Part shown: piece after piece, positions 1 through 64,000 of the stretch
How positions within the stretch are numbered: the first letter of the stretch is position 1
Layout: the number at the start of each line of letters is the position of its first letter
Source of the DNA: Microcoleus sp. bin38.metabat.b11b12b14.051
GTDB lineage: Bacteria; Cyanobacteriota; Cyanobacteriia; Cyanobacteriales; Microcoleaceae
Length of the DNA stretch: 64,000 bases
Assembly (NCBI RefSeq): GCF_013299165.1
Contig: NZ_JAAFKD010000030.1
Coordinates: forward strand, 1-64,000
Direction: 5' to 3'
Notes under the pieces: model-generated
The model's input: only the letters and a program-made list of their open reading frames with translations
What the model was told of the DNA's origin: nothing
Databases searched by the model: none
Program-made: the position numbers and the translations under genes

Positions 1-434
1 GATTGCCAGGTTTGTAGTGAGGACTTTAGTCCGCATCAAGAAGGACTGAAGTCCTCACTACAAACCTATGAGATTGCCAGGTTTGTAGTGAGGACTTTAG
101 TCCGCATCAAGAAGGACTGAAGTCCTGACTACGAACTTATGTGATTGCCAGGTTTGTAGTGAGGACTTTAGTCCGCATCAAGAAGGACTGAAGTCCTCAC
201 TACGAACCTATGTGATTGCCAGGTTTGTAGTGAGGACTTTAGTCCGCATCAAGAAGGACTGAAGTCCTCACTACAAACCTATGTGATTGCCAGGTTTGTA
301 GTGAGGACTTTAGTCCGCATCAAGAAGGACTGAAGTCCTCACTACGAACCTATGAGATTGCCAGGTTCGTAGTGAGGACTTTAGTCCGCATCAAGAAGGA
401 CTGAAGTCCTCACTACGAACTTATTTGATTGTCG
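1..434. repeat. Tandem array of a 71-bp palindromic unit, six copies
   Basis: Units start at 1, 72, 143, 214, 285 and 356, giving an exact 71-bp period with few substitutions. Each unit has an inverted repeat: a left arm containing GTAGTGAGGACTTTAGTCC and a right arm containing GGACTGAAGTCCTCACTAC. Each unit could therefore fold into a long hairpin. The same core recurs at 7191-7478, 8870-9055, 26240-26288 and 43849-44352. No gene is seen here, and the array may continue to the left of the window. Confidence 0.95.
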
Positions 435-458
435 TTACAGCGGACTTAATAAGACAAG

Positions 459-2111
459 TTACTGCCAGACAAACACTTTGGCTTCGTATTCCGGCAAGTC
501 AATCATAATATTATCATCGCCCGATTCCACATCATAATTACCCGTCCATTCGTGCCAAGTTCCATTGGCAGGGAAGTGGGGAACACTGTAACCAGCTAGA
601 TAATTTTCCGACATATTCGCCACTACAACAACTCGCGAGCCTTCATCGTTCCAGCGAGTGTAAGCAAACACTTTTGAGTCGATGTCTTCGTGGAAAAAAT
701 CGATATTTTCCGTGTAAAGTGCTTGGTTGTTTTTGCGGAGGTGAATCAAGCCTTTGTAGTATTCCCACAAACCTTTATTCATGTCATTGCCTAGCAGCGT
801 CCAATCAATTTTAGCTTGCTCGATCGTTTTGGCTTTATATTCGCCAAATTCTTCGCCCATCCAAATCAGCGGTACGCCTACTGCTGTCATTAACAACACA
901 GAACCCAACTTCGCTCGCTTGAATGCTGCTTCATCCAAAATCGCGCGATCGCCCAATTCTGACAGCACGCGATCGTGGTCGTGATTGCTCAAATAATTGA
1001 CTACGTTTGTAGCACCCAAGAAACCTTGCCGCTTGGCATCAATTACGTCTTTGAGGCGCTCTAAATCAAAGGTATCGCCGCAGATATGTTCGACAATGCA
1101 GTGATAGAAACTGTCGTGCCAGCAGCCGTCCATCGGGCCTTCTAGATTGGTGATGCTGGGAGTTTCGGGAATGTGTTCGGCAACAGTATAAAACGGTTTT
1201 GGGCCTGCGGCATTTTTGGCTTCTTGAACTATCCAGTGCATGAAGTCGTAGTTGGCAATTTGCCGCGCTGCGTCGAAACGAATGCCGTCGAGATGGTATT
1301 CTTGAATCCAATAGCGGACTGTATCGCCGATGAATTTGCGCGCCGGGTAAGTTCCTAAGTTGTCGTCATAAAATTCGTAGTTGAATTCTGGGCCCCAATT
1401 GTTGTCAGCATCGCGGGGGGCGTGGTGGTACCAATAATCGTGATCGATTTGGGTGAGGGGGCTGGATGATTCGGAGTGGTTGTAAATCCCGTCGATGATG
1501 ACGCGAATCCCGCGCCCGTGACACTCGTCTATCAGGTTTTTGAGTTCGGCGGTGGTGCCGTAGCTGGACTCCGCAGCCAAGAAGTAGCGCGGGTTGTAGC
1601 CCCAACTGTAATCGCCTGGGTATTCTTTGAGGGGCATGAGTTCGATCGCGTTAACGCCGAGTTCGACTAGGTAATCGAGTTTTTCGACGACGTGCTCGTA
1701 CTTGCCGCGGGCGAGGGGATCTGCTTCGCCGCCGGAAAAGTCGGCAACGTGCGTTTCGTATATTACTAATTCTCGATCGGCTGGTAGCGGTTTGTCATCG
1801 TGCTGCCACACGTAGGTATCCACGATGCGATCGCCATCTTTGACTCTCACCACGCCGTTTTGAGTGGGATCGTCGATATCAGTCGCGTAGGGATCTACCA
1901 CATCTACCCACTGATCTGCTTCCAGAAACCAGCTTTTCGATTGCACCCTAAATTTGTATTGATAAACGCCATCCTTCAATTCTACTAGCGTGCGGAAATA
2001 ACCTTCTTCGTCCTTTTCCATCGGAATTTCTTCCCAATTAGAAAAACACCCCATCAAGGCAGCTCCTTTATTATAGGGAGCAAATAATTTGAATTCAATT
2101 GGAGCGGCCAT
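459..2111 (-). CDS. GH13 alpha-amylase/branching-enzyme family protein with N-terminal CBM48-like domain
   Basis: A 550-aa protein predicted to act on alpha-1,4/1,6-glucans such as glycogen in the cytoplasm. Residues 1-95 look like a CBM48/early-set beta-sandwich (FKLFAPYNKGAALMGCFSNW). A GH13 TIM barrel follows. Visible catalytic motifs are DGIYNH near 207-212, DGIRFDA with the likely nucleophile D280, TVAEH with the likely acid/base E312, and NHD with D378 as transition-state stabiliser. A short beta-domain ends the protein. It is shorter than canonical GlgB (about 630-770 aa) and resembles the compact branching-enzyme or trehalohydrolase-like members, so the exact activity is not settled. 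No signal peptide is visible. It stands alone, with repeats downstream. Confidence 0.85.
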   Translation of the reverse strand: MAAPIEFKLFAPYNKGAALMGCFSNWEEIPMEKDEEGYFRTLVELKDGVYQYKFRVQSKSWFLEADQWVDVVDPYATDIDDPTQNGVVRVKDGDRIVDTYVWQHDDKPLPADRELVIYETHVADFSGGEADPLARGKYEHVVEKLDYLVELGVNAIELMPLKEYPGDYSWGYNPRYFLAAESSYGTTAELKNLIDECHGRGIRVIIDGIYNHSESSSPLTQIDHDYWYHHAPRDADNNWGPEFNYEFYDDNLGTYPARKFIGDTVRYWIQEYHLDGIRFDAARQIANYDFMHWIVQEAKNAAGPKPFYTVAEHIPETPSITNLEGPMDGCWHDSFYHCIVEHICGDTFDLERLKDVIDAKRQGFLGATNVVNYLSNHDHDRVLSELGDRAILDEAAFKRAKLGSVLLMTAVGVPLIWMGEEFGEYKAKTIEQAKIDWTLLGNDMNKGLWEYYKGLIHLRKNNQALYTENIDFFHEDIDSKVFAYTRWNDEGSRVVVVANMSENYLAGYSVPHFPANGTWHEWTGNYDVESGDDNIMIDLPEYEAKVFVWQ

Positions 2112-2629
2112 AGTGCCTCTTTTTAGAATATGTAAGTAGCAGTTGATACTTTTAATTTCGCAAATTCAAGCGAACTCAGGCATCACTCTGTAGATATAAG
2201 TTCTGTAAATGCTTAACTATTCCTAAAAGTCGGAGTATTTGGCGCTGGAGGCTACATTTTATGAAGTGAACTCGCCCCTGTTCGGCAGTGCAAGCTAAAT
2301 TTATTTAACTTTTGCTGGCTCAACCATAATTATGAATAATCCAATCCCGAGCTTGCATCTATCTCAAGGTGGATTAACTTATAAAAATATTGTTTTAAAT
2401 ATCTGCACATGGATAGATGCGGACTTAATTTATAGCTTTTTTCAGCTTAACTGTTCGGTTGCTGGCGCCCATGGCGCAGCCGAGATTTTCGAGAGTAAAG
2501 CGTGCATTTTGCACCCTAAAAAATCCGAAAAAATGACTCGACCCGCGCGCCGCCAACACCTAGGTTTTCGTCAGTAAGGTGCGTCCCGCGCACCTTACTT
2601 TTAACTACTTTTTAGCTGACCGTCGCGCT
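2112..2629. other. Gene-free intergenic region
   Basis: This lies between the GH13 and response-regulator genes. I see no convincing gene; an 81-codon open frame at 2332-2577 has no ribosome site or recognisable motif. At 2576-2598 there is a short hairpin (AAGGTGCG paired with CGCACCTT) that could end transcription of the response regulator, but it lacks a clear T-tract on the minus strand. Confidence 0.5.
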
Positions 2630-3352
2630 TCATCCAACCAAGCCGGAACGGAGGGCGAGAACGGCCGCTTGAGTTCGGTCATCAGCGCACAACTTGTTCA
2701 AAATATTGCGGACGTGAGTCTTGACCGTACCGACAGTAATGTACAGCTTTTCGGCGATCGCAGCATTGCTGTAACCCTGCACGATCAATTCCAAAACCTC
2801 TAACTCCCGCTCGGTTAAAGGGTAAGTTTCAATGATGTGACTGAACTCGGGTTCGGCAGCCTTAATTGTAACTCTTTTGCCCTCATGCTTCGGTTCTTCC
2901 GGTGCAGACTCCTTAGTTTTAGCTTGTTTTAGGACGATGCGGGCGATCGCCGGATCGATCCAAGAGTTACCTTCGTGAGTTACTTTTACGACATCTAATA
3001 ACTGATCGAAGCTGATATCTTTCATGCAATAAGAATCAGCTCCGGCCGCAAAAGCTGCCAGGACTTCTTCTTCGTTGTCCTGAAAAGTCAGAATCAAAAC
3101 TTTGGTATCGGGATCAGACTCGGCTACCATCGATTTTTTGAATTTTTGTGTCAGTTCAATGCCGTCAAAATCCGGCAACCCAATGTCTACGATTGCCACG
3201 TCAGGTTTTGAAGACTGAAGCAGTTTCAATCCGTCTGTAGCGTTAGCGGCATCACCGACAACTTCTATAGTGTCACGCTGTTGTAAAGCTGTGCGGATGC
3301 CTACTCTTGTCAGGTCGTGGTCTTCTATCAATGCAACGCGAATTTTACTCAT
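2630..3352 (-). CDS. NarL/LuxR-family response regulator
   Basis: A 240-aa two-component transcription factor. The receiver domain (residues 4-125) has the acidic pair E10/D11, phospho-acceptor D56 in DVAIVDIGLPD, switch T89 and conserved K111. A charged linker (about 140-170) leads to a LuxR-type helix-turn-helix (177-225: LTERELEVLELI, SNAAIAEKLYI, GTVKTHVRNIL). It is divergent from the histidine kinase that begins near 3754, so the two may form a cognate pair, but that is inference from position only. The target genes are unknown. Confidence 0.9.
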   Translation of the reverse strand: MSKIRVALIEDHDLTRVGIRTALQQRDTIEVVGDAANATDGLKLLQSSKPDVAIVDIGLPDFDGIELTQKFKKSMVAESDPDTKVLILTFQDNEEEVLAAFAAGADSYCMKDISFDQLLDVVKVTHEGNSWIDPAIARIVLKQAKTKESAPEEPKHEGKRVTIKAAEPEFSHIIETYPLTERELEVLELIVQGYSNAAIAEKLYITVGTVKTHVRNILNKLCADDRTQAAVLALRSGLVG

Positions 3353-3753
3353 CTTTCTTCCAATAGTCCGCTAAACTTTTAAAATATCGTCAACCCACTC
3401 AGCTAAGCTGAGTAATTTTGAGAATGTGTCCTGATTTAGGGTTTAACAGCCCGCACATCTTTTTCCAGCATACTCATGCAGCCGTCAAGATTGCAAGTAA
3501 TTTTTTAAGTTATTTTGCACAGAGCGGCCAGAAAGTGCGATCGGGACTGGTTACGCTCTCAATGTTATAACAGTTTACATGAATTATCCCATTGTCCGCC
3601 CCTTGATAGAGGTAAAGATAGCAGTACCTGGGTAAGTTGAAAGTATAAAAACTTTTGATGCACTTGGTACGTCAAAATCAATAAAGCTAGCAGCACTCCT
3701 TGTTTATCGGTGTTAGGCCTCAAGTTCATTGGTCATTTTTTATAAAACCAGTT
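3353..3753. other. Divergent intergenic region between response regulator and histidine kinase
   Basis: About 400 bp separates the two divergent regulatory genes and should hold both promoters. It is AT-rich with no repeat array and no convincing ORF. No consensus promoter could be assigned by eye. Confidence 0.4.
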
Positions 3754-5613
3754 ATGACTCACTATCACAGCAATAACTCTTTTCGCTCGGACTTGGCCGA
3801 GGCGGAAATACTATACAAAGCATCAGAAATAAAATCCCCCCAACTACAAGTTGACGATCGCCAAACTCAGAACGATCGCCAGTGGTCGGAAATTCCTCAT
3901 ATAGTTTGGAAAGTAAATGCCAGCGGCTGGGCGACTTATTTAGGCGATCGCTGGGAAGAGTACACGGGAGTACCAGCATCAGCAGGTTTGGGTTTCGGCT
4001 ATCTCGCCCGCGTCCACCCAGATGACCGTGCTGGTCTGTTGGCGCGATCGCGCACGGATCAGATCCCGCCCCAAAGTTACGAAATACAATTTCGTCTCCG
4101 GGCGCGGTGCGGTACTTACCGCTGGAACATCGCCCGAGGAGCGCCCGCTAACCCTGACAGTCATGAGGTTTTGGAGTGGGTGGGAACTTACACAGATATG
4201 GAGGCGATCGAACAAACTCAAAGCCAGCCCGCAGCAGAACCAGGATTTTTGCCCCGTGAAGCGTCCTCGGAAACTAATATTAAAACCGAAAATTTGTGCG
4301 ACAAAATGGACGCAGTACGCGATTTACAGGCGATCGAGCGATTTACAAATCTGTTGGGCCAGCGCGCGGGTAACTTGCGCGAACTGTTGCAAGCAATAGC
4401 GGACGCGACTGTGGAGGCGATCGCCGGAGCAGAATTTTGTCTGGTGGCCCTCCCAGAGTGCGATTCCAGCGACCTCAAACTCAGCGCTGTCGGGCGCGCG
4501 ACCAACTTTGCACGTGCAGGTCACACCCCGCACGTGCAAGAAAAGCTGCTGTTGAAAGCGTTTGCGACGGGAGAGTCTCAACTGTGGCGCTCTGAGTCGG
4601 GCGACTCGGTATCAGCGGCGGGCTGTGCTGCGGCGATCGAGTCTGGGGACACCGGGCGTTTGGGCGTGCTGGCGATCGGGAACGAGAAAGACAGCACCGC
4701 CATTGACAGGGGCTCGGCGCAACTGCTGGCGGTGATGGGAAAACAAGCTGCGATCGCGATTAACAGCGCCCGGGCGATCGAAAAATTAAAAAAACAGGAA
4801 GAGCTTTTAGAGTTGCAAAACGAGCTGCTAGTTCGCCAGCAGCAAGAACTAGAAAATCAGGGGCGGCGCATTCAACAACAAAAATTGCAACTGCTAGAAG
4901 CAGCAAAGTTAAAATCGCAATTTTTGGCCACCATGTCGCACGAATTGCGAACTCCGATGAATGCGATTATCGGCTTTTCCCAATTGCTGCTGCGCCAGCA
5001 CAAACAACTGCTGACGGCCCAGCAAATAGATATGGTGGGGCGCATTTTAAACAACGGCAAAAACCTGCTGGTGTTGATTAACGATATCCTCGACCTCTCC
5101 AAAATCGAAAGCGGCCGCACAGAATTAGAAATTGCAGAATTTGATTTAGCGCGTTTAGTCATGGATGCCGCCCTGGAATTTGGCAATCAAGCCAGCGACA
5201 AGGATGTAGCAATGTGCGTCTGCGTGGGCTTGCAACATAAATTAGTAGTTAATGACAAGTTGCGCCTGCGGCAGGTTTTGGTCAATCTGATTTCCAACGC
5301 GGTTAAATTTACGCACCAGGGCTGCATTTCCATTGAGGTAGGGGAATTAAATGGCGATCGGCTAAGTATCGCCGTTCGAGACACAGGAATCGGCATCAGT
5401 GAAACAGATCTGCCCCACATTTTCGACAAATTCCGCCAAGCCGACCAAACCACAACTCGCCAATATCAAGGCACCGGTTTAGGACTAGCGATTAGCGCCT
5501 ATTTAGTCGAGATGATGAACGGCACAATGACTGCCGAAAGTCAACTCGAAAAAGGTTCGAGATTTCAAATCGAAATTCCGCGAAAAGTTCATCCTAAACA
5601 ACTCAATCCCTGA
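3754..5613 (+). CDS. PAS-GAF sensor histidine kinase
   Basis: A soluble sensor kinase of 619 aa from the ATG at 3754. An in-frame TTG at 3700 would add 18 residues without a ribosome site. Order: a PAS fold at about 40-145 (IPHIVWKVNASGW, HPDDR), a GAF domain at about 195-345, a Gln/Leu-rich coiled coil at about 345-385, HisKA with H396 in TMSHELRTPMN, then HATPase_c with N511/N515 (LVNLISNAVKFT), D543 (DTGIGI) and GTGLGLAI. No membrane segment or receiver domain is present, so phosphate must pass to a separate regulator; the divergent LuxR-type regulator is the nearest candidate. The GAF domain does not show an obvious bilin-binding cysteine motif, so light sensing is not supported. Confidence 0.88.
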   Translation: MTHYHSNNSFRSDLAEAEILYKASEIKSPQLQVDDRQTQNDRQWSEIPHIVWKVNASGWATYLGDRWEEYTGVPASAGLGFGYLARVHPDDRAGLLARSRTDQIPPQSYEIQFRLRARCGTYRWNIARGAPANPDSHEVLEWVGTYTDMEAIEQTQSQPAAEPGFLPREASSETNIKTENLCDKMDAVRDLQAIERFTNLLGQRAGNLRELLQAIADATVEAIAGAEFCLVALPECDSSDLKLSAVGRATNFARAGHTPHVQEKLLLKAFATGESQLWRSESGDSVSAAGCAAAIESGDTGRLGVLAIGNEKDSTAIDRGSAQLLAVMGKQAAIAINSARAIEKLKKQEELLELQNELLVRQQQELENQGRRIQQQKLQLLEAAKLKSQFLATMSHELRTPMNAIIGFSQLLLRQHKQLLTAQQIDMVGRILNNGKNLLVLINDILDLSKIESGRTELEIAEFDLARLVMDAALEFGNQASDKDVAMCVCVGLQHKLVVNDKLRLRQVLVNLISNAVKFTHQGCISIEVGELNGDRLSIAVRDTGIGISETDLPHIFDKFRQADQTTTRQYQGTGLGLAISAYLVEMMNGTMTAESQLEKGSRFQIEIPRKVHPKQLNP

Positions 5614-5767
5614 CAGCAAACAGTGTAACTAACTCACATTCAGATACTTATAATTGTAATTGTGAGTTCGCCAAATTTGCCATCGCCGACGCTGCGCTTC
5701 GATAAAAAGCCGCCTTCACAGACTGTACCGCTGCCCCCAAAAAAAAGGATTCAAACCGGAAATAAGA

Positions 5768-5816
5768 GCAAAACCTGCGGACATTTCTGAGGTTTATTTA
5801 TGTCCGCAGGTTTTGC
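5768..5816. terminator. Bidirectional hairpin terminator with 17-bp perfect stem
   Basis: Perfect 17-bp arms at 5768-5784 and 5800-5816 (core ACCTGCGGACAT / ATGTCCGCAGGT) enclose a 15-nt loop. The stem closes with TTTTGC on either strand. It sits between the convergent histidine-kinase and carotenoid-protein genes and could stop transcription from both sides. Confidence 0.7.
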
Positions 5817-5909
5817 ACAAAATTCGGCTTTAATACCTGCTTTATTCTTCAGTCCGCAGAGCCGGACAAAAGTTGGAGTCGGTTAGAGGCTTCCAGGGTC
5901 GAGGCAGAT

Positions 5910-6437
5910 TTAAAGACTAGAAGTTTTACCAACTTGAGCCTGAGTAGCAATTGGTTTAACATCCGTGTAGCCCATATTATTAGCTACGTCGCGCAGCACC
6001 GAAATTTGCTGTTCAAAATCAAGAGCTTCTATTTGACCTAAAATGCCATTCACAGCCTCAGTTGCCTCATATCCTTCGGGGATATCGACAATTCTTTCCC
6101 CCATACCAACAGCCCAAGCATACCAAACCACCAACTGATTGTTAGCAGTCAAAGCTCCGTAAGCGTGAGAATAAGGCGTGTCATTGCGATTGACAATACC
6201 TCGCATGATATTCAGTTGTTGGTCATGGGAAAGGTTGTAAAAATCATTCAGCAACATGGGAGCTAACTCTGGTTCAGCCGCGGCGGGAGCGGCTGGTGTA
6301 ATTGAATCTCCCATTTTTTCATAAATAAAGTACAGCAGTGCCAGTTTTTCATCTGTACCCAACCCGTTGATTTTCTCAACCATGTTTTGAGTATCGTTTG
6401 ACAGAGCGTGAGAATTGGTGGCGGCGGGTGAGTTCAT
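5910..6437 (-). CDS. Helical carotenoid protein (OCP N-terminal-domain homologue)
   Basis: A 175-aa all-helical protein matching the N-terminal carotenoid-binding domain of orange carotenoid protein, with no C-terminal NTF2-like regulatory domain, as in HCPs. Supporting stretches are VEKINGLGTDEKLALLYFIY, PMLLNDFYNLSHDQQ, RGIVNRNDT, YGALTANNQLVVWYAWAVGMG and LDFEQQISVLRDV. HCPs bind keto-carotenoids and act in singlet-oxygen quenching or carotenoid delivery; which applies here cannot be read from sequence. The start at 6437 is chosen because AAGGA lies 8 nt upstream; an upstream in-frame start at 6482 lacks this. It is divergent from the 125-aa acidic protein at 6763. Confidence 0.9.
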   Translation of the reverse strand: MNSPAATNSHALSNDTQNMVEKINGLGTDEKLALLYFIYEKMGDSITPAAPAAAEPELAPMLLNDFYNLSHDQQLNIMRGIVNRNDTPYSHAYGALTANNQLVVWYAWAVGMGERIVDIPEGYEATEAVNGILGQIEALDFEQQISVLRDVANNMGYTDVKPIATQAQVGKTSSL

Positions 6438-6762
6438 AAATATGTTCCTTAAAATGCTTTCAGAATATATGAATATCAACATTTGTCAGTGCAAGTCACC
6501 ATCCCCGAGAGGTAATGCGATTTTAGGTTTTAGATTTAAGATTTGAGATTTTATGATTGGGAATTGCTTATTGTGTATGGGTTTCGTGCTGGTCGAGAGT
6601 TGCCTTATTTTGGGAAACTCGCCTAAGGCCGAGTCAACATTATCAAATAAATCATCCTTGAGATAGAAGCAAACGATACATCTGCGGGTAGATGCAAAAA
6701 ACAGGAATTTTAGCCAAAATAACCTTATTGAATTGTTTAAAAAAAGTAACAAGGAGTCGGCT

Positions 6763-7140
6763 ATGTCTGAAGTTAATCCTCAAGTGAATACAGAATTAGA
6801 TAACACTCAAACATTTGATGCTCAACAGATAACTGAAAGCGTAGAAGCTGGAGAACAAAAGTTACCGACGGTTGATGTATCCGCCGACTACGAAGCTTCA
6901 AAACAATTTAGCGTTAGCGACATCGATCGCACAAGTGCCGGCGCCGAAGCAGCCGCTGCTGCAACAGCACCTAAATTTGAGATTCCCGCCCCTCAAGAAA
7001 TCCCAATGCCGGCAGATGCACAGGGAAATCCCGATGACTTTCTGTCGATGGCTAAGGAACTTAACCCCACAGGTGCGCCGGGAAATGTTACCGATGATTT
7101 GGTGAAAAAGGCGATCGAACTCGGTACTCCTGGTAGCTAA
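6763..7140 (+). CDS. Small acidic, probably disordered protein of unknown function
   Basis: A 125-aa protein with a clear ribosome site (AAGGAG, 8 nt before the ATG). The composition is rich in Ala, Pro, Glu, Asp and Thr, with an Ala run (AEAAAAATAP) and Pro-rich segments (FEIPAPQEIPMP). This suggests intrinsic disorder except perhaps a C-terminal helix (TDDLVKKAIELG). No signal peptide, cysteine or known domain is seen. It is divergently transcribed from the helical carotenoid protein across about 325 bp. I do not recognise the family. A role linked to carotenoid or stress physiology would be a guess based on position. Confidence 0.7.
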   Translation: MSEVNPQVNTELDNTQTFDAQQITESVEAGEQKLPTVDVSADYEASKQFSVSDIDRTSAGAEAAAAATAPKFEIPAPQEIPMPADAQGNPDDFLSMAKELNPTGAPGNVTDDLVKKAIELGTPGS

Positions 7141-7190
7141 TTTAGCAATTATCAATCTGGTACGCAGAGCCTATATACGTAGGTACGAAC

Positions 7191-7478
7191 AGGTTTGTAG
7201 TGAGGACTTAAGTCCGCATCCATTACAGGTTTGTAGTGAGGACTTAAGTCCGCATCCATTACAGGTTTGTAGTGAGGACTTAAGTCCGCATCCATTACAG
7301 GTTTGTAGTGAGGACTTAAGTCCGCATCCATTACAGGTTTGTAGTGAGGACTTAAGTCCGCATCCATTACAGGTTTGTAGTGAGGACTTAAGTCCGCATC
7401 CATTACAGGTTTGTAGTGAGGACTTAAGTCCGCATCCATTACAGGTTTGTAGTGAGGACTTTAGTCCGCATCCATTAC
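7191..7478. repeat. Tandem array of a 36-bp unit, eight copies
   Basis: Eight head-to-tail 36-bp units start at 7191, 7227, 7263, 7299, 7335, 7371, 7407 and 7443. The first seven are essentially identical; the last has CTTTAGTCC instead of CTTAAGTCC. Because 36 is a multiple of three the minus strand reads open as a 12-residue peptide repeat, but there is no ribosome site or second substitution pattern supporting a protein. There are no spacers, so it is not CRISPR. The unit contains the GTAGTGAGGACTT core found in other arrays here. Confidence 0.95.
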
Positions 7479-7548
7479 GCTTGACTGTTGATAAGTGTTA
7501 ACTTAACGTCTAAAACTATTTGTTTCTCGGGTTTGTATCAAGCGTCTC

Positions 7549-7630
7549 GATCCCCCCTAACCCCCCTTAAAAAGGGGGGGATGGGAAGTGTTCAAAGTCG
7601 CCGCAACGATTCGCGGGATTTAGGGGGATC
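7549..7630. repeat. MITE-like dispersed repeat with C-rich/G-rich inverted ends
   Basis: The left end GATCCCCCCTAA and right end TTAGGGGGATC are inverted. Just inside the left end is a second pair (CCCCCCTT ... AAGGGGGGG) forming a tight hairpin. No ORF is present. This lies in the gene-free stretch 7141-7702, which otherwise holds only the 36-bp array. Confidence 0.65.
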
Positions 7631-7702
7631 TAGATTACGATAGAAGCGAGATTTTTCCAGTATTCTATGCTTAAGTTGGGACTTATGAACATTGTTGTGT
7701 CG

Positions 7703-8803
7703 CTAAAGGCTTGATTTTAAGTCGATCGCCCGACAGACTTTGCCGATCGCGCGATCGGCCAAAATTTCCACCAGCAAATGCACGCCATCGCCCTCAAGCA
7801 TCGACTGAATATATAATTCAGGATGCAGCGCCTTCCAGAAATATTCAACAAACCGATTAATTTCGGCCTCAGACATTCCCGACTTCCCCGCAGCCATCAT
7901 TTCCCGTTCCGCCTGATTGCGCCACACCTGAGAAAAGCGGTAATCTCGGGGATACAAAACCATCAACCGATCTAATCGCTTCCACAGCGGCAAATAGTCG
8001 TGTAGCTTCGCATTCATATCGCGCGCAAACTGACAGTCGCCCTCTGTAGAAATCGGAAACGGCGCCGCAGCCAAAAACTCGTTCAATCTGGCATCAGCCA
8101 CTGGATTCACGCCGACAAACCAACCCTCAAACAGTACAATATCCGCACCGCAAATAAGTTCTGATTGACTGCGATCGCCCGCACCTCCCCAGGCAGATTT
8201 TTCAAACCGGGGAATTTCGATTTTGGGACTGTCAAATGCTGTTAATTCAGCAGTTTTAGAAGCGCACAACTTGTCTAAAACCGAGATTCCTAAGTCAATA
8301 TCGTGAGTACCGGGGGGGCCGCGCCAAATCAATCGCGGGTCAGCTTTTTGGAGGTTTTGGCGATCGGCATAAGTCTTATAAAGATCGTCTAGAGAAAGGC
8401 TAACTGTAGAATATCCCAATTTTCCCAGAATCAGCGTCAAAACTTGGCATAAAGTAGTTTTTCCGGTTCCTTGGACTCCTAAAATGCCTTGAATTAAAGT
8501 CCGGCTTAAACTTTGTTTTTCAGTCGCTAATTGCATAGCCAGCGGCAGCCACAGATTCCACAAACTTTCGAGAAAAACACTTGACTTTACGGGAAAATTA
8601 TGCAAATCGTCAAGCAGAGACAAAAATAAATCGGTTTTGTGGCGGACAACATCGGCTGCATTGTCAGGAGTAATGTTAAAAGCGCGCGATCGCCCATTAT
8701 CGGCAACTTCCCAACAGGCGAGGCGATCGAAGTCGAGAGCGAGCCTCTTCGAGGATCGCCAGCGGTGTAAAATTTCAACAGGATTTACAGGCGATCCAAC
8801 CAT
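7703..8803 (-). CDS. glyK: D-glycerate 3-kinase (GLYK-type P-loop kinase)
   Basis: A 366-aa kinase matching the plant/cyanobacterial glycerate kinase family. It would phosphorylate D-glycerate to 3-phosphoglycerate as the last step of photorespiration. The P-loop GVQGTGKTT is at residues 109-117. Other family stretches are SLSLDDLYKTY, WRGPPGTHD, LFEGWFVGVNP and LPLWKRLDRLMVLYP. The first ~100 residues form an N-terminal helical extension common in cyanobacterial members. An N-terminal segment (RWRSSKRLA) is encoded by sequence resembling the dispersed CCTCTTCGAGGATCGCC repeat. The start codon coincides with the edge of a duplicated intergenic repeat at 8801-9055, so the upstream control region is repeat-derived. 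Confidence 0.88.
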   Translation of the reverse strand: MVGSPVNPVEILHRWRSSKRLALDFDRLACWEVADNGRSRAFNITPDNAADVVRHKTDLFLSLLDDLHNFPVKSSVFLESLWNLWLPLAMQLATEKQSLSRTLIQGILGVQGTGKTTLCQVLTLILGKLGYSTVSLSLDDLYKTYADRQNLQKADPRLIWRGPPGTHDIDLGISVLDKLCASKTAELTAFDSPKIEIPRFEKSAWGGAGDRSQSELICGADIVLFEGWFVGVNPVADARLNEFLAAAPFPISTEGDCQFARDMNAKLHDYLPLWKRLDRLMVLYPRDYRFSQVWRNQAEREMMAAGKSGMSEAEINRFVEYFWKALHPELYIQSMLEGDGVHLLVEILADRAIGKVCRAIDLKSSL

Positions 8804-9055
8804 TTTAGATTTTAGATTTTAGATTTGAGGATTTGATGATATCATGCCCCGTCGATTACCATAACAAAAACGGTTTGTAGTGCGTCCTGGCGTCCGCAAA
8901 ATCCTGCGGACTGAAGTCCGCGCTACGAACGATTCAACCATTTTAGATTTGAGGATTTGATGATATCATGTCCCGTCGATTACCATAATAAAAACGGTTT
9001 GTAGTGCGTCCTGGCGTCCGCAGCCTAAGAACGGACTGAAGTCCGCACTACGAAC
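8801..9055. repeat. Direct duplication of a ~118-137-bp repeat
   Basis: Two direct copies (about 8801-8937 and 8938-9055) share TTTAGATTTGAGGATTTGAT, ATATCATG, CCGTCGATTACCATAA and a palindrome GTAGTGCGTCCTGGCGTCCGC / GGACTGAAGTCCGC. Copy 1 has two extra TTTTAGA heptamers. Copy 1 begins at the glyK start codon, so any glyK promoter lies inside or beyond the repeats. Confidence 0.85.
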
Positions 9056-9153
9056 TAATTTTATTGCGCTTTCTTAGCTTGTATCAAAACTTTCTAGACC
9101 GAAGCTAGTTTTAGGCAAATAATATTTCCCAGCGACAGATATCTTACCATTTT

Positions 9154-9486
9154 TCAAGAACCAAGCTTGAAAGCTTCGACAAATAAATTGTAAGTTAGAC
9201 CAATTTTGAGAGCATTAAGCATTTCCACCCACAAAGAACTGGCTACCTCTCGCCTGCTGCGGTAAACCAGCCGATTCACCAACTCCGTCACCAACACCAA
9301 CAGCCCCGCAGTGATAATATCCCAATTAGCGGCTTGTCCGGCGATCGTCGAAATAGCTGTTCCCAAAAAAGTACCGAACAGCAAACTAATTAGCAGCAGC
9401 GAAATCCGGCGCCAAGGATTACTCGCCCAGCCTGCTAATTGCTCGCCGAGAACATCAATCAATCTGTTAATTCGGGTATTCTGCAT
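9154..9486 (-). CDS. ycf20: Ycf20-like (DUF565) membrane protein
   Basis: A 110-aa protein of the Ycf20/DUF565 family found in cyanobacteria and plastids. There are two hydrophobic segments (about 28-50, ISLLLISLLFGTFLGTAIST, and 57-72, ITAGLLVLVTELVNRLV), followed by the typical RRE stretch and an amphipathic C-terminus (LKIGLTYNLFVEAFKLGS). In algae and plants the family is linked to non-photochemical quenching; its biochemical role is not established. It is monocistronic, with an inverted-repeat element upstream. Confidence 0.85.
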   Translation of the reverse strand: MQNTRINRLIDVLGEQLAGWASNPWRRISLLLISLLFGTFLGTAISTIAGQAANWDIITAGLLVLVTELVNRLVYRSRREVASSLWVEMLNALKIGLTYNLFVEAFKLGS

Positions 9487-9523
9487 AGAATTGAAAAGTT
9501 ATGCCACTTAGTCGGTAGATTTT

Positions 9524-9646
9524 GGGTGCATCTCACTTTTGAAGAGGGCGAAGCATGACCGCATATAAGTTATTAGTTACAATCCCATATTGACTGCGGT
9601 CATGCTTCGCCCCTACAAACATATTTGCCTTCATTGAGATGCACCC
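9524..9646. repeat. 123-bp MITE-like element with nested perfect inverted repeats
   Basis: The terminal inverted repeats GGGTGCATCTCA (9524-9535) and TGAGATGCACCC (9635-9646) are perfect over 12 bp. An inner pair at 9546-9563 and 9595-9612 (GGGCGAAGCATGACCGCA) is perfect over 18 bp. No coding capacity is present, so it is probably a non-autonomous element. The rest of 9487-10001 holds TTTTAGA heptamers at about 9652-9675 and nothing else recognisable. Confidence 0.7.
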
Positions 9647-10001
9647 GTCGATTTTAGATTTTAGATTTTAGATTTACTCTGGTCTTGAATCTGGGAGATT
9701 GAACAGGAATCTCAAATTTTTCGCTCGTTTCTCAACAGTCTGGGAGCTTGTAGCTGTTTTGGGGCTTGCGTTAAAAAATCCCCGCCGCCAACAAATCTCC
9801 ATCCTTACCGGGTGAGTATGCCGCCATCTAAAATCTAAAATTTAACATCTAAGATGGTATTGTGCGATCGCCCAGTTATGGCTGGGAACAGTCAAGTAAT
9901 TAAGTGTAGCTTCATCTTGTGGCACAGCAGCCCCAGGTTCTACATTAAAGATAGTTATGACTAATTGCGGGTATGCAGACTATTCTTTAAGCATAAAATT
10001 T

Positions 10002-10571
10002 ATGACACTTAAAACTTACCAGATATTAATTGGAGTGACGATCGCCCTAATTACAGGAATGTTTCTCGGACGTTTTGAAATCACCATCTCCAACGGTGCA
10101 AATCGCTCGATCGATTTGCCCTCAGCAGCCACCGCACTCCCCCGAACACCAGCCGTTTCGAGAGTCACCACAGCTTCGCCAAACACCGCTAAAGCGCCAA
10201 AACCCGACGTACCCCCAGAACCCGAGGAAGAAAGTAATTCCTCAATCCCTGTCAATGGCAAAGCCGCGGGCAGTTTGCGCGTCAGCAACCGCAGCGAACA
10301 CCCGGTACGAGTGGCCCTGCTGTCGAAACGGCAAGCCGAGAAATCCTACGGGAAACCTGCCCACTGGGATTTTGCGCCGGGAGAAGGCGGCGGCAAGGGA
10401 CTGATGCTATCGCTGCCGGAGGGGAAGTTACAAATCAAACAGGGAGACATTTTGGTGGTTTTTGCTCAAGATGGTTCCCGCCGCTACTGGGGGCCTTACG
10501 TCGCCGGAGAGACAGCCTCGCCTGCTTGGAATGGCACAGCCGCAGAATGGCAGTTAACTGTGCGGCATTGA
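10002..10571 (+). CDS. Membrane-anchored protein of unknown function
   Basis: A 189-aa protein from the ATG at 10002. An ATG at 9957 would add 15 residues; neither has a good ribosome site, and 10002 places the hydrophobic segment at the N-terminus. Residues 6-24 (QILIGVTIALITGMFLGRF) are a signal anchor. A Pro/Ala/Thr/Glu-rich linker follows (about 40-85). The C-terminal ~100 residues look folded (AGSLRVSNRSEHPVRVALLS, FAPGEGGGKGLMLSLP, GDILVVFAQDGSRRYWGPYV). They are probably periplasmic and have the look of a small beta domain. The family is not recognised. Confidence 0.7.
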   Translation: MTLKTYQILIGVTIALITGMFLGRFEITISNGANRSIDLPSAATALPRTPAVSRVTTASPNTAKAPKPDVPPEPEEESNSSIPVNGKAAGSLRVSNRSEHPVRVALLSKRQAEKSYGKPAHWDFAPGEGGGKGLMLSLPEGKLQIKQGDILVVFAQDGSRRYWGPYVAGETASPAWNGTAAEWQLTVRH

Positions 10572-10575
10572 AGTC

Positions 10576-10608
10576 CGTTGACTGTTGACTGTTGACTGTT
10601 GACTGTTG
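10576..10608. repeat. TTGACTG heptamer repeat
   Basis: Four to five head-to-tail copies of TTGACTG follow the stop codon at 10571. They are followed by imperfect GGGACTA/GGGACAA repeats to about 10660. This is one of many period-7 tracts in the window. Confidence 0.85.
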
Positions 10609-10892
10609 TCAAACAGGTCATTAGGGACTAGGGACAAGGGACTAATGACAAGGGACTAGATATACATAGCAATCTTCTTAGCGATCGATATTTGGCGTTT
10701 AATTCAGTGGATTTACCTAGTTGGGAGTGGAGATTTGGCTCGCAAAACCGGGTTTCGAGCATTTTGTGGAGAACGGTGCAAAATTTGAGTTGTACGAGGT
10801 GCGATCGAATTTCCAGTTTCCGATCGGGCGAATCTTTCGGTAAACTCTCTATGCGAGCTAAAATTTTACATCTAAAATCGCAGGAAGTTTGG

Positions 10893-12812
10893 GTGAAGGA
10901 AGTTATTAAAAATTTGTCAGAATATTACAGGCATCGGCCGTTAGCGAAGCCCTCGAAGAGGATCGCACCTTTGCTATTATCGGTACTGTGGCTGTGTGCG
11001 ATCGCCTCGGTGGCTTTTTTGTGGAATCTCGGCAACATTGGCTTAGTTGACGAAACCGAACCGCTGTTTGCCGAAGCCGCCCGTCAAATGACGGTGACAG
11101 GAGATTGGATCACTCCTTATTTCAACACCGAAACCAGGTTTGACAAACCGCCGTTGATTTACTGGCTGATGGCTGTGGCTTACCAGACTCTGGGGGTGAA
11201 CGAGTGGGCTGTGCGACTTCCGTCGGCTTTGTGCGCGATCGCCCTGACTTGTCTCGGATTCTACACTTTATCGCGATCGAAGGAAGAAGGAAGAAGGAAG
11301 AAGGAAGAAGGAACAGGGAATGAGGAAGAAGGAACAGGGAATGAGGAAGAAGCAAAATTTTTCCCATCTCCCAGTCTCCCACTGTTTCTTTCTACTCCTT
11401 GGATTGGTGCGGCGCTAATCGCTTTAAATCCGCAAACTATTGCCTGGGGGCGGACTGGGGTTTCAGATATGCTATTAGTTGCCTGTATGTGTTCGGCACT
11501 TCTGGCATTTTTCCTCGGTTACACCCTCGAAGAACAGAGAGAAAAAGCCGAATTTTCCACCGTTGCTGCTGGGCGATTTCCCAATAAGTGGTATCTGACT
11601 TGTTACGTACTAATTGGCTTAGCAATTCTGGCTAAGGGGCCTGTGGGAATTGTCATCCCAGCGCTGATTATTGGCAGCTTCGCGCTGTATTTGGGGAATT
11701 TTCGGCAACTTTGGCGCGAAATGCGTCCGCTGTCAGGAATCTTGATTATTTTGGCGATCGCCCTGCCTTGGTTTATTCTCGTTACAATAGCCAACGGTCA
11801 AACTTATATTGATAGCTTTTTTGGCTATCACAATTTCCAGCGCTTTACCGAAGTAGTCAACAAACACTCGGCGCCTTGGTATTTTTACTTTATTGTAGTG
11901 CTGGTGGGTTTTGCGCCTTGGTCGATTTATTTGCCGGTGGCGATCGCCCGTACCCGTTTTTGGCAGCGCAGTTACTGGCGCCGTCAAGCGCGATCGGCAC
12001 AATTAAGTTTATTTGCTCTATTTTGGTTCGGCTGCATCTTTACTTTTTTCACAATCTCCGTGACCAAATTGCCGAGTTATGTATTGCCTTTACTTCCCGC
12101 CGCTGCCATTTTGGTAACGCTGCTGTGGAACGATATTGTTACAGGCAAGCTATCACAAAACCGACCGGGAAAGTTAGAGAAAAAACCAAATTCTTTACCG
12201 CGAGGGCTGTTAGTTACATACATTTTAAATATCGTATTTTTACTGATTATAGCCGGAGCCACTTTCTACTGCTACAACTGGCTGGGAGACGACCCGGCAA
12301 TGCCCAATTTCCCGCAAGCTATTCAGCAGTCGGGATTGCTGATGGTAGGCGGTGCAATTTGGATAACGGCGGCGGGGGCGATCGCGCTTTTACTCTGGAA
12401 GCGACAACAACGCTGGATTTTGGTAGTTAACTTCATCGGATTAGTCGCATTTATCATCTTTGGTTTGACTCCAGCCTACAATTTAGTCGATATCAACCGC
12501 CAGTTACCTCTTCGAGAGTTAGCGAAAGTTGTTGTTCAACAAAAACTGCCGGGGGAAGAGTTGATGATGATAGGTTTCTGGAAACCGAGTCTAGTTTTTT
12601 ACACCCAAAATCCGGTGACATTCTACCGACTTCCCAGAGGCGCGAAGGACTACATCGAGGAATCCAACAACCACACTTCTCCGACAATTCTGGTGCTGGG
12701 ATATCCCCACAAGTTTGTGGAATTCGGATTGCAGCCAAATCAATATCAATTGTTGGACAGTCGCGGGGCGTACCAACTTGCGAGGGTTCAGAGAAAGGCG
12801 TTTTTGCAATAG
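10893..12812 (+). CDS. ArnT-like (GT83/PMT family) polytopic glycosyltransferase
   Basis: An integral-membrane GT-C enzyme of 639 aa predicted to move a sugar from a polyprenyl-phosphate donor to a lipid or protein acceptor. Family marks include VDETEPLFAEAARQM after the first membrane helix, FDKPPLIYWLMA, WAVRLPSA and about 11-12 hydrophobic helices. The GTG at 10893 is preferred because AGGA lies 7 nt upstream; an ATG at 10851 and TTG at 10692 are in frame but lack this. A loop after the third helix (about 11277-11350) is encoded by a GGAAGAA heptamer tract giving Glu/Lys/Gly/Asn repeats, followed by more intergenic-like sequence. A 28-bp dispersed repeat is also read through at 10939-10966. 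The acceptor substrate is unknown. Confidence 0.8.
   Translation: MKEVIKNLSEYYRHRPLAKPSKRIAPLLLSVLWLCAIASVAFLWNLGNIGLVDETEPLFAEAARQMTVTGDWITPYFNTETRFDKPPLIYWLMAVAYQTLGVNEWAVRLPSALCAIALTCLGFYTLSRSKEEGRRKKEEGTGNEEEGTGNEEEAKFFPSPSLPLFLSTPWIGAALIALNPQTIAWGRTGVSDMLLVACMCSALLAFFLGYTLEEQREKAEFSTVAAGRFPNKWYLTCYVLIGLAILAKGPVGIVIPALIIGSFALYLGNFRQLWREMRPLSGILIILAIALPWFILVTIANGQTYIDSFFGYHNFQRFTEVVNKHSAPWYFYFIVVLVGFAPWSIYLPVAIARTRFWQRSYWRRQARSAQLSLFALFWFGCIFTFFTISVTKLPSYVLPLLPAAAILVTLLWNDIVTGKLSQNRPGKLEKKPNSLPRGLLVTYILNIVFLLIIAGATFYCYNWLGDDPAMPNFPQAIQQSGLLMVGGAIWITAAGAIALLLWKRQQRWILVVNFIGLVAFIIFGLTPAYNLVDINRQLPLRELAKVVVQQKLPGEELMMIGFWKPSLVFYTQNPVTFYRLPRGAKDYIEESNNHTSPTILVLGYPHKFVEFGLQPNQYQLLDSRGAYQLARVQRKAFLQ
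10939..10966. repeat. 28-bp dispersed repeat inside a coding region
   Basis: This 28-bp sequence (core TTAGCGAAGCCCTCGAAGAG) is identical to 20870-20897, which lies inside a kinase gene. Here it is translated in the N-terminal cytoplasmic tail of the glycosyltransferase. A related variant occurs near 8740-8760 in glyK. Confidence 0.85.
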
Positions 12813-12890
12813 TCTAGGATGCTGCGGTTTTGGCGATCGATCCTCATACCTGGTATGACGTTGAACATGACTTACGCAAATGAGATTTAG

Positions 12891-13203
12891 GCAAGCGGCG
12901 AGAAACCCGGTTGAGTCTTTAGTGGGGTGACGAGAAATATACAGAGAAACCCGGTTTCTGATAAGGCAAGCGGCGAGAAACCGGGTTTCTTCGAGTATTT
13001 AGTTGGGTGACGAGAAATATACAGAGAAACCCGGTTTCTGATAAGGCAAGCGGCGAGAAACCGGGTTTTTTCGAGTATTTAGTGGGGTGACGAGAAATAT
13101 ACAGAGAAACCCGGTTTCTGATAAGGCAAGCGGCGAGAAACCGGGTTTCTTCGAGTATTTAGTTGGGTGACGAGAAATATACAGAGAAACCCGGTTTCTG
13201 AGA
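12891..13203. repeat. Array of a ~80-bp hairpin unit, about four copies
   Basis: GCAAGCGGCGAGAAA recurs at 12891, 12966, 13046 and 13126, giving a 75-bp first spacing and then 80 bp. Each unit carries inverted AGAAACCCGGTTTCT-type motifs that can pair with the neighbouring AGAAACCGGGTTTCT. Single hairpins of the same family lie near 15087-15152, 19590-19655 and 22645-22713. This fills the gene-free stretch before the kinase gene. Confidence 0.9.
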
Positions 13204-13290
13204 TTTACGCAGAATAGATCTCTTGCGATCGCCTTTTGAAGTGGTAAGTTCGTTAACTAATACGTGCAATAATCAGCCATAGTATCTGGT

Positions 13291-15063
13291 ATGCGATCGA
13301 CTAGACCTATGGACGCACTAATCGGCAAAAGTTTACAGGGCGGAAAATATACTCTCGAACAAGAACTCGGGCGGGGCGGCTTTGGGATTACTTTCCGCGC
13401 AAATCACCGCTATTTAGGACAGCCGGTGGTGATTAAAACCCTCAACGAGTCTCTGCGACGCGATCGCAATTTTGCCGAATTCGATCGCAAGTTTCAAGAC
13501 GAAGCAAGGCGATTAGCTTCCTGCGTCCATCCGAATATCGTGCGCGTCAGCGACTTTTTTGTGGAAGACGGACAGCCTTACATGGTAATGGACTACATAG
13601 CCGGTCAGAATTTGGGCGATGTAGTCGGTACCAACAATCCCCTCCCAGAAAATCTGGCAATTCTCTACATCACTCAAATTGGGGCTGCTTTGAAAGCAGT
13701 TCATCAAAAGGGTTTGCTGCACCGAGATATTAAGCCGCAAAACATTCTATTGCGCCAAGGTACTCAAGAAGTCGTGCTGATCGATTTTGGGATTGCCCGC
13801 GAGTTTACAGCAGGTGCAACCCAAAATCACACTAATATGGTGTCCGACGGCTACGCACCGCCAGAACAGTATTTCGCCCAAGGAAAATATACGCCAGCTA
13901 CCGATGTTTACGGACTAGCGGCGACGCTTTACACTTTACTCACAGCTAGGGTGCCGGTGGCGGCAATTTTGCGTACCAGCCAGCCGATGCCTTCACCCCG
14001 CGACTTGCGGCCTGAGTTAAGTGGGCTTGTTAGTCAAGCGGTGATGCGGGGGATGACGGTAGAAGCTCAAAATCGCCCTGCTACCGTGGATGAGTGGTTG
14101 TCATTGCTGCATTCGCAGTCGCCTGACACCGGGCCGACGGTGGCAGTGATGCCGGGACACGGCGCTCAGTCGCCTGCAAATTCGAGGACAGTGCCTGCTG
14201 TGGTGCCTTCTGGCGGCAGCAACCGCAAGATTTGGTTGATTTTGGGGTTGGTGGCGATCGCCCTGCTGGTCGCAGGTTTAGTGGGTGTTGCTAGGGTTTT
14301 CCTCAACCGACAATCTGCGGAACCCACACCGGTGTCCGACAAGGACGATCGCACTTCGACCCCCGCAGATCCAGACGCACGCACCACCCCCGTACCAAGT
14401 CCCGCGCCCACACCCGCACAAATTCGCCCTCGCCCAGAAACTCCACCGCCTGCTGCTGAAACACCAACACCAGCGCCAACTCCAACACCAGCGCCAACAC
14501 CAGCACCAACACCAGCGCCAACTCCAACACCAGCGCCAACTCCAACTCCAACACCTGAGGCTGCCCAACCTACACCAACGGAAAAACTTGTTGACAAGCA
14601 ATTGCCGCCCGATCGATCCGCACCAAGCAAACCACCGACAACCAGAGATCAGAAGACTCCCACTATCCCAGGATTTGCCGTTGGTACAGAGGAGCCTAAG
14701 ATTGTAGCTGCATTAGGAGAACCCACAAAATCTCAAACCCGCGGCTATTGGCCAAATACTCGCACCGCACTTTATGAATTAGTGCCGAACCGGGTGACTC
14801 TCGGCTATATTTATGATCGCGATTCCGACCAACTGGTGCAAACAGAGGGTTCTTTTGCCCAGTCGGTGGATGATTTGGTGGTGCGTACCGCTTTAAACGG
14901 GATGGTGGGCGGCGCAGATAAGGAGATTTTGCAAGGCTTCCGCGACGTGCAGCAACGCCGCACCAATCGGTTTAATTTTCAGAAAGGTTCGTTGAAAGGG
15001 ACGATCGAACGCAACGAGCGCGATCGCATTTACATCGGCGTCTGGGACGAAAATTTGCATTAA
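13291..15063 (+). CDS. Eukaryotic-type Ser/Thr protein kinase with Pro/Thr-rich linker and C-terminal sensor-like domain
   Basis: A 590-aa Hanks-type kinase. The kinase domain (about 18-275) has the G-loop GRGGFG at 27-32, K49 in VVIKTL, catalytic HRDIKPQN with D146, D165 in DFG and APPEQY in the activation segment. A membrane helix at about 309-331 ([20 protein letters not shown]) is followed by a long Pro/Thr/Ala repeat ([11 protein letters not shown] type, about 370-430). A C-terminal domain begins near 465 ([20 protein letters not shown]) that I do not recognise. The topology suggests an external ligand-sensing domain on a stalk. An ATG at 13309 is an alternative start, removing six residues. 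Confidence 0.9.
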
Positions 15064-15086
15064 ACTTAGCACCCACTGGTGGTCAG

Positions 15087-15212
15087 AAACCGGGTTTTTT
15101 AACGAAAATATGTGCTAAAAACCCTCAGTCTTGGTAAAAAACCCGGTTTCTTGGTTCGTAGTGCGGACTTCAGTCCGCTTCCGGAGAGCGGACTGAAGTC
15201 CGCACTACGAAC
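15087..15212. repeat. Two adjacent dispersed hairpin repeats
   Basis: First, AGAAACCGGGTTTTTT (15087) pairs with AAAAAACCCGGTTTCTT (about 15136-15152). Second, TTCGTAGTGCGGACTTCAGT (about 15154) pairs with ACTGAAGTCCGCACTACGAA (about 15192-15211). AATCTAA heptamer-like repeats follow at 15240-15290, up to the ssrA promoter. Confidence 0.75.
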
Positions 15213-15288
15213 GGTCGATCGGACACCAGATCAATCCCCAATCTTCAATCTTCAATCCAAAATCCAAAATCTAAAATCTAAAATCCAA

Positions 15289-15317
15289 TTGACGTTATAC
15301 AAAATATTGTCTATAAT
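15289..15317 (+). promoter_or_regulatory. Sigma-70-type promoter of ssrA
   Basis: The -35 TTGACG (15289-15294) and the -10 TATAAT (15312-15317) are separated by 17 nt. The tmRNA 5' end begins about 15 nt after the -10 box. This is the best consensus promoter seen in the window. Confidence 0.85.
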
Positions 15318-15331
15318 ACAAGAACACACGA

Positions 15332-15719
15332 GGGGCTGTAATGGTTTCGACAGGGTGGCGAAAGCTGCTCCGTGATGCAGGTCGAGAGGGAGTCTACTCT
15401 CGTTAATATCGGCTCAAAAAAAATAGTAAATGCGAACAACATCGTTCCTTTCGCTCGTAAAGCCGTAGCTGTAGCCTAAAAACTTCTCTAGCTTGGTTCA
15501 GAGTGTATGCAGCTTAACTCCGTTAAAGGCAGCATAACAACCCCCAACGGATGCCCTAGCTAAACGCTTCTAGTCGGCTAGCCGGGAAAGAAATCACTAG
15601 AAAATCCTCCCATTTAGGATAAAGATGGTTCCCGCCCCGAGGATTAGAGGGGATAAACCTGTGAACGATCGGAAGGTAAATAACCATTTTGGACGGCAGT
15701 TCGATTCTGCCCAGTTCCA
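15332..15719 (+). ncRNA. ssrA: Transfer-messenger RNA (tmRNA)
   Basis: tmRNA rescues stalled ribosomes and tags their products. The 5' end GGGGCTGTAATGGTTTCGAC is the family hallmark. The acceptor stem GGGGCTG (15332-15338) pairs with CAGTTCC (15712-15718), followed by discriminator A15719. The T-arm reads GGCAGTTCGATTCTGCC. The tag reading frame begins at GCG 15432 and ends at TAA 15477-15479, giving ANNIVPFARKAVAVA after the resume site, a cyanobacterial-style tag. The genome sequence after the discriminator is TCG, so the 3' CCA is apparently not encoded and must be added by tRNA nucleotidyltransferase. It is a one-piece form, not permuted. Confidence 0.97.
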
Positions 15720-15777
15720 TCGCAAAGGTGACGTAAAATCAATGGTTTAAGCCATTTGAAAGTCGCTTTACAACAGA

Positions 15778-15811
15778 AAAAGGGCTCGCGAGTTAACTCG
15801 CGAGCCCTTTT
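15778..15811 (+). terminator. Rho-independent terminator of ssrA
   Basis: A perfect palindrome with 17-bp arms (AAAAGGGCTCGCGAGTT and its complement) is centred at 15794/15795 and ends in CCCTTTTGTTT. It lies about 60 bp after the tmRNA 3' end. Confidence 0.9.
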
Positions 15812-15838
15812 GTTTGGCATTCAATCTCAAATCTCCAG

Positions 15839-16130
15839 TAGCCGTAGGGTGCGTCGCCCTTGACAATCCTTAAATTTGACAGACAATCTCACCGCGACGC
15901 ACCAGCCCAAATAGTTGAGGAAACAACCCCAATATTTTTTTGTAGCAATGTTTTTTATAAATGGTATAAGGTGCCCGTCGCGGAAAACCCTAATTTTTCG
16001 TGCTAGATCCACAACTGACGCACCCTAAAATCTGCTTCCTTATTCGGAGCTAAAACCCTTAGTTTGATTGGTTATTCCTTCTTCCTTCTTCCTTCTTCCT
16101 TCTTCCTTCTTCCTTCTTCCTTCGCCATAT
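15839..16130. repeat. GTGCGTCGC-type inverted repeat and CCTTCTT heptamer tract
   Basis: GGTGCGTCGC (about 15845) and GCGACGCACC (about 15893) form an imperfect inverted repeat. This family also makes up the 35.3-37.2 kb array. From 16078 to about 16122 there are about six CCTTCTT heptamers. No gene is seen between ssrA and ndhA. Confidence 0.7.
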
Positions 16131-16326
16131 AAGTTACCAACGCATTAGCTAGCTTGGGGGATCAGATAATTAGAACTTCTCCCGTCCGTGCGTTCTTCGG
16201 GGCTCTCGGGCGATATACTATTAGGCGGTAAAGCATTAAAAATCTTTACAAACTCCCCGCTCTCTAAGCCTACTCCTACGAAGGACGGGTGAAAAATTAT
16301 ATGGCGATCGCTCAAAAGCTGGAAAC

Positions 16327-17445
16327 ATGAACCCAGGAATTGACTTACAAGGAAGTTTCGTAGAAGCCCTCATAAATTTGGGCTTACCTGCCGACATCGC
16401 CCACGTGCTTTGGCTACCTTTGCCAATGGTACTGATGGTTGTTGGTGCTGTTTTCGGGGTACTGACTAGCGTCTGGCTGGAACGGAAAATTTCCGCAGCC
16501 GCTCAACAGCGGATCGGCCCGGAATTCCTCGGCCCTCTCGGAGTCCTAGCACCCGTTGCTGACGGCCTGAAGTTGGTATTCAAAGAAGACATTGTACCTG
16601 CAAAAGCTGACGCGCTGCTGTTCACGCTTGGGCCGGTCATTGTCGTGATTCCAGTTTTTCTGTCCTATTTGATCGTACCTTTCGGCGAACATATGCTGAT
16701 TGCCGATATGGGGACAGCGATATTTCTCTGGATTGCTCTTTCTAGCGTTCAGCCGATCGGCTTGCTGATGTCGGGCTATGCTTCTAACAACAAATACGCT
16801 CTCCTCGGCGGACTCCGCGCCGCTGCTCAATCCCTCAGCTACGAAATTCCCCTAGCTTTGGCAGTATTGGCAGTTGTGATGATGTCCAATAGCTTAAGTA
16901 CGATCGACATCGTACACCAACAAGCCGGCTACGGCATCGTCGGCTGGAACGTCTGGCGACAACCCGCCGGTTTCCTGATTTTCTGGATCGCAGCCCTCGC
17001 AGAATGCGAACGGTTGCCCTTTGACCTTCCTGAAGCAGAAGAAGAATTGGTAGCAGGATATCAGACTGAGTACACAGGCATGAAATTTGCTTTGTACTAC
17101 ATCGCTTCCTACGTTAACCTCGTTCTTTCTTGTTTGCTAGTAGCCGTTTTGTACCTCGGCGGCTGGGAATGCCCAATACCCGTCGGAGTCATCACCAATG
17201 CCCTAGGATTAAGCGAGACGACTCCTTGGTTGCAGGTAATTACCGGCACATTGGGCATTACAATGACCCTGCTCAAAGCCTACTTTTTCCTGTTTCTGGC
17301 GGTGCTACTCCGCTGGACTCTGCCACGAGTTCGGATCGACCAATTGCTAGATTTGGGATGGAAGTTTTTGCTTCCGGTTGCTTTAGTTAATTTGCTATTA
17401 ACCGCAGCTTTGAAACTTGCCTTTCCCTTTGCTTTTGGCGGTTAA
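16327..17445 (+). CDS. ndhA: NAD(P)H-quinone oxidoreductase subunit 1 (NDH-1 subunit A)
   Basis: A 372-aa polytopic membrane subunit of the cyanobacterial NDH-1 complex in thylakoid membranes, involved in cyclic and respiratory electron flow. Family stretches include [67 protein letters not shown] and [13 protein letters not shown]. Together they form the quinone-site loops. It is the first gene of ndhA-ndhI-ndhG-ndhE, the normal cyanobacterial order, and 117 bp separates it from ndhI. Confidence 0.97.
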
Positions 17446-17562
17446 TTCATAATAGGTAAAGGGCAATAGCTAAAAAACACAAAATAGCTGTTAACCAATT
17501 ACCTATTATCAATTAGTAATTACCAAAACCTCAAGTACAGAGAGAGAAAGAAAGAGAACACG

Positions 17563-18141
17563 ATGCTAAAATTCCTCAATCAAGTAGGCGAATACGCCAA
17601 AGAGACTGTTCAAGCTGCTAAGTATATCGGCCAAGGGCTAGCCGTGACCTTCGATCACATGAGACGCCGGCCGGTTACGGTGCAGTATCCTTACGAAAAA
17701 CTAATTCCTTCCGAACGTTTCCGGGGCAGAATTCACTTTGAATTTGACAAGTGCATCTCCTGTGAAGTCTGCGTTCGAGTTTGTCCGATCAATTTGCCTG
17801 TGGTGGATTGGGAATTTAACAAAGAAACTAAGAAGAAACAGCTCAAGCACTACAGTATCGATTTTGGTGTGTGCATCTTCTGCGGCAACTGCGTAGAATA
17901 TTGTCCGACAAATTGTTTGTCGATGACAGAAGAATACGAGTTAGCTGCTTACGAACGTCACGAGTTGAATTATGACAACGTGGCCCTCGGACGTTTGCCT
18001 TACAAGGTTACAGATGACCCGATGGTGACACCGTTGCGGGAATTCGCTTATTTGCCCAAAGGTGCGATCGACCCTCATGAAGTTTCCTACACCGATCGCC
18101 GCGCCGGTCTTCGCCCAGAGGAAATTCAGGAAAGTAAGTAA
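17563..18141 (+). CDS. ndhI: NAD(P)H-quinone oxidoreductase subunit I (two [4Fe-4S] ferredoxin)
   Basis: A 192-aa peripheral-arm iron-sulfur subunit of NDH-1. There are two complete CxxCxxCxxxCP motifs: C64/C67/C70/C74 ([12 protein letters not shown]) and C104/C107/C110/C114 ([12 protein letters not shown]). The N-terminal amphipathic region ([19 protein letters not shown]) is typical for membrane association. It is the second gene of the ndh operon. The 250 bp to ndhG is filled with heptamer repeats. Confidence 0.97.
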
Positions 18142-18145
18142 TGGG

Positions 18146-18360
18146 AATGGGGCATCGGGCATGGGGCATCGGGCATGGGGCATGGGGAATAGTTAGTAGT
18201 TAGTGGTTACTTGTTAGTTGTTAGTTGTTAGTAGTTTTTCAAATAACAAATAACAAATAACAAATAACAAATAACAAATAACAAATAACAAATGCCCAAT
18301 GACCAATGACCAATGACCAATGACCAATGACCTGTTTGGCCAATGCCCAATGCCCAATGC
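18146..18360. repeat. Run of several different heptamer repeats inside the ndh operon
   Basis: Successive period-7 tracts are GGGCATG/GGGCATC, GTTAGTT/GTTAGTA, AACAAAT (about seven copies), CCAATGA (about four copies) and CCAATGC. All lie between ndhI and ndhG, so they would be part of the operon transcript if the four genes are co-transcribed. Confidence 0.9.
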
Positions 18361-18391
18361 CCAATGCCAAATTAACAAAGGATTAAATATT

Positions 18392-19015
18392 GTGAATCTA
18401 GCCGAAGGAGTTCAAGTTGTTTCATTTGTCATACTGTCACTAATGATGATTGGCGGAGCATTAGGAGTAGTCCTGTTCTCCAACATCGTTTACTCAGCAT
18501 TTCTGCTGTGTGGCGTATTTACCAGCATTGCCGGCTTGTACCTGTTGTTGAATGCTGACTTTGTAGCAGCAGCCCAGATACTGATTTATGTTGGTGCTGT
18601 CAATGTCTTAATTTTGTTTGCCATTATGTTGGTGAACAAACGAGAAGATTTCCGCAAAATTCCCAACGCTTGGGTGCGTCAAGTAGCCACCGCAGTAGTT
18701 TGTGCTGGTTTGTTTGCACTTTTGGGCACGATGGTAGTGTCTACTCCTTGGGCGATTGTGACGACGACGGGAGCACCTGCTGAAAGTTCAATTGTCACCA
18801 TTGCTAAACACTTCTTTACCGACTATTTGCTACCTTTTGAGTTAGCATCAGTGTTTTTGTTGATGGCAATGGTAGGAGCAATTGTGTTGGCACGCCGCGA
18901 TTTCTTTGCGGATGAACTCTCCATGAAGCAATCGGAAACACCAGCTTTTAGTTTGCCGGAACGCCCGCGCGAATTGGTTTCAGCCGGTGATGTTTCTTCA
19001 CCCGAAACCAAGTAA
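18392..19015 (+). CDS. ndhG: NAD(P)H-quinone oxidoreductase subunit 6 (NDH-1 subunit G)
   Basis: A 207-aa membrane subunit of NDH-1 with five hydrophobic helices. Family stretches are VQVVSFVILSLMMIGGALGV, AAQILIYVGAVNVLILFAIMLVNKRED and FELASVFLLMAMVGAIVLARRD. The start is GTG at 18392, with AAGGA 9 nt upstream. An upstream in-frame ATG at 18320 would add 24 residues encoded by heptamer repeats and is rejected. It lies between ndhI and ndhE. Confidence 0.95.
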   Translation: MNLAEGVQVVSFVILSLMMIGGALGVVLFSNIVYSAFLLCGVFTSIAGLYLLLNADFVAAAQILIYVGAVNVLILFAIMLVNKREDFRKIPNAWVRQVATAVVCAGLFALLGTMVVSTPWAIVTTTGAPAESSIVTIAKHFFTDYLLPFELASVFLLMAMVGAIVLARRDFFADELSMKQSETPAFSLPERPRELVSAGDVSSPETK

Positions 19016-19165
19016 GCTGTTGCGGCATTTAAATTGTGTGTCAAGAATTAATTAAACTCTTGTGGGACGTTGCTCTGAGCCTCGTTCCAAATAGATAATT
19101 TAAATGCGCCGCTTCTGTATCTGTCTGTTTTGTAGTAATTGTGACTGAGATCAACTCAAAAATTT

Positions 19166-19477
19166 ATGCAACTGCAACTCCAGTATTTCCTGCTATTAGC
19201 TGCTGCACTTTTCTGCATTGGCATTTACGGTTTAATTACCAGCCGAAATGCAGTGCGGGTGTTGATGTCGATCGAGTTGATGCTGAATGCAGTCAATCTC
19301 AATCTGATGGGTTTTTCCAACTATCTTGACCCTGTACAGATTAAAGGTCAAGTATTTACTGTCTTTGTAGTGACCGTTGCGGCTGCTGAGGCTGCTGTCG
19401 GTTTGGCGATCGTCCTGGCAATTTACCGCAACCGCAACACCGTAGACATGGAAGAGTTTAATTTGCTGAAGTGGTAA
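19166..19477 (+). CDS. ndhE: NAD(P)H-quinone oxidoreductase subunit 4L (NDH-1 subunit E)
   Basis: A 103-aa three-helix membrane subunit of NDH-1, full length for NuoK/NdhE. Family stretches are [36 protein letters not shown] with the conserved membrane Glu, and [20 protein letters not shown] with the second membrane Glu. It is the last gene of the ndh cluster, 150 bp after ndhG. GTCATTA/GTCATTT heptamers start 3 bp after the stop codon. Confidence 0.96.
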
Positions 19478-19479
19478 TT

Positions 19480-19656
19480 AGTCATTAGTCATTTGTCATT
19501 AGTCATTTGTCATTAGTCATTTGTCATTAGTCATTTGTCATTAGTCATTTGTGAAAACTTCTGACTGTTTCAATGATGGGGCATGGGGCTAGAAACCCGG
19601 TTTCTATGAGTTTTGCGTTTAGTAACGAGAAATTTATGAAGAAACCGGGTTTCTGA
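19480..19656. repeat. GTCATTAGTCATTT heptamers followed by a CCCGGTTTCT hairpin repeat
   Basis: About ten alternating GTCATTA/GTCATTT heptamers run from 19481 to about 19551. An inverted repeat follows: AGAAACCCGGTTTCT at 19590 pairs with AGAAACCGGGTTTCT at about 19639, with a loop containing GAGTTTTGCGTTTAGTAACG. The same element recurs at 22642-22716. Confidence 0.85.
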
Positions 19657-19729
19657 CATCTATGCGCGTCAGCAAGCTCAAATTATACTTGTCAGGAAAC
19701 GGTACTGCTGTGTCCTTACTCGCAACCAG

Positions 19730-20095
19730 TTAATTACTATCTTTGCTTCTAGTAATTTCGAGAGTAATTCGGCCGCCGAAGTCAGGGATGGGAGCAGCAG
19801 GTTTTGAGAGTTGTAGCTTAACTTTTTCGACTAAAGGCAGTTCTAAAAGCGCTTGAACAACAGTATCTGCTAGCCGTTCGATTAATAAAAACTTCGATTC
19901 TTTGACTAGCTGTTGAATCATACTAATGGCGCTTCGGTAATCGAGAGTATGTTCAATATCATCACTTTTTCCTGCTTTTGACAAATCTAGCCAGAGAGTG
20001 ACATCCACTTCAAACCACTGGCCCAATACTTGCTCTTCGGGTAGATAGCCAGTGTAGCCGTAGCAGCGAATTCCTGTAAGTTGAATACAATCCAT
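19730..20095 (-). CDS. folB: Dihydroneopterin aldolase
   Basis: A 121-aa enzyme of folate biosynthesis that converts 7,8-dihydroneopterin to 6-hydroxymethyl-7,8-dihydropterin. Family stretches are IQLTGIRCYGYTGYLPEEQ with the family active-site Glu region, QWFEVDVTLWLDL, DDIEHTLDYRSAI, LIERLADTV, and VKLQLSKPAAPIP with the conserved Lys-Pro. The length is normal. It is monocistronic. Confidence 0.93.
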   Translation of the reverse strand: MDCIQLTGIRCYGYTGYLPEEQVLGQWFEVDVTLWLDLSKAGKSDDIEHTLDYRSAISMIQQLVKESKFLLIERLADTVVQALLELPLVEKVKLQLSKPAAPIPDFGGRITLEITRSKDSN

Positions 20096-20230
20096 TGTGA
20101 AATAAACTAAAAGTGCAGTAATTATACTAATTTACATTGAACTATAAAAGTTTATCTATCTTTCGTTGCTCTTGATGATGGGTTATTGGCGCGTTGTGCG
20201 GTTCAATCAATCTGATTATCATCTTAAATA

Positions 20231-21619
20231 TCAAAACTTCTGTCCTTTTTCTAATTTGTCCAGAAAATCTTCAGCAACTTGACACCATTTTTGTCTAATG
20301 CCTGCATCTTCTGGCCGATCTGTCAAGCTGCGACCTTGTAAATCTGGATATTTATTGTAAAATAATTCATCCACTTTTTGATAAAATATTTCCTTATCAA
20401 TATTAAGATTTTTGCGCCGCTTGCCAATCTTTTCCTGCCTAGCTACTTCTGCATCTAAAGACTTATCGGGAAAATGCGGAAGTTCGGGAATTTTAGGTAG
20501 AGCGGGTAGTTTGGGTAGGGTAAAACCAGATTTGACGGCGCTGAAAGCTAGCATTCCCGGCAATAAAACTACGCTTAAACTCATTAGAGTTTTCCAAGGA
20601 ATTAACTTGAATTTGCTGGTGTTGCTGTTGACAACTTGATTGTTTTGCACAACAGGAGGATTGTTATTGGTAGCAGTTTGAGTGCTTTGGTTAAAGGGGC
20701 GCCCGACAAAGTTCATTGTCACCATTTGGGAGATGATGCTGCCAATTTGGGATAATTTTGGATCTTTGAGGGCTTCGCGGACTTGTTTTGCTGATTGGTA
20801 GCGATCGCCCGGTGTGTCTGCTAGCATCTTATCTAACACGGTTCCCAGGTTTGGACTGACGCTGACGTGCGTTAGCGAAGCCCTCGAAGAGGATCGCCAA
20901 TTCCAAGTTTTCTGACTCACATCGTACAGTTTTTGGGGCTTTTTGCCGGTTAGCAGCACTAACGCGGTGACGGCTAAAGCGTACAAATCGCTAGCCGCTG
21001 AAACTTTCCCGTGTCGCATTTGTTCGGCGGGCGAATAGCCTTGTTTGCCGATCGCGGTTGCAGCTTGTCCGCTAAACTGAAATACGGCCGTTGCTGCGAT
21101 TTGCTTGACGGAACCGAAGTCAATTAAAAAGGGCAGTTTGTCAACACTGTGCTGAATGATATTGTCGGGCGAAACATCGCGGTGAATTAAATTGCGGGAA
21201 TGGATGTATTCTAAAACTGGTAAAAGCTGAAATAGCAGTTGAGTAACTTCGGCTTCGGTAAAATTTTTACCTTGTTGCTGGCGGGATATCAGTATTTCTT
21301 CGTAGGTTTGACCTGGGACGTAATCTTGAACTAAAAATAAAGATGGATTCCCGCCCAAATCGGTGCGTAGCAGTTCTCGAAAGCGGGGGATTTGCGGGTG
21401 TTGGAGGGTGTAAAGCATACTCGCTTCGCGATCGAACAATTCGGCGGCTTTGGGGCTTTGAACCACCGGAGAGAACTCTTTGAGCACGCATTGTTCGCCG
21501 TAGCGGTTGGTATCTTCAGCCAGGTAAGTCCGCCCGAAGCCGCCGCGGCCCAATTCGCGGATAATCCGGTAGCGTTTTTCGAGGGTGGAACCTGGGGCGA
21601 GGGGGGAAGGGTTAGACAT
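20231..21619 (-). CDS. Eukaryotic-type Ser/Thr protein kinase with one C-terminal membrane helix
   Basis: A 462-aa Hanks-type kinase. The kinase domain (16-285) has GRGGFGRTY at 24-32, K47 (CVLKEF), HRDVSPDN with D148, D167 (IDFGSVKQI) and YSPAEQM. The HRDVSPDN variant is common in cyanobacterial kinases. A linker with Asn/Gln-rich residues leads to a hydrophobic segment (SLSVVLLPGMLAFSAV) at about 349-364, then a Pro-rich stretch and a helical tail. A segment near 245-255 (RSSSRASLTHV) is encoded by a 28-bp dispersed repeat that has entered the kinase C-lobe in frame. Confidence 0.9.
   Translation of the reverse strand: MSNPSPLAPGSTLEKRYRIIRELGRGGFGRTYLAEDTNRYGEQCVLKEFSPVVQSPKAAELFDREASMLYTLQHPQIPRFRELLRTDLGGNPSLFLVQDYVPGQTYEEILISRQQQGKNFTEAEVTQLLFQLLPVLEYIHSRNLIHRDVSPDNIIQHSVDKLPFLIDFGSVKQIAATAVFQFSGQAATAIGKQGYSPAEQMRHGKVSAASDLYALAVTALVLLTGKKPQKLYDVSQKTWNWRSSSRASLTHVSVSPNLGTVLDKMLADTPGDRYQSAKQVREALKDPKLSQIGSIISQMVTMNFVGRPFNQSTQTATNNNPPVVQNNQVVNSNTSKFKLIPWKTLMSLSVVLLPGMLAFSAVKSGFTLPKLPALPKIPELPHFPDKSLDAEVARQEKIGKRRKNLNIDKEIFYQKVDELFYNKYPDLQGRSLTDRPEDAGIRQKWCQVAEDFLDKLEKGQKF
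20870..20897. repeat. 28-bp dispersed repeat inside the kinase gene
   Basis: Identical to 10939-10966. It is read in frame on the minus strand and adds Ser/Arg-rich residues between kinase C-lobe helices. It must be tolerated if the kinase is active. Confidence 0.85.
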
Positions 21620-21744
21620 AAACCACGGCGGATTGTTCGAGTTGGGGAGTCGCGGGCGCGCTATAGCTTATTGTAGCTAAGTTTGGTTGGCTGCGAGGGC
21701 GATCGTACATTTTGGGGATGGATGAAGGAGAAGAGACACTTTGC

Positions 21745-22161
21745 TTAAGATTCAGTATCTTGTTTTAAATTATTTAATACTGACATAATATTTTGAGCTA
21801 ATTTTAAAGCATATTTGACATCTTTTTGTAAATTAAATATAGTATCTGCATAATCAGCTTTATTTCTCAGCTCTCTTAATCTACTTAAATTTTCACCTAT
21901 TTTTATCATTTCTTTGTTTTTAGATTTGTGAAAAATGAATTCCTCAGCTACATATTGATGCTCATTGATGTCAGAACTGCTTTTGCGAGAGAGTCTGGGA
22001 TCTTTTTCAATATCGCGCAAGTAGTTTCGCGACAAACAGAAAACTGCATAGTAAGCTCTACTGACAGCAGAGCGTAATTTGGCTTCAGCATCGTCTGAAT
22101 CGCTTGACAAAGCAGCTAACTCGGTTGCTAAATTCAAATACTCAGACCAATCAAATTTCAT
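21745..22161 (-). CDS. UPF0332/HEPN-like protein
   Basis: A 138-aa helical protein with the UPF0332/HEPN pattern: SAVSRAYYAVFCLSRNYL in the first helices and LRELRNKADYAD near 92-103. The classical HEPN RNase motif (Rx4-6H) is not visible. It may therefore be a non-catalytic member or the nucleic-acid-binding half of a pair. Its start codon lies inside the end of the upstream 130-aa gene (11-bp overlap), pointing to translational coupling. A toxin-antitoxin-like role is a possibility suggested by size and gene pairing only. Confidence 0.75.
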   Translation of the reverse strand: MKFDWSEYLNLATELAALSSDSDDAEAKLRSAVSRAYYAVFCLSRNYLRDIEKDPRLSRKSSSDINEHQYVAEEFIFHKSKNKEMIKIGENLSRLRELRNKADYADTIFNLQKDVKYALKLAQNIMSVLNNLKQDTES

Positions 22162-22543
22162 TTGATTCCCATTCGAGATTAATATGCAGCTTATTCTTAG
22201 TAACAGAAGTTACAGCTTCTACCCACCAAGTATCATCCAGAATCATTAATTTGTCAAAGGCTTCATCGACTTCGATTTTAGTATAGATATTAATCCAGAG
22301 AGTTCGACTTCCAGGTATTTCTGGGTCTGTTTTGATTTCTAATCCTAATTTTTCCTCTGGAAATAGGGCAGTGATTTTATCGTGAGCTTCAATAATTAAG
22401 GAGGTAATTATTTGTTGTTCGATGATAAATTTAAAAGTTTCGCGTGAATCTGCGATGGTGTAGAGGGTTCGGATTTCATTAAATGAATTAATTAAATCAT
22501 CAAAGGCTTTGCTCTTGACACCTGCATCTTGAGTGATGGTCAT
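22151..22543 (-). CDS. 130-aa protein of unknown function, first gene of the HEPN-like pair
   Basis: A small acidic protein, overlapping the UPF0332/HEPN-like gene by 11 bp. It has an N-terminal helical part (FDDLINSFNEIRTLYTIADS) and a mixed C-terminal part with Trp/Ile-rich strands (RTLWINIYTKIEVDEAFDKL, DDTWWVEAVTSV, LHINLEW). No nucleotidyltransferase GSx(n)D motif is evident, so it is not an obvious MNT antitoxin. The family is not recognised. It is predicted to act with its downstream partner. Confidence 0.7.
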   Translation of the reverse strand: MTITQDAGVKSKAFDDLINSFNEIRTLYTIADSRETFKFIIEQQIITSLIIEAHDKITALFPEEKLGLEIKTDPEIPGSRTLWINIYTKIEVDEAFDKLMILDDTWWVEAVTSVTKNKLHINLEWESNEI

Positions 22544-22641
22544 AAAACTAGATGGGGAGAGAAGTTTGACTGTTTAAATTATAGCTGATATTGACTTTAT
22601 GGGTTAAAACAGCACTTCGGACAGTTTCAGAGTTTCCACAT

Positions 22642-22716
22642 GGGGCTAGAAACCCGGTTTCTACGAGTTTTGCGTTTAGTAACGAGAAATATACGAAGAA
22701 ACCGGGTTTCTGAGGT
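22642..22716. repeat. CCCGGTTTCT hairpin repeat
   Basis: CTAGAAACCCGGTTTCT pairs with AGAAACCGGGTTTCTGAGG, with a loop nearly identical to the copy at 19586-19656 (ACGAGTTTTGCGTTTAGTAA). No coding capacity. Confidence 0.85.
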
Positions 22717-22779
22717 CGCGAGTGCGATCAATATTTTGTGAATGGCTCATTACAAGCGGGAATCTCCCACTGTTCTATT

Positions 22780-24060
22780 CTACAACTCGCGATGCGTAAA
22801 TTCCCGAGCATCTTTCCCCACATAACTCGCGGCAATATGGCCATCTCCAACAACTCGATACTTATAGGTAATCAAACCCTCTAAACCAACCGGGCCGCGA
22901 GGTGGCATTTGCTGCGTACTAATCCCCACTTCTGCGCCGAAACCGTAGCGGAAACCGTCAGCAAATCTCGTCGAACAATTGTGATAAACTCCGGCTGCAT
23001 CGACTTGATTTAAAAATGTTTCGGCGGCTTCGCTGTCTTCGGTAACAATGACATCTGTATGTCTGGAACCGTAGGTATTGATGTGGTTAATTGCTTCTTC
23101 CACAGAGTCTACTATTTTGATTGACAAAATCAAATCGCTGTATTCTGTAGACCAATCCGCTTCATTTGCTTCGGCAATATCTAAGATGGCGCGAGTTGCT
23201 TCGTCTCCCCGTAATTCGACTTTTTTATCCTGCAAAGCTTGGGCGACGGCGGGCAGGAAATCCTGGGCTATATCACTGTGAACTAACAAAGTTTCAATGG
23301 CATTACAGGCGGCGGGATATTGAGTTTTGGCATCGACGGAAATCTCTACGGCTTTCTGAATGTCCGCTGCTTTGTCTGCGTATAAATGACAAATGCCGTC
23401 GGCGTGTCCTAATACAGGAATCCGGGTATTTTCCTGTACGAACCGCACGAAGGAATTAGAACCTCTGGGAATAATTAAATCTACGTATTCATCCATTTTC
23501 AGCAGTTCGATTGTTTCTTCCCGCGTGGTGAGCAACTGCACTGCTGCGGGATTTACCGCTGTTTCTGCTAATGCTTGATGGATGACTTTTGTCAAGATTT
23601 CGCAGGAACGGACTGCTTCTTTTCCGCCTTTGAGAATTACGCCGTTTCCCGATTTGATTGCTAAGGATACTATCTGAATTAAGGCTTCTGGGCGCGCTTC
23701 AAAAATAATCCCTAAAACGCCTAAAGGACAGGTAACGCGCTTCAGAGTTAATCCTGTGTCTAATTCGCGGTGGATTTGCACGGCACCGATCGGGTCTGGG
23801 AGTTTGGCGACATCTCGCACGCCGGCGATCGCACTTTGCAACTTACTCTCGTCTAACTTTAGGCGATCGTACAACGGTTTCGCAATCCCATCCGCCTCCG
23901 CCGCCTTACAATCAGCAGCATTCGCTGCCAAAATCTCCGGCGCAGCAGCTTTTAAAGCTTTAGCAATCGCTTCAATGGCTTGATTTTTGGCATCGGCGGA
24001 CAAAACTGCCAATTTCCTAGCAGAGGCGCGCGTTTTTTGGGCAATTTCAATAATCGACAT
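22780..24060 (-). CDS. proA: Gamma-glutamyl phosphate reductase
   Basis: A 426-aa aldehyde-dehydrogenase-fold enzyme that reduces gamma-glutamyl phosphate to glutamate semialdehyde with NADPH, the second step of proline synthesis. Family stretches are [54 protein letters not shown], catalytic C252 in [14 protein letters not shown], and [18 protein letters not shown]. The length is normal. proB is not adjacent. TTGACAG heptamers lie immediately upstream. Confidence 0.97.
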
Positions 24061-24504
24061 GGCTTTTATTCAGTTGAAAGTTGACAGTTGACAGTTGACA
24101 GTTGGTAGGGGCGGTGCCCCCGTGCCCGCCCTCATTGACAGTTGACAGATTTTCAGTTGATAGTTGACAGATGACAGTTGATAGTTGACAGTTGCCTCTA
24201 TCTGGAAGGAAGAGGATTAAAGTGACCAACAGTCTGATTTTAATTTCTCCTTACAAGCGGGAGGCTTGAACCCTATTCTTTATGGTAACTGTTAAATAGT
24301 TTTGATTTGTTTAGTTTTGAGGTGGGAATAGAATTATCGCAAATAAATAAGTTGGGCGGGCGGTTTTCAATCTTAACAATTTAACGGAAATTATATATTT
24401 TTGTTGAGACCACTTACCGCGCTCCGAAATGACAGATTAAAACAGTGAAGTATAGATAAATTCCCACGGTAATTACCTTTTGTCAATAACCTTAGGAGAA
24501 TATT
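24061..24504. repeat. Gene-free stretch with TTGACAG heptamers
   Basis: TTGACAG/TTGATAG heptamers occupy about 24074-24104 and 24135-24194. They are interrupted by a short GC-rich block (GGTAGGGGCGGTGCCCCCGT). From 24200 to 24480 the sequence is AT-rich without recognisable features; a ribosome site TTAGGAGA precedes the next gene. Confidence 0.75.
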
Positions 24505-26229
24505 ATGTCATCTCAAGCGCCTTTACGCAAGGCAGGGCGATCGCCCAAAGCCGGCATTAAACTCATACAGAAGACTGGCGGAAATCTCGTTTTAGCTTCC
24601 GGTGTTACTATCATCATGCTATGTGGTATGGTGTTAGCGCTATCCTTAGCATCAATTTTGATTCTCAGCGGCCCCGATCCAGTGACCGGATTGGCGATCG
24701 CACTTCCGATCACTCTGATTTTTAACATTGCCGCTTTTTTCCTATCGCCTTACTTGATGGACTTAACCCAAAATTGGCTCTACAATACTCGCTGGGTTTC
24801 CCTAGCAGAAATTGACAGTCTGAGTCCAGAAACGGCGAAGGTTATTCAGAAGGTTTGCAAACAGAAAAACCTCAAACAGCCGCGGTTAGGAATTATCGAC
24901 GATCAAAACCCCACTGCTTTTACCTACGGTTCCTTTCCTAACAGCGCTCGCTTAGTCGTCAGTCAAGGTATTTTCACCTATTTAGACGATGATGAAATTG
25001 CCACTGTTTACGCCCACGAACTCGGTCACATCGTCCACTGGGACTTTGCCGTAATGACTTTAGCTTCTACTTTGGTACAAATTACTTATCTAATTTATAC
25101 CTTTGCTAGGCGCATGGGTCGCAGCGGAGGCGAAAAAGCTAAAGATGCTGCCGGTACTGTAGCTGCTGTTGCTTATGTATTTTACATCGCTGGTACTTAT
25201 TTGTTGCTATATCTGTCACGGACGCGAGAATATTTTGCTGACCATTTTGCCGCTGAAACTACCGGGAACCCCAACGCTTTATCCCGTGCTTTGGTAAAGA
25301 TTGCTTACGGTATTTTGGAAGAAGGACAAAGAGCAACGGAACCCAGCCACTTGTTAGAAGGAACTCGCGCTTTAGGCATTTATGATGCGAAAGCTGCGGC
25401 ATCTAGCGGTACTGCTTACCGGATTTCGTCGGAACCGGAAAAAATTGGGCGAGTGTTTCTGTGGGATATCTTTAATCCTTGGGGTTGGTGGATGGAGTTG
25501 AATTCGACTCACCCGCTGACTGGTAAGCGAGTTCGCGCTTTGAGCACCTACGCCGAACAATTAGGCTTGGATATTGAGTTTGACATGGGGCGGATTGTCG
25601 GCGAAGGTCACAATTTGAGCAAGCGCAAATTGTACGGAAATTTCTTTGTCGATTTGCTGCTTTACAGTGCGGAAACTTTGGGCTTAGCTGTCGGTTTTGC
25701 GATCGGCATTTCGCTGTATGTTGCAAATCCGATGATGATGCTGGCTTGTCCTTTAATCGGTTTGGGCGTGGGAATTTTGCTCAAAGCTTTGGTGATGTTC
25801 CCGAATTACGCACAAGCAGAAGAGTTGGATGTTTTAACCTTAATGTCTGACCCCTATGCTAGTCCTTTGCGCGGTCAACCGGCGAAACTCCAAGGCGAAT
25901 TAATTGGTCGCGGTGATGCGGGTTATGCGTTTGGTTCCGATTTGAAATTGCAAGATCGATCGGGAATGATTTATCTGCGCTATGCTTCTCGTTTTGGGCC
26001 GATTGGTAATTTCTTGTTTGGGATGAAACGGGTTAAAAGTTTGATTGGTATGGATGTTAGCGCTTTGGGTTGGTTCCGCCGAGGTGTTGCACCTTGGATG
26101 GATTTGATTAAGCTTGAAAGCGATAGCGGTACGACTGTTAGCAGCTATCACCGCTTTTGGTCTTTTGTGATGGGACTCGGCGCGATCGCGATCGGTATTG
26201 CATCTCTATTCGTGTCATTTCCAGCTTAA
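24505..26229 (+). CDS. M48-family membrane zinc metalloprotease (HtpX/Ste24-like)
   Basis: A 574-aa integral-membrane peptidase. There are two N-terminal hydrophobic segments (about 28-58 and 62-85). The zinc motif HELGH is at 171-175 (VYAHELGHIVHWD), and the likely third zinc ligand lies in RTREYFADHFAAE (about 246-258). A second membrane region is at 375-435, and a C-terminal portion after it (LQGELIGRGDAGYAFGSD) looks like a small beta domain, with a last helix at 552-572. It is longer than HtpX (about 290 aa), with a cyanobacterial-type C-terminal extension. A membrane-protein quality-control role is inferred from the family. TTAGGAG precedes the start. Confidence 0.88.
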   Translation: MSSQAPLRKAGRSPKAGIKLIQKTGGNLVLASGVTIIMLCGMVLALSLASILILSGPDPVTGLAIALPITLIFNIAAFFLSPYLMDLTQNWLYNTRWVSLAEIDSLSPETAKVIQKVCKQKNLKQPRLGIIDDQNPTAFTYGSFPNSARLVVSQGIFTYLDDDEIATVYAHELGHIVHWDFAVMTLASTLVQITYLIYTFARRMGRSGGEKAKDAAGTVAAVAYVFYIAGTYLLLYLSRTREYFADHFAAETTGNPNALSRALVKIAYGILEEGQRATEPSHLLEGTRALGIYDAKAAASSGTAYRISSEPEKIGRVFLWDIFNPWGWWMELNSTHPLTGKRVRALSTYAEQLGLDIEFDMGRIVGEGHNLSKRKLYGNFFVDLLLYSAETLGLAVGFAIGISLYVANPMMMLACPLIGLGVGILLKALVMFPNYAQAEELDVLTLMSDPYASPLRGQPAKLQGELIGRGDAGYAFGSDLKLQDRSGMIYLRYASRFGPIGNFLFGMKRVKSLIGMDVSALGWFRRGVAPWMDLIKLESDSGTTVSSYHRFWSFVMGLGAIAIGIASLFVSFPA

Positions 26230-26239
26230 GATTTGAAAG

Positions 26240-26288
26240 GACTGAAGTCCGAACGATCAAACCAGGTTCGATCGTTCGGACTTCAGTC
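26240..26288. terminator. Hairpin with 19-bp perfect arms downstream of the M48 protease gene
   Basis: Arms at 26240-26258 and 26270-26288 (GACTGAAGTCCGAACGATC and complement) enclose an 11-nt loop, starting 11 bp after the stop codon. It belongs to the palindromic repeat family (GGACTTCAGTC core). It may end the transcript, though no T-tract follows. Confidence 0.55.
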
Positions 26289-26343
26289 ATCTTAAGTCAG
26301 GGTTAAGGACTACAGCATTAGTGTCAACTTAAGCAATATATGT

Positions 26344-26367
26344 AAGAAAGGGCGAGATCCCTTTCTT
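26344..26367. terminator. Short hairpin, possible terminator
   Basis: AAGAAAGGG (26344-26352) pairs with CCCTTTCTT (26359-26367) around a 6-nt loop. It lies between the convergent protease and retropepsin-like genes and could serve either strand. Confidence 0.45.
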
Positions 26368-26390
26368 TCGCTGGGGCGATTCATGAAGAG

Positions 26391-26522
26391 GGATAGCTAA
26401 GCTTCACGCCCCTGTGTGCAATCATCGCCTTTTGAAATGGTGGAAATGGATAAAATTGTAAGTGGGAAAAGAGGTTGGGGTGACACGAGTGTTAACTGAA
26501 TATGTAGGAAAGGGCGATCGCG
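26391..26522. repeat. ~130-bp direct repeat, copy 1 of 3
   Basis: Starts GGATAGCTAAGCTTCACGCC and runs through TTTGAAATGGTGGAAATGG, GGGAAAAGAGGTTGGGGTGA and GAATATGTAGGAAAGGGCGATCG. Near-identical copies lie at 27337-27468 and 28661-28788. It sits just before the retropepsin-like pair. Confidence 0.9.
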
Positions 26523-26570
26523 CTTTCTGTTGGTGGGGCGATCGCATTGAAAAGACTGTGCAGTCTCTCT

Positions 26571-26990
26571 TCATTTCTGTATTGGGTAAACCTCAAAAGC
26601 TAACTCATGACGAAAAAAACAGACATTAAACTCCGCAAAAAAGTTGAGGTGTCCGAGGATTACAGGCGCGTCTGTCGATAGACTCCAAGCAAATGCAAGT
26701 AAAATCGGCGAAAATTGAGCAACTGTACCCGAAATCACCAATCCTCGTGCCTCGCTGCTAGCCAAATTCCCGCTCAACTGAATAGGAACTGTTTGTTCTT
26801 CCCATATTGCCCCTAGTTGTATACCAATCTCATAGGGTAGGACATTGACACTCGCGCCTGTATCCAACAATGCCATTACTTCTACAGAGTTGCTGCCGTT
26901 AGAGAGTGTGATGGGCAAATATGGGAGAATGCTCGATCGACCGAGGGTATCAATTCGTTCTGTAAATGCAAATCTTTGACCATTAAGCAT
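26571..26990 (-). CDS. Retropepsin-like aspartic protease
   Basis: A 139-aa protein with the retroviral-type aspartyl protease motif LLDTGASVNVLP (about 41-52 from the ATG at 26990) and a later strand VILGHLNFF in place of the ILGR-type motif. A single-domain chain would need to dimerise to form an active site. The ATG at 26990 is chosen because AGGA lies 8 nt upstream and it overlaps the stop of the upstream gene by 8 bp. An in-frame TTG at 27011 is less likely. Small proteins of this type are frequent in cyanobacterial genomes. Substrate unknown. Confidence 0.8.
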   Translation of the reverse strand: MLNGQRFAFTERIDTLGRSSILPYLPITLSNGSNSVEVMALLDTGASVNVLPYEIGIQLGAIWEEQTVPIQLSGNLASSEARGLVISGTVAQFSPILLAFAWSLSTDAPVILGHLNFFAEFNVCFFRHELAFEVYPIQK

Positions 26991-27243
26991 TGGCTGATTC
27001 CTGGGCGGCAACTAGAAGTCCTGATAATGCTTTCAGTCCTTCACTATCCGCCTGTGGAGACCAGATAGTGGCAGGGGTTGATGCTAGTTGATTCAGGAGT
27101 AAATTTTTTGAATCACTATCTTCAGCAGACTCTAGGCTACACCCTTCTTCCTTGGCAACTGCAAGTAGAAGAAAGTGAATGAGTCGCAGTTTATCAAGAT
27201 GAGAGAGTTGGCTAACTGTGGGTAAAAGTTCGCTGAGAGGCAT
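26983..27243 (-). CDS. 86-aa partner protein of the retropepsin-like protease
   Basis: A small protein whose stop codon overlaps the protease start by 8 bp, so the two are probably translationally coupled. The N-terminal half is helical (LLPTVSQLSHLDKLRLIHFLLLAVAKEEG), reminiscent of the short helical partner that precedes many small cyanobacterial protease or toxin genes. The C-terminal half is Ser/Ala-rich (TPATIWSPQADSEGLKALSG). No DNA-binding motif is seen. It could be a substrate, regulator or antitoxin-like partner. Confidence 0.75.
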   Translation of the reverse strand: MPLSELLPTVSQLSHLDKLRLIHFLLLAVAKEEGCSLESAEDSDSKNLLLNQLASTPATIWSPQADSEGLKALSGLLVAAQESANA

Positions 27244-27336
27244 ATCGTTTGTTTAAGATGATACGTCTAGTTTAGTCTCCTTTCCTTACGTTCTAAGGAT
27301 AATCGCCCTTTTGTCTGCTAGGGCGATCGCCCTACG

Positions 27337-27468
27337 GGATAGCTACGCTTCACGCCCTCCGCGCAATCATGGCACTTTGAAATGGTGGAAATGGATAAAA
27401 TTGTAAGTGGGAAAAGAGGTTGGGGTGACACGAGTGTTAACTGAATATGTAGGAAAGGGCGATCGCGC
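27337..27468. repeat. ~130-bp direct repeat, copy 2 of 3
   Basis: The last ~105 bp are virtually identical to copy 1. It lies between the retropepsin-like pair and the nucleotidyltransferase-like/XRE pair. The gene-free stretch 27244-27580 contains little else apart from HIP1-type palindromes. Confidence 0.9.
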
Positions 27469-27580
27469 AACTCTTCCATTGCATTGAGACGAGTCTGCTG
27501 TGAGGATACTTGTGAGCGATCGAGATAAATATGATAATATTAAGAAACGAACAATAAATTTGTGACAAGAGTGTGAAAGA

Positions 27581-28027
27581 GTGATTCCAGAATTCGATGA
27601 AAACGGCAATCTACCACCAGGAGTTCATGTTTGTGAATGGGAGGAGTTTAATGAAAAATTTGGTACAAATTATAAAAGAGAACGGATGATAGAAGGATTG
27701 CTACTGGCAATGACTCAATTAAAAGAATCAGGCTGTAGGACTATTTATATTAATGGTAGTTTTGTGACCAGCGAACCAGAACCTAACGATTTTGATGCTT
27801 GTTACGATCGCGAAACTGTAGACATGAATCATCTGAGAGTTAATGCTCCTAGATTGTTCAATTATGCCGATCGGAATGCCCAAAAAGCCAAGTATAGAGG
27901 GGAGATTTTTCCCTCCGACCAACCTGTAGGTAATTACGGCGATAATTCTTTTGAGTTTTTTCAAAAGGATAGAAATAAAAACAAGAAAGGAATCATAGCT
28001 ATAGATATAATGAGGTGGGAACCATGA
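27581..28027 (+). CDS. Nucleotidyltransferase-like protein (DUF6932-like)
   Basis: A 148-aa protein with a GTG start. The stretch YINGSFVTSEPEPNDFDACYD (about 58-78) matches the GSx(n)DxD catalytic pattern of minimal nucleotidyltransferases. The protein is acidic, with aromatic residues near the end (FEFFQKDRNKNKKGIIAIDI). The downstream XRE gene starts inside its stop codon (ATGA), so the two are co-translated. The combination resembles toxin-antitoxin or anti-phage modules, in which the nucleotidyltransferase may modify a tRNA or a partner protein; that function is inferred. Confidence 0.75.
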   Translation: MIPEFDENGNLPPGVHVCEWEEFNEKFGTNYKRERMIEGLLLAMTQLKESGCRTIYINGSFVTSEPEPNDFDACYDRETVDMNHLRVNAPRLFNYADRNAQKAKYRGEIFPSDQPVGNYGDNSFEFFQKDRNKNKKGIIAIDIMRWEP

Positions 28028-28542
28028 TTAAAGATGAATTTCAGTATGAAGTCAGTAAGGAATGGGTAGCAAAGTTCACAAAAACTCTAGCAGCGATGGA
28101 GCGGGATGAAGAAGCAAAAAGAAAAGATTTTCTGAAATGGGATGCAGGGCGAGGTGCTGTGCAGTGTCACGTAGATAAGTTAGAAGCAGAAATAGCGGAA
28201 TATGAAAGATTGATGAATTGTGACAAAAGTCAGTCAATTAAAATTACCGTTGAAAATTTAACAGAGTTGCCATTTGCTTTGATAAAAGCTCGGATGGCAG
28301 CCAAAATCACGCAGCAAGAACTAGCCGAAATTATAGGAATTGACCAGGAGCGAATTACGCAGTGTGAGGATAAGAATTATCAATGTGCTAGTTTTGTGGA
28401 AATTCTTGAAGTTAGCGCGGCTTTGGGTGTGGAGTTTAAAACTGCTGTGATGGAGGTGGATTTTGGGGAAATAGAAATTGGCAAAAAAATTGCGGAAAAA
28501 CGACTCAAAAAAAGAATGAAGATGGCAAGTAAAGTATCTTAA
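28024..28542 (+). CDS. XRE-family helix-turn-helix protein
   Basis: A 172-aa protein starting at ATG 28024, with GAGGTGGGAACC just upstream, overlapping the preceding stop codon by 4 bp. Residues 1-80 form a charged helical region (EWVAKFTKTLAAMERDEEAK, VDKLEAEIAEYERLMNC). An HTH_XRE domain follows (about 87-140: IKARMAAKITQQELAEIIGI, QCASFVEILEVSAALGVEF), then a basic tail (KRLKKRMKMASKVS). It probably binds the promoter of its own operon and may be the antitoxin or regulator of the nucleotidyltransferase-like protein. Confidence 0.82.
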   Translation: MIKDEFQYEVSKEWVAKFTKTLAAMERDEEAKRKDFLKWDAGRGAVQCHVDKLEAEIAEYERLMNCDKSQSIKITVENLTELPFALIKARMAAKITQQELAEIIGIDQERITQCEDKNYQCASFVEILEVSAALGVEFKTAVMEVDFGEIEIGKKIAEKRLKKRMKMASKVS

Positions 28543-28595
28543 ACAAACGCTCTTGATTGTGGAGGGCGATCGCTGTTGTTTGAAAAGAAGAAGAG

Positions 28596-28614
28596 GGGCG
28601 ATCGCCCTTTTTTT
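28596..28614 (+). terminator. HIP1-palindrome terminator-like hairpin
   Basis: The palindrome GGGCGATCGCCC (28596-28607) is followed by seven T residues. It lies 53 bp after the XRE stop codon. The stem is short, so termination is plausible but not certain. Confidence 0.5.
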
Positions 28615-28660
28615 GCTGGGGCGATCGCTCATGAGAACAAACAAAGGGCGATCGCCCTAC

Positions 28661-28788
28661 GGAATGGCTACGCTTCACGCCCTCTGTGCGATCATCACCC
28701 TTTGAAATGGTGGAAATGGCTCGGATTGTCAGTGGAAAGAGAGGTTGGGCGACATGAGGGTTAATGGAATATGTAGGAAAGGGCGATG
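28661..28788. repeat. ~130-bp direct repeat, copy 3 of 3
   Basis: A more diverged copy of 26391-26522, ending GAATATGTAGGAAAGGGCGATG. It lies just after the XRE gene. The remainder of 28543-28902 holds HIP1 palindromes and a GCCTTCGGCCTGCTTCGC-type dispersed repeat. Confidence 0.85.
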
Positions 28789-28902
28789 CCTTCGGCCTGC
28801 TTCGCTTGTGCCCGTCAGAGTGAACTATGGGATAAAGTATTGAAAAACTAGCTAACCTATATAATTCGGATTCCTATTTAAAAAATGTCCGAAGTATTGC
28901 CC

Positions 28903-29655
28903 TTAAAACTTTAGTAATAATCTAACAGACATCAAGAAGCAAACAGTAACTACAACTGGTCGAATCAAAGCAACTCCTTTCTCCGTGACCATTTTTGCAC
29001 CTATGTATGATCCGATGATTTGACCAACAATCATTACCATAGCAACCCCCCAATAAATCTTCCCAAATAGCACAAAATAAACTAACGCTGAAAAATTACT
29101 GGTAAAATTGTGTATTTTAGCATTGGCTGTTGCTTTAGATAAACTATAACCACATAAAACAACAAATGCTAGAGCCATAAATGTTCCAGTTCCGGGACCG
29201 AAAAAACCGTCATAGAATCCTAAAACAGGGGCGATAAAAGCAGAAAATATTATATATGAAATTCGTGGCTCTCGATCGACATTCTCAACCGTGGGAGACA
29301 AAAGAAAGTATAAACCCATTAGGATCAACAAAATTGGTAGAATTGTTTTTAAAACCTCAGAATTAATCTGTAATACCAGCCATCCACCAACAGCCGATCC
29401 AATGAATGTCATAAAAATTGATAATTTAATTTTATTCAAATCAAATGATCCTTTCCTTAGAAAATATATGGATGCAACTAAAGTTCCGCTGCTTCCTTGA
29501 ACTTTGTTGGTTGCTAACGTTACTGCTGGCGGTATACCAACTGTTAACATTGCAGGTATGGTTATTAGTCCGCCACCACCGGCGATCGTATCTACCCAAC
29601 CAGCAATTATTGCCGCTACAAATAATTTCAATGCAATTTCAATACTAAGTTCCAT
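28903..29655 (-). CDS. TauE/SafE (TSUP) family membrane exporter
   Basis: A 250-aa membrane protein with about seven to eight hydrophobic segments. The N-terminal repeat AGWVDTIAGGGGLITIPAML and TLATNKVQGSSGTLVAS, and the second-half motif GFYDGFFGPGTGTFMALAFV, are TSUP hallmarks. Relatives move sulfite, sulfoacetate or other organosulfur anions. Its ATG lies inside the end of the upstream oxygenase gene (11-bp overlap), so it is the last gene of an apparent operon with a 2OG oxygenase and a cysteine dioxygenase-like protein. Export of sulfite or a sulfinate product fits this context but is inferred. Confidence 0.88.
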   Translation of the reverse strand: MELSIEIALKLFVAAIIAGWVDTIAGGGGLITIPAMLTVGIPPAVTLATNKVQGSSGTLVASIYFLRKGSFDLNKIKLSIFMTFIGSAVGGWLVLQINSEVLKTILPILLILMGLYFLLSPTVENVDREPRISYIIFSAFIAPVLGFYDGFFGPGTGTFMALAFVVLCGYSLSKATANAKIHNFTSNFSALVYFVLFGKIYWGVAMVMIVGQIIGSYIGAKMVTEKGVALIRPVVVTVCFLMSVRLLLKF

Positions 29656-30919
29656 TTAGATAACTCTCCAAGAAGTTTTTTTTACTATCTCTATATCTGC
29701 TTACAACATATTGTCTACAAAGCATTCTTCTAGTATGAGAATAATTACCAATTTGTATATGATATTCAGATTCATCTAGCTCCCCTCTTCCATGTGTAAC
29801 ATTCGTTTGCTGTGAATAGCAAGAATTGGGGATAAATAACACTTTTGAGGAAGTCAGAAGAACTTCATGTACAGGCATTGATTTAACAGCCAATAAAAAA
29901 TTATTGAATAGATTTTCCTCTTTATTATTGTGTCCTACATAAATCATCCTACCTTCCGCAGCATTAATACAAGTTCCCAAAATATTTCCAGATGAATCCA
30001 TATTTATGGGGTTTGTTATGTTGCCCACATAACCAGAAATTTCACCGTCAGCCGGCCCTGCTATATGTGCAATAGGCATTTTAGATAAGCATAGTAATTG
30101 CTCTTTTGTAAAACCTATATTTTGCATATGCTCTTGTAACTGGCTAGGCATCCCGATATGTGTTTTAGTATTTAAATTTACAATTCCACTCAAAATAGTT
30201 GCATCTACTCGTAAATATTTTCTACAAAGTACCTCACTTACAATTGTATCTTCAGTTTTAAGCAATCTCCGTGCAACTGTTTGAATATTTGTATTAAACT
30301 TATCAAGTTTTTTTATTAAATCATTTCTTGTACAGAAATCATTGTAAACAGTCGCATCACTATGCTGAAAGAATTTGCCACCACCTGTACTAGCTCCTAC
30401 TTTTCTCAAAAAATTATCATCCTTCGGAACAGGAGAGATTAGATGAAACCGATTTCCTCCTCCATGTTCTGAAGGGTGAATAGTGCTATCATGATTCATT
30501 AATATTATCATACACCAAGAAAACCATTCGGTAAAAAAATATTTTTTCATTCTATCCTTCTCGTCACTCCCATAATTAAAACCTCTCTTACTATTAGTGG
30601 AAAGTAATGAATTTGTCGGTTCTTCTGGAGTATTGTCAATTAAAAAAACAGGTATATTTTTCCCCATATTTGCAAGATTTATGAGATATAATAATTTGTA
30701 TATTTCGACATCTTTATTTGCATAGTAGCTTTTAATTAATAATTCAAGAACTTTATATGCAAAGTCATAAGCAATATTTTCTCTGCAAAAATACGGGTTC
30801 TGGTTTGCTAGATTTAACGTTATATACTCAGTTATTCTAGCTTTGATTTCATTGGGAATTTTTATTTCAATAATTACTTTCTCTAGAGTTGGTAGCTCCA
30901 TAGGTTGTAAGTCAAACAT
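29645..30919 (-). CDS. TauD/clavaminate-synthase-like Fe(II)/2-oxoglutarate oxygenase
   Basis: A 424-aa protein with the facial-triad pattern of the TauD/TfdA superfamily: H186 and D188 in FFQHSDATVYNDF, distal H376 in NVTHGRGEL, and the 2OG-binding arginine region RRMLCRQYVVSR (R397/R398/R402). It is longer than TauD (about 280-300 aa) because of an N-terminal helical region of about 120 residues. In this it resembles amino-acid hydroxylases such as clavaminate synthase or asparagine oxygenase. AAGGA precedes the ATG by 8 nt. It follows the cysteine dioxygenase-like gene by 63 bp and overlaps the TSUP gene. A substrate related to cysteine sulfinate, hypotaurine or taurine is suggested by context only. 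Confidence 0.72.
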   Translation of the reverse strand: MFDLQPMELPTLEKVIIEIKIPNEIKARITEYITLNLANQNPYFCRENIAYDFAYKVLELLIKSYYANKDVEIYKLLYLINLANMGKNIPVFLIDNTPEEPTNSLLSTNSKRGFNYGSDEKDRMKKYFFTEWFSWCMIILMNHDSTIHPSEHGGGNRFHLISPVPKDDNFLRKVGASTGGGKFFQHSDATVYNDFCTRNDLIKKLDKFNTNIQTVARRLLKTEDTIVSEVLCRKYLRVDATILSGIVNLNTKTHIGMPSQLQEHMQNIGFTKEQLLCLSKMPIAHIAGPADGEISGYVGNITNPINMDSSGNILGTCINAAEGRMIYVGHNNKEENLFNNFLLAVKSMPVHEVLLTSSKVLFIPNSCYSQQTNVTHGRGELDESEYHIQIGNYSHTRRMLCRQYVVSRYRDSKKNFLESYLNGT

Positions 30920-30982
30920 ATTATCTATCCTTTCAGTAAGCTTTATAGGTTTAGCATATTTTGTATGTAATCGTTCAACCCC

Positions 30983-31489
30983 TTATTCAAAAAAATGTAA
31001 AGCTGGTTTGTAAGAGATAGAGGTATCCATATAAGGAATATATAAATGAAGAGAAACAGAGTAGTCAGAATTTACATTGAGAATTTCATGAATTCCTAAT
31101 TTGTTGTTTATGTGTGATATGTCAAATTGTACTATTGTTTTAGAAGAGACTTTTACTAAATCATCTATATTTATTGCTTCAGTTTTTTGATTATTTGAAA
31201 ATATGTAACGATTTTCGCTTAGCTTTCCATTTAAGCAAACCATTATACATTCTGAATCACCATGATCGTGAATTGCTGATTGTTGGCAATTCATCCAAGA
31301 TATTAAAATTAGTTCAAATTCATCAGTCCTAATTATTGAGTTTCTCGTATATCCATTTTTTTGAAACTGTATATATGAACTAAAGTCAATATCAGAAAAG
31401 CTAGTGTTTTTCATCACATCAAGATAATCATTCAAAACCCAGCATTTTTTGAGTTGTATCAAAAATGAATTCAAGTCTGGATTGTGCAT
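30983..31489 (-). CDS. Cysteine dioxygenase-like cupin
   Basis: A 168-aa protein aligning by eye with mammalian cysteine dioxygenase. YTRN holds R49 (equivalent of substrate-binding R60). The metal ligands are H74 and H76 in SAIHDHGDSEC and H134 in LGIHEIL. C81 matches the cross-linking C93 and Y150 in SLHLYIP matches Y157. The enzyme would oxidise cysteine with O2 to cysteine sulfinic acid. Many bacterial homologues lack the Cys partner, so the apparent Cys-Tyr pair is notable. It is the first gene of an AT-rich three-gene operon with the 2OG oxygenase and TSUP exporter. No clear ribosome site precedes the ATG. Confidence 0.85.
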   Translation of the reverse strand: MHNPDLNSFLIQLKKCWVLNDYLDVMKNTSFSDIDFSSYIQFQKNGYTRNSIIRTDEFELILISWMNCQQSAIHDHGDSECIMVCLNGKLSENRYIFSNNQKTEAINIDDLVKVSSKTIVQFDISHINNKLGIHEILNVNSDYSVSLHLYIPYMDTSISYKPALHFFE

Positions 31490-31697
31490 TAGTCAACTAT
31501 ATAAGGCACTACTGTTATCAAATCAATAGCTCCTACTTTACTTGTAAATTAAAGGTTTGTCTAGCCCAAAATGTTATATTTTGTTGGCAGTTTTGTCTGC
31601 TACTTCAACTCGCCTTATGTAAAAATGTTGGTAAATGCCAGAAAATGTTGGAAAAAGTTAGGTATAATACTAAAAATCACAATATCTATGATGTTGC

Positions 31698-33047
31698 ATG
31701 AATCTTGAGGAAGTGTTAAAAATGGCTGACGATCTGATGTTTGCCAAAACTGGTAAGCACCTCGATGACTTACAAGAGGCGATTTTGCGGGGAAGCATAC
31801 AAGGTGAGAAATACACCAAAATTGCGGAGGAGATTCACTGTAACGAGAGTTATGTCAGGGATATTGGCTCAAAATTATGGCAAATACTTTCAGAGGAATT
31901 AGGCGAAGAGGTCAGGAAGTCCAATTTACGGTCTACAATGGGAAGGTTTATATTTGAAAATGTGTCTAATTTTGAAAATGTAGCAATTAGTAGTTTCAAC
32001 ATTTGTGGAGAAGCTAGACACCCACCAAACATATCAAACTCACACCCACCAAATCAAGAAACATCCCATCAAGATTTAAGCGAGATGCCAGAATTAGGTG
32101 CTTTCTTCGATCGCACTCCCGAACTCAAAACCCTCACAACCTCGATTCTACAACAAAACAGCAGCCTCATAGCCCTCACCGGCGGACTCGGCATCGGCAA
32201 AACCACACTCGCAGTGCAACTCGTCCAACAAATCAAAGACGAGTTTGAATACGTCATTTGGTGCAACTTCGACACATCCCCCACCCTCCCGGAATTTGAA
32301 GCCAACCTAATCCAGTTTTTCTCCCAGTCAGAAAAGCAAGATTCACCTACAACCAACCAGAAAGCATTACCCCTAATAAAATATTTACAAAAACATCGCT
32401 GCTTAGTAGTCTTAGATGACATTCACAACCTATTCAGCAGCGGCGAATTAGCAGGAAAATATAAACCGGGATACGAAGAATATCGCTCTTTATTCAAACA
32501 AATACAAAAAATATCCCATCAAAGTTGCTTCCTGCTCATCGGTTGGGAACAACCCAGAGAAGTTACTCAAATTAAAAGCCAAAATACACACATTAACACC
32601 TTACAACTCAAAGGTTTAGACATCGCAGCCACACGGGAAATACTCAGAGATTATGGATTAGCAGACATCGACAACTACTCAGCACTGATTCAGCGCTACC
32701 AAGGCAATCCCCTCTGGTTAAAAAGCGTCGCGACTCTGATGCAAGAGTTGGGCGGATGCGTGACAGAGTTATTACCAGATGATACCATATTGTTGCCGGA
32801 AGATTTGAAAGATGTTTTACAGCAGCAGTGCGATCGCCTGTCCGAACTCGAAAAACAAGTCCTCTCCTTATTAGCGAAGGCAAGCGATTCAATTAACCTC
32901 ACCCAACTGCTAGAAAATAGCCGAATTCCCGCATCGGATTTGGTAAATGCGCTGCAATCTTTATCGCGGCGCTGTTTGATAGAACAACAAGGAAATTTTT
33001 ACACGATTTCACCTGTACTGAGGCAATATGCGATCGCAACAATGTAA
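31698..33047 (+). CDS. NB-ARC STAND ATPase with vWA-MoxR-associated N-terminal HTH-like domain
   Basis: A 449-aa signal-transduction ATPase. Residues 1-85 (MNLEEVLKMADDLMFAKTG, HLDDLQEAILRGS, KYTKIAEEIHCNESYVRDIG) match the N-terminal helix-turn-helix found on many cyanobacterial NB-ARC proteins. A linker leads to the P-loop GGLGIGKTTL (about 160-169), Walker B CLVVLDDI (about 235-242), NB-ARC helical parts (GNPLWLKSVATLM) and a winged-helix-like end. No WD40, TPR or effector domain follows, so it is a minimal form or relies on a partner. It is divergent from the cysteine dioxygenase operon; a TATAAT lies at 31663-31668. Confidence 0.82.
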   Translation: MNLEEVLKMADDLMFAKTGKHLDDLQEAILRGSIQGEKYTKIAEEIHCNESYVRDIGSKLWQILSEELGEEVRKSNLRSTMGRFIFENVSNFENVAISSFNICGEARHPPNISNSHPPNQETSHQDLSEMPELGAFFDRTPELKTLTTSILQQNSSLIALTGGLGIGKTTLAVQLVQQIKDEFEYVIWCNFDTSPTLPEFEANLIQFFSQSEKQDSPTTNQKALPLIKYLQKHRCLVVLDDIHNLFSSGELAGKYKPGYEEYRSLFKQIQKISHQSCFLLIGWEQPREVTQIKSQNTHINTLQLKGLDIAATREILRDYGLADIDNYSALIQRYQGNPLWLKSVATLMQELGGCVTELLPDDTILLPEDLKDVLQQQCDRLSELEKQVLSLLAKASDSINLTQLLENSRIPASDLVNALQSLSRRCLIEQQGNFYTISPVLRQYAIATM

Positions 33048-33059
33048 TTTAGGTACATA

Positions 33060-33177
33060 ATACCAAATCTGGGTATCATACCCTTTATATAAATTCTCCG
33101 TAATTCTCAGAATCCATGCGATTGCGACTCACAGCGAACAATCACAATAAACGGGGTTACAAACCCTGATTTGGTAT
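33060..33177. repeat. 118-bp inverted-repeat element (ATACCAAATC ends)
   Basis: The left end ATACCAAATCTGGG and right end CCCTGATTTGGTAT are inverted with one mismatch. Inside is GGGTATCATACCC. A related start occurs at 46564. Non-coding, probably MITE-like. Confidence 0.65.
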
Positions 33178-33280
33178 AAGTTGTAGGTGCGCCACTATCG
33201 AAAATCACTAAATAAAGATCGACAATCTCATAGATCCGCACCTTACTATTACTAATTCATAAAAAAAATCCCAAAATCCT

Positions 33281-33467
33281 GTAGGGGCGGGTTCGCCAAC
33301 CATTCATGGTAAGAATGAACAATATTATAAACCCGCCCCCGCCCACCAACAATAAAAATGTACTATTAATTTATTGTAAAATGTTGATGTAAACAATGGC
33401 GGAGACAGAGGGCGGGTTTATGAGATTGTTTGTGGGTTTCATCGATGGTTGGTGAACCCGCCCCTAC
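33281..33467. repeat. 187-bp inverted-repeat element (GTAGGGGCGGG ends)
   Basis: The left end GTAGGGGCGGGTTCGCCAAC pairs with the right end GTTGGTGAACCCGCCCCTAC with one mismatch. Internal AAACCCGCCC / GGGCGGGTTT also pair. It has the shape of a MITE and fills the gap before the membrane-protein gene. Confidence 0.7.
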
Positions 33468-33523
33468 CATATTCAGGGTAATCGATCGGACACGAGATAA
33501 AATCTAAAATATAAAATCGACTG

Positions 33524-35263
33524 ATGTTCATAGCCCGCTTACACAAATTTCTAACTGCGACTGTGGATGAAAAATCCCGATCGCACACAATATTCTGGTT
33601 GATGCTGAGCTTGACATTTGCCGCAGTTTATGGGTTGTTAGCAATCAAGCAAGCTTTCAGCGCCGAGTATGTGGTGCAAGACGATGCGAGACAGCACGTT
33701 TTCTGGATGATGCGGTTTGTCGATCGGCAATTATTCCCCAATGATTTCATTGCTAACTACTTTCAATCAGTCGCCCCCACAGGATACAGCACGCTCTACA
33801 AAATAGCAGCAACAATCGGAATTCACCCGCTATTTCTTCACAAAATATTACCGCTATTTCTCGGCTTAATTTCCACCTATTACTGTTTTGGGCTTTGCCT
33901 AGAAATGCTGCCAGTACCGATGACTGGATTTATCGCATCTTTGCTGTTAAATCAGCATATGTGGATGACTGATGATTTGGCTTCCACAACGCCCAGAGCT
34001 TTTATCTATCCGATATTTCTCGGTTTTTTATATTATTTATCGCGGAGTTCGTTGCTGCCCTGTTTGGGAGCGATCGCCCTAATTGGATTATTCTACCCTC
34101 CCTACGCCTTAGTTGCTGCCGGAATTTTAGTTTTGCGCCTGCTAAGCTGGGAAAACGGCTGTTTGCGCTTGTCGGGCGATCGCACAAATTACCTATTTTG
34201 CAGTACAGGTTTGGGACTAATCTTTTTAGTAATGCTCCCCTATGCCTTAGATAAATCGGAATTTGGCCCGACTTATACCGCAGCCGAAGCCAAGCAAATG
34301 CCGGTATTTGCGCCAAACGGCAGAAATGCTTTTTTTCGTCCAAATCCCAAGGATTATTGGCTGACTGGTAGGGGAAGTGGGATGTTTCCCAAGTCGCTGT
34401 TTACGCCTGTAACTCACTGTGTCGGGCTGTTTTTGCCGCTGATTTTGCTGTGGAGGCGATCGGCTTTTCCGTTAGCCAGTCGAATTAATAGCAAAATCTG
34501 GCTGTTGCTTCAGCTATTTTTAGCATCCTTGACGATGTTTTTGGCTGCTCACGCCACCATTTTTAAGCTGTATCAGCCTGGAAGGTATACTGCGTATAGC
34601 TTGCGGTTTATTGTTGTGTTCGTGAGCGCGATCGCCCTGACGTTAATTATCGATGGCGTCGGTAACTGGGCATCAACAACCGAAACAAAATTTAATTTAA
34701 AAAAGCTAGTCGCACTAATTACCACAGCCATAATTGCGATCGTAGTTGTGCTTTATCCCTGCTTGGTAGAAGACTTTCCCGATGTCGGGTATGTAGCAGG
34801 TGAAATGCCCGCTTTATACAAGTTTTTTCAGCAACAACCAAAAGATATCATGATTGCTTCCATTGCGCCCGAGGCGGACAATTTGCCAACTTTTAGTCAG
34901 CGTTCGGTTTTGGTAGCAAAGGAATATGCAGTGCCTTATCAGAAAGGCTACTACAGCGAATTTTTACGACGAATCAATGATTTAATTCGCGCTCAATATA
35001 CGCCCGATCGCGCTGTATTGCAAAACTTTATTAACAAGTATAAAATTGATTTTTTTATGCTCAATCTCAATGCCTTGACTCTTCAGTACGTCGAGGATTA
35101 CGGCTGGATCGATGACTTTGATGCCACACCGGAGACGATGCTCGCTCTCAAACAAGGGAAAATTCCCGCGCTAGCTTCGGCAATGACAAGTTGTGCTGTT
35201 TTTCAGAATGAACTTGTAGTAGTTTTAAATGCCTCTTGTATTGTGAAAGTGACCAGAAATTAA
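33524..35263 (+). CDS. Polytopic membrane protein, GT-C glycosyltransferase-like
   Basis: A 579-aa protein with about 10-12 hydrophobic helices. The first extracytoplasmic loop after helix 1 carries an acidic motif (YVVQDDARQHVFWMMRFVDR) in the position where GT-C enzymes hold their catalytic Asp residues. Later loops contain DDLASTTPRAFIYP and GRYTAYSLRFIVVF. The C-terminal ~170 residues are soluble (YKFFQQQPKDIMIASIAPEA, YKIDFFMLNLNAL). A role in surface-glycan or polysaccharide assembly is plausible from the fold, but no specific family is recognised. The gene ends directly before a large repeat array. Confidence 0.68.
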   Translation: MFIARLHKFLTATVDEKSRSHTIFWLMLSLTFAAVYGLLAIKQAFSAEYVVQDDARQHVFWMMRFVDRQLFPNDFIANYFQSVAPTGYSTLYKIAATIGIHPLFLHKILPLFLGLISTYYCFGLCLEMLPVPMTGFIASLLLNQHMWMTDDLASTTPRAFIYPIFLGFLYYLSRSSLLPCLGAIALIGLFYPPYALVAAGILVLRLLSWENGCLRLSGDRTNYLFCSTGLGLIFLVMLPYALDKSEFGPTYTAAEAKQMPVFAPNGRNAFFRPNPKDYWLTGRGSGMFPKSLFTPVTHCVGLFLPLILLWRRSAFPLASRINSKIWLLLQLFLASLTMFLAAHATIFKLYQPGRYTAYSLRFIVVFVSAIALTLIIDGVGNWASTTETKFNLKKLVALITTAIIAIVVVLYPCLVEDFPDVGYVAGEMPALYKFFQQQPKDIMIASIAPEADNLPTFSQRSVLVAKEYAVPYQKGYYSEFLRRINDLIRAQYTPDRAVLQNFINKYKIDFFMLNLNALTLQYVEDYGWIDDFDATPETMLALKQGKIPALASAMTSCAVFQNELVVVLNASCIVKVTRN

Positions 35264-35290
35264 GTTGTTGAGTGCGAAATATTCAGCAAT

Positions 35291-37210
35291 TAAATCGTAG
35301 GATGTGTCGCCTTGAAAAGTTTTGCCACTACTTGAAGATATTGATAGCGACGCACCACACAGCTTAATGCGGTACAAATACAGATTGTAGGGTGTGTCGC
35401 TGTGAGAAGAATTGCCACTAATTGAAGAGATTGATGGCGACGCACCACACAGTTTAATGCGGTACAAATACTGATTGTAGGGTGTGTCGCTGTGAGAAGA
35501 TTTGCCACTAATTGAAGATATTGATAGCGACGCACCACACAGTTTAATGCGGTACAAATACTGATTGTAGGGTGTGTCGCTGTGATAATTGTTGCCACTA
35601 ATTGAAGATATTGATGGCGACGCACCACACAGTTTAATGCGATCTGAATACAGATTGTAGGGTGTGTCGCTGTGAGAAGATTTGCCACTAATTGAAGATA
35701 TTGATAGCGACGCACCACACAGTTTAATGCGGTACAAATACTGATTGTAGGGTGTGTCGCTGTGATAATTGTTGCCACTAATTGAAGATATTGATGGCGA
35801 CGCACCACACAGTTTAATGCGATCTGAATACAGATTGTAGGGTGTGTCGCCTTGAAAAGTTTTGCCACTACTTGAAGATATTGATGGCGACGCACCACAC
35901 AGCTTAAGGTGCGTCGCTATGGGATTTGTCGGCACTATTTGAGACTATTTGAGGGCGACACACCCTACAGTTTAAGGTGCTGTGAAAAGTTTTGCCACTA
36001 ATTGAAGATATTGATAGCGACGCACCACACAGTTTAAGGTGCGTCGCTATGGGATTTATCGGCACTATTTGAGACTATTTGAGGGCGACACACCCTACAG
36101 TTTAAGGTGCTTTGAGAAGTTTTGCCACTACTTGAAGATATTGATAGCGACGCACCACACAGTTTAAGGTGCGTCGCTATGGGATTTGTCGGCACTATTT
36201 GAGACTATTTGAGGGCGACACACCCTACAGTTTAAGGTGCTTTGATAATTGGCCACTACTTGAAGATATTGATGGCGATGCACCACTGATTGTAGGGTGT
36301 GTCGCTGTGATAATTCTTGCCACTACTTGAAGATATTGATGGCGACGCACCAAGGATTGTAGGGTGTGTCGCTGTGAGAAGTTTTGCCACTACTTGAAGA
36401 TATTGATAGCGACGCACCACACAGTTTAAGGTGCGTCGCTATGGGATTTGTCGGCACTATTTGAGACTATTTGAGGGCGACACACCCTACAGTTTAAGGT
36501 GCTTTGAGAATTTGCTACTACTTGAAGATATTGATAGCGAGGCACCACACAGTTTAAGGTGCGTCGCTATGGGATTTGTCCGCACTATTTGAGACTATTT
36601 GAGGGCGACACACCCTACAGTTTAAGGTGCTTTGATAATTCTTGCCACTACTTGAAGATATTGATAGCGAGGCACCACACAGTTTAAGGTGCGTCGCTAT
36701 GGGATTTGTCCGCACTATTTGAGACTATTTGAGGGCGACACACCCTACAGTTTAAGGTGCTTTGATAATTCTTGCCACTACTTGAAGATATTGATAGCGA
36801 GGCACCACACAGTTTAAGGTGCGTCGCTATGGGATTTGTCCGCACTATTTGAGACTATTTGAGGGCGACACACCCTACAGTTTAAGGTGCTTTGATAATT
36901 CTTGCCACTAATTGAAGATATTGATGGCGACGCACCACACAGTTTAAGGTGCGTCGCTATGGGATTTGTCGGCACTATTTGAGACTATTTGAGGGCGACA
37001 CACCCTACAGTTTAAGGTGCTTTGATAATTCTTGCCACTACTTGAAGATATTGATGGCGATGCACCAATGATTGTAGGGTGTGTCGCTGTGAGAAGTTTT
37101 GCCAATAATTGAAGATATTGATAGCGACGCACCACACAGTTTAAGTGGGTTTTGTAAAATTAAAAAATACTACTTGAAGATATTGATGGCGACGCAGCAC
37201 ACAGTTTAAG
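35291..37210. repeat. ~1.9-kb compound tandem array with 90-bp then 130-bp units
   Basis: From about 35291 to 35910 a 90-bp unit (landmark GATTGTAGGGTGTGTCGC) recurs at 35381, 35471, 35561, 35651, 35741 and 35831. From about 35911 to 37030 a 130-bp unit (landmark GGGATTTGTC or GGGATTTATC before CGGCACTATTTGAG) recurs at 35921, 36051, 36181, 36442, 36571, 36701, 36831 and 36961. Units contain GTAGGGTGTGTCGC / GCGACGCACCAC inverted arms. Two minus-strand frames stay open across the 90-bp part only because 90 is divisible by three. There is no support for a protein. Confidence 0.93.
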
Positions 37211-37395
37211 TAAGTAATCGGACTACCGAATAGGGGCAATCCCCCTGCTGGTTATCGCTACTGAGGGGCGATGTTGCGGATATCCAGCAATTCAATCATC
37301 TGTAACACCAAAGCTGAATATATATCCGGTGTCAGCTTAGTAGAGAATGAAAAGTGCACAAAAGCTCGATCGCCAATTATCCATACAGCAAAAAC

Positions 37396-38886
37396 ATGGC
37401 AACACTCTACGTTAACGCACAAACAGGCAGCAATGGAGCAGTCGGCAGCCAATCTGCTCCCTTCAAAACGATCGCCCGCGCGATCGACTCCGCTGCATCC
37501 GGAACAGTTATTCAGCTAGCCGCGGGAACTTACAGCGCAGCCAGCGGCGAACAATTCCCCTTAGAAATTCCCTCAGGAGTCAAAGTGATCGGGAATGAAG
37601 CCAACAAAGGAAGCGGCACTCTGATTCAAGGAAGCGGCAAATTTGTCAGTCCCAGCGCTGCGGGTCAAAATATCACTATACTGCTAGCAACTGATGCTGA
37701 ATTGCGCGGAGTAACTGTCACTAATTTGGATAGTCGCGGCACCGGAGTCTGGATTGAGTCAACTTCTCCCACTGTGGCTAACTGCACTTTCACTCTTTGC
37801 AAGCGCGAAGGTATTTTTGCCACAGGTACGGCTAATCCTGGGATTCTCGACAACAGATTTATAGAAAACTCGGCGGCTGGCGCGATCTTTGCTGGCAGTG
37901 CTAAAGGCGTAATCCGGCGCAATGTTTTTCAAAATACCGGTTTTGGTATTTCTCTACAAGCTCAATCGGCTCCTTTGATTGTTGACAACCAAATTGTGGC
38001 TAATCGCTCTGGTATTGTTTTAACGGGGAGCTCCAAGCCGATGGTGCGGAAGAATCGCATTGAAAAAAATACCGAAGATGGTTTGACTGCGGTGGAAAAA
38101 TCGCTGCCGGATCTTGGTACGGCTCAAGATTTGGGGGGCAATATTTTTGCCAATAATGGCGAGTTTGATTTGCAAAATGCTACTGCGACTAAGATTTTTG
38201 CGCTGGGAAATCAGCTCAATCCTTCGCGGGTAAAAGGTTTATTTGAGTTGGGAAATGTGACGCCGACTCCAACTCCGACTCCGACTCCAACTCCAACTCC
38301 GACTCCTGGCGGCGTCAAGTTTAGCGACACCAGCACACATTGGGCTAAGGATTTTATCGATCGCCTCGCTTCCATGAATATTGTTAACGGGTTTCCTGAC
38401 GGTACTTTTAAACCTGACGCGAGTTTAACTAGAGCTCAGTATGCGGCTTTGCTGGCGAGGGCGTTTGAGTTGGCGCCGCGCCGTGAAGCCACGGTGTTTA
38501 AGGATGTGGCGCCGGATTTTTGGGCCCAAAGTGCGATCGTCAAAGCGAATCGAGGTGGGTTTTTGGCTGGATACCCCGACAGCACGTTTCGCCCGGAACA
38601 GAATTTGACTAGAACTCAGGCGATCGTATCATTGGTAAACGGCTTGCAGATTACAGGCGGCAATCCTAATTCTTTGAGCGTTTATGCCGATCGAGCTTTG
38701 ATTCCCAGTTTTGCTACCGACTCCATCGCCACCGCCACAGAGCGCAAAATCGTCGTCAACTATCCCGCGCGAGACAAGCTGTCCCCCGCCCGCGATATCA
38801 CCCGCGGCGAGATATCCGCCCTCGTTTACCAAACTTTGGTAGCCACAAACCGAGCAGAGCCAATTAACTCTCCCTACATCGTCTAG
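37396..38886 (+). CDS. Right-handed beta-helix (DUF1565) protein with C-terminal SLH domains
   Basis: A 496-aa protein. The N-terminal part starts ATLYVNAQTGSNG, typical of DUF1565, with SAPFKTIARAID, IQLAAGTY and repeated parallel-beta-helix coils (VANCTFTLCKREGIFATG, GILDNRFIENSAAGAIFAG, VIRRNVFQNTGFGISL). A Pro/Thr linker (PTPTPTPTP, about 297-308) leads to three SLH repeats: FSDTSTHWAKDFIDRLAS, FKDVAPDFWAQSAIVKANR and a more diverged third. SLH domains normally hold proteins to the cell wall. No signal peptide is visible from this ATG or from an in-frame start at 37354, so how it would be exported is unclear. It could be a glycan-binding or lyase-like surface protein. Confidence 0.85.
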   Translation: MATLYVNAQTGSNGAVGSQSAPFKTIARAIDSAASGTVIQLAAGTYSAASGEQFPLEIPSGVKVIGNEANKGSGTLIQGSGKFVSPSAAGQNITILLATDAELRGVTVTNLDSRGTGVWIESTSPTVANCTFTLCKREGIFATGTANPGILDNRFIENSAAGAIFAGSAKGVIRRNVFQNTGFGISLQAQSAPLIVDNQIVANRSGIVLTGSSKPMVRKNRIEKNTEDGLTAVEKSLPDLGTAQDLGGNIFANNGEFDLQNATATKIFALGNQLNPSRVKGLFELGNVTPTPTPTPTPTPTPTPGGVKFSDTSTHWAKDFIDRLASMNIVNGFPDGTFKPDASLTRAQYAALLARAFELAPRREATVFKDVAPDFWAQSAIVKANRGGFLAGYPDSTFRPEQNLTRTQAIVSLVNGLQITGGNPNSLSVYADRALIPSFATDSIATATERKIVVNYPARDKLSPARDITRGEISALVYQTLVATNRAEPINSPYIV

Positions 38887-39118
38887 GCGAATTGCCAGAG
38901 GGGGAGCAGAGCTGAGGAGTTTTGATACGGGGCATTGAAACATACAATTTAAATGCCCAACAGCTTACCAATCAGCAACTCGTTTCGGATTTCCCCAATC
39001 TCCTCCTCCCCTCTCTCTCCCCTATCCCTCTGGTAAGTCTTGACTTCCGAGTGCCCGAATCGTTTTATGATTAAAAAATTAAGAAATTCAGCAATCTTTA
39101 AGGTTCGACTGTCAAATT

Positions 39119-39454
39119 ATGGCTAAAATTCAATTCTCCCGGGGGATGGACGAAGATTCTATACCCGAAGTGCGCCTAACCCGTTCTAAAACCGGAACTC
39201 AAGGCACTGCCACGTTTTTGTTTGAAAATCCCAAAGCTCTCAGCAGCACCAGTACCCAAGACATTACTGGAATGTATATGATCGACGATGAAGGCGAACT
39301 CCTGACTCGCGAGGTCAAGGCGAAGTTCGTCAACGGTCAGCCTGCGGGTTTGGAAGCTCTTTATCTGATGAGAAGTGCCGAAGAATGGGAGCGTTTTATG
39401 CGTTTCATGGAACGCTACTCGGAAGCAAACGGCTTAGGATTTAGCAAGGCATAA
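39119..39454 (+). CDS. psb28: Photosystem II assembly protein Psb28
   Basis: A 111-aa soluble thylakoid-associated protein that binds PSII intermediates (CP47 side) during assembly and repair. Family stretches are [57 protein letters not shown] and [20 protein letters not shown]. The length is normal. It is monocistronic and followed 98 bp later by moaB. Confidence 0.96.
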
Positions 39455-39552
39455 TAGATAATTGGTAATTGGTAATTCGTAATTGGTAGTAGGTAATTGG
39501 TAAGAAAGCCGATCGCCTACTGCCAATTTCCGATTACTTACGACAAGAAACT

Positions 39553-40059
39553 ATGACGCAAATTCCTCACCCCGATTTATCTAAAATAACCGTAAATTGC
39601 GCTATCATTACTGTTAGCGATACGCGCTCGGCTGAAACAGATAATAGCGGCTTGTTAACCAAGAAGCTGTTAAAAGATGCCGGTCACTCTGTGGTAGCTT
39701 ACACTGTTGTTAAAGATGATGCGGCAAAAATTGTATCGCAAATGCAGGCGTTTTCCCAGCGCGAAGATGTGGATACAATCATTTTTAACGGCGGGACGGG
39801 TATTTCTCCCCGAGATACTACTTACGATGTGATGGAGAGTTTGCTAGACAGGATTTTACCGGGATTTGGGGAGATATTTCGGTTTTTGAGCTATCAAGAA
39901 ATTGGTTCGAGGGCGATCGCATCTCGTGCAGTTGCAGGCGTATATAAAGGCAAGTTAGTCTTCTCTCTTCCCGGCTCTAGCAATGGCGTAAGACTAGCTG
40001 TGGAAAAGCTAATTTTACCGGAATTAATTCACTTGGTGCAGCAGTTGCGCGGCGGCTGA
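39553..40059 (+). CDS. moaB: Molybdenum cofactor biosynthesis protein MoaB
   Basis: A 168-aa MoaB/Mog-fold protein, predicted to adenylate molybdopterin in molybdenum cofactor synthesis. Family stretches are CAIITVSDTRSAETDNSG, TIIFNGGTGISPRDTTYD with the pterin-binding GGTG motif, FGEIFRFLSYQEIGSRAI, and LPGSSNGVRLAVEKLILPEL. The length is typical. Other moa genes are not nearby. Confidence 0.93.
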   Translation: MTQIPHPDLSKITVNCAIITVSDTRSAETDNSGLLTKKLLKDAGHSVVAYTVVKDDAAKIVSQMQAFSQREDVDTIIFNGGTGISPRDTTYDVMESLLDRILPGFGEIFRFLSYQEIGSRAIASRAVAGVYKGKLVFSLPGSSNGVRLAVEKLILPELIHLVQQLRGG

Positions 40060-40317
40060 GGGCAGGCGATCGAGTTTGAAGTCGATCGCCCGCATCCAGC
40101 TTTTGTTAATCATGACTTACGCTCAAAACGCGATTGTTAACCGTTGTCCTCCGCCAGGAACGAAGCAATCTCCGTATCTATTTTTCAGAGGTTTTCTCTT
40201 TTGGCATCTGGGATCGGAAGCGTATTGATTTATATAGCAACCGCCAAAGCTGTTAAGACATAGATAACCTCATGAATAGAACCAGAAACCCCTCTACCCT
40301 TAACGGTTTGATTCCTT

Positions 40318-40462
40318 TAACAGTCAACAGTCAACAGTCAACAGTCAACCGTCAACAGTCAACCGTCAACAGTCAACCGTCAACAGTCAACAGTCAACCG
40401 TCAACCGTCAACCGTCAACCGTCAACAGTCAACAGTCAACCGTCAACCGTCAACCGTCAACT
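40318..40462. repeat. GTCAACA/GTCAACC heptamer array, about 20 copies
   Basis: An uninterrupted period-7 run mixes AGTCAAC and CGTCAAC units. It is one of the longest heptamer tracts in the window. An apparent 65-codon ORF across it is a by-product. The rest of the gene-free stretch 40060-40574 shows nothing recognisable. Confidence 0.95.
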
Positions 40463-40574
40463 GCTATAGCGTGCCTGCGATCGCTCCTGTGATAAATTTC
40501 AGGGTGCCTGCGGTCGATCGACTTCCCAGTATGTCAAAATACATTAGAAATATTGTGTATCGCCAATTTTTGCA

Positions 40575-42008
40575 ATGACGTTGCCTGCCGGATCTCGTTC
40601 TCCTGCTTTGTTCCAAACGCTTTCGCTGGTAGCCGATCCGATCGCCTTTTTCGATCGCTATTCTGCCAAATATGGCGATACATTTACCGCCCGCGTACTG
40701 GGGCCCGCTTCGCCACCCGTCGTGTTTCTAGGCCGTCCCGAAGCCATTCAGGGCGTGTTTACAACCTTCGCCGATGCCTTTGAATTTGGCAAAGTCACCA
40801 ACGTATTTCGCCCGCTGGTAGGAAATGAATCCCTAATTATGAACGAAGGGGCGCGACACCTGCGACAGCGACAGCTATTAATGCCCGCGCTACATCGGGA
40901 ACAGTTGCACAGTCAAGGCGATTTGATTGTGGATTTGACGCGCAAGCAAACGCAGCACTGGAAAACCGCAGACGCGATCGCCGTGCGTCAAGAAATGTCA
41001 GAAATTTCGCTGCAAGTAATCCTGCAAGTTGTCTTCGGATTAGTGCCGGGAGAGCGCTATGAACGCCTCAAACACTTGCTGGGGAAACTTTTAGAAGCAA
41101 TTACCTCAGAACTCTACTCAATCCAATTTTTCTTTGCGCCGTTGCAGCAAAATTTCGGATCTTGGAGTCCGTGGGGGCAGTTTTTGCAGCAAATGGCGCA
41201 GATTGACTCGCTGATTTATGCAGAAATTGCCGAGAGGCGATCGCATTCTCTGGATGCGTCTCGCACGGATATTCTGTCAGTATTAATGATGGCGCGCGAC
41301 GAAGCAGGCGAATCAATTGGCGATCGAGAATTGCGCGATCAGTTGATGACGCTGTTGTTGTTGGGACACGAAACCACTGGATCGGGATTGACTTGGGCAT
41401 TTTACTGGCTGCATCAATTTCCAGACTGTCTGGCTAAATTGCGCGCCGAATTGGATGAATTGGGCGAAAATCCCGATCCCGTCGCGCTTTCGCAGTCGCC
41501 GTATTTAACCGCAGTTTGTAAAGAAGCGCTGCGGGTGTATCCCATCGCCTTAATTTCGCAGCCGCGCAAGGTAAAAAGGGCGATCGAACTTGAAGGCTAT
41601 ACCTATCAACCGGGAACGATTTTAATCCCCTCTGTGTATTTAGCGCACCGCCGCCCTGAAACCTACGAAAATCCGGCCGGGTTTAATCCCGATCGCTTTT
41701 TAGATCGCAAGTTTTCCGCCGCTGAATATTTACCTTTTGGGGGCGGGAGTCGAAGCTGCATCGGGATGGCGCTGTCGATGTTTGAGATGAAGCTGGTGTT
41801 AGCAACGGTGTTGTCGGCGCGCGAGTTTGTCTCGAATCTCGATCGGCCAATTCGTCCCAGCCGCCGGGGAATCACCTTTGTACCGCCGGAGAAGTTTCGA
41901 TTAACCGTTGTGGGCGATCGGTTATCTTCCGATATCAAATCCGCAGGATTGACAGCAATAAATCAGGTTCGTAGTGCCGACTTCAGTCGGCAAAAAGCTG
42001 CGGACTAA
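40575..42008 (+). CDS. Cytochrome P450, CYP110-like
   Basis: A 477-aa heme monooxygenase. Motifs: the I-helix LLLGHETTGS, the K-helix ExxR in KEALRVYP, the PERF-like FNPDRFLDR, and the heme loop FGGGSRSCIG with C395 as iron ligand. CYP110 members hydroxylate fatty acids or terpenoids; no terpene synthase is adjacent, so the substrate is open. The last ~14 residues (QVRSADFSRQKAAD) and the stop codon are encoded by the first unit of a downstream repeat array, so the natural C-terminus has been extended or replaced. TTG/ATG alternatives are not needed: the ATG fits the family start. Confidence 0.9.
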   Translation: MTLPAGSRSPALFQTLSLVADPIAFFDRYSAKYGDTFTARVLGPASPPVVFLGRPEAIQGVFTTFADAFEFGKVTNVFRPLVGNESLIMNEGARHLRQRQLLMPALHREQLHSQGDLIVDLTRKQTQHWKTADAIAVRQEMSEISLQVILQVVFGLVPGERYERLKHLLGKLLEAITSELYSIQFFFAPLQQNFGSWSPWGQFLQQMAQIDSLIYAEIAERRSHSLDASRTDILSVLMMARDEAGESIGDRELRDQLMTLLLLGHETTGSGLTWAFYWLHQFPDCLAKLRAELDELGENPDPVALSQSPYLTAVCKEALRVYPIALISQPRKVKRAIELEGYTYQPGTILIPSVYLAHRRPETYENPAGFNPDRFLDRKFSAAEYLPFGGGSRSCIGMALSMFEMKLVLATVLSAREFVSNLDRPIRPSRRGITFVPPEKFRLTVVGDRLSSDIKSAGLTAINQVRSADFSRQKAAD

Positions 42009-42290
42009 ACTCAGCAAAAAGCAAGTTCGTAGTGCCGACTAAAGTCAGCAAAAAGCAGGTTCGTAGTGCCGACTTCAGTCGGCAAAAAGCTGCGGACTAA
42101 ACTCAGCAAAAAGCAGGTTCGTAGTGCCGACTAAAGTCAGCAAAAAGCAGGTTCGTAGTGCCGACTTCAGTCGGCAAAAAGCTGCGGACTAAACTCAGCA
42201 AAAAGCAGGTTCGTAGTGCCGACTTCAGTCGGCAAAAAGCTGCGGACTAAAGCCGGCAAAAAGCTGCGGACTAAAGTCCGCACTACGAAC
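41965..42290. repeat. Array of GTAGTGCCGACTTCAGTCGG repeats
   Basis: Repeats of AGGTTCGTAGTGCCGACT(TC/AA)AGTC with GCTGCGGACTAAACTCAGC spacers run from 41965 to about 42290 in alternating ~60- and ~35-bp units. The last unit forms a hairpin with GGACTAAAGTCCGCACTAC. It starts inside the P450 coding sequence and overlaps its stop codon. Confidence 0.88.
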
Positions 42291-42346
42291 CGTTTGTTTT
42301 TGTGATGGTAATCTACCGGATAATATCTAACAACCTGAAGCTGGCA

Positions 42347-42670
42347 TCAAGCGATGAAAATTCCAGCAACTTTGTCTCCATTCATAGTCATCTGTGCCAC
42401 AAATTCATCTCCACCATCTGCAAAACTCAGCTTCCACAAATAAATCATAGAATCACCTTGTTTTAAATCGCCAAAATAAGTAATTGAATATCCGTTTTGC
42501 AGGCGCGAACCGAGTTGTTCGCTAACATCTTCAAACATTTCTTGTGTAATCGCAGCTTTATAGCCAGCATCGCCCACAGTTGTAAAAAGCTCGTAATTTT
42601 TCGAGGCTGTAGAATCCAAAATCGTCTGCAAACAATCGATGACGTGTTGAGATGGAGCTGTCGGGTTCAT
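42347..42670 (-). CDS. Small protein of unknown function, possibly NTF2/SnoaL-like
   Basis: A 107-aa protein starting at ATG 42670; a preceding in-frame TTG is ignored. It has an N-terminal helix (SQHVIDCLQTILDSTASKNYELF) and a curved-sheet-like C-terminal half (YSITYFGDLKQGDSMIYLWKLSF, EFVAQMTMNGDKVAGIFIA). This is the pattern of DUF3887/NTF2-like folds, seen without catalytic residues. It is monocistronic, between the P450 repeat array and a methyltransferase. The function is not known. Confidence 0.7.
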   Translation of the reverse strand: MNPTAPSQHVIDCLQTILDSTASKNYELFTTVGDAGYKAAITQEMFEDVSEQLGSRLQNGYSITYFGDLKQGDSMIYLWKLSFADGGDEFVAQMTMNGDKVAGIFIA

Positions 42671-42831
42671 CAAGATATCCTTAATTTCGGGTTTTCTCAG
42701 AATCTTCTACCTAAGACCGCTGTCTAACCATTAATTTTACCAGATTGGCGATCGTATCAAATACAGTAGGGACACGGCACTGCCGTATCCTACCCGAGCG
42801 CCGTGTCCCACCTAAAATCACCTCAAAACCG

Positions 42832-43767
42832 CTAAATTGCCTCAGCAACAACAGTCCGGTGTCGGACAGTATTGCAAGTAATCGTCGGCGCAGCAAAACC
42901 CGAATCAACCAAAGCCTGCTCGATATCCAACCCAAAATACTGATCCAAATAAGGCTCCGTACTCTTGAGCAAAGTCAAAATATAAGGAGGCATTTTAGCA
43001 TAAACTTCAGACTGAGGATTCATATCCATAATTGTCAAATGTCCGCCAGCCCGCAACAAACGCCGAGCTTCCAGAAATACTTCTTTAGAAGCTTTCTGTG
43101 GCAATTCGTGACAAACTAAACAAATAGAAACCAAATCAAAACTAGCCGCAGGTAAACGAGTAGATTCAGCAGCAGCATGAACCCAACTCGGAGATCTTTG
43201 ACTAGAAAATTCCGCTTCTCGTTGTTGGGAACGGTATTGAGCAACTGCTAAAAAATAAGGCGACAAATCCACTCCAGTCATCTTGGCTTCCGGGTAAACA
43301 TCCCCAAGAGCAAACGTACTCATTCCCACACTGCATCCCAAATCCACAATATTTTGCGGCGGTTTACCAATTTGAGCTTTAACGATTTCGTGATAGCTAG
43401 CGCGAAGTTTAGCATCACCTTCTGCACCAGCTTCCGGCCAAATTCCCGCATGAACTGCACGGGCTGCAACTTCAACTTCTGTCGCAGCCTCCCAACTCAT
43501 ATTACCTTTTTCGTAAGCGTGGAATGAAGTTAGATAATATTTTGGGTAAACCAGATCGGGATTTTCTACGCTCAGCAATTCTGCATCCCAATTCCGGGCC
43601 AAAAGTTCTTGGGCTTCTTCTCGCCAATGCACCCCGATTTTTTCGGCTCTGTTTATCATCATTTCCCGCGCTTGGTGCTTGGCTAGAGCGGCCAAAGGTT
43701 TGATGGAGAGTACGCTATTTACTAAACGCGATGCTAATCCCGGAGTTTTGTTAACTGCAACATTCAT
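42832..43767 (-). CDS. Class I SAM-dependent methyltransferase
   Basis: A 311-aa protein. The N-terminal ~130 residues are helical (NPDLVYPKYYLTSFHAYEKG, MSWEAATEVEVAARAVHAG). The Rossmann methyltransferase domain follows: motif I IVDLGCSVGMSTF (about 140-152), GVDLSPYFLAVA (motif II Asp), SFDLVSICLVCHELP (motif IV-like) and LRAGGHLTIMDMNP. The C-terminus carries a helical cap. The substrate is not clear; relatives include small-molecule and lipid methyltransferases. It is monocistronic. Confidence 0.85.
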   Translation of the reverse strand: MNVAVNKTPGLASRLVNSVLSIKPLAALAKHQAREMMINRAEKIGVHWREEAQELLARNWDAELLSVENPDLVYPKYYLTSFHAYEKGNMSWEAATEVEVAARAVHAGIWPEAGAEGDAKLRASYHEIVKAQIGKPPQNIVDLGCSVGMSTFALGDVYPEAKMTGVDLSPYFLAVAQYRSQQREAEFSSQRSPSWVHAAAESTRLPAASFDLVSICLVCHELPQKASKEVFLEARRLLRAGGHLTIMDMNPQSEVYAKMPPYILTLLKSTEPYLDQYFGLDIEQALVDSGFAAPTITCNTVRHRTVVAEAI

Positions 43768-43848
43768 ATTTTATATTTTTCTTTTGGGCGCGATCGATTA
43801 TAACACACATACATCATTTTTATTGAGTTGAGACAATGAAACTTCATC

Positions 43849-44352
43849 AGGTTCGTAGTGAGGACTTTAGTCCTTTCTTGGATGCGAACTAAAATCCTCA
43901 CTACAGGTTCGTAGTGAGGACTTTAGTCCTTTCTTGGATGCGAACTAAAATCCTCACTACAGGTTCGTAGTGAGGACTTTAGTCCTTTCTTGGATGCGAA
44001 CTAAAATCCTCACTACAGGTTCGTAGTGAGGACTTTAGTCCTTTCTTGGATGCGAACTAAAATCCTCACTACAGGTTCGTAGTGAGGACTTTAGTCCTTT
44101 CTTGGATGCGAACTAAAATCCTCACTACAGGTTCGTAGTGAGGACTTTAGTCCTTTCTTGGATGCGAACTAAAATCCTCACTACAGGTTCGTAGTGAGGA
44201 CTTTAGTCCTTTCTTGGATGCAGACTAAAATCCTCACTACAGGTTCGTAGTGAGGACTTTAGTCCTTTCTTGGATGCAGACTAAAATCCTCACTACAGGT
44301 TCGTAGTGAGGACTTTAGTCCTTTCTTGGATGCGGACTAAAGTCCTCACTAC
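43849..44352. repeat. Tandem array of a 56-bp palindromic unit, nine copies
   Basis: Units start at 43849, 43905, 43961, 44017, 44073, 44129, 44185, 44241 and 44297, exactly 56 bp apart. The left arm is constant (GTAGTGAGGACTTTAGTCC). The right arm is GCGAACTAAAATCC in units 1-6, GCAGACTAAAATCC in units 7-8 and the perfect complement GCGGACTAAAGTCC in unit 9. Non-coding. Confidence 0.96.
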
Positions 44353-44473
44353 AAACCAATCTGAGCATAATCCATTGAGCGAAAATGATATTGCGGGGGA
44401 ATCGGGAATCGGATTTACCGAAGTTGGAGTATTGGGAAGAACACTATCAAATCTAATTATTTAGGAGTTTGTT

Positions 44474-45376
44474 GTGAGCAAGTCAATTGTGGAATTGGTT
44501 GACAATTTACCGAATTCTGGGATTACTGTGATGATGCTCAAGTCCCTCGATTTTGTGGTTCCGGGGGAGTGGAACAATCTTTCTGGTTTTGACAATACTA
44601 TTCGATCGCTCACAGGAGAAACCGATCGCGCTTTAGTGCAAAAAATTCGTACCAGGGCGATCGAGCTTTACGCCAACTCCAACGAGCCCTATCAAGGCGC
44701 AGTCAAGCTTTACCAGCTTGCAGACAGCGCCGACAGCGCCTTAGGCGCCACCGCTATGGCGAATAAAATCGGCGAAAAAATCGGCTTTCTGTCGTTTATG
44801 AGCCGCTTGACTCCCAAGGCTGACACCACTCAAACGATCGACTTATGTGTCAAAGTGGCGATCGAACTCATCGTCTTCTGCAAACTCAACAAAATTTCCC
44901 TTGACAACGTGGGAAGCTTTACAAATTACTTATCAGAATACAAGAGCGAATCTCTGATGCGGATGGCCGCATTAGTATGCGTTGACGGTTTAATTCCCCT
45001 CGGCCCGGACTTCCTCAGAGTAGCGCAAAACACCCTAGGCGGCTTAAATCCTTCAGCCTTTCAGCAAAACTCAACATTCCAAAACATCAGCAACCTAATT
45101 CCCGGCGCCAGCAATGCACAAAAATTCGGATTTGTGACAACAACATTCGCCTCAGCCCAAGGTTGGATGAACAATTTAGTGCAGTCTCGCGGCTTAACTC
45201 CCGCCACAGTTTTAGGTAATCTCAAGCAATACGTTGATGTTACCGATGATAAATTGGATTATGTCGCCGCATTTTTGGACATGACTACCAATTATTACGA
45301 GCATACCGGAATTCAGACAGTTGCTCGCCAATTGATCGATCGCGCTTACGCCCAAACATTATTCGCCCCAATGTAA
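44474..45376 (+). CDS. Conserved-looking helical protein of unknown function
   Basis: A 300-aa protein starting at GTG 44474, with AGGAG 6 nt upstream. It appears all-helical and soluble, without signal peptide or obvious motif. Stretches include VELVDNLPNSGITVMMLKSL, RSLTGETDRALVQKIRTRAI, KIGFLSFMSRLTPKADTTQ, RMAALVCVDGLIPLGPDFLR and KLDYVAAFLDMTTNYYEHTG. Codon use and HIP1 sites fit a resident gene. I do not recognise the family. It is monocistronic, with the 56-bp array upstream. Confidence 0.72.
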   Translation: MSKSIVELVDNLPNSGITVMMLKSLDFVVPGEWNNLSGFDNTIRSLTGETDRALVQKIRTRAIELYANSNEPYQGAVKLYQLADSADSALGATAMANKIGEKIGFLSFMSRLTPKADTTQTIDLCVKVAIELIVFCKLNKISLDNVGSFTNYLSEYKSESLMRMAALVCVDGLIPLGPDFLRVAQNTLGGLNPSAFQQNSTFQNISNLIPGASNAQKFGFVTTTFASAQGWMNNLVQSRGLTPATVLGNLKQYVDVTDDKLDYVAAFLDMTTNYYEHTGIQTVARQLIDRAYAQTLFAPM

Positions 45377-45613
45377 CCTGCTGCAATGAATCAAATGCGA
45401 GGAGCTATTTCACGCACCTCGCATCCCCAGGATTGCTTATTATACCTATTACAAAAATAGCTGGACAGGCAAGATGCCTGTCCCACAAAATTTATTTGTT
45501 CTTGTGGGATGGGCATCCTGCCCGTCCCCAAAAAAAAATATTTATTGTTGTGGGATGGGCCGAAGAGCCCGTCCCAAAATTAGAGCAACCCACTAGCAAT
45601 TTAAGTTAAAAAA

Positions 45614-46468
45614 TCAAGCAAAAACAACAGTACGATTGCCATAAACTAAAACACGATTTTGTAAATGATATCGCACCGCCCTTGCTAAAACAACCCTTTC
45701 TAAATCTTTACCTTTGCGAACTAAATCCGACACTTCATCGCGGTGACTCACGCGCACAACATCTTGCTCAATAATCGGGCCAGCATCTAAATCAGGCGTC
45801 ACATAATGGGCTGTGCCACCAATAATTTTTACTCCTCTTTCATAAGCCCTTTCGTAGGGATTAGCCCCCACAAAAGCGGGTAAAAACGAATGGTGAATAT
45901 TAATCACATCAGGAAAAGTTTTCATAAAATCTTGACTCAAAATTTGCATATATTTCGCCAAAACTACCAAATCAATTTTATGATTTTTCAGAATTTATAA
46001 CTGTTGTCCTTCTTGACTAGCTTTATTGTCTTTATTAATCGGGATGTACTCAAAATCAATCCCGTATTGGGCAGCAATAGGCTTTAATTTTTGATGATTA
46101 CTAATAATCAGGGGAATTTCCCCCCGAAATTCTTGAGAACGTTGCCGCCAAATCAAGTCTAACAAACAATGATATTGACGGCTGACCCAGAGCGCAATCC
46201 GTCTAATTTTATGGGAAAAATGCAATTGCCAATTCGCTTGCAAATCCTTGGCAAGTTCACTAAAAGCAGGCGTGATTTCTTCGGTTGTTAAGTCAAAACC
46301 GTCTAATTGCCATTCCAGCCGACTTAAAAATAATCCCGCGGTAAAATCAGTATGGTGGTCGGCGTGGATAATATTGCCATTATGGGAGGCGATAAAATTA
46401 GCAAGTAAGGCGACAACTCCTTTGCGATCGGCACAGGAAATTAAAAGGGTTGCTGTAGGGCTAGTCAT
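45614..46468 (-). pseudogene. purU: Formyltetrahydrofolate deformylase interrupted by one in-frame stop codon
   Basis: PurU releases formate from 10-formyl-tetrahydrofolate. The ACT-like N-terminal part (TATLLISCADRKGVVALLANFIASHNGNI) and the formyltransferase part ([80 protein letters not shown]) are all in one frame. A single TAA at 45995-45997 (codon 158) interrupts it. Sequence on both sides continues without a shift, and the total would be 284 residues, normal PurU length. The stop lies just before the catalytic LVVLAKYM region, so the first half alone would be inactive. Options are a recent nonsense mutation, stop-codon read-through or a sequencing error. Confidence 0.9.
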
Positions 46469-46563
46469 GGTAGAATAGCAGTTGACTGTTGACTGTTGAC
46501 AGTATACGATAATCAAACCATTTATACTATGGGTTCTCGACTCTATTTATCAGGTTATTTATA

Positions 46564-46680
46564 TCTGATACCAAATCCGGGTATAATACCCTCTTTATAC
46601 TAAGAGTATAAAGTAGGGTGAGTCGCCACCAACAATTCCAGCTATTGAAAACAATTCAGTAGCGACGCACCACGACCATC
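46564..46680. repeat. Dispersed inverted repeats between purU and a small membrane-protein gene
   Basis: ATACCAAATCCGGGTATAATACCC (about 46564) resembles the left end of the 33060 element and contains a GGGTATAATACCC palindrome. GTAGGGTGAGTCGCCACC (about 46613) and GCGACGCACCACG (about 46662) form an inverted pair of the GTGCGTCGC family. Confidence 0.6.
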
Positions 46681-46752
46681 ATCAAGGGGGTCAATAACCA
46701 GGATTTTATGATTACGGTAATCAGAAATAGCAAAAACCTGCTGATTAACCAA

Positions 46753-47103
46753 TCATTTGAACGTTTTGGTTTCTTCAATTAGAAATTTGATAAATGGTTT
46801 TACTCCGATCGCACGGATGGAAACATCGACCGCTACTAAACCTATTGTAGCAGCCAGCGTGACTGCGATCAGCCAAGTTTTTAAGCCTCCAGGGGTTTGA
46901 TTAATTAAAGTACATATTGTCTGAAAAGGTTTAAGAATGCCCTCGAATTCTTCGATGATTTTTTGGAATTTAGCAAGATCCCGATCGTAGGCTTCAAAGT
47001 TCCGTAGGTCTTGCTCTTGTTGTACCTCTAGGCGAATGAGTCTTTCTTTTAAGTCCTCCAAGCCTTCCAATTCTTCTACGAGCCTTTTGTTTTTGTTGAA
47101 CAT
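46753..47103 (-). CDS. Small coiled-coil protein with one membrane helix
   Basis: A 116-aa protein with GAGGGA upstream of the ATG. Residues 5-55 are a charged coiled coil (KRLVEELEGLEDLKERLIRLEVQQEQD, YDRDLAKFQKIIEEFEG). A hydrophobic helix at about 77-97 (WLIAVTLAATIGLVAVDVSI) and a short tail follow, suggesting a membrane protein with a cytoplasmic coiled coil. It is divergent from the DUF4384/TPR-CHAT unit. Function unknown. Confidence 0.68.
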   Translation of the reverse strand: MFNKNKRLVEELEGLEDLKERLIRLEVQQEQDLRNFEAYDRDLAKFQKIIEEFEGILKPFQTICTLINQTPGGLKTWLIAVTLAATIGLVAVDVSIRAIGVKPFIKFLIEETKTFK

Positions 47104-47326
47104 GGTGGTTCCCTCTAAAACTTACAACGATAATAGCGAGTCTTTAAATGAATCGGCAATTTTTGAGAAGGGATTATGTAGATAAAAATAGATGTCATAA
47201 CTCAAGAGACGATCGATAGCTCTCAAGTAGAAATTAGTAGAAACTGGTAGAATTAAGTGGTTTGGGACTTGCCAAACTTCTGAAGTATGGATAAACTAAT
47301 ATTATCCTCCATCAAAGATAAAGCTA

Positions 47327-48247
47327 ATGAAATTACCCAGGTATGAAGACCATGAAAAAGACTTTCTTGAAGCAATGGCAACGAAATTTTGCTTGACTGG
47401 CAAAACTCGGATAGTATTTTTGCACCGATTCTGCGAAAAAAATGCAGAATTGAATGATAAGACTTTAGCTGATGAATGGCAAGGTGAATTACTAGAGGGA
47501 ACTAAAAAGCCAGACAAAGATCCGGCTGCTATTAAAAAAAGTGTAGATGCGGCAGCTATTATTTTGCGCGATCGCTTACAGGTAATTTGCGACAAGCTGC
47601 AAGATGAAGGGTGCGACTTTGGGGAAACTAAAAAAGGTCGCTGGAAAATAGGTAAAGCATGGTTACAAAAAGTTAAGTTTATTGAATGGGCAAAAGAACA
47701 GCGATTAATTAAACCGCTTACTATCGAAGAATATTGGAACGAATTAAAAACGAAAGCTAAAAAACTCCAGCCCGCGACAGATAAAGAAATGCAATCTGAG
47801 TTAGTTGTGGAAAAATGGGAACCACAATTAGGAAATATGGGTGCACGAACGAATATCAAACGTCAACAAATTCCGGTTAATAGCGATTTAACTTATCGGG
47901 TGATTTCTCCCCAATTCGGACATTTAATCTTATTTGAACGGGAACCTAACGGCACGATTGTTTGTTTATGTCCTTCGGAATTTGCCCCCTCATCCTACCA
48001 TGCAGGGAAAGAGACGAAGTTACCCCATTCTGACTCTGAGTATGAATTTTTTGGCTCGGATGAGCTAGGATGGGAACAACTGATTGCGGTGATTACGCCT
48101 GAGTTACCGCCGTTTCAGTGGTTGGAAGATAGTGGCCAGGAAGCCTTAGAAGTCGATCGAGAGCATTTAGCAGAAATTTTGGACTATGTGAATAGTCAAC
48201 CTAACGCTGAGGTGTTATATACTGAATATTTGGTTGTTGCTGCTTAA
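47327..48247 (+). CDS. DUF4384-like protein, first gene of the TPR-CHAT unit
   Basis: A 306-aa protein. Residues 1-150 are helical and charged (YEDHEKDFLEAMATKFCLTG, FLHRFCEKNAEL, KKSVDAAAIILRDRLQVICD), possibly an effector-associated or death-like adaptor domain, not recognised. Residues about 175-260 resemble DUF4384 (LTYRVISPQFGHLILFEREP, GTIVCLCPSEF, YHAGKETKLPHSDSEYEFFG, GWEQLIAVITPE), a beta domain often fused to caspase-like proteases. It lies 20 bp upstream of the TPR-CHAT gene, and the pair would be co-transcribed. A sensor or adaptor for the CHAT protease is a reasonable inference. Confidence 0.7.
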   Translation: MKLPRYEDHEKDFLEAMATKFCLTGKTRIVFLHRFCEKNAELNDKTLADEWQGELLEGTKKPDKDPAAIKKSVDAAAIILRDRLQVICDKLQDEGCDFGETKKGRWKIGKAWLQKVKFIEWAKEQRLIKPLTIEEYWNELKTKAKKLQPATDKEMQSELVVEKWEPQLGNMGARTNIKRQQIPVNSDLTYRVISPQFGHLILFEREPNGTIVCLCPSEFAPSSYHAGKETKLPHSDSEYEFFGSDELGWEQLIAVITPELPPFQWLEDSGQEALEVDREHLAEILDYVNSQPNAEVLYTEYLVVAA

Positions 48248-48267
48248 ATTTAGAGGTGAGGGGAAAC

Positions 48268-51200
48268 ATGAACGGAGAGAATGCTTCGGAACAACTAAAT
48301 GAAAGAGTTATTCAGCTTTATAGTGAAGGCAAATTTACTGAAGCAATAGAGATTGCTGAAAAAGCATTAACTTTAGCTCAATCCCTTCACCCAGGCGACC
48401 ATCCTCAGGTGGCAGCAAGTCTTACTAACTTGGCAACACTCTACAGATCCGAAGCACGCTACGCGGAAGCTGAACGTCTTTCCCTACAAGCGTTAGAGAT
48501 GAGAAAACGCCTGTTTAATGGCGACCATCCCGATGTGGCACAAAGTCTGAACAACTTGGCAACACTCTACTACTCCCAAGGACGCAACGAGAAAGCTGAA
48601 CCTCTCTATCTACAGGCATTAGAGATGACAAAACGCTTATTTAATGGCGACCATCCTGATGTGGCAGCCATTATGAATAACTTAGGACAACTCTACGATT
48701 CCCAAGGACGCTACGCAGATGCTGAACCTCTCTTAAAAAAGGCATTAGAGATGAGAAAACGTCTATTTACAGGCGATCATTCTGATGTGGCACAAAGTTT
48801 GAATAATTTGGCATTACTCTACGATTCCCAAGGACGGTACGCGGATGCTGAACCTCTCTTCCAAAAGGCGTTAGAGATGTGGCAACATCTATTTAAAGGC
48901 GATCATCCTGATGTGGCAACCATGATGAATAACTTGGTAGAAATCTACAACGTTCAAGGACTATACGCGGAAGCTGAACCTATTTGTCTACAGGCATTAG
49001 AGATGAGAAAACGCTTATTTAATGGCGACCATCCTCATGTGACAGTCAGTCTGAACACCTTGGCATCACTTTACTCTTCCCAAGCACGCTACGCGGAAGC
49101 TGAACATTTTTACCTACAGGCGTTAAAGATGTGTCAACGTCTATTTAATGGCGACCATCCCAATGTGGCAGCCATGATGAATAACTTGGCATCATTCTAC
49201 GATTCCCAAGGAGGCTACACGGATGCTGCATCTCTATTAAAAAAGGCGTTAAAGATGTGTCAACGTCTATTTAATGGCGACCATCCTGATGTGGCAGCCA
49301 TGATGAATAACTTGGGATTACTCTACGATTCTCAAGGATGCTACGCAGATGCTGAACCTCTCTTACAAAAGGCATTAGAGATGAGAAAACGCCTATTTAC
49401 AGGCGACCATCCTGATGTGGCACAAAGTTTGAATAATTTGGCATTACTCTACTCTTCCGAAGGACGCTACACGGATGCTAAACCTCTCTTTAAAAAAGCG
49501 TTAGAGATGTGGCAACATCTATTTAAAGGCGACCATCATGATGTGGCAACCAGTCTCAATAACTTGGCAGGACTCTACGACTCCCAAGGACAATACGCGG
49601 AAGCTGAACCTTTTTGCCTACAGGCGTTAGAGATGAAAAAACGCCTATTTAATGGTGATCATCCTGATGTTGCATTCAGTTTGAATAACTTGGCATCACT
49701 CTACTCTTCCCAAGGACGCTACACGGATGCTGAACCTCTCTTCCAAAAGGCGTTAGAGATGTGGCAACATCTATTTAAAGGCGATCATCCTGATGTGGGA
49801 ACCAGTCTGAATAACTTGGCAGGACTCTACGACTCCCAAGGACGCTACACGGATGCTGAACCTCTCTTCCAAAAGGCATTAGAGATGAGAAAACGCTTAT
49901 TTGATGGCGACCATCCTGATGTGGCAACCAGTCTCAATAACTTGGCATTACTCTACTCTTCCCAAGGACGCTACGCGGATGCTGAACATCTCTACCAAAA
50001 GGCATTAGAGATGTGGGAACGTGTATTTAATGGCGATTATCCCAATATAGCAAGAGGTCTAAATAATTTAGCATCAGTCTACTCTTCCCAAGGACGGTAT
50101 GCGAAAGCTGAACCTGTCTTACAAAAAGCATTAGAGATGACGCAACGCCTATTTAAAGGCGACCATCCTGATGTAGCCCGTAGTATTAATAAGTTGGCAG
50201 AACTGTTAGCTGGTACAAATCGACCCCAAGAAGCATTTGAAAAAATGCACGAAGCGATCGAAATGTATGAACGGTTGATTCGTAGTAATTTTGCCTTTAG
50301 TTCAGAACAAGAACGACTGCAATCTATTAAAAATAAGAGAAGCAATTTTTATGCTTTCCTATCCTTAATTTCTCAATATTTCTCCGACTCTCCCGAACAA
50401 GTCCAAAAAGCCTTAGATGTCGTTCTCAAACGTAAATCTATGACGGCGGCGGCGTTAGCCGCGTTTAATTTTGCCATCCACAGTCAACGCTATTCCCACC
50501 TAAAACCCCAGTTTAATCGCCTCCGTTCTTTGCAAGAACAACTGTATCACCGCACCTATAACCCACCCCTTCCAGATCCAGAACAACCCATAGAACTTTA
50601 TCGCATTCGTTTGCGAGAGTATCAAAAAGACATTGCCGAATTAGAAAACCAATGTCAACAATTAGAAAAGCAACTCGCCGCCGAAGTTCCTGAAATTCAA
50701 CTCGACCATCAAACCCTAGATCGTCGCGCCGTTGCCTTAGAATTACCCGCCAATAGCGTCTTAGTGGAATATGTGCGGTTCGATCGCTATGATTTTACAG
50801 CCGCCAAAGCTCAAAACTGGCAATCTGCCGAATATTGGGCGTTTATTTTACCCTCCCAAAATCCCGATGCGGTGCAGATGATTTCATTAGGAGAAGCGCA
50901 ACCCATTGATGATTTAATTGAAAAGGTGCGACAAGTTTTATCCTTGGACAAAAATACCCCACCCCCAGAAACTAGGGCAAATAAAAAGGGTAAAACACGG
51001 GATGAAGCACTAAAAGAGCTATTAAAGAAGCATCAATATGACGCCCAAGAACCCAACGCCTTACGCGAAAAAATCTTTGATCCTCTCCTTGCTATTCTGC
51101 AACCACATCAAAACATTTTTATTGCCCCCGACTTTGGTTTAAGCCTGATTCCTTTTGGGGTTTTGCCCGTCGATGAAACCTGCCAAGAGTTATTAAGGGA

Positions 51201-52374
51201 TAAGTATCAAATCAGTTATGTGAGTAGCGGGCGAGATGTCTTAAGATGGAAACTAGAAACAGACAGAACTGCCTCGGAATCCTTAATTATTGCCAATCCT
51301 AACTTTAACTATCCCAACCCTCCTAGTTTAACGAAATCTCAAACCGAAGGTTTAACGAAATCCGGTGTTTCTCACAGCACAAAACCCGTTTTTAAAAGCC
51401 TATCCGCAGCGGAATTGACCCCTCTTCCTGAAACAGAACCCCTAGCCCAAACCATCGCGGAAAAATTAAATATACCCAATTTATATTTAGGCGATCGAGC
51501 CCTAGAAACCCTGTTTTCTGAAACAGCCTGTCCCCGCATTTTATTAATCGCCACACATGGAGATTATGAACCAGAAGACCCCTATTTTCAATTAACTTAT
51601 CAATTGCTCAACTGTCCATCAGAAGAAGAAGATAATTTACTCGCACAAAATCGGGATTTAGTCAATCCCCAACTGCTGTTAGTGATGGAAAATCAAGCCG
51701 AAACTTTTGTCAAACAAGGCAAAGAAAATTCCGCCCAATGGTTGAGAAACTTTGCTCAAAAAGTCTCAGAAGAATATAAAATCTCCCCCGCACCCAACCC
51801 CACAGAAAACCCTTTTAATCGCTTTGCCGTTGCACCCGGTAATAATGCGATGATTCGGGGTTATTTAGCCTTTGCCGGGGCAAATACTTGGCGAAAAGGA
51901 GAGGCATTACCCCCCGAAGCCGGGAAAGGAAGATTATTAGCTCAGGATATCGCGGGCATTGACTTATGGGAAAATGAATTAACGATTTTAATTGCTTGTC
52001 AAACGGGTTTAGGAGATGTCCAATCAGGAGAGGGAGTTTTTGGGCTGCGCCGTGCCTTTGCGGTGGCGGGTTGTAAGGCTTTAATTATGAGTTTGTGGTC
52101 TGTTCCTACCCGTGCATCGCTGTTATTAATGGATGTGTTTTTAAATCACGTTCAGCAGGGTTTAGGCAAGGGAGAAGCCTTAGTTAAAGCGCAAAATTAT
52201 GTCCGGTCAATCACGATTAAAGAGTTACACACTTTGCCTCTAGGTCGCGATATTTTGGATGAGTTTAAGGAGAAAGCCAGTAAATTTGAAGAGTTTAGTA
52301 AAAATAACCCCGATTATCAATTGTTATCTCATCCTTATTTTTGGGGTGCATGGATTTCTCAGGGATTGGAATGA
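48268..52374 (+). CDS. TPR-CHAT protein (15 kinesin-light-chain-type TPRs plus CHAT protease domain)
   Basis: A 1368-aa protein from ATG 48268 (GAGGTGAGGGG upstream; GTG 48256 possible). After a degenerate TPR, fifteen 42-residue TPR units (GDHPDVAxSLNNLAxLYxSQGRYxxAEPL pattern) occupy about 45-675. A helical linker with coiled coil (QKDIAELENQCQQLEKQLA) follows. The CHAT domain (about 830-1368) has the predicted His-Cys dyad: H1097 in LLIATHGDYEPEDPYF and C1244 in LIACQTGLGDVQSGEGVFGL, plus LIMSLWSVP and HPYFWGAWI. CHAT proteases are caspase-like and act in bacterial immunity and signalling, as in the gRAMP-associated TPR-CHAT. Its substrate is unknown. Downstream there is no further gene on this strand for 1.5 kb. 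Confidence 0.92.
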   Translation: MNGENASEQLNERVIQLYSEGKFTEAIEIAEKALTLAQSLHPGDHPQVAASLTNLATLYRSEARYAEAERLSLQALEMRKRLFNGDHPDVAQSLNNLATLYYSQGRNEKAEPLYLQALEMTKRLFNGDHPDVAAIMNNLGQLYDSQGRYADAEPLLKKALEMRKRLFTGDHSDVAQSLNNLALLYDSQGRYADAEPLFQKALEMWQHLFKGDHPDVATMMNNLVEIYNVQGLYAEAEPICLQALEMRKRLFNGDHPHVTVSLNTLASLYSSQARYAEAEHFYLQALKMCQRLFNGDHPNVAAMMNNLASFYDSQGGYTDAASLLKKALKMCQRLFNGDHPDVAAMMNNLGLLYDSQGCYADAEPLLQKALEMRKRLFTGDHPDVAQSLNNLALLYSSEGRYTDAKPLFKKALEMWQHLFKGDHHDVATSLNNLAGLYDSQGQYAEAEPFCLQALEMKKRLFNGDHPDVAFSLNNLASLYSSQGRYTDAEPLFQKALEMWQHLFKGDHPDVGTSLNNLAGLYDSQGRYTDAEPLFQKALEMRKRLFDGDHPDVATSLNNLALLYSSQGRYADAEHLYQKALEMWERVFNGDYPNIARGLNNLASVYSSQGRYAKAEPVLQKALEMTQRLFKGDHPDVARSINKLAELLAGTNRPQEAFEKMHEAIEMYERLIRSNFAFSSEQERLQSIKNKRSNFYAFLSLISQYFSDSPEQVQKALDVVLKRKSMTAAALAAFNFAIHSQRYSHLKPQFNRLRSLQEQLYHRTYNPPLPDPEQPIELYRIRLREYQKDIAELENQCQQLEKQLAAEVPEIQLDHQTLDRRAVALELPANSVLVEYVRFDRYDFTAAKAQNWQSAEYWAFILPSQNPDAVQMISLGEAQPIDDLIEKVRQVLSLDKNTPPPETRANKKGKTRDEALKELLKKHQYDAQEPNALREKIFDPLLAILQPHQNIFIAPDFGLSLIPFGVLPVDETCQELLRDKYQISYVSSGRDVLRWKLETDRTASESLIIANPNFNYPNPPSLTKSQTEGLTKSGVSHSTKPVFKSLSAAELTPLPETEPLAQTIAEKLNIPNLYLGDRALETLFSETACPRILLIATHGDYEPEDPYFQLTYQLLNCPSEEEDNLLAQNRDLVNPQLLLVMENQAETFVKQGKENSAQWLRNFAQKVSEEYKISPAPNPTENPFNRFAVAPGNNAMIRGYLAFAGANTWRKGEALPPEAGKGRLLAQDIAGIDLWENELTILIACQTGLGDVQSGEGVFGLRRAFAVAGCKALIMSLWSVPTRASLLLMDVFLNHVQQGLGKGEALVKAQNYVRSITIKELHTLPLGRDILDEFKEKASKFEEFSKNNPDYQLLSHPYFWGAWISQGLE
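48397..50290. repeat. 126-bp coding tandem repeat (15 TPR units)
   Basis: The TPR units are highly similar at DNA level (landmarks GGCGACCATCCTGATGTGGCA and GGCGTTAGAGATG), each 126 bp. Units 3-6 and units 8-11 match in order, including the alternating MRKRL / MWQHL / QALEM(R/K)KRL ends. This indicates a five-unit (about 630-bp) segmental duplication on top of single-unit expansion. Confidence 0.85.
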
Positions 52375-52792
52375 GGACAAAAAGAAGCGCTAATTCCTGA
52401 TGCTTCTACGATTTTTACAAAGTTTTGCTACAACAAAAGTGTTGGGTTTGTTTCCTCCAGTATTGTGTAAGGTGCGTCGCCCTGAGATTGTCGATCTTTC
52501 TTTAGGGATTTTTCATAGCGACGCACCCTACGAATAATGTTTTTTTTTGAAAAATGGTCTTATTAGCGAAGGAATTATCGGATTTTTTGAGAGATGTTTA
52601 GTCGTGATTCAACGGCTATCTCTGAGCCATTAAATCGTTGTTCATAAATGATTTGTGAAAAAGACTTTTTTTAATGAACCGCAGAGAGCGCAGAGAGCGC
52701 AGAGAGCGCCGAACGAGGGATGCGCCCCGTACACCTTGATTTAGCGTATGGGCGATGCCCCCGTGTTCGCTTAGATTCTAAAACCGCAGGAT
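52375..52792. other. Gene-free stretch with dispersed repeats
   Basis: GGTGCGTCGCCCTGAGATTG (about 52471) and TAGCGACGCACCCTAC (about 52515) form a hairpin element. CGCAGAGAG nonamer-like repeats lie at about 52679-52709. No gene is seen. Confidence 0.6.
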
Positions 52793-53743
52793 TTAATTAC
52801 CAGTCAAAATCTCTTCCAGAGCTAACTTCAGAGTTGGATACTGATATTGAAAACCGCTCGCCAAAGTTTGTTTCGGCAAAACTTTTTGCCCTTCCAAAAC
52901 AACTTTAGCGCCATCTCCTAACAGCAATTCTAAAGCAAAACTTGGCACTGGCAACCAAGAAGGTCGATTTAAAACTTGTCCTAAAGTTTGGCACAATTCA
53001 TTCATCCGCACCGGATTCGGCGCTGTTGCATTCAAAACGCCTTCAACTTGCGGATTTTGCAGGGCGTACAAAATTAGATCCACCACATCCTCGCGGTGAA
53101 CCCAAGAAAACCACTGTTTTCCTGTGCCAATGGGGCCGCCAGCAAATAGTTTAAAAGGTGGCAACATTTTAGCCAGCGCGCCTCCCATTCCCAAAACTAT
53201 CCCCAGTCGCAAAATTGCTAGCCGAGTGCCCGTATTTTTGGCAGGTTGGGCTGCTGCATTTTTGGCAGGTTGGGCGGCGGCTTCCCAGTCTTTGCAAACT
53301 GTTGCTAAAAAATCGTTTCCCGCAGGGCTGTTTTCGTCAAACTCAGCGGTTTCGCTGGTTCCGTAATAGCCGATCGCCGATGCGCTCACAAACACCGATG
53401 GTTTAGGATTAGCATTGACGATCGCCTCGACCAATTTTGCCGTCGTCAATTTGCGACTATCCAGAATCGCCTGCTGGCGCGCCGCCGTCCATCTTTCCTC
53501 CGCAATCGGCACCCCAGCTAAATTAACCACACCGTCGCAGCCCGCGATCGAATGAAGCCAATCACCAGACTCCGCCGGAGTGTAGGCGACAACTTCCAAA
53601 TTTGGATAAGCTGAAGCCGGAAAAACTCGCCCAGCCTTCGCCGCATCCCTACTCAAAACCACCACTTGATGTCCCGCAGCTTGCAGCTTCTCTACCAGCC
53701 GGCTACCGACAAATCCTGTTGCTCCCGCGATCGCTACTTTCAT
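52793..53743 (-). CDS. TIGR01777-family NAD(P)-binding epimerase
   Basis: A 316-aa extended SDR protein (YfcH/TIGR01777 type). It starts at ATG 53743 with GGGAAG upstream; ATG 53764 would add seven residues. Motifs: MKVAIAGATGFVGSRLVEKL (nucleotide-binding GATGFVG), CDGVVNLAGVPIAEERWT, SASAIGYYGTS with YYG, RLGIVLGMGGALAKMLPPFK and WFSWVHREDVV. A 24-bp duplication encodes two copies of AAAQPAKN near 166-181. The true substrate of this family is not known. It is divergent from the DUF3352 gene. Confidence 0.9.
   Translation of the reverse strand: MKVAIAGATGFVGSRLVEKLQAAGHQVVVLSRDAAKAGRVFPASAYPNLEVVAYTPAESGDWLHSIAGCDGVVNLAGVPIAEERWTAARQQAILDSRKLTTAKLVEAIVNANPKPSVFVSASAIGYYGTSETAEFDENSPAGNDFLATVCKDWEAAAQPAKNAAAQPAKNTGTRLAILRLGIVLGMGGALAKMLPPFKLFAGGPIGTGKQWFSWVHREDVVDLILYALQNPQVEGVLNATAPNPVRMNELCQTLGQVLNRPSWLPVPSFALELLLGDGAKVVLEGQKVLPKQTLASGFQYQYPTLKLALEEILTGN
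53235..53282. repeat. 24-bp in-frame tandem duplication in the epimerase gene
   Basis: TTTTTGGCAGGTTGGGC blocks at 53235-53258 and 53259-53282 differ only near the end (TGCTGCA versus GGCGGCT). They add an extra AAAQPAKN to the protein in a loop before the RLAILRLG strand. Confidence 0.85.
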
Positions 53744-53891
53744 CTTTCTTCCCGCACTTGACATGAACAGCAGTTTACACGATCGCCCAAACTTGTGTTA
53801 AATCATACAAAAATCCACAGCCTCCTCGATCGCCTCCCCACAAGCCAAGTGTATCTAGTTAAACTGATAGGGGACGCGAGGAATACAAACA

Positions 53892-55523
53892 ATGCCTGCA
53901 AAAAAACCAAAGCTTCTAATTGCTGCCGCCATCATCGCAGCAGGTAGCGCCGCGGTGTACCTTTACTTCCACGGTTTGAGCCAACAAGTATCCAACCCTC
54001 AAGACAGCGCCAAAGTTGTACCCGACGAAGCAACGATGGCCGCCTTCATCTCCCCAAATCCCCAAGCGCTCTCAGAATTGCAGCAATTCGGCACCCCCGG
54101 CGCTCAAAAGTTGGTCGGTGCGGGTTTGAAGGCCTTTCAAGAACAAAGCTTGGCAGGCACTCAAATCGACTTTGACAGGGATTTAAAGCCTTGGCTGGGG
54201 GGGGTGATGGTTGCTTTGTTGCCCCCTGATGCTGGCGCCAAAACCGAGGCTCCTAAGCTGCTGGTTGTAGTCAGCGTCAAAAATAAAATTAGCGCTTGGA
54301 ATTTTGCCAATAAATTAAAATCTCAGCCCGGTGCAACTATTCAGGAAACTGAGTATCAAGGAATTAAAATTTCAGAAATTGCAGAGCCCACCGGCAAGCG
54401 CTACAGTGTGGCTTTGCTTAACGACCAATTAGTGATGGCTCCTTTGAGAAAGCCTGTGGAATTGGCGATCGACACTTTTAAAGGATCGCCCTCCCTTGCT
54501 ACCGAGAAGAGTACAAGTAAGTATTTTGCAGAGAGTGCTGGCGTTAAAAATCCGATCGCAACTGTTTACATTGCTGACTATCCAGCCGCCATGAAGCAAT
54601 TGAAAGCTAATTTACCCGATGATTTCAATTTGCCTTCAACAGTGCTTTCGCAGTTCAAACAAGTCAAGTCTTTAGTAGCGGGAATAGGGGCGGACAGTTC
54701 AGGCTTAAGAATCAAAACTATCGCTCAGTTAGACCCTAAATTCGCACAGCAAAAGCCGCAATTCGCATCGAAATTGTTACCCAGATTTCCTGGTGAAACC
54801 ATTGCTTTAGTAGGCGGTAAGGGAATTAATCAATTTTGGTCGCAGGCTACAGCAGAGGCAAAAAATAGCCCGGAAGTTGACAGGGGTATTGAGCAGGTGA
54901 GAAGTAGTTTTAAACGCTTGGATTTAGATGCGGATCGTGATGTTTTTGGGTGGATGAATGGGGAATTCGCGATCGGGGCGATCGGTTCGGATCGAGGTAT
55001 TTTGTCTCAGTTGGGGATGGGGGCGGCGATGATTTTTGAAACGAGCGATCGCCCCGCAGCCGAAGCCACCCTCAAAAAACTCGATGCGATCGCCAAAAGC
55101 AATCCTACAGTCAGCGTCGCCCCCAGACAAATCCAAGGCAAAGAAGTTACAGAATGGCAAATACCCCAGCAAGGCACTTTATTCGGGCACGGCTGGCTGA
55201 ATCAAAATTCTGTGTTTGTCGCTTTCGGAGGCCCTTTAGTCGATGTCATCACCACAGCGCCGCCAGAACCGTTAAGCAGCAGTCGGAGTTTTCAGGCGAT
55301 CGCGACTTCTTTACCCCAAGCCAACCAAGGTTACTTTTATATAAATATGGAAAAAACCATGTCATGGGCTAACCGTTATTTGCTCGCAGTACAGCCAAAT
55401 TTAGTTTCGCCGCCCGTCTCTGAATTTCTCAATTCTCTCCGAGGAGTCAGCGTAGCTACAACTTCCACAGAACCCACAACTGCTCAACTTGAAATGCTGT
55501 TTGCCTTCAAACCTAACAATTAG
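53892..55523 (+). CDS. DUF3352 domain protein with N-terminal membrane anchor
   Basis: A 543-aa protein. Residues 6-27 (PKLLIAAAIIAAGSAAVYLYF) form a signal anchor. The remainder matches cyanobacterial DUF3352 proteins: VVPDEATMAAFISPNPQALS, DRDLKPWLGGVMVALLP, LLVVVSVKNKISAWNFANKL, LLPRFPGETIALVGGKGINQ and VFGWMNGEFAIGAI. It has two similar halves and is probably periplasmic or thylakoid-lumenal. The function is not established. TTGACAG heptamers start about 15 bp after the stop codon. Confidence 0.88.
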   Translation: MPAKKPKLLIAAAIIAAGSAAVYLYFHGLSQQVSNPQDSAKVVPDEATMAAFISPNPQALSELQQFGTPGAQKLVGAGLKAFQEQSLAGTQIDFDRDLKPWLGGVMVALLPPDAGAKTEAPKLLVVVSVKNKISAWNFANKLKSQPGATIQETEYQGIKISEIAEPTGKRYSVALLNDQLVMAPLRKPVELAIDTFKGSPSLATEKSTSKYFAESAGVKNPIATVYIADYPAAMKQLKANLPDDFNLPSTVLSQFKQVKSLVAGIGADSSGLRIKTIAQLDPKFAQQKPQFASKLLPRFPGETIALVGGKGINQFWSQATAEAKNSPEVDRGIEQVRSSFKRLDLDADRDVFGWMNGEFAIGAIGSDRGILSQLGMGAAMIFETSDRPAAEATLKKLDAIAKSNPTVSVAPRQIQGKEVTEWQIPQQGTLFGHGWLNQNSVFVAFGGPLVDVITTAPPEPLSSSRSFQAIATSLPQANQGYFYINMEKTMSWANRYLLAVQPNLVSPPVSEFLNSLRGVSVATTSTEPTTAQLEMLFAFKPNN

Positions 55524-55529
55524 GGAACT

Positions 55530-55618
55530 GTTCAGTTGACAGTTGACAACAGTTGACAGTTGACAGAAGAGCGAAGTCAAAGAGTTGACAGTTGACCTGG
55601 GACAGTTGACAGAAGAGC
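55530..55618. repeat. TTGACAG heptamers flanking the IS607-type element
   Basis: TTGACAG/TTGACAA units occupy 55536-55564, with further GTTGACAG copies at 55584-55612. The mobile element appears to sit in this heptamer-rich tract, because similar units resume at about 57885 on the other side. Confidence 0.8.
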
Positions 55619-55694
55619 GAAAGATAAGGGTTCCTCACTGTTGCCAAAATACCTAGATTTACCTATGATTTAGAGAACGAGTTCTAGGTATGAC

Positions 55695-56294
55695 ATGAAC
55701 AGACTGATCAGTATCGGGGAATTAGCGGAACTGAAAGCAGTCAGCGTTGACACCATTAGGCGTTGGGAAAAGGACGGAAAAATTGAATCAGTCCGTACCG
55801 ATGGTGGACATAGGCGTTATAGGTTGACCGATTTTGTCGAAGAGAAGTTGGGCAAGACTATTGCTTACGCTAGAGTATCTAGTCATGACCAAAAGTCCGA
55901 TCTAGACAGGCAAGACGCTGTACTGTCAGCTTACTGTCTGTCTCAAGGTTGGGATTTTGAAGTGATCAGGGATTTAGGTTCCGGGATGAACTACAGGAAA
56001 AAGGGACTTCAAAAGTTGATTAATGCCCTACTGGACGGTGAAGTTGCCCGATTAGTTATTTCCCACAAGGACAGACTTCTAAGGTTTGGATCTGAACTGA
56101 TCTTTGCTGTGTGCGAACATCATGGTGTTGAAGTGGTCATCTTGAACAAAAAGGAAGATGCAACCTTTGAGGAAGACTTAGCCTCGGACGTACTGGAAAT
56201 CATCACCGTATTTTCGGCTAGACTTTACGGGTCACGCTCAAGCAAAAATAAAAAACTTTTGAATAATCTTGCAAAATCTGTACAAAACCTGTAA
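55695..56294 (+). CDS. tnpA: IS607-family serine recombinase TnpA
   Basis: A 199-aa recombinase. The N-terminal MerR-like helix-turn-helix (1-45: LISIGELAELKAVSVDTIRRWEKDGKI, DGGHRRYR) is followed by the resolvase catalytic domain. The likely catalytic S62 is in AYARVSSHDQKSDLDRQ, with GSGMNYRKKGLQKLI and VISHKDRLLRFG carrying the active-site arginines. The length is typical for IS607. It appears intact, so transposition may still be possible. tnpB follows 35 bp downstream. Confidence 0.95.
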   Translation: MNRLISIGELAELKAVSVDTIRRWEKDGKIESVRTDGGHRRYRLTDFVEEKLGKTIAYARVSSHDQKSDLDRQDAVLSAYCLSQGWDFEVIRDLGSGMNYRKKGLQKLINALLDGEVARLVISHKDRLLRFGSELIFAVCEHHGVEVVILNKKEDATFEEDLASDVLEIITVFSARLYGSRSSKNKKLLNNLAKSVQNL

Positions 56295-56329
56295 GATCTA
56301 CAGGTATAACGACATTGAAGGTCGAATCA

Positions 56330-57805
56330 ATGCCATCCCTAACCTACGTCAAAGGACTGCCCACTCCAGAGTCGGAACTAAACGCTTTGGGATTCAGTCA
56401 GATGGAGATGTTTTTAACTGCATTCGCCCCTGTTTTTAGGCTTGCTGCGACTGAAACGGTTAATCAGTTGTTGGCTTGTTCCGAATTTAACAAGTCGAAA
56501 TGGAATACATACCTTCAGGCAACCTACTCTATCAATAAGCGTCACGCAAATGGCATTATCTCTTATTCCAAGGGTAAAGTTGACAGCGCTAAACAGCATC
56601 GTTCGTTGCATATCAAGACATTAACTGGCAAAACAAAGTCGATTGAAGTTTGGCTGCCGAAGGCGGAGAAAAAGCTTAAAACAGCAAACAAGTTTTACTC
56701 CAAAAAGAATTGGCCGGGCAGCACAGTAGGCTGCAATTTCCCTTTGTCTTGTTCGCTCAAGCACAAGGGAACTAATTGGCAAAACTTACGGTTTCAGATT
56801 CACAACAAAAAGCGCAAGCTTTTCTTGATTCAGAACAAGCTGGCTATTTTGAAGGTAGCACCAATCAAAGTATTCGTACCTCACAATCAAATCTTTCTTG
56901 TGGGTTCTAAGGACGAAACGCTAGGGAATGGTATCGCGCAATGGAACGGTTCTACCTTAAAGATTAGAACCCCTGCTTGTCTTGAAGAAAGTTTCGGCAA
57001 AAATGTCTCAGCCGAAATTGGCAATTTTGACCGAAATATTAATCGACTACCGACCTGCGGTGCCAAGACTTGGCATCTATTCAAGAAAGATCATAAATGG
57101 AAAGTAGCGGTATCTTTTACACCAAGCCCTGTTGAGTCCCAGTCTTTTGATCGAGCTTATGGTTGTATTGGGATTGACATGAACCCCGGCTCAATTGGTT
57201 GGGCTTGTATTGACATCGATGGCAATTTAAAATCCTCATGTCAAATTGCCTTACAAATGGGTTTACCCAATGGTGCACAGCAAGCTCAAATTGTTGATGC
57301 TTGTCTTCAGTTGGTGACGTTAGCTCTACTCTATCAATGCCCGATTGTTTGCGAGGAATTAGACTTCTCAGATAAAAAGCAGCGCCTGGGTGAAAAGAGT
57401 CGCAAATATGCCAGAATGCTCTCAAGCTGGGCATACAACGAATTTTATAAACAACTAAATGCTATTCTTGCCAATCGTGGAATTGAATTGATTACAGTCA
57501 ATCCCGCATTTACAAGCATTATTGGTTTATTTAAATACCTTAAGATGTACGGGCTTGCTAGCGATGAAAGCGCTGCTTTAGTGATTGCTCGTAGAGGCAT
57601 GAGACTTAGTGAAAAACTCCCAGACTCCATAACCGCCTATGTCGAGGTGAACTCGGACAAGCACGTATGGAGTCAATGGGCCGAATTAAATAGAAAGACC
57701 AAGCAATCCGGTATGGTGAATCGTAGGCACGATTATTATATCGTTTCTAACTGGAGTTTTCTGGTCAACCCTGAGCTTAGTGGAAGGGAAGCGTTCGCGC
57801 ACTAG
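56330..57805 (+). CDS. tnpB: TnpB-type RuvC nuclease of IS607 element, variant without visible zinc ribbon
   Basis: A 491-aa protein from ATG 56330; an in-frame TTG at 56315 is possible. The RuvC triad is readable: D283 in GIDMNPGSIGW, E342 in IVCEELDFS and D412 in ASDESAALVIARR. Between E342 and D412 typical TnpB carries a CxxC...CxxC zinc ribbon. Here the stretch reads NPAFTSIIGLFKYLKMYG with no cysteine pairs. This places it in a TnpB-related side group. TnpB proteins are RNA-guided nucleases that help element retention; a guide RNA would be expected from the 3' end (about 57700-57870), but I could not define it by eye. Confidence 0.85.
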   Translation: MPSLTYVKGLPTPESELNALGFSQMEMFLTAFAPVFRLAATETVNQLLACSEFNKSKWNTYLQATYSINKRHANGIISYSKGKVDSAKQHRSLHIKTLTGKTKSIEVWLPKAEKKLKTANKFYSKKNWPGSTVGCNFPLSCSLKHKGTNWQNLRFQIHNKKRKLFLIQNKLAILKVAPIKVFVPHNQIFLVGSKDETLGNGIAQWNGSTLKIRTPACLEESFGKNVSAEIGNFDRNINRLPTCGAKTWHLFKKDHKWKVAVSFTPSPVESQSFDRAYGCIGIDMNPGSIGWACIDIDGNLKSSCQIALQMGLPNGAQQAQIVDACLQLVTLALLYQCPIVCEELDFSDKKQRLGEKSRKYARMLSSWAYNEFYKQLNAILANRGIELITVNPAFTSIIGLFKYLKMYGLASDESAALVIARRGMRLSEKLPDSITAYVEVNSDKHVWSQWAELNRKTKQSGMVNRRHDYYIVSNWSFLVNPELSGREAFAH

Positions 57806-57877
57806 AGAAGATTTGCTTAAACTTACACCGCAGAAGTTTATACCTAGGTTTACCTAAGTTTTTAGAAGCGGTTGACC

Positions 57878-58008
57878 AATGACAGTTGACTAATGACAGT
57901 TGACTAATGACAGTTGACTAATGACCACGCTTCGACTTCGCTCTTCTGGCGAGATGACCAATGACTAATGACCAATGACCAATGACTCTTGACCAATGAC
58001 TAATGACT
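57878..58008. repeat. Heptamer repeats CCAATGA / TTGACTAATGACAG
   Basis: TGACAGTTGACTAA 14-mers (three copies) are followed by GACCAATGACTAAT units. All have period 7 or 14. A short non-repeat block (about 57925-57955) interrupts them. Confidence 0.85.
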
Positions 58009-58043
58009 AAAAAAAAAGATGCTGCCTCTCAATCGAGGGCAGC
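58009..58043 (-). terminator. Rho-independent terminator of the 65-aa protein gene
   Basis: On the minus strand the hairpin GCTGCCCTC...GAGGCAGC (58021-58043) is followed by ATC and a run of nine T residues (58009-58017 read as A on the plus strand). It lies 41 bp after the stop codon at 58085. Confidence 0.8.
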
Positions 58044-58084
58044 TACTTCTATAAAGCATTTTAATGTCTCTCAAAACTTCAGGG

Positions 58085-58282
58085 TTAACCTTCAGATGTT
58101 CCTGACTTATTCGGCAATTGCAAGTCATCAGGATCTACATAATGACAAACTGCTTTATCCATGCAAATCAATGCCCAGCCGGATTTATCAATGCTCATCA
58201 ACTTGTAAGAAGCAGGCTGAATAAAGAAACCTTTGTGGTTGCGGGTTGCTGGTTTGATGTTAACGTGGCTGTCAGTGCTCAT
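58085..58282 (-). CDS. Conserved-looking 65-aa protein of unknown function
   Basis: A small protein starting at ATG 58282, with AAGGA immediately upstream; a longer open frame to 58369 is less likely. The sequence reads MSTDSHVNIKPATRNHKGFF, then IQPASYKLMSIDKSGWALIC, then MDKAVCHYVDPDDLQL. Two cysteines and a Trp are present, with no signal peptide or membrane helix. A proper ribosome site and a strong terminator support it as a real short gene. Family not recognised. Confidence 0.72.
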   Translation of the reverse strand: MSTDSHVNIKPATRNHKGFFIQPASYKLMSIDKSGWALICMDKAVCHYVDPDDLQLPNKSGTSEG

Positions 58283-58478
58283 GTCCTTACAACTCCTAGT
58301 ATTATGGTAGTGAATTCTGAAAACCGCTGAGCGGATTGGCAAATCGTCTAAGTCTTCAAATACTAGCACTGACTTGCTGAGTTTTCCATAAAGTTATTTA
58401 TTGATTTATTACGAGATCGTAATAAACCGCAAACCAGATTTCGTCGATCCCCAACCACCGATCGACTTTTTTGCCTGG

Positions 58479-58895
58479 TTATGCCTCAAAAATCCACTGT
58501 TTGACCCGGGCGAGACTCTTCCAGTCGGGTTTCCGGCTTAACCCTTCTTCAAAATTTTTCTTAACTTCCTCCAGCAACTCTTCGGAAGCCATCAGGATTT
58601 GCTGAGCGATTTCTACGTGGGGGCGCACGCCTTTTTCTTTGAGGTCGAGGATGGCGACTGCTAGGTTGATGCGAGCTTGGGGGTCGTGAGGGTTCAATTT
58701 GACGGCGGTTTTCGCTGCTTTTTGAGCTGGTGCGGGCTTATTTTCCAACAGGTAGAGCCACGCGAGGCTAGCCCAGGCATTGCCATTTTTTGGGGCTTTT
58801 TCGCACACTTCTTTGAACACGGGGATGAGATTAGCAGGGGCTTCGCCAGCTTGGTAGCGATCGAAACCTTCTTTAAACAATTCTTCTGGCGTCAT
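58479..58895 (-). CDS. TPR-containing protein
   Basis: A 138-aa protein with about two to three tetratricopeptide repeats: FKEGFDRYQAGEAPANLIPVF, NAWASLAWLYLLENKPAPAQ KAAKTAVKLNPHD, and ARINLAVAILDLKEKG. A C-terminal helical part (LLEEVKKNFEEGLSRKPDW) follows. It is soluble and probably a protein-protein adaptor. It lies upstream of, and in the same direction as, the 65-aa gene, about 200 bp away. No partner can be named. Confidence 0.82.
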   Translation of the reverse strand: MTPEELFKEGFDRYQAGEAPANLIPVFKEVCEKAPKNGNAWASLAWLYLLENKPAPAQKAAKTAVKLNPHDPQARINLAVAILDLKEKGVRPHVEIAQQILMASEELLEEVKKNFEEGLSRKPDWKSLARVKQWIFEA

Positions 58896-59074
58896 GCGAT
58901 TTGGGATTTTCCATTTTTCGATTTGAGGTTGCTTGAAAGCAGCGGGTGGGGGACAAAAGAAGTCAATCAGAGGCTAGTGGTCGATCGCGCGCGCTATTGT
59001 CGGCGAACTTTTAGCCCTGAACTTGAGACCAATTACCCATGCCCCATTACCCGCGCTCCAAGCAATTTTCCCAT

Positions 59075-59428
59075 TTAAGCAGAAAAAGAACTGCCGCAGC
59101 CACAAGTTTGAGTAGCGTTGGGGTTAGTGAACTTAAAACCGCCACCGATCATCGCGTCGCTGAAGTCGAGCACCAAGCCGTAGAGATAAAGAATGCTTTT
59201 GCGATCGCAAACTACCTGAAAACCCTCGTAGTCGAACACCTCATCGTCGGGTTTCACAGTGCTGGGATCTGCGAAATCCATCACGTAAGACATACCAGAA
59301 CAGCCGCCCTGGCGCACCCCTACTCGCAAGCAGAGGTCTTTACCTTGTTTTTCCCGAAGAGCTAAAACTTGACGAACAGCAGAGTCCGTCATTTGAATGC
59401 CCCGCTGTTGTGAAATCGCTTGAGTCAT
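59075..59428 (-). CDS. A-type iron-sulfur carrier (IscA/SufA-like)
   Basis: A 117-aa HesB/IscA-fold protein that carries or assembles Fe-S clusters. The three conserved cysteines are present: C43 in RQGGCSGMSYVMDF and C109/C111 in TQTCGCGSSFSA. Other family stretches are MTDSAVRQVLALREKQGKDL, FQVVCDRKSILYLYGLVLDFS and GGGFKFTNPNA. The length is normal. No isc or suf operon is adjacent, as is common in cyanobacteria. Confidence 0.94.
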   Translation of the reverse strand: MTQAISQQRGIQMTDSAVRQVLALREKQGKDLCLRVGVRQGGCSGMSYVMDFADPSTVKPDDEVFDYEGFQVVCDRKSILYLYGLVLDFSDAMIGGGFKFTNPNATQTCGCGSSFSA

Positions 59429-59502
59429 AATTTGCCGAACTCCTAAGACTGTGCAATGCGCTTGAGTTTAATCTTATTCCTCCATTGTACAGGGCAGAAG
59501 GA

Positions 59503-59665
59503 AGTCATTAGTCATTCGTCATTAGTCATTGGTCAAGAGTCATTAGTCATTGGTCAAACAGGTCAAACAGGTCATTGGTCAAGAGTCATTAGTCATTGGT
59601 CAAGAGTCAGTCAACTGCTTTCGGAGTCAACTGTCAACTGTCAACTGTCAACTGTCAACTGTCCG
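59503..59665. repeat. GTCATTA/GTCATTG/GTCAAGA and GTCAACT heptamer tract
   Basis: Mixed period-7 units run from 59503 to about 59660, changing from GTCATTN to GTCAAAC and then GTCAACT. The remainder of 59429-59817 shows no gene. Confidence 0.88.
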
Positions 59666-59817
59666 TTGAAGGTATAATTTTTAGTTTTAAAATTTTTTTA
59701 ATTCCCACAGCGCCTTCCCAGCTCGATGTCCTATCCCCCTACAGGGTTTATGATTGAGAAGCAGCGGTTGACCGGCTACGGGCACCGCAACAATGCTTCA
59801 CCCAACGGGCTTACTCT

Positions 59818-61464
59818 ATGGCAGCGCTGAATCGCTCTACTCTTCGTCGGCTACAAAACTTACCTCAAATTCCCAGCGTGTGGGAGGGCGACCGCCGACC
59901 GTTATCGAATGCTGACTCGCACATGATCCTAGAGGACGACGACGATCCGGAAGCTGATGGTGAGTGTATTCTCTGGGTGGACGGCTCTGAAGGCGTCGTG
60001 AGGGCTATGGACGTGGTAGGGCCAGATGCCGGCCCAGAGGCGATCGTCCGAGCTCTGCTGCGGGCAATGGAACATCCCCAAAGTCCGGCTCCCTCAGTCC
60101 GCCCCCAAAAAATCGTCGTCAAAAACCGAGAAATTCAATTTTACCTGCGGGGCGTGCTTCAAGATTTAGGTATTTCCATTGACTACGTACCCGAATTGCC
60201 CCTAATTGACGAAATATTTCGGGGAATGCAAGAGGTAGCTGTCAACAGGCCTCCCGAGTTGCCGCCTCAGTACGCCGAAGTGTTAATGGAAAAAGCCGCT
60301 CAAATTTGGCACGATGCTCCGTGGCGGACTTTGAGCGAACACCAAATTATATCTATTGAAATCAATCAGTGGGATGTTGCCAGCCTCTACGTGTCCGTAT
60401 TGGGTCAAGGCAGAATGGATTACGGAGTTTTGTTATACCGCTCTCTAGAATCCTTGAAACGGTTTCGAGAGCGAGTCGTTAATGATGACTCTTTTCAAGA
60501 TTTAGAACAGGCTTTTTTAGGACAGGACTGTTTGTTTCTCACTTTTGAAAGTGCGGGCGATTTTGATGAGGATGACGAAGAAGACCAAATTGATTTAGCT
60601 GATTTGCCTCCATCGGAAATTGAACCGAATTTTGGCAACCTGCATCCCTTAGAAGGATTGCGATCGATTCTTTACGAAGAAGAAGCCCTGACTGTGTTAG
60701 TTGCTCTAGAAGCATTTCACCGCTTTTTTCGCAACAGCCGCCGCAAATTGGGAGCAGAAATATTTCCCACTCTCAACAGCCGCTACCGCATCCCAGTTCC
60801 GCAGTCTGACGGAGAAATTCAACAAATATCCGTTAAAGTTTCGACCATGCCGGAAGTGTCAGACGAACTATTAGAGATGCTCGGTGATGACGATGATGAG
60901 GATGATGAGGATGAATTTGAAATGCCGCTGCTGCGGGACGATTTGGTGCCGCCGAATTCATTTTTGAGTCTCGGCGTCATACCTTGGGAAACGGTGGACT
61001 TTCTGCGCGCAACTGCCCAGTTTCACCAAGGTGCAGAAGTTCATATTAATGCCGAGGGAGACGGTTTGCCAGTAGTGATGATTCAAACTTCTCATCCCAA
61101 AGCGAAAACTATGATTCAGGATTTGAAAGAAGCCGGAGGAGTGAAGGCAATTTGCTTTAATCCGGGCGAAGATCCTTTTCAAGACGAGCAATACGATTTG
61201 GGTATTTTGCAAGCTAAAAATGGCGAACTCTATTTGTTTGGCGAGTTTAATGAAGACGATCCGGTGCATCAGGAAGCTCGCAAAAAGTGGGAGCGCCGCT
61301 GTAAATCAACGAACGGTTGGTGCGGTTTGGTGATTGCTAAAGGGTTGATGGGTGCTTCTCGCGGTCAGCCTCAGTTTAAGGATATGATCGCTTTGTTTGA
61401 GGTGCGCTGGGTATCTGCTAAAGACTTAGGCATTGGGCCGCTTCAGTTGATGCCGATGTTTTAG
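59818..61464 (+). CDS. Large acidic cyanobacterial protein (DUF6930-like)
   Basis: A 548-aa soluble acidic protein. The N-terminal third (about 40-150: ECILWVDGSEGVVRAMDVVG, PEAIVRALLRAMEHPQSPAP, KIVVKNREIQFYLRGVLQDL) and the following part (QIWHDAPWRTLSEHQIISIEINQ) resemble DUF6930-type cyanobacterial proteins. Two Asp/Glu-rich linkers (FDEDDEEDQID, GDDDDEDDEDEFE) separate it from a C-terminal domain (HINAEGDGLPVVMIQTSHPK, WCGLVIAKGLMGASRGQPQF). No membrane segment or catalytic motif is evident. Function unknown. It is monocistronic. Confidence 0.8.
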   Translation: MAALNRSTLRRLQNLPQIPSVWEGDRRPLSNADSHMILEDDDDPEADGECILWVDGSEGVVRAMDVVGPDAGPEAIVRALLRAMEHPQSPAPSVRPQKIVVKNREIQFYLRGVLQDLGISIDYVPELPLIDEIFRGMQEVAVNRPPELPPQYAEVLMEKAAQIWHDAPWRTLSEHQIISIEINQWDVASLYVSVLGQGRMDYGVLLYRSLESLKRFRERVVNDDSFQDLEQAFLGQDCLFLTFESAGDFDEDDEEDQIDLADLPPSEIEPNFGNLHPLEGLRSILYEEEALTVLVALEAFHRFFRNSRRKLGAEIFPTLNSRYRIPVPQSDGEIQQISVKVSTMPEVSDELLEMLGDDDDEDDEDEFEMPLLRDDLVPPNSFLSLGVIPWETVDFLRATAQFHQGAEVHINAEGDGLPVVMIQTSHPKAKTMIQDLKEAGGVKAICFNPGEDPFQDEQYDLGILQAKNGELYLFGEFNEDDPVHQEARKKWERRCKSTNGWCGLVIAKGLMGASRGQPQFKDMIALFEVRWVSAKDLGIGPLQLMPMF

Positions 61465-61469
61465 AAGAG

Positions 61470-61560
61470 TTGACAGTTGACAGAAGATCCCCGAGCGGAG
61501 TCGAGGGGTTGACAGTTGACAGTTGACAGTTGAACCCGCTCGCTGGTCGTTGCGGTTGAC
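61470..61560. repeat. TTGACAG heptamers
   Basis: TTGACAG units at 61470-61485 and 61509-61532 are split by a CCCGAGCGGAGTCGAGGGG block. The tract lies between the acidic-protein gene and the antitoxin-like gene. Confidence 0.85.
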
Positions 61561-61650
61561 CTGGGACAGCACGAAAGAGGGAAAATGTAAAAGTAATATG
61601 TAAGGTACGCATTGTGTACCGTGATTTTTTAATTATTCAGGAGAATGATT

Positions 61651-61905
61651 ATGTCAAATTCTACTCAAAAGCGAGAAGTGTTAGTTGCCCTTGATGCCGA
61701 ACTCGCTGAGAAAATAGACCAGCTTACTGATAATTGGACGGAGGCGATCGAACAAGCTCTCCGTCTCTGGTACGCTAAGCAAATAGAAGATAAGTTGCGG
61801 AAATTTTATCAAAACCGCAGTCAAGAAGATATTCAGGATGAAAAAGAGTGGTTTGATTTTGTAGAAGAACAGATAGAGGAAGCATGGAACGCCGATGGAC
61901 TCTAA
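61651..61905 (+). CDS. Ribbon-helix-helix-type antitoxin of a MazEF-like pair
   Basis: An 84-aa protein from ATG 61651, with AGGAG 7 nt upstream; ATG 61645 is too close to it. The N-terminal part (KREVLVALDAELAEKIDQLT, DNWTEAIEQALRLWYAKQ) has the strand-helix-helix pattern of RHH antitoxins. An acidic tail (DIQDEKEWFDFVEEQIEEAW) probably wraps the toxin. Its stop codon overlaps the start of the MazF-like gene by 11 bp. It looks intact, unlike its partner, so it may persist as an orphan antitoxin or regulator. Confidence 0.82.
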   Translation: MSNSTQKREVLVALDAELAEKIDQLTDNWTEAIEQALRLWYAKQIEDKLRKFYQNRSQEDIQDEKEWFDFVEEQIEEAWNADGL

Positions 61906-62267
61906 TTCAATAACTACAACTTATCCCCGACAAGGGGAGATTTATCTTTCTAGGGCTTTGCGTCAGTTAGGAGATACCAAAAAAAGACCTGTAGTTGTGG
62001 TTTCTCCTGACATCCGCAACGAGTTTAGTGATTCTGTGATTGTTGTTCCTTTCACAAGTAACCTTGCAGGGGTAGATAATCCTACTCGCATCTTAATTCC
62101 AGCAGGTGAGGGAGGATTGCAAGCTGATTCTTGATTCTGTTTGCGAAAATGTCTCTGCTTTGCGCCAGACTTATCTGGAACAAGGCCCTTACGGTGCAAT
62201 TAGTGCGGATTTTTTGGCAAGAATTCAGAGAGGGGTACAAGTGGCGATCGGCATTTACGCACTTTGA
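61895..62267 (+). pseudogene. MazF/PemK-like toxin broken by a 7-bp duplication
   Basis: The intact part reads PRQGEIYLSRALRQLGDTKK, RPVVVVSPDIRNEFSDSVIV and VPFTSNLAGVDNPTRILIPA, the MazF fold with its N-terminal RNase loop. At 62125-62138 the heptamer TGATTCT is tandemly duplicated, which shifts the frame and makes a TGA stop at 62132-62134. Removing one copy restores QADSVCENVSALRQTYLEQ to ARIQRGVQVAIGIYAL, ending at TGA 62265-62267. The total is 121 aa, the usual MazF length. The truncated 79-aa product lacks the C-terminal strand and helices and is probably inactive. Confidence 0.88.
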
Positions 62268-62328
62268 ATGTTTCGGAAATACTAAAATTTGTTACAATTT
62301 GTAAAAATAGTGTAAAGGATTACGTAAA

Positions 62329-63780
62329 ATGCGGGTTGCGATCGCAGGTGCGGGACTGGCTGGAATGACAACAGCCGTTGATTTAGTGGATGCCGGCCAC
62401 GAAGTAGAAATTTTTGAATCCCGCCCGTTTGTAGGCGGCAAAGTCAGCAGTTGGGTTGATCCAGACGGGAATCACGTGGAAATGGGTTTACACGTCTTCT
62501 TCGGCTGCTATTATAACTTATTTGCTCTGATGAAAAAAGTGGGAGCTTTTGACGATTTACTCCTCAAAGATCACGTTCACACTTTTATCAATCGAGGCGG
62601 CGAAACTGGTTCTTTGGATTTTCGCTTTCCGGTTGGTGCTCCTTTGCATGGATTGAAGGCGTTTTTCACTACATCTCAGCTATCCGTACAAGACAAAATC
62701 CAAAATTCGATCGCCCTGGGAACAAGCCCGATCGTCCGTGGTTTGATAGACTTTGATGGAGCAATGAAAACTATCCGTAAGTTGGATAACGTTAGCTTTG
62801 CTGACTGGTTCCGGGGTCAAGGTGGCAACCAAAACTCGCTCAAAAGACTGTGGAACCCGATCGCCTATGCACTAGGTTTTATCGACACCGAAAATATTTC
62901 TGCCCGGTGTATGTTGACAATATTCCAATTCTTTGCCACAAAAACTGAAGCCTCTGTGATGCGGATGCTGGCCGGTTCTCCCAACGAATATTTGCACAAA
63001 CCAATTGTCGAATATTTGGAAAGCAGAGGAACCAAAATTTACACGCGGCGCCGAGTCCGAGAAATTCAGTTTGAAGAAGGCGCAGAAACGCGCGTGACAG
63101 GGTTGGTAGTAGCTAATGGCGAAACAGAAGAACATATTACCGCAGACGCCTACGTTTTCGCCTGCGACGTGCCTGGAATTCAAAAAATATTGCCGCCTGC
63201 TTGGCGCAAGTGGTCGGAATTTGACAATATTTATAAGTTAGATGCCGTACCAGTTGCGACAGTACAATTGCGGTTCGACGGTTGGGTAACGGAACTAGAA
63301 GATGAAGCGAAACGCAAACAGTTAAGTCACGCTGTCGGAATTGATAATTTGCTATATTCAGCAGATGCAGATTTTTCTTGTTTTGCAGATTTGGCGCTGA
63401 CAAGTCCCAAGGATTATTATAAAGAAGGACAAGGTTCTCTGTTGCAATTGGTGCTGACACCGGGCGATCCGTTTATCAAACAGAGCAATGAGGCGATCGC
63501 CCAACACGTACTCAAGCAAGTTCAAGATTTATTCCCCTCTGCACGGGAATTAAACATGACTTGGTACAGCGTAGTTAAGTTGGCTCAATCTTTGTATCGC
63601 GAAGCACCGGGAATGGATGTTTTTCGCCCCGCTCAAAAAACTCCGATCGCCAATTTCTTTCTAGCAGGAAGTTACACTCAGCAAGACTATATTGATAGCA
63701 TGGAAGGTGCAACACTTTCCGGCCATCAAGCGGCTAAGGTAATTCTCGAAGCTTACGGTCAGTTGACAGTTGATAGTTGA
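62329..63780 (+). CDS. zds: Zeta-carotene desaturase
   Basis: A 483-aa FAD-dependent desaturase converting zeta-carotene to lycopene in carotenoid synthesis. The FAD-binding motif [22 protein letters not shown] is at 3-24. Other family stretches are [59 protein letters not shown] and [20 protein letters not shown] near the end. The C-terminus QLTVDS and the stop codon are encoded by the start of a TTGACAG heptamer tract, so the last residues are repeat-derived. The MazF-like fragment lies just upstream. Confidence 0.95.
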
Positions 63781-63800
63781 CAGTTGACAGTTGACAGTTG
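63761..63800. repeat. TTGACAG heptamers overlapping the zds stop codon
   Basis: CAGTTGACAGTTGATAGTTG units run from inside the last codons of zds to about 63800. The stop codon TGA belongs to a TTGACAG unit. Confidence 0.88.
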
Positions 63801-63824
63801 TCATGAGTGATTAGTCATTATTCT

Positions 63825-63942
63825 CTCGTTTCCAGGCTCTGCCTGGAAATGCCTTGCAGGAGGCTCTGCCTCCAATATTCGCTCTTGAAAACCGAGGCGG
63901 AGCCTCGCTTATATGCGTTACCAGGCAGAGCCTGATAACGAG
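63825..63942. repeat. 118-bp inverted-repeat element (CAGGCTCTGCCTGG ends)
   Basis: The left end CTCGTTTCCAGGCTCTGCCT and right end AGGCAGAGCCTGATAACGAG are inverted with few mismatches. GGAGGCTCTGCCTCC and GAGGCGGAGCCTCG form inner hairpins. Probably a MITE. ATCTAAA heptamers follow to the end of the window (about 63972-64000). Confidence 0.75.
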
Positions 63943-64000
63943 ACAAAGAACGAGAAGAAACAATTGTTCAATCTAAAATCTAAAATCTAAAATCTAAAAT

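Follow-up and report, generated by a model that had tools for sequence, protein, structure and literature searches.

A cyanobacterial genome assigned to Microcoleus sp. carries, in the 64,000-nucleotide stretch of DNA analysed here (the window), three minus-strand genes that encode a predicted Arg-type cysteine dioxygenase (CDO), a candidate clavaminate-synthase-like (CSL) Fe(II)/2-oxoglutarate (2OG) oxygenase and a presumed anion exporter of the TauE/SafE (TSUP) family. The three genes likely form an operon, which must be treated as a single instance since the trio was absent from every other genome searched. Novelty resides in the orphan oxygenase and in the way the genes are combined, not in a demonstrated pathway. 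The trio probably oxidises cysteine, modifies an amino acid and pumps a product out. We tentatively regard it as an accessory operon that oxidises cysteine and moves horizontally, a reading to which we give slightly less than an even chance.

Organization and base composition of the locus

The features of the locus are given in Table 1. The cupin and oxygenase genes are separated by a 63-bp gap (30920-30982), and the oxygenase and TSUP genes overlap by 11 bp (29645-29655), the start of the latter overlapping the stop of the former. The GC content of the cupin, oxygenase and TSUP genes is 0.280, 0.319 and 0.363, with GC3 of 0.23, 0.23 and 0.27, versus GC of 0.43-0.48 and GC3 of 0.44-0.47 in the comparison genes (the NB-ARC gene, proA, the M48 peptidase gene and the 33.5-kb gene). 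For the island's DUF6932 and HTH genes, GC3 is intermediate (0.30 and 0.34). These coordinates and base compositions confirm the first-pass annotation, which had described three AT-rich minus-strand genes with this gap and overlap. A promoter scan of the locus returned 6 sites, below the shuffle mean of 14.9, and both the promoter and the terminator scans were uninformative.

Table 1. Features of the trio locus in the window
Feature	Position	Strand	Product length	Basis
Arg-type cysteine dioxygenase (cupin) gene (predicted), gene 1	30983..31489	-	168 aa	
Candidate CSL Fe(II)/2OG oxygenase gene, gene 2 (middle gene)	29645..30919	-	424 aa	
TauE/SafE (TSUP) family transporter gene, gene 3	28903..29655	-	250 aa	
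Variable island holding the trio	26289..33522			blastn of flanks
NB-ARC ATPase gene, divergent from the trio	31698..33047	+		PF00931, E 1e-13

The cupin as a predicted cysteine dioxygenase

The cupin matches PF05995 (CDO_I) with an E-value of 6e-26 (91.3 bits, cut-off 23) and is the only CDO_I match in its own genome. It also matches rat CDO (E 1.5e-17, about 30% identity), and the closest of 28 genome loci found by a pattern scan is 36% identical. Cupin residues Y47, R49, H74, H76, C81, H134, H148 and Y150 align with rat Y58, R60, H86, H88, C93, H140, H155 and Y157, and by this alignment the three iron histidines (H74, H76, H134), the carboxylate-binding Arg (R49) and the Tyr of the SHY motif (Y150) are present. 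Arg60, Tyr157 and the SHY motif are given as CDO active-site features in PMC10966181 and PMC8050391. In an alignment of the cupin with 21 of the 28 loci (22 sequences), Y47, R49, H74, H76, H134, H148 and Y150 are invariant, in columns that are partly fixed by the search because the patterns used to find the loci contained YTRN or IHDH.

The AF2 model of the cupin has a pLDDT of 82, and its top PDB matches are the rat, mouse, human and B. subtilis CDOs. The protein thus shares with the mammalian-type (Arg-type) enzymes (rat 4yyo/4z82, B. subtilis 4qm9) the core, the 3-His iron site and the equivalents of R60, Y157, S-H-Y and C93. Profile, active site and predicted fold all uphold its first assignment as a cysteine dioxygenase, and strongly suggest an Arg-type enzyme that would convert L-cysteine to L-cysteine sulfinate.

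Class assignment of the middle protein

For the 424-aa protein, neither Pfam nor NCBIfam gave a match up to E 1 and the PDB gave no sequence match, and for this reason its naming as an oxygenase comes solely from motifs. An ordered-motif test, whose spacing limits were fixed after the protein had been seen, puts it with the CSL 2OG/Fe(II) oxygenases with a total score of 48.1 (z 6.4). None of 2000 shuffles (maximum 38.7) and none of 570 control sequences, comprising 569 ORFs from unrelated loci and the reversed protein, reached this value. Seven of the eight CSL motif blocks score positive with order and spacing kept (the strand before P, E-H-G-G...P-V, H-x-D, G-x-x-x-x-P, L...I-P-N, H-G-R and R-x-x-x-R), the helix block scoring -1.5. 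The predicted Fe ligands are H186, D188 and H376, and we take R398 and R402 to be the 2OG and substrate-carboxylate arginines. In a MAFFT alignment the protein is in register with CSL proteins except in the lid, where it has a long insertion.

Other comparisons did not recognise this relationship. An HMM of six cyanobacterial CSL proteins ranked the protein 345th of 1335 (E 130, not significant), and its hhalign profile-profile score was reached by 2 of 300 shuffles and by 10 of 363 ORFs, including a copy of this same protein. Tests of CSL membership by phmmer were also negative, a PDB search with the 68-residue stretch around HxD gave chance matches only, and when the protein was aligned with two viral CSL proteins its halves were never both correctly aligned together. 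The AF2 model from the single sequence has a mean pLDDT of 33.7, too low for a double-stranded beta-helix to be read from it.

The protein shares with the CSL family (IPR014503: VioC, OrfP, AsnO, CmnC, KDO1/KDO5, CAS) the block order and spacing, the HxD/E...H triad and R-x-x-x-R, but it lacks a significant sequence match to it, carries inserted segments in the lid and to either side of the distal His, and has a shorter stretch after HxD. The first-pass annotation had named it a TauD/clavaminate-synthase-like oxygenase; the ordered motifs retain the second half of this name, and a TauD-type role on taurine or sulfonates is not supported. TauD itself was rejected, as PF02668 gave no match to the protein up to E 1. 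The own genome has no PF02668 match up to E 0.01, and all four of the six cyanobacterial CSL proteins that were scanned match this profile (E 2e-16 to 2e-8). A profile placement beyond the 2OG oxygenases, which that annotation would have counted against its reading, was not obtained: profiles place the protein nowhere, and the motifs place it inside. We infer that the protein would work like a CSL enzyme, by its motif architecture, yet is not filed as a member by profiles. It appears to be a divergent orphan CSL Fe(II)/2OG oxygenase.

Relatives of the middle protein

No intact relative of the oxygenase was found in 1486 genome searches in overlapping samples (its own genome, 386 of the phylum, 388 of the order, 369 of a gammaproteobacterial class, 314 of a planctomycete phylum and 28 with a related CDO), nor in plasmids, phages or viral contigs, nor in a peptide-pattern scan of genome contigs. 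By peptide pattern, viral contigs gave no match and genome contigs gave nine matches with no relative among them. Other matches were short and weak, in six genomes of the order, four of the gammaproteobacterial class and two of the planctomycete phylum; both of the last were inspected and are unrelated proteins, and for the remaining ten the judgement came from length and E-value alone (0.002 to 0.05). No oxygenase relative was found by phmmer at any of 33 further cysteine dioxygenase loci, many on short contigs, and one of these loci had a TSUP gene.

The sole traces elsewhere in these collections are two 3' fragments in sister species, each joined to an intact TSUP gene. That both traces are fragments, and that the collections searched hold no intact relative, could mean that the ORF in the window is itself a decaying or non-functional orphan. 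We consider this very improbable, since an intact frame of 424 codons at 32% GC retains the catalytic motifs and contains GGAGAG, a ribosome-binding-like sequence for the TSUP gene.

The TSUP transporter and the mobility of the island

The TSUP protein matches PF01925 (TauE) over its full length (profile 1-237 of 237, E 2e-50, 171.9 bits, cut-off 32.6), in agreement with the exporter family first assigned to it. The nearest NCBIfam model is the uncharacterised PRK10621 (300.8 bits, under the cut-off of 383). The full-length PF01925 match is common to the TauE/SafE (TSUP, DUF81) exporters of sulfite and organosulfonates, a family in which the substrate is not predictable from sequence; the protein is presumed to be an anion exporter.

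The TSUP gene is intact across three sister species (dN/dS 0.09-0.23). In the two with oxygenase traces, the oxygenase is a fragment, the cupin is absent and the TSUP gene is intact, which weighs against tight coupling. In genome G441 the TSUP gene is 72% identical and the 14 kb examined there contain no relative of either oxygenase. The TSUP gene thus seems to be useful without the other two genes. Decay of the remnant faster than that of the TSUP gene was sought in both remnant genomes and was not clear, the order being opposite in the two: identities to the trio copies are 99.1% (TSUP) and 94.0% (remnant) in G402, and 94.3% and 96.6% in G039.

It could be proposed that the TSUP gene is independent, a two-gene CDO-oxygenase cassette having landed beside it by chance, and that the overlap brings co-transcription without a common pathway. 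The intact TSUP gene where the CDO and most of the oxygenase were lost speaks for this, as does the finding of a TSUP match of at least 94% in just 2 of 58 other genomes searched, each on a contig apart from the trio's right-flank gene. However, both of these copies retain the oxygenase 3' end, which implies that the oxygenase-TSUP pair is older than the loss, and low GC3 is common to the trio. We consider chance juxtaposition somewhat unlikely.

The 7-kb island is missing as a block in four of the six relatives examined, where the flanks are joined about 200-530 bp apart (blastn). In G402 the long matches to the flanks show 81-86% identity, far below that of its TSUP gene. On these two grounds the trio was taken to be horizontally mobile, and the cassette appears to move between species. 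Pieces of the NB-ARC gene adjoin the trio remnants in both sister species. The cassette, apparently mobile and, apart from the retained exporter, gone from two of the three genomes with traces, makes a clean test case for the gain and loss of accessory sulfur metabolism.

Proposed function of the trio

In the reading that we favour, the cupin would dioxygenate L-cysteine to L-cysteine sulfinate, the middle oxygenase would hydroxylate a free L-alpha-amino acid, mostly at C-beta as is usual for CSL hydroxylation of L-alpha-amino acids, and the TSUP protein would export a small anion, most simply sulfite. The simplest substrate for the second step would be the cupin product or a close derivative, with a different amino acid almost as probable. 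Sulfite could come from housekeeping transamination of cysteine sulfinate, or from C-beta hydroxylation beside the sulfur.

A stronger version, close to the first-pass pathway of cysteine to sulfinate, second oxidation and export, has the middle enzyme oxidise the cupin product or cleave its C-S bond, with TSUP export of sulfite or a sulfonate. Tight gene packing and the CDO identity of the cupin are consistent with it. Hydroxylation of a sulfur-bearing carbon releases sulfur in taurine dioxygenase chemistry, and by analogy C-beta hydroxylation would free sulfur borne on C-beta. On the other hand, a second oxygenase is unneeded because cysteine sulfinate already gives sulfite after transamination, and persistence of the exporter in two species without the oxygenases weakens any tight coupling of the trio. 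If the lid alignment is right, D239 and D308 would line the side-chain pocket and would disfavour an anionic sulfinate as substrate; D239-A-T241 lines up in MAFFT with the D-x-S sub-pocket, but the score of this block alone was reached by 1121 of 2000 shuffles and so does not support the reading. This complete sequence, possible and unproven, is in our view unlikely. Less probable still is a new CSL branch in which hydroxylation of the sulfur-bearing C-beta of cysteine sulfinate or cysteate would make the product break down and free a sulfur oxyanion, giving an oxygenase-driven cysteine desulfurisation with TSUP export, on a cassette mobile among cyanobacteria.

Alternatively, the middle enzyme could help to make a small natural product by hydroxylating a common amino acid such as Arg, Lys or Asn, and not cysteine sulfinate, with the cupin and exporter serving the product or its sulfur. 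The first-pass annotation had kept amino-acid hydroxylation as its alternative, and it is at least as good a description of this protein, because members of the CSL family take amino acids and their derivatives as substrates (PMC6224419). Those CSL relatives whose structures are solved oxygenate Arg, Asn, Lys and clavams, and the tentative acidic D239 and D308 would suit a cationic or amide side chain. However, the acidic pocket is a reading without score support, and a scan of eight proteins from 26.6 to 33.0 kb revealed, apart from the trio, no peptide ligase, PLP enzyme or any other enzyme of biosynthesis. We hold this alternative to be a credible one, with about a one-in-three chance. If the middle enzyme does act on the product of the first, the trio would represent a new way of turning cysteine into sulfite and would extend the chemistry of a family known as amino-acid hydroxylases; otherwise, it would still contribute an oxygenase too divergent for Pfam or NCBIfam naming.

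A partly comparable system is the catabolism of mercaptosuccinate and 3,3'-dithiodipropionate in Advenella, in which a cysteine-dioxygenase homologue takes part and TauE is proposed to export sulfite (PMC5373536). It differs from the trio in its thiol substrates, the available part of that report notes no CSL oxygenase, and the locus tags given there suggest that tauE lies elsewhere in the genome.

Organization of the gene trio

The genes for a cupin, an oxygenase and a TSUP (TauE/SafE) transporter form a real and compact trio on a mobile-looking island, a set of known gene types centred on an oxygenase that is an orphan. The three minus-strand ORFs lie where the first-pass annotation had placed them, with the same 63-bp gap and 11-bp overlap. 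The GC content declines from the exporter (0.363) through the oxygenase (0.319) to the cupin (0.280), and their GC3 values (0.27, 0.23 and 0.23, respectively) are far below the 0.44-0.47 of most neighbour genes, the exceptions being the HTH (0.34) and DUF6932 (0.30) genes of the island.

Coordinates of the trio, of associated island features and of related loci
Feature	Location	Strand	Length	Remarks
Cupin/cysteine dioxygenase (CDO)	window 30983-31489	-	168 aa	
Oxygenase	window 29645-30919	-	424 aa	
TSUP exporter	window 28903-29655	-	250 aa	
PDC-M52B-matching gene (PADLOC candidate defence family)	window 26571-27011 and 27581-28542, jointly with the next gene			E 6e-79
DUF6932/PDC-M63A gene	jointly with the previous gene			E 1.6e-14; overlaps HTH gene
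NB-ARC gene	window 31698-33047			
Repeat array beside the island	window 35225-37210			
Island	window ~26.3-33.5 kb			
MITE-like insertion	L018, about 10200-10313			in oxygenase remnant
MITE-like insertion	L019, about 10023-10131			in oxygenase remnant
Vampirovibrio CDO locus	L038, 1146-3398			

The cysteine dioxygenase

The cupin matches PF05995 (E 6e-26) and rat CDO (E 1.5e-17), and its AF2 model (pLDDT 82) has CDOs as top PDB matches. It is the sole CDO_I match in its own genome and has no match in the 28 other genus genomes of the sample. A scan with two conserved peptides of a genome-contig collection holding one genome for each of ~85,000 species found 28 relatives, with identity of at most 36%. 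The iron histidines H74, H76 and H134, the carboxylate arginine R49 and the Ser-His-Tyr residues H148 and Y150 are kept, and are invariant across 22 aligned sequences (this cupin and 21 of those 28 loci), some of these columns being partly fixed by the search, since the loci were picked with patterns containing YTRN or IHDH. C81 aligns to the Cys that is cross-linked to Tyr in mammals. In two papers, Arg60 and Tyr157 are linked to the substrate specificity of CDO, and Arg-type enzymes are distinguished from Gln-type ones (PMC10966181, PMC8050391); the cupin is of the Arg type. CDO-like cupins of same-family genomes (L007, L009-L012) have an H-P-H rather than an H-D-H iron site and no Cys at the cross-link position.

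The orphan oxygenase

The second protein has no hit in Pfam or NCBIfam at E values up to 1, nor any meaningful PDB sequence match. It was compared with a cyanobacterial set of clavaminate-synthase-like (CSL) Fe(II)/2OG oxygenases, gathered by alignment of CSL segments, in which seven of 244 genomes matched and gave six full-length frames (L112-L117). A plain HMM of these six proteins ranked it 345 of 1335 (E 130). hhalign aligned its C-terminal HGR region correctly, with a score equalled by 2/300 shuffles and by 10/363 ORFs (one being its own copy). These profile outcomes speak against CSL membership. MAFFT placed the protein in register with the CSL proteins across most of its length, except for the lid, and when eight CSL motif blocks were scored in order within spacing limits it reached 48.1, a value attained by none of 2000 shuffles (mean 14.6, sd 5.2, maximum 38.7) and none of 570 controls (569 unrelated-locus ORFs and the reversed protein). 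Seven blocks have positive scores, and the eighth, a helix, has -1.5. Proteins found by the TauD profile score up to 51, those among the top 40 spanning 27-51. In a simpler five-block test no shuffle out of 1000 reached the protein's score, and only two of 635 ORFs without a TauD tag did, a PF02668 protein (L061) and its own copy. The spacing limits of the motif test were fixed after the protein had been seen. On balance, the protein is predicted to work like a CSL oxygenase, but it is not counted as a family member on profile grounds. As far as testing allows, the families proposed in the first-pass annotation hold, by Pfam for CDO and TSUP and by ordered motifs for the oxygenase, the last lacking a profile match. 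The predicted iron ligands are H186, D188 and H376; R398 and R402 are presumably the 2OG and carboxylate arginines, with roles assigned after VioC.

The substrates of CSL enzymes are described as amino acids, over which a variable lid closes (PMC6224419). Therefore, amino-acid hydroxylation, originally listed as the alternative, is favoured over a taurine-type enzyme. Provided that the alignment holds there, D239-x-T241 is retained in the lid with a second acidic residue, D308, nearby, and such a pocket would favour side chains that are cationic or amides over a sulfinate; this is a hint only, because the lid block alone is equalled by 1121 of 2000 shuffles.

Searches of 386 genomes from the phylum and 388 from the order turned up an intact oxygenase gene in its own genome only, plus two remnants, and none of the 28 CDO-bearing genomes has a match; the genome samples here and below overlap, and each spans part of its group. 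Plasmids, phages, viral contigs and a peptide-pattern scan of genome contigs gave no relatives. Weak short matches occur in six further order genomes, 4/369 of the gammaproteobacterial class and 2/314 planctomycetes; the two planctomycete matches, the only ones inspected, are unrelated proteins. phmmer found no relative in 33 other CDO loci (L021-L025, L027-L054; 32 distinct, as L021 and L042 are the same contig), many of them on short contigs, and none of their ORFs of at least 200 aa reached E 0.05 in the six-protein HMM search. A TSUP half-gene lies near CDO in one of the 33, a Vampirovibrio contig, with a class-V-aminotransferase-like gene (named by eye) between the two. Among the open-licence papers listed, no title or abstract opening describes the trio.

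Loss and probable mobility of the cassette

Six relatives were chosen from genomes matching the right-flank gene. In four (G395, G398, G401 and G402) the genes bordering the island are adjacent, about 200-530 bp apart, and in G354 and G039 other island parts occupy the site. The trio is absent from relatives and lost in two, G402 and G039. In these, what remains of the oxygenase gene is a short 3' piece upstream of TSUP, and NB-ARC pieces come next; most of the oxygenase gene is absent and the cupin has no match. The TSUP copy in both is on a contig other than that of the right-flank site, and in G402 it is 99.1% identical to that of the window, as opposed to 81-86% for the long flank matches, a contrast in sequence that suggests recent interspecies exchange. 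In view of the joined flanks, the TSUP copies on other contigs and this identity contrast, the cassette is best seen as mobile accessory cargo.

Both remnants are interrupted by MITE-like insertions with an identical right-hand junction, common ends TAGCAATCC and differing interiors. Although G402 and G039 share the insertion, TSUP in G402 resembles the copy of the window (99.1%) more closely than the one of G039 (95.0%), a conflict that either recombination or repeated transfer would resolve. NB-ARC gene pieces sit next to the trio, or to what is left of it, in three genomes and others lie at the G354 and G039 sites (L132; L134), which suggests that recombination between dispersed NB-ARC copies moves the cargo. 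With its PDC-M52B, DUF6932/PDC-M63A and NB-ARC genes, the island is like a variable region of defence candidates. The near-identical repeat array beside it translates to LCGASPSISS units.

The exporter and the proposed working of the trio

The exporter is a full-length TauE/SafE match. Its DNA is matched in four of 58 other relatives: G402, G039 (94.3%), G441 (72%; from another family) and G070 (a 30-bp match). Of the three genomes that show traces, two have kept it alone, and this persistence without the enzymes argues for separate use of the exporter. Its dN/dS among the copies of the window, G402 and G039 is 0.09-0.23, the value between the window and G402 coming from seven changes.

The trio would be transcribed as a single unit, in which the cupin would convert L-cysteine to cysteine sulfinate, the oxygenase would hydroxylate a free amino acid and the exporter would release a small anion. 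Transaminated cysteine sulfinate yields sulfite. TauE-type proteins, for their part, have been proposed as sulfite exporters (PMC5373536). Thus, the cupin and exporter can be read on their own as a system of cysteine oxidation with sulfite disposal. The three-step pathway proposed initially, from cysteine through a second oxidation to export, is a plausible minority reading: the oxygenase could take cysteine sulfinate, whose C-beta hydroxylation next to the sulfur would free it. The survival of the TSUP gene without the enzymes speaks against this reading.
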